25,956 bases of DNA, from positions 1-25,956 of IMG/VR virus record IMGVR_UViG_3300038714_000129; one strand, given 5' to 3'. The stretch is from a virus. How positions within the stretch are numbered: the stretch's first letter is position 1; each line of letters begins with the position of its first letter. Both the position numbers and the translations under genes were made by a program. The notes below the pieces were generated by a model that was not told where the DNA came from, ran no database searches, and was given only the letters and a program-made list of their open reading frames with translations. Shown here piece by piece: positions 1 through 25,956 of the stretch.

Positions 1-307
1 CTAGATTCCATAACTCACAAAAGTCCATGACCTCTCGTCTATGATTGTGATGTACTACATACTCAGGTAAGGCGAAGCCTGTACTATCTTTTTTGACATC
101 AGACTTGGCAGTCTTGATATCATCCACAGATAAGTTAACCTTCTTTGTTCCTGAGATAGGACAAGAAGATTTGTAACAGTTCCAAACTAGCCTACCCATG
201 TTGTTGGTTACAGTAAATGTCTTATAACCATTACAACTAGGACAGTTAGTTCTTTTTGTTTCTCCTACACTTAAATGTAAATCACTTATGTAATTATATA
301 TATTCAT
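1..307 (-). CDS. DNA primase (primase/helicase) N-terminus, partial
   Basis: The reading frame starts at an ATG two bases past the integrase stop (TAATATG) and runs off the left edge, so only about 102 residues are visible. They contain a zinc-ribbon pattern, CPSC, 18 residues, then C-x4-C, near residues 21-46, in the place where T7 gp4-like and other phage primases carry their template-recognising zinc domain. The Toprim and helicase parts would lie outside the window. The start codon and overlap-type spacing place it in the same leftward operon as the integrase. The zinc pattern and N-terminal position are seen; the primase assignment is inferred. A different zinc-ribbon protein is possible. 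Confidence 0.6.
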   Translation of the reverse strand, partial: MNIYNYISDLHLSVGETKRTNCPSCNGYKTFTVTNNMGRLVWNCYKSSCPISGTKKVNLSVDDIKTAKSDVKKDSTGFALPEYVVHHNHRREVMDFCELWNL

Positions 308-308
308 A

Positions 309-1202
309 TTATATACTCTTAATGTAATTATCACGTAATGTCAATGCATTTTCTGCACTAGCATACGTATTTTTCATGTAAGGTTTAACCGACTGTGGGT
401 TAGCGTGTCCTGTAACGGACATAATCTGACCCATAGGCACTCCTGCTTCTACCATTTCGGTAGTTCCTGTCCTACGTAGGTCAGATATTCGTAAATCATC
501 AGGTAATCCTGACTCTTTTATGACTCTTCTAGCCACTTTTGATAGCCTTTGTATGGCATATGGACTGTAAACACCCCTCATTGGTGTAGGATAGGGTGCA
601 ACATAAGGCTGAAAGTCGTAATCTTTTGCCTGTTCTTTAAGCATTTCTAATAAGTCAACAGAAATTGGTAGGTGTACTACACTTCTTCTCTTTGACTGTT
701 GCAAATTTAACACACCTTTGTCAAAATCTATGCTAGAGAACTGTAAAATTCGCATATCTCCCACTCTTTGACACCATTCGTATGCCATTTGTACTATCAA
801 TCCTAAGTTTCTGTGCTTAAAATCTTCGTAACAATGGTTAAGAAATTTCCTAACTTGTTCTTTTGTCCACACAGTTGTCCTAGCATGAGCAGATTTACGT
901 TTGAAAGTAGAGAAAGGGTTGCTCTCGGCATACCCCATCTCCATTCCAAAGGAATATATCTTACGTGCTACTGATGTAACTGCATTCGCCAAGTACACGC
1001 CACGCCCAAGCCATACTTCGTATGCTCTACGTGCTATCGCACCTGACATTTTGGTAAGACATATTTCTGCCATACTTTTGCCATCAACTTTTGTATCCAA
1101 TAAAACAGTCACACAATATTGATAATCATGTTTAGTTTTATCAGCTAACCTATTGAAATCGTTGGACAAATAGTATTTATTTGTTAGGTCACTTATGTTC
1201 AC
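309..1202 (-). CDS. int: Tyrosine recombinase / phage integrase
   Basis: Site-specific recombinase that would integrate the phage DNA. Counting from an upstream ATG at 1232 (307 aa), the catalytic residues are R156 in WCQRVGD, K181 in QSKRR, R253 in SDLRRTG, H276 in TGHANP and Y285 in KPYMKN. The usual His of the HxxR box is Ser (S250). The N-terminal 110 residues fit a SAM-like core-binding domain. I prefer the GTG at 1202: it overlaps the stop of the upstream small gene (TAGTG) and has AAGG seven bases ahead, giving 297 aa. The ATG at 1232 has only AGGA two bases away. Family assignment is firm; the exact start is not. No attP site was recognised. Confidence 0.9.
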   Translation of the reverse strand: MNISDLTNKYYLSNDFNRLADKTKHDYQYCVTVLLDTKVDGKSMAEICLTKMSGAIARRAYEVWLGRGVYLANAVTSVARKIYSFGMEMGYAESNPFSTFKRKSAHARTTVWTKEQVRKFLNHCYEDFKHRNLGLIVQMAYEWCQRVGDMRILQFSSIDFDKGVLNLQQSKRRSVVHLPISVDLLEMLKEQAKDYDFQPYVAPYPTPMRGVYSPYAIQRLSKVARRVIKESGLPDDLRISDLRRTGTTEMVEAGVPMGQIMSVTGHANPQSVKPYMKNTYASAENALTLRDNYIKSI

Positions 1203-1336
1203 TAAGATACCTTTATTGCTATGTAAATACATAGTCCTATGATTAGTAACTTGCCATAGTCAAGGTCGAACTTCGTACCTTCCCCATATTTCTTGTGATA
1301 GTCCACATTAAAAAAGTCTGTTATTCTATGCCACAT
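1202..1336 (-). CDS. Small single-span membrane protein, 44 aa
   Basis: An open frame from ATG 1336, inside the end of the upstream gene, to TAG at 1204-1202, overlapping the GTG of the integrase by one base. The product has a polar, charged N-terminal half (YHKKYGEGTKFDLD) and a hydrophobic C-terminal stretch (LLIIGLCIYIAI) that could be one membrane segment. GGAAA lies about 11 bases upstream of the ATG. It fills an otherwise empty gap between two genes in a tightly packed operon, with coupled junctions on both sides, which is the main support. No family is recognised. Confidence 0.55.
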   Translation of the reverse strand: MWHRITDFFNVDYHKKYGEGTKFDLDYGKLLIIGLCIYIAIKVS

Positions 1337-1832
1337 TTAATTCTGTTTCCATCCATTTTGGTTTTTCTGTATACTTGTATCTCGCAAATCTAGACTTGTC
1401 AACAATATAAAATCTTCTATAGGCTAGTATAGGAAATACCTCGTCTGTTTTTAGTTGGTCATGCCCACTAAAACATTGTGGGTGTGCAGTCATCTTACCA
1501 TCAGGTAAATACACTCTGCCAACCCACAAAGATGCAAAGTGTTTACCTGCACCATGTTCTTTTTTATATCTTGCAGTATACTCTTTTAGCATACATCCTA
1601 ACAAAGAGAATGCAAAAGTGTAATTACTTATGTTTTCCATTGCCCATAGTGTGCAAGGATGCTTCTGATGTACAGGTTTGTACAAGTCATGCTCCTCTGC
1701 ATACTGTGGGTTGTGATGCCACAAGGTTGTACACAACATCTGTGTTTCTTCTAGTGGCATCTTGACTATGTGTTGGTCACATAGAGATGATGCAATCTTG
1801 CTTGGTCTATCTTCTATAATAAATCTATTCAT
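1326..1832 (-). CDS. Conserved phage protein of unknown function, 168 aa
   Basis: The start at ATG 1832 has GGGGGAG six bases upstream and overlaps the stop of the upstream gene; an ATG nine codons earlier lacks such a site. The protein opens with MNRFIIEDRP and has conserved-looking blocks CDQHIVKMPLEETQML, HPCTLWA and NYTFAF, then many His, Cys and Trp residues. I recall this pattern (DxHVVKM, QML, HPC, WA) from a widespread phage family usually annotated as hypothetical. The His/Cys/Glu spacing could suit metal binding or an enzyme, but no catalytic motif can be named. It sits between a membrane protein and a small gene ahead of the integrase. Confidence 0.8.
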   Translation of the reverse strand: MNRFIIEDRPSKIASSLCDQHIVKMPLEETQMLCTTLWHHNPQYAEEHDLYKPVHQKHPCTLWAMENISNYTFAFSLLGCMLKEYTARYKKEHGAGKHFASLWVGRVYLPDGKMTAHPQCFSGHDQLKTDEVFPILAYRRFYIVDKSRFARYKYTEKPKWMETELNVA

Positions 1833-2184
1833 GTTCTCCCCCTTTGTCGTTATCGTCATACTTAATTCTCTTACCCTTGTAATACATATATCTACTTCTG
1901 CTTGGTGTATGATAGCCTTCTTTTAAAAAGAATGTAGGCTTTCTCTTTGCAGTTTCAAATGTAGCTACAGTAATTACAACTGCACATATAATAAATACAT
2001 GAGCAATCGCAGTTATACCAAACACCCACATACTACCAAAGTACATAGAAAATACTATGCACCACATCCATGCTAATACTTGCATGACCATGTGTCTAGT
2101 ATTCAAATCAGGTATGTGCCGCAACGGATTACGCTCATGATTCATGACTGATTGCCATGTGTCGTGTACTATTTTAGTCATCAT
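1825..2184 (-). CDS. Two-span membrane protein, 119 aa
   Basis: Starts with ATG overlapping the TGA of the SleB-like gene, with AAAGGAG upstream. Residues about 31-52 and 54-76 are hydrophobic and probably span the membrane twice, with an N-terminal amphipathic part (MNHERNPLRHIPDLNTRH) and a basic, Tyr-rich C-terminal tail. It lies directly downstream of the cell-wall hydrolase, so a role at the envelope is possible, but it does not look like a classical holin. Function unknown. Confidence 0.75.
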   Translation of the reverse strand: MMTKIVHDTWQSVMNHERNPLRHIPDLNTRHMVMQVLAWMWCIVFSMYFGSMWVFGITAIAHVFIICAVVITVATFETAKRKPTFFLKEGYHTPSRSRYMYYKGKRIKYDDNDKGGEHE

Positions 2185-2615
2185 TTACTCCTTTCAATAT
2201 CCCACCTATAAAATATGTGGTCATCTATTCTAATTATATAAGTCTTTGTCTCTGCCCAACTAGGTCGGACATAGTGTGCATGATAATGTGTAGAACCTTC
2301 TACGAAGTCATCTAGATGTCCATTGTACACACCATTTGCCACGTGCATAGCATCTCTCCATGCTTTAGCTTCTCTTGGCTTGTCACTCTTGCCATCACAA
2401 TACCAACTAAATTGGCATCTATTCTTGATAGGTAGTGATGGCTTCCATTTGTACGTCAAGCCTTGTTTAACTACGTCACACACGTTGTTAGGGTATCTGT
2501 TATCCTTTACCCTATTCATTACTACTTGTGCTACTGCTACTTGCCCTATGAAACTTTGATTCTTAGCTTCATGATACACATTTAGTGCTAGGCATATTAA
2601 TGATTCAGCTATCAT
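2181..2615 (-). CDS. SleB-type cell wall hydrolase
   Basis: Matches the Hydrolase_2 (SleB/CwlJ) family: NVYHEAKNQSFIGQVAVAQVV with Glu16 as the likely catalytic acid, then NRV, YPNNVC and CQFSWYCDG, and a Trp/Tyr-rich C-terminus. These enzymes cut the glycan strands of peptidoglycan. At 144 aa it is a single catalytic domain with no signal peptide. It is in the early leftward operon between small membrane proteins, while a separate holin and GH24 lysozyme lie in the late arm, so it may act in lysis together with those or at another stage. Its start overlaps the stop of the upstream gene (ATGA). Confidence 0.88.
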   Translation of the reverse strand: MIAESLICLALNVYHEAKNQSFIGQVAVAQVVMNRVKDNRYPNNVCDVVKQGLTYKWKPSLPIKNRCQFSWYCDGKSDKPREAKAWRDAMHVANGVYNGHLDDFVEGSTHYHAHYVRPSWAETKTYIIRIDDHIFYRWDIERSK

Positions 2616-2782
2616 AAGTTTACTCCTTTCATAGTCTTTTCAACATCTATGTAATTGCATACCCATGTGTCCTTACCTATACGACAATTTCCCCTATAGT
2701 ATTCAAGCACCATAAAGAATACAAACAGTATGAAAAAACTAGGAAATATTAGTGTATGCCATTTCTCTTTGAGATACTTCAT
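2612..2782 (-). CDS. Single-span membrane protein, 56 aa
   Basis: I take ATG 2782, which overlaps the upstream TGA (ATGA); a longer reading of 63 codons begins inside the previous gene. The product has a short basic N-terminus (MKYLKEKW), a strongly hydrophobic segment at residues 9-27 (LIFPSFFILFVFFMVL) and a C-terminal region with two Cys residues (GNC, WVC) that may lie outside the membrane. It precedes the SleB-type hydrolase with a four-base overlap, so the two are translationally coupled and could cooperate at the cell envelope. A pinholin or spanin-like role is possible but unproven. Confidence 0.65.
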   Translation of the reverse strand: MKYLKEKWHTLIFPSFFILFVFFMVLEYYRGNCRIGKDTWVCNYIDVEKTMKGVNL

Positions 2783-2961
2783 TCCCATCTGTCTACACCA
2801 CAAATTTCAATATCACAATCAGGGTTATCTCTTTGCACTTCGTTCTCAATGAAGTCTGCTATTCCCTTCAGGTCTATGAAAAGTCTTGTGCGACCATTAT
2901 TTTCCTCTGCATACTCGTCATCTTCCATTTCATTAATGTATTCATGTATATTTATTTTCAT
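2779..2961 (-). CDS. Small acidic protein, 60 aa
   Basis: Begins at an ATG overlapping the methyltransferase stop (ATGA), with AAGGTGG a few bases upstream; a GTG three codons earlier is less likely. It is rich in Asp and Glu (EMEDDEYAEENNG) with two Cys near the end (CDIEICG). No family is recognised. Overlap at both ends supports it as a real operon member. Small acidic phage proteins next to DNA-modifying enzymes are sometimes DNA mimics, but nothing here shows this. Confidence 0.65.
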   Translation of the reverse strand: MKINIHEYINEMEDDEYAEENNGRTRLFIDLKGIADFIENEVQRDNPDCDIEICGVDRWE

Positions 2962-4124
2962 CTTGTCCACCTTTCATCCCATATAGGGTCAGTTAGTAAA
3001 TATTGTTTTTCAACATCCATAGTCTTGAGTATATGTGCAATCACATCTACTGTCCACCCATTGCCAATCATCTTGTATCTCTGTGAGTTGGACACATGAT
3101 TGGTATAGTTGTCAGGTAATGTCTGCAATCGCTCACACTCTAGGGGTGTCAGCTTTCGCCACATATCTTTTGATACTACCACGTTATCTTTCTGCACAGT
3201 AGTGAGACAGTTAGACTTACCATCATCTCGGACTTCTAGTTGCCTAGTAAAAGGCAAGTCAAGTTGGTCATCTTTCCTAGTGCCATGCTCATCTAATCTA
3301 CGATTAACGATACGACCAATGGCAACCTTTGGTTCTCTGTGTCCACCTTGCATGGTAGTGAGGGTAGGTGCTTTGCCTTCCTGTGCATACACTCGCTTGA
3401 TAGAGTCATGACCTTTGAGGTCAGCAGTACCTACACGTATCAACCCATCCTTAGACATGGTAGGATTATCCTTGAGTACCATAGTACGTTGCTTACGTTC
3501 AATGCTATTCCACCATACTGCACCATTATATCTTGCAGTAAGACAATGAGACTTGCCACCACTAGTCATCTCGTCTGTGGCATAGCCATCCTCTAGGATA
3601 TCTTGCATGACAATACCCTTGTCCACCATAGGTGGTATGGGTATCTGCTCATAGGTATCGCCTACTAGCTTACCCCACCAATACAATCGGTATCTGTTTT
3701 GACCTGACAGTAAACTAGAGTTTAATGCCTGTGGCTCAAATCCCATCGCTTTAGACATAATATCTTGAGACTTCTTAGCCATACGCACATTCTCAAGCAA
3801 GACATACTTAGGCTTGACTGCATCTAGTATACGTACAAAGTCAAAGAATAATCTACTACGTGGGTCATTGAACTGAAGCTGATGTCCTGCAAAAGAAAAT
3901 CCCTGACATGGCGAACCACCCATAAGTAAATCTATACTACCTTTGGTAGGCACTTTAATCTTAGTCACATCTCCCCATTGAAATGTATCAGGGAAGTTGG
4001 CTTGTGTAACTGTGATTGCATACTTGTCAATCTCACTTGCAAAGTAATTGTCTACGTGGATACCTGCCCTTTCAAGGGCAAGTTGTCCACTACTACAACC
4101 ATCAAACAAACTTAGTACATTCAT
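2958..4124 (-). CDS. dcm: DNA (cytosine-5-)-methyltransferase
   Basis: A C5-cytosine methyltransferase of 388 aa with the standard motif order: motif I LSLFDGCSSGQLALERAG (4-21) for AdoMet binding, motif IV GGSPCQGFS with catalytic Cys73, motif VI ENV (111-113), motif VIII QNRYR (142-146), a variable target-recognition region (about 150-325) and C-terminal motifs IX/X (TPLECERLQTLP and MIGNGWTVDVI). All key residues are present. No partner restriction enzyme is visible, so it is an orphan phage methyltransferase that would protect phage DNA or mark it for other steps. Target sequence cannot be read from the protein. AGGAG six bases upstream supports the ATG at 4124. Confidence 0.95.
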   Translation of the reverse strand: MNVLSLFDGCSSGQLALERAGIHVDNYFASEIDKYAITVTQANFPDTFQWGDVTKIKVPTKGSIDLLMGGSPCQGFSFAGHQLQFNDPRSRLFFDFVRILDAVKPKYVLLENVRMAKKSQDIMSKAMGFEPQALNSSLLSGQNRYRLYWWGKLVGDTYEQIPIPPMVDKGIVMQDILEDGYATDEMTSGGKSHCLTARYNGAVWWNSIERKQRTMVLKDNPTMSKDGLIRVGTADLKGHDSIKRVYAQEGKAPTLTTMQGGHREPKVAIGRIVNRRLDEHGTRKDDQLDLPFTRQLEVRDDGKSNCLTTVQKDNVVVSKDMWRKLTPLECERLQTLPDNYTNHVSNSQRYKMIGNGWTVDVIAHILKTMDVEKQYLLTDPIWDERWTR

Positions 4125-4125
4125 A

Positions 4126-4212
4126 TCATACTCCTATGTAACATGAGAAGAATAGCATAACTATTCCACTCACAATTAAAATTATTATTGTGTCGTTGTT
4201 GTTAGGTAACAT
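4126..4212 (-). CDS. Tiny membrane peptide, 28 aa
   Basis: The ATG follows the upstream stop directly (TAAATG) with GGTGG five bases before it, and the frame ends just ahead of the methyltransferase start. It encodes a short polar N-terminus (MLPNNND) and one hydrophobic segment (TIIILIVSGIVMLFFSC), enough to span a membrane. The length makes the call tentative. Support comes from the coupled junction, plausible ribosome site, and the exact filling of an otherwise empty 88-base gap. Function unknown. Confidence 0.5.
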   Translation of the reverse strand: MLPNNNDTIIILIVSGIVMLFFSCYIGV

Positions 4213-5061
4213 TTAAGCCACCAATAAATCTTGGAAAGGCTTAGAGTCTATCCATTGGGATACCTGTTGCTCTCTCTTCCACATTGACTCGCCCTTGGTA
4301 TCATTACCTGTATTACGTAATGAGAAACCATTTCTCTCATCTGCATAAGATGAGTAGTTAGTGAATGCAGAATATAAAGCATACATATTCTTACCCCTTT
4401 TGCTAATCTCTCTTTGAGTAAGAGTAAGCATCTTTTTAGAAAGTCTTTCAGACTTTACTATCTTATCAAGAAGTAGCCTTACATTAGCCTTGATAGGTGT
4501 CTCTGCCCATACTTGTAGCATTCTACAATGAGCATCGAAGTCTGCCTTGGCAGTTTGTAACTCACTCACAAATGTTTCAATACTGAAACCACTTGTGTTC
4601 TTCTTCTTGACTAGGTCATACTTACCCCTAATCTGCCCATTGGTGCAGAACATATCTATCCCACCAAACAATGCCACATTAGAACATGACCCATCAATAC
4701 CGTGTAAAAGAATAATCCTTTCGCTGATATCTGTCTGATGCTTGTCTGTGTAGATACGATAGGTTACTTTAGGTAAAGTAATATCCACCATTGCCCAAGC
4801 ATTATTTCTGCATGACCTTTGCTTGACCTTTGCGTCAATCAACTCATGTGGCTCTCTGTTATCTAAGATAACTTCTTTGACAGAGTTGAAAAATGTAGGG
4901 TGTGAAACACAGTTGAATGTGTTCTTTGTATGACTAATCGCTTCGCCTGTATTCACATTGAATCCAAACTTGTGACCTGCCAACTTACTATCCTCATAGG
5001 ATAGCTCGAAGTTTAAGTTGTTATCTAACTCAAATAGATTTGGGATTACATCAAATGGCAT
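4213..5061 (-). CDS. DUF932-family phage/plasmid-like protein
   Basis: A 282-aa protein with the features of the DUF932 (phage/plasmid-like, TIGR03299-type) family: a central HGIDGSCSNVALFGGIDMFCTNGQIRG block followed by a helical C-terminal half. This family is common on phages and plasmids and its biochemical role is not established. Here it sits between a coiled-coil protein and a cytosine methyltransferase in the early operon, which fits a function in replication or early takeover. The ATG at 5061 lies three bases past the stop of the upstream gene with an AAAGGAG site before it. Confidence 0.8.
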   Translation of the reverse strand: MPFDVIPNLFELDNNLNFELSYEDSKLAGHKFGFNVNTGEAISHTKNTFNCVSHPTFFNSVKEVILDNREPHELIDAKVKQRSCRNNAWAMVDITLPKVTYRIYTDKHQTDISERIILLHGIDGSCSNVALFGGIDMFCTNGQIRGKYDLVKKKNTSGFSIETFVSELQTAKADFDAHCRMLQVWAETPIKANVRLLLDKIVKSERLSKKMLTLTQREISKRGKNMYALYSAFTNYSSYADERNGFSLRNTGNDTKGESMWKREQQVSQWIDSKPFQDLLVA

Positions 5062-5063
5062 AA

Positions 5064-5648
5064 TTATGCTCCTTTCTTTTTGTCTATGTACACTCTAAGG
5101 TGTGTTGATTGGTCGATAGATTGACCCCAATAGGTAGCTCCTGTACCCTTGAGTTCAGGTTTGACGTGTTGTCCACGTACTCTCATGGTGTATGACTCAT
5201 CATTGAGATACACTTTCATACCTCTTGTTAGCTTCTTGCCATACTCGTTGTTAGGTATCTCTGTGAAGACATACCTACTACCATTGGTAGTCGTAGCATC
5301 TTGGTATGCTTCCCTGTAGTGTGTAGCAGTTACATCTCTAGCAATAGAGATTTTTTTAAGGCTATCAATCTTCTCATCTTTCTCTTTGAGAAGTTTTTCA
5401 AGCTCTTCAATCTTAGCAACTAAGTCTTTAGTTGTACCCATATGCTTTGACCTATCAAGCATATTCTCTTGGTCACATAGCTTTACAAAAGCTCTGACCA
5501 TGTGCTGAAAGTCCATGTGTGAGATAGGTATATCTCTACCCTCTGCTTCTGAGTAGTATGTCTTGTTATTCAAGTCATACATATCACTTGCTAGTTTACC
5601 TGTGGTAGTTGTAGCACCTAGCATTGTTACTACTCTGTGTATCTTCAT
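5064..5648 (-). CDS. Unknown early protein with coiled coil, 194 aa
   Basis: No family is recognised. Residues about 75-100 (AKIEELEKLLKEKDEKIDSLKK) form a clear heptad-rich coiled coil, so the protein probably oligomerises. The N-terminal part is polar with a Thr-rich stretch (GATTTTGK); the C-terminal part is mixed beta-like and ends in a basic tail (DKKKGA). The gene is followed within three bases by the DUF932 gene and preceded by a 72-aa gene with a one-base gap, so all three are probably co-translated. Four perfect inverted repeats of 6-7 bp can be picked out inside it (for example near 5274 and 5424), fewer than in the genes further upstream. Confidence 0.75.
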   Translation of the reverse strand: MKIHRVVTMLGATTTTGKLASDMYDLNNKTYYSEAEGRDIPISHMDFQHMVRAFVKLCDQENMLDRSKHMGTTKDLVAKIEELEKLLKEKDEKIDSLKKISIARDVTATHYREAYQDATTTNGSRYVFTEIPNNEYGKKLTRGMKVYLNDESYTMRVRGQHVKPELKGTGATYWGQSIDQSTHLRVYIDKKKGA

Positions 5649-5649
5649 A

Positions 5650-5868
5650 TTAATACTCCTCTATAAATAAAAATTCAATTCGTGATTTTGGATATACTGC
5701 CCTTGCCATATCTATGGCATGGTCAATAGCATAGTTATATCCACTCTTTTCAAGAGCCTGTGGATGTACATTCACTTTGCCCTTGTTTCCGTCTATCGAC
5801 AGACCCACCACCCAAAAGGGTGATGGATATGTCTTGCGATTGGGAAGTGTGCTAATGTTATTCAACAT
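5650..5868 (-). CDS. Unknown early protein, 72 aa
   Basis: ATG 5868 overlaps the last base of the upstream gene and has AGGAGAG upstream. The product starts with a polar segment, then WVVGLSIDGNKGKVNVHPQALEKSGYNYAIDHAIDMARAVYP and an acidic end (EEY). The alternation of strands and one helix suggests a small folded domain. No family or catalytic motif is recognised. Confidence 0.7.
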   Translation of the reverse strand: MLNNISTLPNRKTYPSPFWVVGLSIDGNKGKVNVHPQALEKSGYNYAIDHAIDMARAVYPKSRIEFLFIEEY

Positions 5869-6245
5869 TATGCAACTCTCCTTTTTCTACCAACTTTACC
5901 TCTAGCTAACTTATGTAGCTTACCTACCTTGAACTGTCCGAAGGATATGGACTTGTACTCTTTGTCCTTGAGGTATGCTCTGCATACAGAAGCTAAGTCT
6001 TGCATGGCTACCATGAACCCTGCTGTAGATATGTTTCTAATATAGAAACCATCAGACTTCTTAGTCTCTCTGCACTCAGTAAGCACTATGTCATAGAGCT
6101 TCATCTTAGAGAGCTTCTCACCTGTAGCTTGATAGTATAGGCGAGAGGTAGTGTCAAATAACTTTTGACCTCTCTCGGATAAGCATTGACCTGTTACACC
6201 TGTGGACTGTGTCCAATAAGTTACGTTGATATTTTTCTTACTCAT
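5868..6245 (-). CDS. Unknown early basic protein, 125 aa
   Basis: A 125-aa protein with AAAGGAGA nine bases before the ATG. It ends in a strongly basic tail (GKLHKLARGKVGRKRRVA), which may bind nucleic acid. The middle (YYQATGEKLSKMKLYDIVLTECRETK) is helical. Not recognised. It begins after the first GTCCGA palindrome and has one of the weaker A/T-only pairings around its ribosome site. Its coding sequence contains several perfect hairpins, for example stems of 6-7 bp around a three-base loop near 5971 and 6025. Confidence 0.72.
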   Translation of the reverse strand: MSKKNINVTYWTQSTGVTGQCLSERGQKLFDTTSRLYYQATGEKLSKMKLYDIVLTECRETKKSDGFYIRNISTAGFMVAMQDLASVCRAYLKDKEYKSISFGQFKVGKLHKLARGKVGRKRRVA

Positions 6246-6285
6246 AATAAAATCTCCTTTTTTGTTGGTTAAGTAAGTTAAGTTG

Positions 6286-6307
6286 AGTGTCCGACCATCG
6301 GACAGTT
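6286..6307 (-). repeat. GTCCGA palindrome, copy 1
   Basis: AGTGTCCGA, three bases, TCGGAC, AGTT: a 7-bp inverted repeat. It lies four bases past the stop of the 47-aa gene and upstream of the ribosome site of the 125-aa gene. It is the leftmost of seven same-orientation copies between 6286 and 10144. Confidence 0.9.
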
Positions 6308-6310
6308 AAT

Positions 6311-6336
6311 CTAGGCAAAAAACTTTTCCTGCCTAG
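6311..6336 (-). terminator. Hairpin spanning a stop codon
   Basis: A 7-bp perfect inverted repeat (CTAGGCA / TGCCTAG) with a 12-base loop. In the leftward mRNA the 3' arm contains the TAG stop of the 47-aa gene. There is no U-run directly after it, so it is more likely an mRNA 3'-end or processing structure than an intrinsic terminator. Confidence 0.5.
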
Positions 6337-6454
6337 AATGCTTTTCTTTACGTTGTAATCTGCGTTCCTTTTTCCAATCATCACGATTCTGCTTCTTGAC
6401 TGTTTTCTTGACAGATATCTTTTCAAATGTTTGTTCATCATACTTGCTTCGCAA
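6311..6454 (-). CDS. Small highly basic protein, 47 aa (TTG start)
   Basis: I read this frame from TTG 6454, with AAGGAG seven bases upstream, to TAG at 6313-6311. The product (MRSKYDEQTFEKISVKK and on) is rich in Lys, Arg and Gln and could bind nucleic acid. A longer competing frame (6238-6441) would run through the GTCCGA palindrome and the next gene's ribosome site, whereas this frame stops four bases short of the palindrome, as neighbouring genes do. The non-ATG start and short length limit confidence. Function unknown. Confidence 0.5.
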   Translation of the reverse strand: MRSKYDEQTFEKISVKKTVKKQNRDDWKKERRLQRKEKHSRQEKFFA

Positions 6455-6566
6455 TGTTCTTCTCCTTTTTTCTGTTGTATGAACCCTTGCCTTTCTTTGA
6501 AGGCACTACTTGCTTACGTATAGAAAGCAATGCTTTTGCGATAGGATTTACTTTTTTAATCTTCAT
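6438..6566 (-). CDS. Small basic protein, 42 aa
   Basis: ATG 6566 is one base past the upstream stop (TAACATG) and has GAGGTG seven bases before it. The product, MKIKKVNPIAKALLSIRKQ and a Lys-rich tail, is strongly basic. The frame ends in TGATGA and overlaps the TTG-started gene downstream. No family is recognised; nucleic-acid or nucleoid interaction is the simplest guess for a basic early phage protein. Confidence 0.55.
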   Translation of the reverse strand: MKIKKVNPIAKALLSIRKQVVPSKKGKGSYNRKKEKNIAKQV

Positions 6567-6567
6567 G

Positions 6568-6774
6568 TTACACCTCTATCGTATAATACTTGTCGTTATT
6601 ATCTTTCACTCTGACCACACCTTCATGATGAGGATTAGAAGTTTGTATCATTAATGATTCAACTTCGTAATTCATCTTGTTGATGGTAAAGTAAAACTCA
6701 TATAGGCTTATGGATTTAGCATTAACTAAATCATCAAGTAAGTTTTTAATTTTAACTGTTTCTAAAATTGTCAT
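6568..6774 (-). CDS. Unknown early protein, 68 aa
   Basis: The ATG at 6774 has GGAG six bases upstream; an ATG four codons earlier would contain this site, so I use 6774. The product is mixed polar, with MTILETVKIKNLLDDLVNAKSISLYEF and a C-terminal beta-like end (DKYYTIEV). No family is recognised. A 15-bp perfect hairpin sits 19 bases upstream. Confidence 0.68.
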   Translation of the reverse strand: MTILETVKIKNLLDDLVNAKSISLYEFYFTINKMNYEVESLMIQTSNPHHEGVVRVKDNNDKYYTIEV

Positions 6775-6792
6775 GTCGAACTCCATGTATAT

Positions 6793-6834
6793 GTTATATA
6801 ACTACTTTCATTGAAAGTCAAGTAGTTATATAAC
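6793..6834 (-). repeat. 15-bp perfect AT-rich hairpin
   Basis: Arms 6793-6807 and 6820-6834 are perfectly complementary with a 12-base loop. It follows the stop of the 134-aa gene (6847) and precedes the ribosome site of the 68-aa gene, so it would fold in the intercistronic mRNA. No T-run follows it in the leftward direction. Confidence 0.8.
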
Positions 6835-6846
6835 TTATTCTGTTGA

Positions 6847-7251
6847 TTATATATACACTCTAGGATGAACACCACCCCATATTACTGCATTGGATAGCAC
6901 CTTCATCTCAGACTCCATGCGAATATTCCCCACGAAGTCTCTTGATACTTCCTCAGAGCCAAGCTCTGCACTACTCCTCATGAAGAAGTCATTCTTATAA
7001 GGATTATAAGATACCTTGTGATGATAAGCAGAGCTATCAATATCTTGCTCTTGAGCAATATATCCTACTGCAAAGGCATGAACATTCTTCTTGCCTTCTT
7101 CACGCACTCGCTTCTGTCCACCCTTACGAACAACAAACTTTGCTTGTTCAAGGGTTACATCATATCTATGGTCTATTACTAGACCACTCTTTGCATCTTG
7201 AATACTCCAACACTTCTTGTGTAGATTCCAATATACTCTAACTTTTTTCAT
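6847..7251 (-). CDS. Unknown early protein, 134 aa
   Basis: Starts MKKVRVYWNLHKKCWSIQD, continues with a beta-like segment and a helix (VTLEQAKFVVRKGGQKRVREEGKK), then HAFAVGYI and an acidic middle. It resembles conserved hypothetical proteins of phages, but I cannot name a family. The ribosome site AGG lies in the loop of a 6-bp hairpin immediately upstream, and a GTCCGA palindrome lies just before that. Inside the gene there are perfect hairpins, including a 7-bp stem with a GTAA loop in the mRNA at 7169-7186. Confidence 0.75.
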   Translation of the reverse strand: MKKVRVYWNLHKKCWSIQDAKSGLVIDHRYDVTLEQAKFVVRKGGQKRVREEGKKNVHAFAVGYIAQEQDIDSSAYHHKVSYNPYKNDFFMRSSAELGSEEVSRDFVGNIRMESEMKVLSNAVIWGGVHPRVYI

Positions 7252-7253
7252 AG

Positions 7254-7268
7254 TAAACTCCTAGTTTA
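7254..7268 (-). promoter_or_regulatory. Shine-Dalgarno hairpin of the 134-aa gene
   Basis: In the mRNA, TAAACT-AGG-AGTTTA: a 6-bp stem with part of the AGGAG ribosome site in the loop, three bases before the ATG. One of six such elements between 7254 and 9367. Confidence 0.7.
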
Positions 7269-7269
7269 A

Positions 7270-7290
7270 AGTGTCCGACTTCGGACTGTT
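7270..7290 (-). repeat. GTCCGA palindrome, copy 2
   Basis: AGTGTCCGA, two bases, TCGGAC, TGTT. Its edge overlaps the stop codon of the 237-aa gene (7291-7289). The SD hairpin of the next gene follows after one base. Confidence 0.9.
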
Positions 7291-8002
7291 AATGTTGAAC
7301 GATTGCAATGCTTTTAGCATTGACCTGTGACCCACCACATAACATACATGATGAGCATTGAACTCGCCTACCCATTTCTTTTGAAGCAGGACAGAGTATC
7401 TCTTTACCCTTAACAACTTCGTTGACATCTTGGATAACTCGGAATGTTCTATGTCCGAACTCCCAATGAGTCTTAGCAGTAGCTAAGTTGTCAGCCGACA
7501 CCATGTAAATGGTAGGGTCAAAGCTAGAATTAGGATTGTCATATTGATGACAATAGGCAGTATGCTTTCTAGCTTTTGATATCAAGCTATCCCAAATATA
7601 TTTGGGTACTGCACCACCATCTCCATAAGTTCCAATCCTTACATCTAAGGATTCACCAAGAGAAGCTAATGCTTCGTGTCCTTGCAATGAAGGGTAAGCA
7701 CCCTTTACCCATTGCTTCCAAACATTCAACACCCCTTGGAATAACTTGACATAGCAAGTTCTACCAATAGCTTGTTTACGATTAGGGTCATTAGTTGGTG
7801 TTCCTCTATGAGGACATTGACCACAGTTAGCTTCATCTAAGCCATACTTAGATGCATCCCTTGGGTCATGAGGTGTGATGATGTAAGTCTGCATCATAGC
7901 ACCTGTTTTTGAATTAGTAGATTTGCTTGTTAAAGCAATAGCAATGATACGTTCCCCATTAAGAAGGGAAGCACCATCATAAATCACATAACCATTTGAC
8001 AT
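7289..8002 (-). CDS. Conserved Cys-rich phage protein, 237 aa
   Basis: Begins MSNGYVIYDGASLLNGERIIA and contains SKNSKTGAMMQTYII-like and CGQCPHRG blocks, a CYVKLFQG segment and a C-terminal Cys cluster (ILCPASKEMGRRVQCSSCMLCGG). I recall this arrangement from a widespread phage/plasmid hypothetical family (possibly DUF7227, from memory). The clustered Cys residues suggest a bound zinc or iron-sulfur cluster; no enzymatic motif is visible. The start has CGGAG inside a small hairpin loop and copy 3 of the GTCCGA palindrome upstream. Several 6-8 bp hairpins lie in the coding sequence. Confidence 0.78.
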   Translation of the reverse strand: MSNGYVIYDGASLLNGERIIAIALTSKSTNSKTGAMMQTYIITPHDPRDASKYGLDEANCGQCPHRGTPTNDPNRKQAIGRTCYVKLFQGVLNVWKQWVKGAYPSLQGHEALASLGESLDVRIGTYGDGGAVPKYIWDSLISKARKHTAYCHQYDNPNSSFDPTIYMVSADNLATAKTHWEFGHRTFRVIQDVNEVVKGKEILCPASKEMGRRVQCSSCMLCGGSQVNAKSIAIVQH

Positions 8003-8004
8003 AA

Positions 8005-8017
8005 TTAACTCCGTTAA
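8005..8017 (-). promoter_or_regulatory. Shine-Dalgarno hairpin of the 237-aa gene
   Basis: In the mRNA, TTAAC-GGA-GTTAA: a 5-bp stem with the ribosome-site GGA as the loop, two bases before the ATG. Confidence 0.7.
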
Positions 8018-8018
8018 A

Positions 8019-8040
8019 AGTGTCCGACAATCGGACTGTT
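8019..8040 (-). repeat. GTCCGA palindrome, copy 3
   Basis: AGTGTCCGA, three bases, TCGGAC, TGTT; immediately upstream of the SD hairpin of the 237-aa gene. Confidence 0.9.
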
Positions 8041-8044
8041 ATAT

Positions 8045-8082
8045 ATTATTTATATATTCATATATATTCATATATAAATAAT
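8045..8082 (-). repeat. 13-bp AT-rich hairpin at a gene end
   Basis: Perfect inverted repeat, arms 8045-8057 and 8070-8082, 12-base loop. The outermost base of the 5' mRNA arm is the last base of the stop codon of the 34-aa gene. Copy 3 of the GTCCGA palindrome follows. Confidence 0.75.
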
Positions 8083-8186
8083 TATACTTTCTTTCTGACA
8101 ATTCGATACCACTTTGCATCTAGTGATGCAATAAACTTATCGTGTTCATCCCAAAAGTTTCTTTTGGCTTTTGTATTCTTATACAT
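8082..8186 (-). CDS. Very small basic protein, 34 aa
   Basis: ATG 8186 overlaps the stop of the upstream gene (TAATG) and the frame closes at TAA 8084. Product: MYKNTKAKRNFWDEHDKFIA and a basic end (WYRIVRKKV). It contains two perfect 7-bp hairpins (about 8110-8170). Coupling to the upstream gene and the hairpin plus palindrome after its stop match its larger neighbours, which supports it. Function unknown. Confidence 0.55.
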   Translation of the reverse strand: MYKNTKAKRNFWDEHDKFIASLDAKWYRIVRKKV

Positions 8187-8404
8187 TATGCATTTCTCCA
8201 TTTAAAAATTATTAATAATCCTGCTATTGACAAAGTCAACCCCATAGCTCCAACAAGAACTACGAAAGTTATCCCTATAGGATAAGGGGTATTGATAGCT
8301 TCGCTCATGTAATACCCATCAGCTTCCCCAAGGGTAAGCCATGCCATTAAAAATACAGGTATTCCTAAAAGGAATATTAATATTCCATCAATCTTTTTAC
8401 TCAT
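8186..8404 (-). CDS. Two-span membrane protein, 72 aa
   Basis: Residues about 5-25 (DGILIFLLGIPVFLMAWLTL) and 43-67 (GITFVVLVGAMGLTLSIAGLLIIF) are hydrophobic and should each span the membrane, joined by a short polar loop (GEADGYYMSEAINTPYP); both ends are basic. Size and topology resemble small phage holin-like or superinfection-exclusion proteins, but neither can be claimed. The ATG is preceded by a 7-bp hairpin with GGA in its loop. Confidence 0.75.
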   Translation of the reverse strand: MSKKIDGILIFLLGIPVFLMAWLTLGEADGYYMSEAINTPYPIGITFVVLVGAMGLTLSIAGLLIIFKWRNA

Positions 8405-8421
8405 TTTAAACTCCGTTTAAA
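8405..8421 (-). promoter_or_regulatory. Shine-Dalgarno hairpin of the 72-aa membrane protein
   Basis: In the mRNA, TTTAAAC-GGA-GTTTAAA: a 7-bp perfect stem with the GGA in the loop, directly adjacent to the ATG. The stop codon of the upstream gene lies in the 5' arm. Confidence 0.75.
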
Positions 8422-8623
8422 GGTATCTACTATCATCATAAGAGTAGATAGGGTTAGGTTCTAATTTAGCATACTTGCTAAATACTACTATATCATTTTC
8501 TGTATCAATCTCTTGATACATTCTTTTGTCATGGACAAAGTGAATAAAGTCAGGCTTATCAAATACTTTGATAGCTGACAAGTATTCATCATTATCCCTA
8601 AAATTCACAAAGTGAACAGCCAT
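8417..8623 (-). CDS. Unknown early protein, 68 aa
   Basis: I use ATG 8623, which overlaps the upstream TAA (TAATG); an in-frame TTG five codons earlier is less likely. The product (MAVHFVNFRDNDEYLSAIK and on) is acidic with many aromatic residues. No family is recognised. The coding sequence is crowded with inverted repeats: 8-bp stems at 8464-8483 and 8501-8520, the latter with a GAGA loop in the mRNA, and a compound stem at 8549-8579. Confidence 0.7.
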   Translation of the reverse strand: MAVHFVNFRDNDEYLSAIKVFDKPDFIHFVHDKRMYQEIDTENDIVVFSKYAKLEPNPIYSYDDSRYL

Positions 8624-8787
8624 TAGTCTTGCTCCCAATATTCTATTTCATTTAAGAATTTTTCTACTGAAAAATTTTCATTGTTACTTGTAAGTAAATC
8701 AATAAATTGTTTTACAATTTGTTTATCTCTATTAAGTTTATTGAACTTAATAAATTGTGTTAACTCATAAAAATCTATATCTAGCAT
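8623..8787 (-). CDS. Small unknown protein, 54 aa
   Basis: A frame from ATG 8787 to a TAA that overlaps the next ATG by one base. The product begins MLDIDFYELTQFIKFNKLNR, is mostly helical and ends acidic (EIEYWEQD). It has its own SD hairpin (TTAATC-GGA-GATTAA) and follows copy 4 of the GTCCGA palindrome, the same layout as the surrounding genes. Perfect 7-bp (8704-8720) and 9-bp (8730-8752) hairpins lie in the coding sequence. Function unknown. Confidence 0.65.
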   Translation of the reverse strand: MLDIDFYELTQFIKFNKLNRDKQIVKQFIDLLTSNNENFSVEKFLNEIEYWEQD

Positions 8788-8788
8788 T

Positions 8789-8803
8789 TTAATCTCCGAT
8801 TAA
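8789..8803 (-). promoter_or_regulatory. Shine-Dalgarno hairpin of the 54-aa gene
   Basis: In the mRNA, TTAATC-GGA-GATTAA: a 6-bp stem, GGA loop, one base before the ATG. The stem differs from the TTTAAAC type at paired positions, so pairing is kept while sequence changes. Confidence 0.72.
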
Positions 8804-8804
8804 T

Positions 8805-8825
8805 AGTGTCCGACATCGGACAGTT
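8805..8825 (-). repeat. GTCCGA palindrome, copy 4
   Basis: AGTGTCCGA, two bases, TCGGAC, AGTT; between the stop-codon hairpin of the 64-aa gene and the SD hairpin of the 54-aa gene. Confidence 0.9.
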
Positions 8826-8826
8826 T

Positions 8827-8855
8827 GGGAAGTGCTTAATTAAAAGCACTATCCC
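8827..8855 (-). repeat. Hairpin spanning the stop codon of the 64-aa gene
   Basis: A 7-bp perfect stem (8831-8837 with 8844-8850, loop of six) extended by GGGA/TCCC with one bulged base. The TAA stop (8838-8836) lies at the loop edge. No U-run follows. Confidence 0.65.
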
Positions 8856-9030
8856 ATTCTTCAGGTGTGATACCTGTCTTGATGAACTCTCGTTCATCAG
8901 GGGTTAGGTGTGGCATGGCGTTCTGAATAAGAACACCATCCACTTGCCAAGAGCTTAATTGCTCTAGGGTTACGTCAATCTCCATGACGTTAGTGTTACC
9001 ACTAAAAGGTGAGGTTCTGATTATTTTCAT
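8836..9030 (-). CDS. Unknown early protein, 64 aa
   Basis: Starts at ATG 9030 (MKIIRTSPFSGNTNVMEIDV); a longer frame from an in-frame TTG would begin inside the GTCCGA palindrome and include the ribosome site, so I reject it. The C-terminal half (PHLTPDEREFIKTGITPEEWDSAFN) is helical and acidic. No family is recognised. An 8-bp hairpin with a GAGA loop in the mRNA lies at 8880-8899, and a GTAA-loop hairpin at 8991-9004. Confidence 0.7.
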   Translation of the reverse strand: MKIIRTSPFSGNTNVMEIDVTLEQLSSWQVDGVLIQNAMPHLTPDEREFIKTGITPEEWDSAFN

Positions 9031-9031
9031 G

Positions 9032-9047
9032 TTAAACTCCTGTTTAA
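9032..9047 (-). promoter_or_regulatory. Shine-Dalgarno hairpin of the 64-aa gene
   Basis: In the mRNA, TTAAAC-AGGA-GTTTAA: a 6-bp stem with AGGA in the loop, two bases before the ATG. Confidence 0.72.
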
Positions 9048-9048
9048 A

Positions 9049-9070
9049 AGTGTCCGACAATCGGACTGTT
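9049..9070 (-). repeat. GTCCGA palindrome, copy 5
   Basis: AGTGTCCGA, three bases, TCGGAC, TGTT; same core and spacer as copy 3. It is followed by the SD hairpin of the 64-aa gene after one base. Confidence 0.9.
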
Positions 9071-9078
9071 AAGGTTTA

Positions 9079-9129
9079 TATATAATAATTAAATATTTTA
9101 CCCATAAATGGATATTTAATTATTATATA
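9079..9129 (-). repeat. 18-bp perfect AT-rich hairpin at a gene end
   Basis: Arms 9079-9096 and 9112-9129 pair without mismatch; the 15-base loop can add a CCA/TGG pair. The TAA stop of the 77-aa gene (9118-9116) lies inside the 5' arm of the mRNA hairpin, so a terminating ribosome would unfold it. Copy 5 of the palindrome follows. Confidence 0.8.
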
Positions 9130-9349
9130 AATCTTCAAACTCTTGAAGAATCTTTAGATTCTCTTCGTGCTGTAACGCAACCTTAGACTTTGTATAAAGT
9201 CTTTGGATAGCAAAAACACCACAATCATAAATGATTGGTTCATATTTCTTTTGGTCATTTACATGACCAACCCAATTAGAACCAACCCTCTTATGAGGGT
9301 TAATTCTTTTAGCAAAATTACTTTTTGTAATTTTAAATATCTTTGCCAT
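9116..9349 (-). CDS. Unknown early basic protein, 77 aa
   Basis: Begins MAKIFKITKSNFAKRINPHK, basic in the first half with VGSNWVGHVNDQKKYEPIIYDCGVFAIQRLYTK in the middle, and an acidic helical end. No family is recognised. At least six perfect hairpins of 6-8 bp tile the coding sequence: 9132-9149, 9147-9162, 9185-9202, 9251-9270 (GTAA loop in mRNA), 9284-9301 and 9314-9334. The start has an SD hairpin directly upstream. Confidence 0.7.
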   Translation of the reverse strand: MAKIFKITKSNFAKRINPHKRVGSNWVGHVNDQKKYEPIIYDCGVFAIQRLYTKSKVALQHEENLKILQEFEDLYNN

Positions 9350-9350
9350 G

Positions 9351-9367
9351 TTTAATCTCCGATTAAA
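9351..9367 (-). promoter_or_regulatory. Shine-Dalgarno hairpin of the 77-aa gene
   Basis: In the mRNA, TTTAATC-GGA-GATTAAA: a 7-bp perfect stem, GGA loop, one base before the ATG. Confidence 0.75.
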
Positions 9368-9397
9368 AGAAAAAGAAAGGTAGCATTAAGCTACCTT
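9368..9397 (-). terminator. Intrinsic-terminator-like hairpin at the end of the first early gene
   Basis: An 8-bp perfect stem (AAGGTAGC / GCTACCTT, 9377-9397) with a five-base loop that contains the TAA stop of the 209-aa gene, followed in the leftward direction by a U-rich run (TTCTTTTTCT). This is the most terminator-like structure in the early operon. Since genes continue downstream it may act as a partial terminator or attenuator. Confidence 0.6.
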
Positions 9398-10015
9398 CTT
9401 TGGTGAAGAAACAAGTTCCTTGTACTGAGAGTTAAACTCTCTAGTAAAGTCTTGGATAGAGATGTTATTCATCTCTAGTTGAACTAGCACTTCAAGTGCT
9501 ACTTCAGAAGCTGTTAGCTTCTTGTTTTGAGCCTTTGGCTCATTAGTGTCCGACTTCGGACTGTCTTGAGTCTTTGACTCAGTCTCTTGAACCTTTGGTT
9601 CATCTTGAGACTTTGTCTCATCAGAAGCCTTTGGCTTATCTGACTTTGGCTTGTTAGCCTTGTTAAAGGCTTTCTGAAGGCTAGAGATATTTTCATATCT
9701 CTTTCTTGTAGCTTTTAACCAAGCTACGACTTTGTCGTAATTGTTGAAGAGCCACATAGCTTCGCTAAGTCTTCGTCTATCAATCTTTACAAGATTGTAC
9801 TTGGACTTTAAGTCCTTTGTGAGAATATTACTATTCTCAAGTTTCAGTATCTTAGATACTGTTGAAGCAAGACGAAGATAGAAACTATCTTTGTTTAAGA
9901 CTAACTTGGTAGTCTTAGCCTTCTCAGCTTTGCTGATAGCTTTGTCTTCAGCTACTAAAGTAGCTACTTGAGCTTTTAGCTCTACTTGAGTTGGAAGTGA
10001 TTTTGATTTAGCCAT
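9386..10015 (-). CDS. First early-operon gene, unknown 209-aa protein with charged linker
   Basis: The promoter-proximal gene of the leftward operon, with AAGGAG before the ATG. The product has an N-terminal basic helical part (MAKSKSLPTQVELKAQVATL), a folded middle (SFYLRLASTVSKILKLENSN to KRYENISSLQKAFNK), a low-complexity linker of Lys, Asp, Glu, Ser and Pro (about residues 122-167, repeats of the E-P-K-A / E-S-K-T type) and a short C-terminal helix domain. No family is recognised. The coding sequence is almost a continuous chain of short perfect hairpins, and copy 6 of the GTCCGA palindrome is encoded in the linker as SPKSDT. Being first and basic, it could be an early regulator or nucleic-acid binder; this is inference. 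Confidence 0.75.
   Translation of the reverse strand: MAKSKSLPTQVELKAQVATLVAEDKAISKAEKAKTTKLVLNKDSFYLRLASTVSKILKLENSNILTKDLKSKYNLVKIDRRRLSEAMWLFNNYDKVVAWLKATRKRYENISSLQKAFNKANKPKSDKPKASDETKSQDEPKVQETESKTQDSPKSDTNEPKAQNKKLTASEVALEVLVQLEMNNISIQDFTREFNSQYKELVSSPKKVA
9545..9565 (-). repeat. GTCCGA palindrome, copy 6, inside a gene
   Basis: AGTGTCCGA, two bases, TCGGAC, TGTC: the only copy within a coding sequence, in the low-complexity linker of the 209-aa protein, in frame and encoding S-P-K-S-D-T. Confidence 0.88.
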
Positions 10016-10033
10016 GTTAAACTCCTTTTATAT

Positions 10034-10076
10034 TATTTTTTAAGCTATTTACAAATAGCTCATAGCTTAAAAAATA
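10034..10076 (-). promoter_or_regulatory. Inverted repeats over the -10 box and leader of the early operon
   Basis: A 15-bp perfect inverted repeat (10034-10048 with 10062-10076) whose outer arm overlaps the predicted leftward -10 box. Its loop region can instead form AGCTATTT / AAATAGCT (10043-10060). The two pairings exclude each other. This may be an operator or a leader switch. Confidence 0.55.
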
Positions 10077-10101
10077 TATAGAGTCGAAATCCATTTGTCA
10101 A
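10073..10101 (-). promoter_or_regulatory. Leftward early promoter
   Basis: TTGACA (10101-10096), 17-base spacer, TATATT (10078-10073) on the minus strand: five of six bases of the -10 and all of the -35 match the sigma-70 consensus. Transcription would start near 10066, about 50 bases ahead of the first early gene. Copy 7 of the GTCCGA palindrome lies 22 bases upstream of the -35 box. Confidence 0.75.
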
Positions 10102-10122
10102 TAGATACTCCTTAGTATCTAA

Positions 10123-10144
10123 AGTGTCCGACAATCGGACAGAC
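10123..10144 (-). repeat. GTCCGA palindrome, copy 7, upstream of the early promoter
   Basis: AGTGTCCGA, three bases, TCGGAC, AGAC. It is the only copy upstream of the predicted leftward promoter, so if that is the only promoter it is not in the early mRNA; this argues for a DNA-level role for at least this copy. Confidence 0.9.
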
Positions 10145-10146
10145 CA

Positions 10147-10172
10147 CACTACCCTAGGGGGTAGTGGTTTTT
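10147..10172 (+). terminator. Plus-strand terminator-like hairpin
   Basis: CACTACCC, TAGG loop, GGGTAGTG, then GTTTTT: an 8-bp GC-containing stem followed by a five-T run on the plus strand. Oriented to stop rightward transcription coming from the early region, where all genes are on the other strand. Confidence 0.6.
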
Positions 10173-10379
10173 GTACTCCTCCTCTGCAACACCTTGTTTG
10201 TTGCAAAAATACCACAATCTTTCATGCTAAAGCATGGCAACTGATAGTAAATGAGTTTCCAACCAATGCTAAAGCATTGAATTTGCTACATTTTCTAAAG
10301 AAAATCAATGCATATATGCACATATTGAGCGTTTACACAGGCAATGCACACATATACGCCACATATTGGGCAATATACA

Positions 10380-10413
10380 GGGGGGTAGGCATGGGTCATG
10401 TGGGGGTATGGGG
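10380..10413 (+). other. G-quadruplex-type motif
   Basis: Four G-runs of 6, 3, 5 and 4 bases separated by loops of 7, 6 and 3 bases on the plus strand, matching the G3+N1-7 pattern, in an otherwise AT-rich genome. Confidence 0.6.
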
Positions 10414-10547
10414 TATACGTGCTTGGAAATCTACACAGATTAGAAAAATCAAGTGTTAACCACAAGGGTAACTGATGCAATTAACCGTTACTAGTATAGG
10501 GTGATAGGTGTGGTGGGGGTGGTTATACAACTAATTGTAAATATATG

Positions 10548-10576
10548 TTGCATAAATATCACAACTATGATATAAT
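10548..10576 (+). promoter_or_regulatory. Possible rightward promoter, upstream
   Basis: TATAAT at 10571-10576 with TTGCAT 17 bases before it. The -10 is perfect, the -35 matches in the first three bases only. It would lie in tandem with the stronger promoter 54 bases downstream. Confidence 0.4.
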
Positions 10577-10601
10577 CGTACATGAAATAAAAAAAATGCA
10601 C

Positions 10602-10630
10602 TTGACAAAAGTGCTGAGTGGGGGTATAAC
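10602..10630 (+). promoter_or_regulatory. Rightward promoter of the late arm
   Basis: TTGACA (10602-10607), 17-base spacer, TATAAC (10625-10630). This serves the plus-strand operon starting at 10752. The same -35/-10 pair recurs at 16039 and 24847. Confidence 0.75.
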
Positions 10631-10631
10631 T

Positions 10632-10702
10632 ACACTTAAATGAAACACTTAAATGTATAATAACTTAATTATTAAAAAACACTTATATGATACACTTAAA
10701 TG
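10632..10702 (+). repeat. Four 11-bp repeats ACACTTAAATG in two pairs
   Basis: Copies start at 10632, 10645, 10679 (one base changed) and 10692; each pair has 13-base spacing and the pairs are 47 bases apart. Extended to 14 bp the unit (TACACTTAAATGTA) is palindromic but for one base pair. The set starts two bases after the -10 box of the rightward promoter, an operator-like or iteron-like position. Confidence 0.7.
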
Positions 10703-10751
10703 TAGTAAAGAATAGAATCCTCCGTAAGTTAAATTAAATTCGTGCTTGACA

Positions 10752-10964
10752 ATGTCTAAAAAATCAGTACAACTATATGTACCAGAGAATATGCTTGACG
10801 CATTTTACGATGCTGTTCGTGATAATAAACTAAAAGACTTACATATTCCTCATAGTTCTGTGTTTTATGTACGTGCTGCGATAGAAGCGAAGACAGGTAT
10901 ACGATATACATTGAAGCACGTAGAAAATGCAATGAAACATGAAGGGATGTTAGACGATGTTTGA
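10752..10964 (+). CDS. First late-arm gene, unknown, 70 aa
   Basis: Starts MSKKSVQLYVPENMLDAFYD; an in-frame TTG two codons earlier is less likely. No good Shine-Dalgarno is visible, so it may use a weak site. The C-terminal half (HSSVFYVRAAIEAKTGIRYTLKHVENAMKHEGM) is helical and basic and could be a small DNA-binding fold; its position right after the promoter and operator-like repeats would suit a regulator. No family is recognised. Confidence 0.65.
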   Translation: MSKKSVQLYVPENMLDAFYDAVRDNKLKDLHIPHSSVFYVRAAIEAKTGIRYTLKHVENAMKHEGMLDDV

Positions 10965-11202
10965 AGCGTTTGTCCTTGTATGCTTAATGGGTACTACCAA
11001 TATATGCCATACTTTAGAAGATTTAGAAGGACCATACAAAACAGAAAAAGAATGTACAACTAGAGCGTATGAAATAGCTGTAGAGTTACCATCATATATG
11101 CCAAACTTTTATGCTTTTAAATATAAATGTATGGTTGAAAAAGGCAAGATTAAAACAACATGGCAGAAAAAAGAAAAAAACCTACTAAGCGTGGAGGATT
11201 AA
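10957..11202 (+). CDS. Small probably exported protein, 81 aa
   Basis: Begins with a hydrophobic segment MFEAFVLVCLMG that could be a short signal or anchor, then two Cys-containing parts (NICHTLED, KECTTRAYE) and FKYKCM. The 3' end overlaps the next gene by 43 bases. A similar layout (hydrophobic start, xFVLVxxMG, a Cys-A pattern, late Cys) is seen in the 60-aa protein at 14705. Small proteins of this type are frequent in marine phages; the function is unknown. Confidence 0.6.
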   Translation: MFEAFVLVCLMGTTNICHTLEDLEGPYKTEKECTTRAYEIAVELPSYMPNFYAFKYKCMVEKGKIKTTWQKKEKNLLSVED

Positions 11203-11465
11203 AAGGATTCACTCAAAAGAGTGGAGATATGCGACCCACTAAAACTGGTGCAGGGATGACCAAGAAAGGTGTCGCTAAATATAGAAGGCAAAACCCGGGC
11301 AGTAAACTAAAAACAGCAGTTACAGAAAAATCACCATCTAAAGCTAGAGCAGCACGAAGAAAGTCCTTTTGTGCAAGAAGTGCAGGTCAGATGAAAAAAT
11401 TCCCTAAAGCTGCAAAAGACCCGAATAGCCGATTAAGACAAGCTAGAAGAAGATGGAGATGTTAA
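11160..11465 (+). CDS. Small basic DUF6321-like protein, 101 aa
   Basis: Contains GAGMTKKGVAKYRRQNPGSKLKTAVTEKSPSK, ARRKSFCARSAGQMKKFPKAAKDPNSRLRQARRRWRC, a signature I recall as DUF6321, common in marine phages and giant viruses. The protein is strongly basic with two invariant-looking Cys (SFCARS and the final WRC), which may form a metal site or disulfide. Role unknown; DNA or RNA contact is likely from charge. It begins a run of lysine-rich genes. Confidence 0.75.
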   Translation: MAEKRKKPTKRGGLKGFTQKSGDMRPTKTGAGMTKKGVAKYRRQNPGSKLKTAVTEKSPSKARAARRKSFCARSAGQMKKFPKAAKDPNSRLRQARRRWRC

Positions 11466-11466
11466 C

Positions 11467-11997
11467 ATGGCTGAATCATATTTAGAAAAAAGAAAACGTA
11501 TATTAGCACAACAAAAGAAACGAGCTGCTGAAAGAAAGAAAAAAGCAGCTAAAACAATAGGTTCTGAAAAGGATATTGTTAGAACTCGTGCTAAGAAAAA
11601 ACCAACAAGCAAACTTGCTGCATTACCTTTATCAGGTAAAAGCACAAGAATGAGAAAGTCTAAATCTAGACTAAACCCTTCCGTAGATTATTCTAAAACA
11701 CCAAAAGCTCCTAAAGGAACTATTAAAAGAGGTTCTCTTGGTGCAAGGAACATACCAACAGGCAAAGCTCCAACAACTAAAAATATAACTAAAAGTGCAT
11801 TAGGTGCTAGAACACCTGCAAAGAAAAAAGAAGAGTTTTCTTCTTTTGGTGCTGCCTTCCGTGCTGCTCGAAAGAGATTAGGCACAGGTAAAACTTTTAC
11901 ATATAAAGGTAAAAAGTATAGTACAGTAACTAAAGCTGACTTAAAAGGTATGTCTTTAAGAGATTATCTTAACAAACTAAGAAAGAAGGGAAAGTAA
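11467..11997 (+). CDS. Lysine/arginine-rich protein, 176 aa
   Basis: Very basic and of low complexity (EKRKRILAQQKKRAAERKKK at the start), with no fold obvious until the C-terminus, where FGAAFRAARKRLGTGKTFTY, then KGKKYSTVTKADL forms a short module that I have seen in other phage proteins as AFRAAR...F.W.GK.Y.T. Start has only AAGATGGAGATG-type upstream sequence (GGAG). Likely binds nucleic acid or virion DNA; exact role unknown. Confidence 0.65.
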   Translation: MAESYLEKRKRILAQQKKRAAERKKKAAKTIGSEKDIVRTRAKKKPTSKLAALPLSGKSTRMRKSKSRLNPSVDYSKTPKAPKGTIKRGSLGARNIPTGKAPTTKNITKSALGARTPAKKKEEFSSFGAAFRAARKRLGTGKTFTYKGKKYSTVTKADLKGMSLRDYLNKLRKKGK

Positions 11998-11998
11998 A

Positions 11999-12862
11999 AT
12001 GGCAGTAGGAAGTTTATTATCTAAAATAGTTAGAAAAAAAAGAACCTTAAAAGATAGAACTAGAGAAACCAAAGGGAAAACTAAATCTAAAAGGTTTGAA
12101 GAAATAAAAAAGAAAGCTGATGAAGCTGATAAGAAAAAAGCAGACAAGGCTGATAAAAAAGCTAGTTCACCTAAAATGGCTGCAGAAAAGAAAGCTGCAA
12201 GACCTGCTAGGGGAGATGCAAAAGACGCAAAGAAACTAGATACTCCTAGAATTAAAGAACTAGAAAAGGTAAAGAAAAGTATTGGACAAGACCAAATAGG
12301 TAAAATCAATAGATTATTTTCTCAAAAAGCTGAAGGTAACTTTAAAGGTAAACAACAAATGGCTTTAGCTTCAAAACCTGCAAAGGGATTTGACGCTGCG
12401 GCAGACAAGGTTAAAGATTTATATGATACAATTAAATCAGGTAAATATACACAACAACAATATAGAAACTTTGTAGATGCTCAAGCTAGAGTTAGAGATG
12501 CCATGCTCAGAAGAGGGGATGTTAATTTAGCAAAGAACAAAAATCTTACAAAAGCTATGTTAAACATTAAACCTAGAAATCCTGCAGATTTTAAAGGAGC
12601 AGAGAAAAAAGGTTTAACTGCAAAAGAACTTGCAGAAAAACTAAAAAAGTTAAGAGCAAATAAAGCTAAAGGTGGCATGGGATTAAAAATGCCTAGTGCT
12701 GACCAAGTAGGTCTCAAGAAACTACCAACAGAAGTACGTAACAAGATGGGTTATATGTATGGTGGTGGAATGGGTAAGAAACCAAGAATGAGTAAGATGG
12801 ATTATCGCAAAGGTGGTATGGTCATTATTGCTCTTGACTTGAAAAAGAAAGGAAAAAAATAA
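11999..12862 (+). CDS. Lysine-rich protein, 287 aa
   Basis: Starts one base after the previous stop, preceded by GAAGGGAAAG. The first third is almost only Lys, Ala, Asp, Glu and Arg with coiled-coil-like patterns (KKADEADKKKADKADKK). The middle (GQDQIGKINRLFSQKAEGNF, YDTIKSGKYTQQQYRNFVDAQARVRDAML) is helical. The end carries YGGGMGKKPRMSKMDYRKGGMV, a Gly/Met/Lys motif shared with the next gene. No family is recognised. Confidence 0.65.
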   Translation: MAVGSLLSKIVRKKRTLKDRTRETKGKTKSKRFEEIKKKADEADKKKADKADKKASSPKMAAEKKAARPARGDAKDAKKLDTPRIKELEKVKKSIGQDQIGKINRLFSQKAEGNFKGKQQMALASKPAKGFDAAADKVKDLYDTIKSGKYTQQQYRNFVDAQARVRDAMLRRGDVNLAKNKNLTKAMLNIKPRNPADFKGAEKKGLTAKELAEKLKKLRANKAKGGMGLKMPSADQVGLKKLPTEVRNKMGYMYGGGMGKKPRMSKMDYRKGGMVIIALDLKKKGKK

Positions 12863-13227
12863 TGGCTAAAGGTAAAGGTAAAACACCTACTAAAAAACAA
12901 TTACTAAGTCCAAAACTAGATGGTATGGGATTTAGTAATGAAGAAATAATGGATGGTTTAATTAAACATAAACTGATTACTGATGAAGATATGAAGATGA
13001 TGTTTAGTAAAAAGAAGCCTACCCCTAAACCTATAGGTAAAAAGATTAGGGTACAAAAACCGAGAATGTTAGCAAGTAAAGGAGGAACAACTATGCCAAT
13101 GCACGGAAAAAAGAAATCTAAAATGATGGCTCGTGGAGGAATGAAGAAAAAATCTAAAATGATGGCTAGAGGTGGAATGAAAAAGACCAAGAGCTATGCA
13201 AGAGGTGGAGCTGCAAGACGTAGATAA
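12862..13227 (+). CDS. Lysine/glycine/methionine-rich protein with tandem repeat, 121 aa
   Basis: ATG overlaps the previous stop (TAATG). The N-terminal 50 residues (PKLDGMGFSNEEIMDGLIKH, TDEDMKMMF) look folded. The rest is a basic tail with two tandem copies of KKKSKMMARGGM followed by a diverged third, then ARGG. Repeated MARGG-type tails occur in marine phage proteins. A DNA-condensing or scaffold role is possible from composition only. Confidence 0.65.
   Translation: MAKGKGKTPTKKQLLSPKLDGMGFSNEEIMDGLIKHKLITDEDMKMMFSKKKPTPKPIGKKIRVQKPRMLASKGGTTMPMHGKKKSKMMARGGMKKKSKMMARGGMKKTKSYARGGAARRR
13108..13179 (+). repeat. 36-bp tandem repeat, two copies
   Basis: Two units of 36 bases (13108-13143 and 13144-13179), each encoding KKKSKMMARGGM, differing at a few synonymous positions. 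Expansion by slippage or unequal exchange is the likely origin. Confidence 0.8.
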
Positions 13228-13922
13228 TGTCTTATCTCATAAGTAACGTACCCCATTTTAAATGTTGGGTACGAAGAGAGTTCACCTGTAATCATCAAAA
13301 GTATCATGGTGAGTTCCTTCATGCGTTAGCTTTTGCAGTCAATACCATACCTGATAGGTCATTAAGTTTTCAGGTAGTCTTTACAGGTTGTGAAGAAAAG
13401 AACAATGTACATGGTGGTGCTATGTGGGCAAGAATGCCCATACAGGCACTCGTGGCAGATATACCTGTAGACGAATGGGCAGAACCAATGGAAGACCATC
13501 TATGTCAACCTTGGGATTGCGAATCTAGAAATCATAGTGTAGTAGTTATGGATAGAGTTAGTTCTTCTCCGTGGCTATGTAAGATAGATAATCAGTTCTT
13601 TACTGCTAAATATATGTTCACTGTAGATTACACTGACCATGAAATAGCAGATGACCCTGCACAACATAAACAATCACACGTAATGTATTTGTTGGATGCA
13701 GGAAAGTGGACAGGCAATATAGTTGCATTACCAAATAACAGAGTTAGAGCAACAAGTCCTGCATTATGGGTTACAGGCGAAGGTGCTCCTGACTTCACTC
13801 CTTCACAGTGGACACACTCAGCAGAAGCACATGAGTCGTATCTAGACCCTTTTACAACATTTAACAATCTATATTCCGATGGTAGCCAAGTTAGAAACAA
13901 TAAGAAAAAAAATAAGAAGTAA
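13227..13922 (+). CDS. Conserved marine phage protein, 231 aa
   Basis: Unlike its neighbours this is a normal, neutral-to-acidic folded protein: MSYLISNVPHFKCWVRREF, VFTGCEEKNNVHGGAMWARM, HLCQPWDCESRNHSVVVMDR, ALPNNRVRATSPALWVTGEG. I recall this sequence pattern as strongly conserved in marine phages, without a known function. Rich in Trp, His and Cys; five Cys residues fall in the first 140. It starts overlapping the previous stop (TAATG). A virion or host-interaction role is possible. Confidence 0.8.
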   Translation: MSYLISNVPHFKCWVRREFTCNHQKYHGEFLHALAFAVNTIPDRSLSFQVVFTGCEEKNNVHGGAMWARMPIQALVADIPVDEWAEPMEDHLCQPWDCESRNHSVVVMDRVSSSPWLCKIDNQFFTAKYMFTVDYTDHEIADDPAQHKQSHVMYLLDAGKWTGNIVALPNNRVRATSPALWVTGEGAPDFTPSQWTHSAEAHESYLDPFTTFNNLYSDGSQVRNNKKKNKK

Positions 13923-14016
13923 AAAGAAACTTGGCTTCTCTGAAAGAGCACGAGCAGTAAGCAAGGGATTGTTACCATCAAAGGCAAAGAAAAATGGCAG
14001 TAAAAAGAAAAAGTAA
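13879..14016 (+). CDS. Very basic small protein, 45 aa
   Basis: A frame from ATG 13879, within the end of the 231-aa gene, to TAA 14016, within the start of the next. Product: MVAKLETIRKKIRSKKKLGF, a Ser/Glu/Arg stretch, then a Lys-rich end. It bridges the only gap between two genes and keeps the basic composition of the cluster. No ribosome site is clear, so translation would depend on coupling. Confidence 0.5.
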   Translation: MVAKLETIRKKIRSKKKLGFSERARAVSKGLLPSKAKKNGSKKKK

Positions 14017-14185
14017 AAGCACAGTAAACAAAGCAGGTAATTATACAAAACCTGCTTTGCGTAAAAGAATATTTAACAGAATAAAAGCAGGTGGTAAAGG
14101 TGGAGCTCCGGGTCAATGGTCTGCACGTAAAGCACAGATGATGGCTAAAGCCTACAAGAAAGCAGGTGGAGGATATAGAAACTAA
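13994..14185 (+). CDS. Small basic conserved protein (WSARKAQ motif), 63 aa
   Basis: Has YTKPALRKRIFNRIKAGGKG, then GAPGQWSARKAQMMAKAYKKAGGGY: a distinctive motif (GGxPGQWSARKAQxxAxxYKKxGGGY) found in phages and large viruses, possibly DUF5872 (name from memory). A short basic helical domain that probably contacts nucleic acid. Start overlaps the 45-aa gene; stop and next ATG overlap as TAATG. Role unknown. Confidence 0.75.
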   Translation: MAVKRKSKSTVNKAGNYTKPALRKRIFNRIKAGGKGGAPGQWSARKAQMMAKAYKKAGGGYRN

Positions 14186-14340
14186 TGCCACATTATACTA
14201 GACCATTAAAAACAGTTATAGGTAAATTAAAGAAAGCATCTAAGGCTCATGCAGGTCAAGCGAAAACTTTAACGAAGATAATGAAAGACCAAAAGAAGGG
14301 ATATAAAAAAGTTGTTAAGAAGAAAAAAAAGAGACCCTAA
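14185..14340 (+). CDS. Small basic protein, 51 aa
   Basis: ATG 14185 overlaps the previous stop (TAATG) after GGAGGAT. Product: MPHYTRPLKTVIGKLKKASK, then AHAGQAKTLTKIM and a Lys-rich end. The HAGQAK block recalls a recurrent marine phage small protein. It ends inside the start of the next gene. Function unknown. Confidence 0.62.
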   Translation: MPHYTRPLKTVIGKLKKASKAHAGQAKTLTKIMKDQKKGYKKVVKKKKKRP

Positions 14341-14620
14341 AGTTGGAACAGGCAAAAAACCAAAAGGCAGTGGCAGAAGACTGTATACGGATGAAAACCC
14401 TAAAGACACAGTTGGCATCAAGTTTGCCACCCCTGCAGATGCAAGAGCCACAGTTGCAAAAGTTAAAAAGGTTAATAAGCCATATGCGAGAAAGATACAG
14501 ATACTTACAGTCGGTGAGCAAAGAGCTAAAGTAATGAAGAAGACTGAAGTTGTTAGCATATTTAAAAAAGCAAAAGAAAGTTTAAAAAGAGCAAATGACC
14601 GAAAAAAGAAAAAGATGTGA
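14312..14620 (+). CDS. Basic conserved protein (GTGKKPKGSGRRLYTDENP), 102 aa
   Basis: Start is TTG 14312, with AAGGG eleven bases upstream, because no ATG precedes the conserved block DPKVGTGKKPKGSGRRLYTD, then ENPKDTVGIKFAT at residues 8-40. This block is highly characteristic of a family in marine phages. The C-terminal half is a basic helix (SIFKKAKESLKRANDRKKKK). Overlap with the 51-aa and 37-aa genes fits the packed layout. No known function. Confidence 0.7.
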   Translation: MLRRKKRDPKVGTGKKPKGSGRRLYTDENPKDTVGIKFATPADARATVAKVKKVNKPYARKIQILTVGEQRAKVMKKTEVVSIFKKAKESLKRANDRKKKKM

Positions 14621-14708
14621 CACTTGTGAATGTTATGATTGTGACACAGAAGAGTGTAACTGCGATTGTCATGAGCAAGAAGACGAGGTGTTAGGAGCAC
14701 CTGTATGA
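14595..14708 (+). CDS. Cys-rich metallothionein-like mini-protein, 37 aa
   Basis: Frame from ATG 14595, inside the end of the 102-aa gene, to TGA 14708, overlapping the next ATG (ATGA). Seven of 37 residues are Cys, spaced C-x2-C-x-C-x2-C-x4-C-x-C-x-C and followed by His, in an acidic context (CDTCECYDCDTEECNCDCH). This spacing resembles metal-cluster proteins. No zinc-finger family fits exactly. The short length means translation is not proven, but coupling on both sides supports it. Confidence 0.6.
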   Translation: MTEKRKRCDTCECYDCDTEECNCDCHEQEDEVLGAPV

Positions 14709-14887
14709 TTGAGTTTGTGTTAGTGTTTATGATGGGAGTAAGAGTAATAGACCAAACACAAACTTTCCAAGACATAGATAGATGTTTATATTTTGCACAG
14801 AGACTACATAGACAGCCACCCATACCACAAAAGGAAGGACCTAATTTACGTATAACTGCATATTGTAAGCCAAAAAGGAAAAGATAA
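14705..14887 (+). CDS. Small probably exported protein, 60 aa
   Basis: Starts with MIEFVLVFMMGVRVIDQTQTF, a hydrophobic segment that may be a signal or anchor, followed by DRCLYFAQRLHRQ, and a late Cys (YCKPK). It resembles the 81-aa protein at 10957 in layout. Coupled on both sides (ATGA upstream, TAATG downstream). Probably in the envelope; function unknown. Confidence 0.62.
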   Translation: MIEFVLVFMMGVRVIDQTQTFQDIDRCLYFAQRLHRQPPIPQKEGPNLRITAYCKPKRKR

Positions 14888-15327
14888 TGTTAGCAGAACT
14901 TGCCGCAGCAAATGCAGCTTTCGGAGTAATAAAAAATTTTATATCTAATGGAAAAGAACTTTCAGGTTGTGTAAAACAGATATCTGATTTTGTATTCTCA
15001 AAAGAACAGTTAGAAAAGAAGGCAAGTAAGAAAAAAGCAAGTGGTGGTGGTGGAGACTTAGAAGAGTTCATGGCTCTTGAACAGATAAGAGAGAAAGAAG
15101 AAGAACTCAAGAAGATAATGATTTATCTAGGAAGACCCGGACTTTGGCAAGATTGGCAAAGATTTCAAGCAGAGGCTAGAAAGTCAAGAAGATATGCAGA
15201 GAAGATGGCAGAAAAGCGTAGACAAGAATTAATAGAATACGTAGGATATGGAATAGCTTTTATCTTCATATTATTTTTTGCAGGAATATTAGCATGGCTA
15301 CTAGCAAAATGGATGGGTAAACTATAA
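14887..15327 (+). CDS. Membrane-anchored helical protein, 146 aa
   Basis: A conserved-looking marine phage protein: MLAELAAANAAFGVIKNFIS, a Lys/Gly linker (KKASGGGGD), DLEEFMALEQIREKEEELKK, IMIYLGRPGLWQDWQRFQAE, a charged helix, and one C-terminal membrane segment at about residues 117-140 (GYGIAFIFILFFAGILAWLL). It lies just before the holin-like and lysozyme genes. It could be a lysis accessory such as a spanin or holin partner, but this is only context. Confidence 0.75.
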   Translation: MLAELAAANAAFGVIKNFISNGKELSGCVKQISDFVFSKEQLEKKASKKKASGGGGDLEEFMALEQIREKEEELKKIMIYLGRPGLWQDWQRFQAEARKSRRYAEKMAEKRRQELIEYVGYGIAFIFILFFAGILAWLLAKWMGKL

Positions 15328-15587
15328 TGGCATTAAAAAAATCACAGAGGTCACTAGTTGCGTGGACAAAACAAAAATGGCGAACAAAGTCTGGTAAACC
15401 TAGTACACAGGGGAGTAAAGCAACTGGTGAGCGTTATCTACCTGAAAAAGCAATTAAGGCTTTATCTCCCTCTGAATACGCCGCCTCTTCGGCTGCTAAA
15501 CGCAAAGCGACTAAGAGAGGTAAACAATTTTCTAAACAACCCAGCAAGATTGCAAAGAAAACATCAAGATTTCGTAAATACAGCTAA
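15327..15587 (+). CDS. Small basic conserved protein, 86 aa
   Basis: Has the block SQRSLVAWTKQKWRTKSGKP, then STQG and ATGERYLPEKAIKALSPSEYAA, which recurs in marine phages and some large viruses. Strongly basic at both ends. Overlaps the previous stop (TAATG). Unknown function; composition suggests nucleic-acid contact. Confidence 0.75.
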   Translation: MALKKSQRSLVAWTKQKWRTKSGKPSTQGSKATGERYLPEKAIKALSPSEYAASSAAKRKATKRGKQFSKQPSKIAKKTSRFRKYS

Positions 15588-15634
15588 GTTAAAAGAAAAC
15601 TTAAAACAAGAAAGAATAAGAGAGAAGATAGCAA

Positions 15635-16027
15635 ATGATACAAGCATTAATAGGACCAATAGCAAACCTCGCAGGAACGTGGTTTCAAAACAAAATAGAA
15701 AAAACAAAGGCAGATGGACAAGCTAAAGTTGCAGAGGCAAAAGCTCGTGCTACTGTTGCAGAGAAAGTCGCAACAGGTCAAGTGGAGTGGGAAGGCAAGA
15801 TGGCAGATGCTACTGTGGATAGTTGGAAAGACGAGTTCGCTTTAGTAGTCCTATTAGCTCCTGCTATATTAGTCTTCATACCCGGAATGAGAGAGTATGT
15901 AAAAGAAGGCTTTGAGATATTAGCTACATTACCTGATTGGTATCAGTATTTATTATATATAGCTATATCTGCGTCTTTTGGTATCAAAGGTGTAGGACAA
16001 GCAGCTAAGATGTTGAAACGCAAATGA
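15635..16027 (+). CDS. Holin-like membrane protein (GTA holin 3TM type)
   Basis: 130 aa. Begins MIQALIGPIANLAGTWFQNK, has a charged helix (EKTKADGQAKVAEAKARATV) and GQVEWEGKMADATVDSWKDEF, then hydrophobic spans at about 70-85 (ALVVLLAPAILVFIP) and 100-120 (YQYLLYIAISASFGIKG). This arrangement matches the GTA_holin_3TM family. It would permeabilise the inner membrane so the lysozyme encoded 120 bases downstream can reach the wall. Confidence 0.8.
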   Translation: MIQALIGPIANLAGTWFQNKIEKTKADGQAKVAEAKARATVAEKVATGQVEWEGKMADATVDSWKDEFALVVLLAPAILVFIPGMREYVKEGFEILATLPDWYQYLLYIAISASFGIKGVGQAAKMLKRK

Positions 16028-16149
16028 GTTGGAAAGCCTTGACATTTTTAAAGATTTCTGCTATAACCTGTAAGATAGGGAACTATTTTTGGCATCTACA
16101 CGTAAAAGAAATACGTAAAAAACAATTAGAATTAGGACTTAGAAGATGA
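16024..16149 (+). CDS. Small protein, 41 aa, carrying a promoter
   Basis: ATG 16024 overlaps the holin stop (ATGA) and its TGA overlaps the lysozyme ATG (ATGA). Product: MSWKALTFLKISAITCKIGN, then YFWHLHVKEIRKKQLELGLRR. Short genes with this layout (MSW..., Lys/Arg end) lie between holin and lysozyme in related marine phages as I recall them. A consensus promoter lies within it at 16039-16067, so the sequence has a double use. Confidence 0.6.
   Translation: MSWKALTFLKISAITCKIGNYFWHLHVKEIRKKQLELGLRR
16039..16067 (+). promoter_or_regulatory. Promoter inside the 41-aa gene
   Basis: TTGACA (16039-16044), 17-base spacer, TATAAC (16062-16067), same boxes and spacer length as the promoter at 10602. 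It would drive lysozyme, terminase and downstream genes. Confidence 0.65.
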
Positions 16150-16601
16150 ACATAAATACATTAAGAGAAGAAATTGAGGCAGATGAGGGTGTAAAATATG
16201 AACTGTACCATTGTTCAGAAAATCATTTGACCGGAGGCATTGGGCATCTTATCACAGAATGGGATGTAGATTATTACGGTAAACCTATAGGATATCCTGT
16301 ATCTGAACAACAAGTACAAGATTGGTTTTTAAATGATGTACAAGTTGCAATACAAGACTGTCAAACTATATTTGGTTCTTTTGATAAACTACCTGACGAA
16401 ATACAACACGTATTAATCAATATGTCATTTCAACTTGGTAAACCTCGTTTATCTAAATTTAAGAAGATGATAGCTGCTGTGGAAGCAGAAGACTATCAAG
16501 AAATGGCAAATCAGATGGAAGACTCACGTTGGTACAAACAGACAACCAACAGAGCACAGCGTTTAATAGATAGAGTTGTAGCACAAGGAATACCACATTG
16601 A
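16146..16601 (+). CDS. T4-type lysozyme (GH24 endolysin)
   Basis: A muramidase that cuts peptidoglycan between MurNAc and GlcNAc. It aligns with the T4 lysozyme active site: Glu14 (DEG) matches E11 and Thr29 (HLTGGIGH) matches T26. The position of Asp20 is Cys23; GH24 enzymes are known with Asp or Cys here, and the T4 D20C mutant is known to be active, so it should work. 151 aa is normal. No signal peptide, so it depends on the holin. NMSFQLG and RAQRLIDRV match the C-terminal lobe. Confidence 0.92.
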   Translation: MNINTLREEIEADEGVKYELYHCSENHLTGGIGHLITEWDVDYYGKPIGYPVSEQQVQDWFLNDVQVAIQDCQTIFGSFDKLPDEIQHVLINMSFQLGKPRLSKFKKMIAAVEAEDYQEMANQMEDSRWYKQTTNRAQRLIDRVVAQGIPH

Positions 16602-16960
16602 GCAGAGAACTAACAGAAAGACAAAAAAAGTTTTTAAATGTATTGTTTGATGAAGCGAATGGTGATGTTGTACAGGCAAAATTACTTGCAGGATATTCAG
16701 AACATACATCTACTTCTAGTGTTATAGCTTCTATGAAAGATGAAATCATGGATGCTACTCAACTATACATGAGTAGAAATGCACCTAAAGCTGCTGTAGC
16801 TATGGTGAGTGGTGTAGATGACCCTACACAATTAGGTATTAGAGATAAGCTATCTGCTTCAAAAGAATTACTAGATAGAGTAGGTCTAATTAAAACAGAA
16901 AAGGTGCAAGTAGAAGCATCAGGTGGTGTAATGTTATTACCACCAAAAGCAAAGGAGTAA
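16598..16960 (+). CDS. terS: Terminase small subunit
   Basis: DNA-recognition subunit of the packaging motor. The N-terminus (LTERQKKFLNVLFDEANGDVVQAKLLAGYSEHTS) matches the helix-turn-helix of Terminase_2-type small subunits (RQ..FL...., A...AGYS). The start is TTG 16598, overlapping the lysozyme stop. The C-terminus (VQVEASGGVMLLPPKAKE) is flexible. The terminase large subunit follows 1.4 kb downstream with two genes between, an unusual separation. Confidence 0.72.
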   Translation: MSRELTERQKKFLNVLFDEANGDVVQAKLLAGYSEHTSTSSVIASMKDEIMDATQLYMSRNAPKAAVAMVSGVDDPTQLGIRDKLSASKELLDRVGLIKTEKVQVEASGGVMLLPPKAKE

Positions 16961-16963
16961 ACA

Positions 16964-17740
16964 ATGGTAGCAGGTATTATATCTAAAGCATTAAAAAAAG
17001 CAGTAAAGAAAAAACCTAGTGCTAAAACTATTAAAGAAAAAGCAAAAGCAAGAGCTAAAACAAAAGCACAAACAAGCACTACAAAAAGAAAAAAAGCAGA
17101 AAAAGTTTTTAAAGCTCCTGAAGCTAGAACTAGAACACAACCTAAGTTAAGAACTTTAGATGACCCTAAAGCACGTAAAGCACTAGATAGAATGACTTTA
17201 CCAAAAGCAAAAAAGATAATAGCAGATAGGATTAAAAAAAGTGCTAAACCCGGAGAAATGAAACTTAGAAAGCAAAAAGAAAAATTACTCGCTACTAAAG
17301 TTAAAGGTGCTGCGGCTAAAAAAGAAAGAAAAGAAAAGTTAAGAGAGTTAAATAAAAAAATATTTGCTATGACAGGAAGATTAGAGGGTATAAAAAATCC
17401 TATGTTTGAAGCTGCAAATATTAAAAGAGGTAATCTTGTAAAAGCATCTCCAGAATTTAGAGCACCTAAAAGACCACCCGGATATGATGCAAAAATAGCA
17501 GAGAAACAAACTGCTAAAGTAAAAAGAGTTAGAGATGCAAATGCTAAAGCATTTAAAGTATTTAATGGTTTTGAAAGAGAAGGCAAAATAGTACCCGGTG
17601 AACTTGAAGCATTAAAACAAAGATTTGATAAAGCAGGTGGAGCATCTGAGCTAGGTATGTCTTTTACAAACTTTAAAAATATGTATAAAGGTCCTTACTA
17701 TCTTGGTACGAAATATAGTGTTTCAGGAAAAAAGAAGTAA
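16964..17740 (+). CDS. Lysine/alanine-rich basic protein, 258 aa
   Basis: Highly basic, low-complexity first half (KARAKTKAQTSTTKRKKAEK), then helices and FKVFNGFEREGKIVPGELEA, NFKNMYKGPYYLGTKYSVSG at the end, which looks like a small folded C-terminal domain. Lies between the two terminase genes, overlapping the next gene (TAATG). The composition matches the 176-, 287- and 121-aa proteins of the cluster at 11-13 kb. It may bind phage DNA, but there is no direct evidence. Confidence 0.65.
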   Translation: MVAGIISKALKKAVKKKPSAKTIKEKAKARAKTKAQTSTTKRKKAEKVFKAPEARTRTQPKLRTLDDPKARKALDRMTLPKAKKIIADRIKKSAKPGEMKLRKQKEKLLATKVKGAAAKKERKEKLRELNKKIFAMTGRLEGIKNPMFEAANIKRGNLVKASPEFRAPKRPPGYDAKIAEKQTAKVKRVRDANAKAFKVFNGFEREGKIVPGELEALKQRFDKAGGASELGMSFTNFKNMYKGPYYLGTKYSVSGKKK

Positions 17741-18141
17741 TGGATAGAAGTGTAGGTAAGTGGAAGTTACCACAACCAACAGACTTAAAAGATGAAGAAC
17801 AAAAAGAATGGATACAGATACCACGTATAGCTAGGACTGTTCCGTTTGGATATAAAATTAACGAAGAAGATAAAGAATTACTTGACCCTATACCCTACGA
17901 GTTAGAAGCTATTGAGTTGGCTAGAAAATATATAAAGCAATATTCATTAAGACAAGTTGCTAATTGGCTGACAACAAAAACAGGAAGACAGATATCTCAC
18001 ATAGGATTAAGAAAAAGATTATTACATGAGCGACAACGTAAGAACAAGGCTAGAACTCTTAAACGATGGTCCGAATATGCCCAGAAAGCAATCGAGAAAG
18101 CGAAAGCCATCGAAGAAAGTAGAATCGGAGCAAGAGCCTAA
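17740..18141 (+). CDS. Helix-turn-helix protein upstream of terminase, 133 aa
   Basis: Contains IPRIARTVPFGYKINEED, PIPYELEAIELARKYIKQYS and a resolvase-like HTH (LRQVANWLTTKTGRQISHIG, LRKRL) at residues 68-93, then a basic C-terminal helix. This layout recurs just before terminase large subunits in marine phages. It may help in packaging-site recognition or act as a second small terminase-like subunit. It overlaps TerL by 116 bases. Confidence 0.75.
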   Translation: MDRSVGKWKLPQPTDLKDEEQKEWIQIPRIARTVPFGYKINEEDKELLDPIPYELEAIELARKYIKQYSLRQVANWLTTKTGRQISHIGLRKRLLHERQRKNKARTLKRWSEYAQKAIEKAKAIEESRIGARA

Positions 18142-19573
18142 AATAGTAGACGATGTAGAAGCTGTACCTGTAGAAGAACAAAATATAGTTTTTCAACCAA
18201 ATGCAGGACCTCAAACAGAGTTTCTTGCATCACCTGAAAGAGAAGTCTTATATGGTGGTTCAGCAGGTGGTGGTAAGTCGTATGCTATGTTAGCAGACCC
18301 ACTAAGATATATGGGTCATCCACAATTTAGTGGATTGTTATTACGACACACTACAGAAGAACTAAGAGAACTTGTTTGGAAGTCAAGAGAATTGTATCCC
18401 CTCATATGGAAAGGGATAAAGTGGTCAGAAAGAAAGATGCAATGGGTAGCTCCATCAGGTGCAAGACTGTGGATGTCCTACCTAGACCGAGATGATGACG
18501 TACTAAGATATCAAGGTTTAGCTTTTAGTTGGATAGGCTTTGACGAATTAACGCAATGGGCAACACCATTCGCTTGGAATTACATGAGGTCAAGATTACG
18601 TTCTACTGCACACGATTTACCTGTGTACATGAGGGCAACAACAAATCCCGGAGGTCCGGGGCATCAGTGGGTTAAAAAAATGTTTATTGACCCTGCACCT
18701 TATGGAAGAGCGTTTAATGCCACAAATATTGAAACAGGAAAGGTTCTCAAGTATCCTGACGGACACAGCAAAGCAGGTGAGCCTTTATTTAAAAGAAGAT
18801 TTATACCTGCTAGGTTATCTGACAATCCGTATTTGTCAAATCAAGGAGACTACGAAGCAATGCTTCTTTCCTTACCTGAACACCAACAAAAGCAGTTGCT
18901 TGAAGGTGATTGGGATATTAAAGAAGGTGCTGCTTTTACTGAGTTTGATAGGGATGCTCACGTTATTGAACCTTTTGACATTCCAAGAAATTGGGTTAAG
19001 TTTAGGTCTTGTGATTATGGTTATGGCTCTTATAGTGCTGTGTTGTGGTTTGCTGTTTCTCCAGACGAGCAGATTATTATATATAGAGAGTTGTATGTTA
19101 GCAAAGTCCTTGCCACAGATTTGGCAGATATGATATTAGACTTAGAAGCCGATGATGGAAATATTAAGTATGGGGTTTTGGATAGCTCTCTTTGGCATAA
19201 ACGTGGTGATACTGGTCCTTCTTTGGCTGAACAGATGATACAAAAAGGTTGTAGGTTTAGACCCTCAGATAGAAGTAGAGGTAGTAGAGTATCAGGTAAA
19301 AATGAAATACATAGAAGATTACAGATAGATGAATTTACAGAAGAACCAAGAATGGTCTTTTTTAATACTTGTACAGAAACAATAGCACAGTTACCTGCAA
19401 TACCTCTAGACAAAAAGAATCCTGAAGATGTGGATACAAAAGCAGAAGACCACTTGTATGATGCTTTACGATATGGTATAATGTCACGACCAAGATTTAG
19501 CATATTTGACTATGAGCCTATGGGTAGACCAAAATCTAGTATGCCTGTAGCTGATGCAACATTTGGATATTAA
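18026..19573 (+). CDS. terL: Terminase large subunit
   Basis: ATPase and nuclease of the packaging motor, 515 aa. Walker A GGSAGGGKS (77-85), Walker B-like SWIGFDE (168-174), coupling motif TTNPGGPGH (205-213), then an RNase H-type nuclease with acidic residues at D330 (CDYGYG), D386 (VLDSS) and D475/D479 (EDHLYDALRYG). This fits the Terminase_6 group. The first 60 residues are Lys/Glu-rich and poorly conserved, so an internal ATG at 18077 is a possible start. The 116-base overlap with the HTH gene favours translational coupling. Confidence 0.93.
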   Translation: MSDNVRTRLELLNDGPNMPRKQSRKRKPSKKVESEQEPKIVDDVEAVPVEEQNIVFQPNAGPQTEFLASPEREVLYGGSAGGGKSYAMLADPLRYMGHPQFSGLLLRHTTEELRELVWKSRELYPLIWKGIKWSERKMQWVAPSGARLWMSYLDRDDDVLRYQGLAFSWIGFDELTQWATPFAWNYMRSRLRSTAHDLPVYMRATTNPGGPGHQWVKKMFIDPAPYGRAFNATNIETGKVLKYPDGHSKAGEPLFKRRFIPARLSDNPYLSNQGDYEAMLLSLPEHQQKQLLEGDWDIKEGAAFTEFDRDAHVIEPFDIPRNWVKFRSCDYGYGSYSAVLWFAVSPDEQIIIYRELYVSKVLATDLADMILDLEADDGNIKYGVLDSSLWHKRGDTGPSLAEQMIQKGCRFRPSDRSRGSRVSGKNEIHRRLQIDEFTEEPRMVFFNTCTETIAQLPAIPLDKKNPEDVDTKAEDHLYDALRYGIMSRPRFSIFDYEPMGRPKSSMPVADATFGY

Positions 19574-19574
19574 T

Positions 19575-21704
19575 ATGGCAGAAGATGAAATAAATATTGA
19601 AGACGAAGCTATCGCTCTAGAAGATGCAGAGGACACATCAGTTACAGATGCGAATGTGTCTAGTATAGTAGACCATGTTATGGCTAGTTTTAAAAAGTCA
19701 GAGGACTACAGATACGAAGATGAACAAAGATGGATTAGAGCGTATAGAAACTATAGAGGTTTATATGGACCTGATGTTCAATTTACAGAAGCTGAAAAGT
19801 CTAGAGTATTTATAAAGATTACAAAAACTAAAACCTTGGCTGCATATGGGCAAATAGCAGATGTTTTATTTGCAGGAAATAAATTTCCTATAAGTATAGA
19901 GCCAACAGAATTACCTGAAGGAGTTGCAAAAAATGTTAATTTTGACCCTAAAGAACCTGAAGTCCTACGTAATAGAGAAGACGAAGGAGACTTACAATCT
20001 CCTTATGGTTTCCCTGAAGATGGTAATGAGTTACCTAAAGGAGCGACTGCAGAAACTTTACAAGAGAGGCTTGGTCCTCTGCAAGAAGTGTTGCAAGATG
20101 TTGAAGGATTGGAAGAAGGTGTTGGTAAAACTCCGACAGCTATTACGTTCAGTCCTGCAATGGTTGCAGCAAAAGCTATGGAAAAACAAATTATAGACCA
20201 ACTACAAGAGTCTAATGCTAATAAACATTTAAGAAGTACAGCATTTGAAATGGCTTTATTTGGCACAGGTGTCATGAAAGGACCTTTTGCTATGGATAAA
20301 GAATATCCTAATTGGGGTGATGATGGTGAATATAGTCCTATATTTAAAACTATACCACAGGTAAATCATGTGTCTGTGTGGAACTTTTTTCCTGACCCTG
20401 ACTCAACAAACATAGACCAAGCTCAATATGTAATAGAAAGACACAAGATGTCTAGAACAGAACTACGTGCATTAAAACGTAGACCTTATTTTAGACAGTC
20501 AGTTATAGAAGAGGCTATAGCAGATGGTGAAAACTATATTAAGAAATATTGGGAAGATGATTTAACAGATTACAATCAAGAAAACTATATAGATAGATTT
20601 GAAGTTCTTGAGTATTGGGGTATGATAGATGTTGAAATGCTTTTAGAGCAAAACGTAGATATACCTAAAGAATTACAAGACTTTGAAGAACTACAAGCTA
20701 ATATATGGGTTTGCAATGGGAAGTTACTCAGAGCAGTGTTAAACCCATTCAAACCTGCCAAGATACCATATCATGCCGCACCTTATGAATTAAATCCATA
20801 TTCATTCTTTGGTGTAGGTTTGGCAGAGAACATGGATGATACACAAACTCTTATGAATGGTTTTATGAGAATGGCAGTAGATAACGCTGTATTGTCAGGT
20901 AACTTGCTTATAGAAGTAGATGAAACTAATTTAGTTCCGGGTCAAGACTTATCTGTATATCCGGGTAAAATATTTAGAAGACAAGGTGGAGCACCGGGTC
21001 AAGCAATATTTGGTACAAAGTTTCCAAACGTATCTAATGAAAACTTACAACTGTTTGATAAAGCAAGACAGTTAGCAGATGAAAGCACAGGACTACCTTC
21101 TTTTGCTCATGGTCAAACAGGAGTATCTGGTGTAGGTAGAACTGCTGCAGGTATAAGTATGCTTATGGGAGCAGCTTCAGGTAGTATTAAAACTGTAATT
21201 AAAAACGTAGATGACTATTTACTTAAACCTCTAGGTGAAGGATTGTTTAGATTTAATATGCAGTTTAACTTTGACCCTGATATAAAAGGTGACTTAGAAG
21301 TTGTTGCTCGTGGAACAGAAAGTTTAATGGCTAATGAAGTTAGAAGTCAAAGACTTATGCAGTTCTTACAAGTTGCATCTAATCCTGCACTTGCACCTTT
21401 TGCTAAGTTTAATTACATAGTAAGAGAGATTGCAAAGTCTATGGACTTAGACCCTACAAAAGTAACTAATAATATGGATGAGGCTATACTACAAGCAGAG
21501 ATGTTAAAAGGTATGCAAGGTGAGCAACCACAGCAACCACAAGCTCCTGCAGGTGCTAATCCTGCAGACCCAACAGGAGCAGGTGGTGGCACTATAGGAG
21601 TAGGACAAGCACCTCAACCAAACGAACAAGGATTTACAGGTAATGGACAAGGAAATATTGAGCAACCTCAAGCCACTAGTCAACCACCAATTACAACTCA
21701 ATAA
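19575..21704 (+). CDS. Portal protein
   Basis: Forms the dodecameric ring at the capsid vertex through which DNA passes. 709 aa from ATG 19575 (TAATATG after the terminase stop). It has the podovirus-portal-like layout: acidic N-terminus, YRYEDEQRWIRAYRNYRGLY, then TKTKTLAAYGQIADVLFAG, SVWNFFPDPDSTNIDQAQYV, FGVGLAENMDDTQTLMNGF, GRTAAGISMLMGAA, and a Gln/Pro/Gly-rich tail after residue 640. Position between terminase and capsid genes supports this. An ATG seven codons earlier lies inside terL and is less likely. Confidence 0.88.
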   Translation: MAEDEINIEDEAIALEDAEDTSVTDANVSSIVDHVMASFKKSEDYRYEDEQRWIRAYRNYRGLYGPDVQFTEAEKSRVFIKITKTKTLAAYGQIADVLFAGNKFPISIEPTELPEGVAKNVNFDPKEPEVLRNREDEGDLQSPYGFPEDGNELPKGATAETLQERLGPLQEVLQDVEGLEEGVGKTPTAITFSPAMVAAKAMEKQIIDQLQESNANKHLRSTAFEMALFGTGVMKGPFAMDKEYPNWGDDGEYSPIFKTIPQVNHVSVWNFFPDPDSTNIDQAQYVIERHKMSRTELRALKRRPYFRQSVIEEAIADGENYIKKYWEDDLTDYNQENYIDRFEVLEYWGMIDVEMLLEQNVDIPKELQDFEELQANIWVCNGKLLRAVLNPFKPAKIPYHAAPYELNPYSFFGVGLAENMDDTQTLMNGFMRMAVDNAVLSGNLLIEVDETNLVPGQDLSVYPGKIFRRQGGAPGQAIFGTKFPNVSNENLQLFDKARQLADESTGLPSFAHGQTGVSGVGRTAAGISMLMGAASGSIKTVIKNVDDYLLKPLGEGLFRFNMQFNFDPDIKGDLEVVARGTESLMANEVRSQRLMQFLQVASNPALAPFAKFNYIVREIAKSMDLDPTKVTNNMDEAILQAEMLKGMQGEQPQQPQAPAGANPADPTGAGGGTIGVGQAPQPNEQGFTGNGQGNIEQPQATSQPPITTQ

Positions 21705-21849
21705 GTATTTAGATGCTTTAATAGAGCAACATCACAAAGCTATGGAACAAGCAGATGATAGTGTAGTGTTACATAGAACTCAAGGTGCAATAGGTGCATT
21801 GCGTAGATTAAAATTTCTTAGAGAAGAGGTATTAGGAAAAGATGGCTAA
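21643..21849 (+). CDS. Small helical protein after portal, 68 aa
   Basis: Overlaps the portal 3' end by 62 bases. Product: MDKEILSNLKPLVNHQLQLN, KYLDALIEQHHKAMEQADDS, VVLHRTQGAIGALRRLKFLR and an acidic end. All-helical. Small genes of this form lie between portal and capsid in related phages as I recall them, without clear function. A later start at 21742 is possible, giving a short peptide. Confidence 0.6.
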   Translation: MDKEILSNLKPLVNHQLQLNKYLDALIEQHHKAMEQADDSVVLHRTQGAIGALRRLKFLREEVLGKDG

Positions 21850-23884
21850 CTATAAAAAACAAATGGAAATGTTTGACCTTGGTGGATTAAAAGACCAAGG
21901 AGAAACTGTTGATAGAAAGTCACGTAATAAAGTTCCTGTAGGTTCTTTGAAAAAAGAAGTAAGAGATGATGTGCCAATAAATATTAGTGAAGGTGAATTT
22001 GTTTTACCTGCAGATGTTGTGCGTTATCATGGTCTTGAAAAGATTATGAATATGAGACAGGATGCAAAAGCAGGTTTAAATATGATGAATAAAATGGGTC
22101 AGATGGGTAACTCTGACCAAGCAACATTACCTGACGATATACCTTTTCAACCTAAAAATTTTCAACAGGGTGGAGTTAACATACAAAATCCTCAAGTACA
22201 AAATCCACAAATAATACCTGATGTACAACAGACTAATCAAGTTCCGGGTGTAACATTTACTCCACCTGTAGCACCTGTGTTACGACCTTCTATATATTCG
22301 CAGAAAGCTACTATGCCAAATGTGGGAGTACCACCTAAAGTAGATATACCAAAACAAACTACATATAAACCACCACAATATACCACACCTACAGGAACTG
22401 CAGCTACACCTGATTTTAGTAAACTTATAGGCACTAGGTTTGGACAATTACAAAAGTCAGAAACTAAAAAATATGTAAATCCTGAAACAGGAGAAGAGTT
22501 ATTTATACCTTTTGTAAGTGGTGAACCTGTGTATCCTATACCTGAAGGTTATGTCTTTGAAGCAGATGTAGAAAAAGAAAAAGAAAAAGAGAAACCTACA
22601 GAGGCTATAAAAACTACTAGAGTTATGCAAGATGATGGTGGTAGTGATGATGTATTTACTATGGGTGACACAGGAGTGCAAAGCACACTAACATCTGACC
22701 AAAAAAGAATACTTGAAGATGAAAGAAGAATGCAACAAGGGCAACTTGGTGCTGCTAATTATAAAGCTCCGGGAACTTTGTCTAGAATATTTAAAGATGT
22801 TAAAGCTGATTTAGGAGCAGGATTTAAAGGTATATTTTCTTTTATAGGTGATACTTTTGCACCTGCAAAAGCAAAAGAGATAACTCCTGAACTACAAGAT
22901 AAAAGAGCTAAAGGATTAGGTTTTGATGGTATAAATGCTATACTAGAGCAGTTAGGGTTAAAAGAAAGTAAAACTAATTTATCTGTGGGTCATAGTCCGG
23001 GTTCTGTAAGTCCTTTTGATACTAAGAGTGTATACAACAGCAAAGGTTTGCTAGTAAATTTAGATAGAAATAGTTTAGATTATGGTGGCAGTAAAAGAGA
23101 TTCTAGTGGTGTACCTATAAGAGCTAACAAACAAGGCTTTATACAAGATTTAAAAGATATGTATAATACAGGATGGGCAGGTGGATATACAGGATTAGGT
23201 GCATCTGCAACTTTGTCTGATGAAGCGAGAAGAAAAGAGAATGCATATAGAGCTGCAACAGGTATGCCTAGTTTACCTGATAGAGATTCTGCATTAAAAG
23301 AGTTAGCTAAATTTAACACAGGTTATAATTTAGAGCCTAATAGAGATACTAGTAAAGATATATATGTAAGAGAAGATGGTGGTGGTGTTGTAACAGGTGG
23401 CACATGGACTAGGAATAGTAGAGGTGAGCTACAATATAACATGGGTCCGGGTCGAGGAACTATTGTAGCAGGTAAGAGTGGTAAACTTGGAGACTTTAAA
23501 ACTACAAAAATAGGACTAAGAGGAGACCCAATAATAGGCAAACCTACTCCTGATATCACAGGATTAATTAAAGAAACACCTACAAAAGGTATGTTTAGTC
23601 CTGATACAGCAGATGCTTCTAGTTCTCCTCGTACTACTAGTGTTGATTTAGCACCTGCAGGAGCAGATTTTGAAGGTTCTACAGAATTGGCTTCTCAATA
23701 TGCAGATGACCCAAGCTCTGTTCAAGGAGAGCCATCTGGAGGTTTCGGTGAAACAGGAACTACTTCTGAACCGGGTGGTTATAGTAGCACAGGAGATTTT
23801 GGATTTACTGCAGAGGGTGGTTTTATATCTAGAAGAAGAGCTAGTAAGATTAAAAAGAAGCTAGGTGGGTTAGCTTCACGTTAA
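21842..23884 (+). CDS. Large virion-associated protein, 680 aa
   Basis: N-terminal conserved block (VPINISEGEFVLPADVVRYH, GLEKIMNMRQDAKAGLNMM) that I recall from many marine phage structural proteins, then long Pro/Gln/Gly/Thr-rich low-complexity regions (for example QNPQVQNPQIIPDVQQTNQV, 110-200), a central helical domain (310-360) and a Gly/Ser-rich end with a basic terminus (ISRRRASKIKKKLGGL). The size and position between portal and scaffold fit an internal-virion or head-completion protein. No enzymatic motif is visible. Start overlaps the 68-aa gene. Confidence 0.72.
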   Translation: MANYKKQMEMFDLGGLKDQGETVDRKSRNKVPVGSLKKEVRDDVPINISEGEFVLPADVVRYHGLEKIMNMRQDAKAGLNMMNKMGQMGNSDQATLPDDIPFQPKNFQQGGVNIQNPQVQNPQIIPDVQQTNQVPGVTFTPPVAPVLRPSIYSQKATMPNVGVPPKVDIPKQTTYKPPQYTTPTGTAATPDFSKLIGTRFGQLQKSETKKYVNPETGEELFIPFVSGEPVYPIPEGYVFEADVEKEKEKEKPTEAIKTTRVMQDDGGSDDVFTMGDTGVQSTLTSDQKRILEDERRMQQGQLGAANYKAPGTLSRIFKDVKADLGAGFKGIFSFIGDTFAPAKAKEITPELQDKRAKGLGFDGINAILEQLGLKESKTNLSVGHSPGSVSPFDTKSVYNSKGLLVNLDRNSLDYGGSKRDSSGVPIRANKQGFIQDLKDMYNTGWAGGYTGLGASATLSDEARRKENAYRAATGMPSLPDRDSALKELAKFNTGYNLEPNRDTSKDIYVREDGGGVVTGGTWTRNSRGELQYNMGPGRGTIVAGKSGKLGDFKTTKIGLRGDPIIGKPTPDITGLIKETPTKGMFSPDTADASSSPRTTSVDLAPAGADFEGSTELASQYADDPSSVQGEPSGGFGETGTTSEPGGYSSTGDFGFTAEGGFISRRRASKIKKKLGGLASR

Positions 23885-23890
23885 TAACCC

Positions 23891-23939
23891 ACAATAGTTG
23901 GCTACTTATCCCCCAACAATATTTGGCTACGATAACCCC
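23891..23939 (+). repeat. Imperfect direct repeat ahead of scaffold gene
   Basis: Two near-copies of ACAATANTTGGCTAC, a short AT stretch, CCCC (23891-23913 and 23916-23939) in the only gap between the 680-aa and scaffold genes. AAGGAG follows, then the ATG. It could be a regulatory site or relic of duplication. Confidence 0.5.
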
Positions 23940-23953
23940 AAGGAGAAAATAAA

Positions 23954-24841
23954 ATGGCTGAACAAGCACAAGAAATGGTGGTAGATGCTACACCAAAGAA
24001 AACAGCATTTATGGACAAGCGTTCTACTCATGCCGATAGAATTAAAAAAGACGAAGAAGAACTTGAACTATTAAAGAAACAAGCTGAAGGTGAACCTGAA
24101 GAACCTGTTACAGAAGAGAAAGCAGAGGATGAGGAGAAACCGAAGAATGCTGAAGAAAGAACTTTTAAAAAGCGTTACGGAGATTTACGAAGACACTCGC
24201 AAGAAAAAGAAAAGCAGTTCCAAAAACAGCTTGACGATTTAAAAGCTCAGTTAGAAAAAGCAACTAAGAAAGAAATTAAGTTACCTAAGACTGAGGCAGA
24301 GATAGAAGAGTGGGCAAAAGAATATCCTGATGTAGCAGGAATAGTAGAGACAATAGCGATTAAGAAAGCAAAAGAGCAATCAGATGCTCTAGAGCTAAGA
24401 ATAAAAGAGATTGATGAACTTAACGCAAGAACTACAAAAGAAAGAGCAGAGGTAGAATTATTACGTATTCACCCTGACTTTGCAGAGATTAGAGAAAGTG
24501 ATGACTTTCATGAGTGGGCAGACGAACAGCCTAAATGGGTACAGGATGCATTATATGAGAATAGTGAAGACGCTAGGTCAGCAGCAAGAGCCATTGACCT
24601 CTACAAGTCAGATAGAAATATTGGCAAAAAAGAAAAGGTCGATAGTAGCAAAGAAGCTGCTAAAGCAGTCTCAACAAAAACTCAAAAGACTGTTCCTGAC
24701 ACTGAAAACAAAAACAGCGTAATTAGAGAGTCAGACGTTCAAAGAATGTCAGCAGACGAATATGATGCTAATTCTGATACTATTATGGAAGCAATACGTT
24801 CAGGAAACTTCATATATGATATATCAGGGTCTGCTAGATAA
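23954..24841 (+). CDS. Scaffolding protein
   Basis: 295 aa, very acidic and charged with long coiled coils (EELELLKKQAEGEPEEPVTE, KEKQFQKQLDDLKAQLEKAT), then a conserved-looking block HPDFAEIRESDDFHEWADEQ, PKWVQDALYENSEDARSAAR, AIDLYKSD, typical of scaffold proteins placed just before the capsid gene in marine podoviruses. It would guide capsid assembly and then leave. AAGGAG lies eight bases before the ATG. Confidence 0.8.
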   Translation: MAEQAQEMVVDATPKKTAFMDKRSTHADRIKKDEEELELLKKQAEGEPEEPVTEEKAEDEEKPKNAEERTFKKRYGDLRRHSQEKEKQFQKQLDDLKAQLEKATKKEIKLPKTEAEIEEWAKEYPDVAGIVETIAIKKAKEQSDALELRIKEIDELNARTTKERAEVELLRIHPDFAEIRESDDFHEWADEQPKWVQDALYENSEDARSAARAIDLYKSDRNIGKKEKVDSSKEAAKAVSTKTQKTVPDTENKNSVIRESDVQRMSADEYDANSDTIMEAIRSGNFIYDISGSAR

Positions 24842-25064
24842 AAGTATTGACAAATAGTTATTTATGAATATAACTATATGTAACTAGGAGTGTGACCCCT
24901 TTTCTAGGACACTCGCACTCACACTAAACTTGGAAGCCTACCTGATGGTATGAGCCTGTGTTTAAATAGCTACTAAACACACAACCTCAATATACTATTA
25001 GCCGATGAAGAGAAATCTGTCGTATGTTTCAGACATACATTCGTTTATTTCAATGGAGATAAAA
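24842..25064 (+). promoter_or_regulatory. Structured leader before the capsid gene
   Basis: A 223-base non-coding stretch after the scaffold stop. It begins with the promoter at 24847, then three inverted repeats: GAGTGT/ACACTC (24888-24914), TGTGTTTA/TAAACACA (24957-24981, 9-base loop) and GTATGT/ACATAC (25022-25038), and ends with ATGGAG upstream of the capsid ATG. Long structured leaders are known to stabilise abundant late mRNAs; that role is inferred. Confidence 0.6.
24847..24874 (+). promoter_or_regulatory. Promoter of the major capsid gene
   Basis: TTGACA (24847-24852), 16-base spacer, TATAAC (24869-24874), same boxes as at 10602 and 16039. It would give the capsid gene an extra, independent transcript. 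Confidence 0.7.
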
Positions 25065-25956
25065 ATGGCATTTAAAACTGCAGCAGGTTATGGTAATCTG
25101 CCTAATGGTAATTTCTCCCCAGTTATTTACTCTAAGCAGGTTCAGTTAGCCTTCAGGAAGACATCCGTTGTTGAAAATATCACTAACTCCGATTACTTCG
25201 GAGAGATTGCCAACATGGGTGACTCTGTAAAAATTATTAAAGAGCCAGAAATCACTGTCAAGGAATATGCTAGAGGTGCTAACGTACAGCCTCAAGACCT
25301 TGACGATGAAGACTTCACATTGACTATTGACAAAGCAAACTACTTTGCTTTCAAGATAGACGATATTGAAGAGGCTCACAGTCATGTAAACTTCTCTCAA
25401 CTAGCAAGTGACAGAGCAGGTTATAGACTGAAAGATAACTACGACCAAGACGTACTTGGTTATTTGTCAGGATTTGCACAAGCATCTAACAATGCTGTAG
25501 CAAGTTCAGCTAACTCAACAGTTAACGGAACTAAAGCAGTATCAACTGCAGGTTCAGACGAATTGTTGACAAGCATGAAGCTAAGAAAAGATAGCTTTGG
25601 TAACATCACTACTTCAAGTGCAGGTGACCACTCTATCCCAATAGCTCCAAGACTAGGTGGTGCAACTGCTCAAGCAACTGCCACTGCAACTCCTTTACAG
25701 GTGATTGCAAGAATGGCAAGATTACTTGACACTCAGTTTGTAGACACTGATGGTAGATGGCTTGTTTTACACCCAACATTTATTGAAGTCTTAAAGGATG
25801 AAGATTCACGTCTTCTAAATGGTGACTTTGGTGAGTCAGGTGCATTAAGAAGTGGTCTAACTTTAGGTAAGATTCATGGTTTTGATGTATATATGTCAAA
25901 CAACTTACCTGCAGTGGGTACAGGTCCGGGAACATCAGGTTCTGCGAACCAAAACT
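25065..25956 (+). CDS. Major capsid protein, partial
   Basis: Starts MAFKTAAGYGNLPNGNFSPV after ATGGAG, and runs off the right edge after 297 codons. Blocks such as YSKQVQLAFRKTSVVENITN, SDYFGEIANMGDSVKI, DEDFTLTIDKANYFAFKIDD, ARMARLLDTQFVDTDGRWLV and HGFDVYMSNNLP fit the P22/T7-like HK97-fold coat proteins of marine podoviruses (N-arm, E-loop, P-domain order). Directly follows scaffold, as expected. The C-terminal part is not in the window. Confidence 0.92.
   Translation, partial: MAFKTAAGYGNLPNGNFSPVIYSKQVQLAFRKTSVVENITNSDYFGEIANMGDSVKIIKEPEITVKEYARGANVQPQDLDDEDFTLTIDKANYFAFKIDDIEEAHSHVNFSQLASDRAGYRLKDNYDQDVLGYLSGFAQASNNAVASSANSTVNGTKAVSTAGSDELLTSMKLRKDSFGNITTSSAGDHSIPIAPRLGGATAQATATATPLQVIARMARLLDTQFVDTDGRWLVLHPTFIEVLKDEDSRLLNGDFGESGALRSGLTLGKIHGFDVYMSNNLPAVGTGPGTSGSANQN

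Follow-up and report, generated by a model that had tools for sequence, protein, structure and literature searches.

The window, by which we mean the whole 25,956-nt stretch analyzed here, comes from a viral record of 26.4 kb and belongs to an HMO-2011-type podophage. Its portal protein was 74-78% identical, over the matched part, to those of HMO-2011 and of the Roseobacter phages CRP-345 and CRP-1, and all three phages carry homologues of gene 1, described below. Terminase, integrase, cell-wall hydrolase, and an L5 gp82 domain were also recognized. The last of these, a Mycobacterium phage L5 gp82 domain (PF25735, E 3.9e-30), was found in the protein encoded at 6847-7251. The early genes form a leftward operon running from 10015 to about 309, with the integrase gene last, and diverge from the rightward structural genes. 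The features of the locus are listed in Table 1.

Gene 1, the first gene of this operon, encodes a protein predicted to consist of a helical N-domain, a disordered linker (residues 126-164, pLDDT about 30), and a C-terminal helical hairpin. Pfam and PHROG searches gave no match above the cut-off, and neither a solved-structure relative by sequence nor a confident fold match was obtained (the best Foldseek E was 1.7, and the best VIA Z, for a helical model, was 3.9), which does not show that the fold is new. No copy of gene 1 was found in bacterial and archaeal genomes.

Table 1. Features of the early region (window coordinates; hairpins and dyads written as arm-loop-arm).
Feature	Position	Strand	Remark
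Hairpin-packed zone	4213..10305	-	covers the early leftward operon and roughly 290 bp before it; densest at 8.5-10.0 kb
Gene 1, 209 aa	9386..10015	-	early operon
Candidate sigma-70-like promoter TTGACA-17-TATATT	10073..10101	-	11/12 consensus match; candidate early-operon start
Hairpin AAGCC-AAA-GGCTT (K-P-K-A)	9625..9637	-	gene 1 linker
Hairpin TGAGAC-AAA-GTCTCA (E-T-K-S)	9606..9620	-	gene 1 linker
Hairpin TGAACC-AAA-GGTTCA (E-P-K-V)	9588..9602	-	gene 1 linker
Hairpin TGAGTC-AAA-GACTCA (E-S-K-T)	9567..9581	-	gene 1 linker
Hairpin TGAGCC-AAA-GGCTCA (E-P-K-A)	9528..9542	-	gene 1 linker
In-frame dyad GTCCGA-AG-TCGGAC (S-P-K-S-D-T)	9548..9561	-	gene 1 linker
Dyad GTCCGA-TTG-TCGGAC	10126..10140	-	upstream of gene 1 and promoter-like site
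Dyad copy	9052..9066	-	upstream of start codon
Dyad copy	8808..8821	-	upstream of gene 8623-8787
Dyad copy	8022..8036	-	upstream of gene 7289-8002
Dyad copy	7273..7286	-	upstream of gene 6847-7251
Dyad copy	6289..6303	-	upstream of gene 5868-6245
RBS-bearing hairpin TTTAAAC-GGA-GTTTAAA	8405..8421	-	just before ATG at 8404
Private 8-bp hairpin AATCCTTA-GATG-TAAGGATT	7634..7653	-	5 substitutions, one arm only

Hairpin coverage was calculated from perfect hairpins with a stem of at least 6 and a loop of 3-8. It rose from a background of about 0.04 to 0.5 at 8.5-10.0 kb and decayed until about 4 kb, so that perfect short inverted repeats make up as much as half of the early-gene sequence in a zone of 4-6 kb. 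The zone ends sharply on the right, at 10305, and fades gradually leftward with an e-fold of about 3-3.7 kb. The minus-strand genes between 4213 and 10015 exceeded their synonymous shuffles (z 2.2 to 9.8), except for 8623-8787 (z = 1.5), while the plus-strand late genes stayed at background with 11467-11997 (z = 3.4) as the sole exception. The divergent region was nearly hairpin-free on its right side, and the hairpins of the zone extended some 200 bp upstream from the best promoter-like site. In gene 1, 48.7% of the bases lay in perfect hairpins compared with 8.0% in synonymous shuffles (z = 9.8; 0/200). The synonymous shuffles themselves had a higher coverage than plain shuffles (0.080 vs 0.013), which indicates that the amino-acid sequence itself carries an imprint of the hairpins. 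The codon phases of the hairpins were uniform (39:30:31) and independent of frame, and a tuning of the hairpins to wobble positions was rejected on this absence of phase bias. Besides the RBS-bearing hairpin of Table 1, the ATGs near 9030, 8002, and 8787 are each directly preceded by an A+T-rich hairpin whose GGA loop contains the RBS.

A sequence-only reading of the window had described five hairpins with AAA loops (mRNA strand) in the gene 1 linker and an in-frame palindrome among them, and all of these were present. The linker units follow TGANNC-A(A/G)A-GNNTCA and encode E-x-(K/E)-x-Q. With a stem of at least 5 and a loop of 2-4, six hairpins were counted, whereas 2000 synonymous recodings averaged 1.04 and never gave more than 4; with a stem of at least 6, there were 5 against 0.35 expected and a maximum of 3. 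In a comparison that this reading had suggested, the linker, which spans 30-47 aa among the relatives, was found to vary in units of hairpins. The 21-nt unit gagacTGAGTCaaaGACTCAa, which holds the E-S-K-T hairpin, is absent from L003, L113, L004, and L005. Linkers of 30 aa carry one hairpin (the dyad alone, in L006), those of 33-38 aa two to four, those of 40-42 aa five or six, and the 47-aa linker of the window six. Linker length thus changed because hairpin units were gained and lost, which lends partial support to the proposal that the elements had created the linker. The companion proposal, in which the linker offers free sequence space for carrying such elements, is rejected, since the rest of gene 1 is as dense (0.492 compared with 0.444 in the linker), as are the neighboring genes and non-coding DNA. 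The pattern is therefore real and regional, extending beyond the linker, and the palindrome is a different type of element from the linker hairpins. Homologues that keep the linker protein without hairpins, which the reading had named as evidence against itself, exist in part: L122 keeps E-P-K-A and L006 has a similar linker, almost hairpin-free. As a separate observation, the hairpin GAGAC-AAA-GTCTC also occurs at 6107-6119 of L061, in a linker-like region of the first gene of an unrelated phage.

Relatives of gene 1 (25-98% identity) have the zone, with the exception of one lineage. Across L001-L006 and L111-L126, it begins some hundreds of bases before gene 1, peaks in the first kilobase, and decays downstream. 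The hairpin z of gene 1 was 4.7 to 15.4 in all tested loci with one exception, the L006/L124 contig, where it was 0.5 to 1.2. The first hairpin of the zone, ATTTTC-GAAAAT (10290-10305 in the window), occupies the same position in the aligned upstream sequence of five genomes, where it is adjoined by about 400 bp of mostly hairpin-poor DNA. The cultured phages HMO-2011, CRP-1, and CRP-345 showed a weaker enrichment in gene 1 (z 6.5, 5.6, and 4.7, respectively). For the 237-aa product of gene 7289-8002, the relatives in L013 and L014 share 83-85% protein identity and have no hairpin with a stem of at least 6, another partial instance of a protein kept without hairpins. The absence from L013, L014, and L006 despite conserved protein suggests that the trait is dispensable. 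The zone was also present over non-homologous first genes in L061 and L063, an unrelated group whose only detected tie to the window is a distant copy of the 7289-8002 protein: the first gene of L063 reached z = 8.5 with no relation to the gene-1 profile detected, and that of L061 held 14 hairpins in 477 nt. No 1-kb window exceeded 0.14, and no dyad family was found, in the HMO-type phages where gene 1 was not found (CRP-2, -603, -9, -207, -738, and HTVC033P) or in the common phages T7, N4 (first 50 kb), SIO1, and HTVC010P. A literature search, in which few subscription papers were covered, found neither hairpins nor dyads described for these phages.

The palindrome belongs to a second layer of repeats. 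Five of the seven GTCCGA copies in the window lie just upstream of a start codon, and each phage has its own operator-like 12-bp dyad in three to eight copies, mostly upstream of early genes. The dyads are of the TTCCGA-TCGGAA type throughout L004 and L005, GTCCAA-TTGGAC in CRP-1, CRP-345, and L117-L122, GTTCGA-TCGAAC in L015, TGTCAA-TTGACA in L014, TTCCCA-TGGGAA in L013, and TACTAC-GTAGTA in L061. The in-frame position was kept in those gene-1 relatives whose linker was read, with arms specific to the phage. HMO-2011 is an exception, as the dyad copies found there lie outside gene 1. L061, whose gene 1 is non-homologous, also has an in-frame copy in that gene, as does L015 in its first gene, for which a relation to the gene-1 family was not detectable. 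Since the arms change together by phage, a trans-acting binder may be supposed, and the dyad is most likely the binding site of a putative regulator, operator- or stoperator-like. Cluster A mycobacteriophage stoperators are asymmetric repressor sites with a known repressor, repeated genome-wide (PMC9283540). The resemblance is one of analogy only: like them, the phage site is short, repeated mostly in the short gaps before early genes, and has a sequence of its own in each phage; unlike them, it is a dyad with a putative binder and has one copy in a coding linker. Dyad and hairpins are two overlapping layers made of separate kinds of element. Six of the dyads of L001 are GTCCGA, but the one at 2273 is of the TTCCGA variant known from L004/L005 and shares its locus with a copy in L004, which suggests that phages differing in their dyads have recombined.

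If the stems served as RNA structure, G-U pairs ought to be tolerated in them. With the zones pooled, perfect 7-bp stems were 23.5 times as frequent as in shuffles, while 7-bp stems with one internal lesion reached 2.0 (G-U), 1.4 (A-C), and 2.0 (other mismatch) times chance. One-sided stem changes in relatives gave G-U to A-C counts of 119:117, 177:183, and 57:68, about equal at every divergence, and the RNA folding z of sense and antisense was -10.1 vs -10.0 and -7.3 vs -7.5. Among single-lesion hairpins, G-U stood to A-C as 5 to 7 in mid-stem and as 15 to 4 at the end pairs, and the latter excess leans to RNA. Apart from these end pairs, G-U was not accepted more than A-C, contrary to what selected mRNA structure would give; the stems are perfect or absent and strand-symmetric, as expected of template switching. 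Loops were mostly 3-4 nt, and the loop-closing pair was C-G in 0.44 compared with G-C in 0.08 (about 5:1), preferences which indicate that the hairpins physically form. Stem perfection, strand symmetry, codon-phase uniformity, C-G closing, and the paired changes described below favor DNA hairpins over mRNA structure.

Paired changes in the stems, also noted in the sequence-only reading, were far above independence. Double Watson-Crick changes numbered 31 against about 4 expected at 90-95% identity and 60 against about 10 at 85-90%, the expectations being rough arithmetic from the observed counts and the pairwise comparisons non-independent through common ancestry, with most relatives being metagenomic fragments. 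The ratio of paired to single changes was near constant between 75 and 95% identity. A single event that alters both arms would produce such constancy, although a similar pattern could result if intermediates were strongly selected against. Among mid-stem single-lesion hairpins, 18 were compensated and 23 broken. The private hairpin at 7634-7653 differs from the consensus of seven relatives, AAGATAAAGATGTAAGGATT, by five substitutions that all fall in one arm, and a second private hairpin of this kind was found in L083, the seven relatives holding the other state. In general, the clustering of changes in one arm showed no excess (38/69, compared with roughly half in a shifted-geometry control), and it was dropped as a proof of template switching; the two clean 5-to-0 cases remain. 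In several pairs, conservation was slightly higher in the stems than in the loops and the surrounding sequence, which is also what selection would give.

We consider it somewhat under an even chance, about 45%, that the hairpins are made and repaired by DNA template switching. A zone whose start is fixed shortly before the early operon would be repeatedly rewritten, at the DNA level, into perfect short inverted repeats. The nascent strand would fold back on itself where a near-palindrome leaves a loop of 3-4 nt, copy one arm onto the other, and return, and such copying could create new perfect stems, maintain old ones, and transfer a point change between arms. The proteins, the linker among them, would thereafter bear the hairpin imprint. 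The decrease in density away from the start point suggests a directional process beginning there, possibly early replication or early transcription. A bidirectional origin fails to explain the zone, because hairpins are nearly lacking on the right of the divergent region.

The main rival is selection for DNA hairpins or cruciforms, in which single-stranded DNA of the early region must fold during replication, entry, or recombination, for protection, protein loading, or initiation, and compensated point mutations maintain the stems. Strand symmetry, stems restricted to Watson-Crick pairs, C-G closing, and paired changes are expected under this view as well, and it agrees with the slight extra conservation of stems and with the recurrence over non-homologous first genes in L061 and L063. 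Since L013, L014, and L006 lack the hairpins in shared genes, the codon phase shows no adjustment to synonymous sites, and private hairpins arise as five one-arm changes, we regard it as possible though somewhat unlikely. Its fuller form, in which densely packed DNA hairpins at the genome end expressed first are a functional device that evolved more than once in phages, as over the non-homologous first gene of L061, and bent the proteins to fit, for instance by folding single-stranded early DNA or blocking host defence, we hold to be unlikely. Selection for structure in the early mRNA, as protection from nucleases or RNA-targeting defence or to steer translation or Rho termination, would account for a zone that tracks the leftward operon and peaks at its 5' end, and for the Shine-Dalgarno GGA in some loops. 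It is disfavored by the G-U tests, as there is no credit for G-U inside stems and one-sided changes are about 1:1 overall, although the 15:4 at end pairs leans the opposite way. Sense and antisense fold equally, and hairpins extend about 200 bp beyond the best promoter-like site, though a promoter further upstream is possible. Taken together, we judge it improbable.

Mobile palindromic elements inserted into genes, as in Rickettsia, could explain a dispersed GTCCGA dyad with one copy in frame and the gain and loss of linker units in 21-nt steps. In both systems palindromes are read through in frame in proteins. The Rickettsia elements, however, are insertions of related elements, whereas the phage hairpins are unrelated in sequence and mostly came without insertion: only the linker units were gained or lost, and most other hairpins sit at aligned protein positions of conserved length, where the relatives are ungapped and non-hairpin. 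The dyads, too, keep fixed places while their arms change together by phage, and this explanation is very improbable. Chance, base composition, or protein-sequence demand is refuted as an explanation. A+T-rich DNA and the E-P-K repeats do raise the background of gene 1 somewhat, to the 0.080 given above, yet the observed coverage lay at z = 9.8, none of the 200 shuffles or 2000 recodings reached the observed values, all late genes but one stayed at background, and conserved proteins exist without hairpins. Protein demand is ruled out by the synonymous shuffles together with the hairpin-free homologues.

Template switching has precedents. Nematomorpha mitochondrial genes contain coding palindromes of up to 284 bp, for which conversion or template switching was proposed (PMC6649704). 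They share with the phage zone perfect inverted repeats in conserved coding sequence, all-or-none arms, and gain and loss between relatives; in contrast to those long repeats, the phage stems are 5-8 bp, occur by the hundred, and are confined to one zone of a DNA phage, which has an edge and thins out from there. Template-switch mutations are also documented to create and maintain hairpins of RNA genes (PMC8794818), with the same creation of perfect stems by multi-base single events and the same compensatory changes. Those cases were inferred under RNA selection, while the phage hairpins lie in protein-coding DNA, are strand-symmetric, and give no credit to G-U.

If the zone is mutational, it would be a natural case of template switching writing whole genes and visibly shaping proteins. 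Functional RNA structure is usually considered proven by compensatory changes; here these would have arisen without it, and the G-U test would be a simple way to separate the two. If the zone is selected, it would represent a device, so far undescribed, that acts at the level of DNA when phage infection begins. The cultured phages HMO-2011, CRP-1, and CRP-345 carry the weaker gene 1 form, which makes the zone testable either way, and the phage-specific dyads offer a second handle on early-gene control in these marine phages.

Two further features were noted. A small rightward gene of the divergent region, at 10746-10964 (about 70 aa), has a similar protein in L015; its product had no Pfam match above the cut-off and is a candidate regulator. 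Repeats of (A)CACTTAAATG / CACTTATATG surround an A+T-rich stretch at 10626-10709 in a conserved intergenic block. They are iteron-like and possibly mark an origin or operator, and a similar motif also occurs near 270-290.
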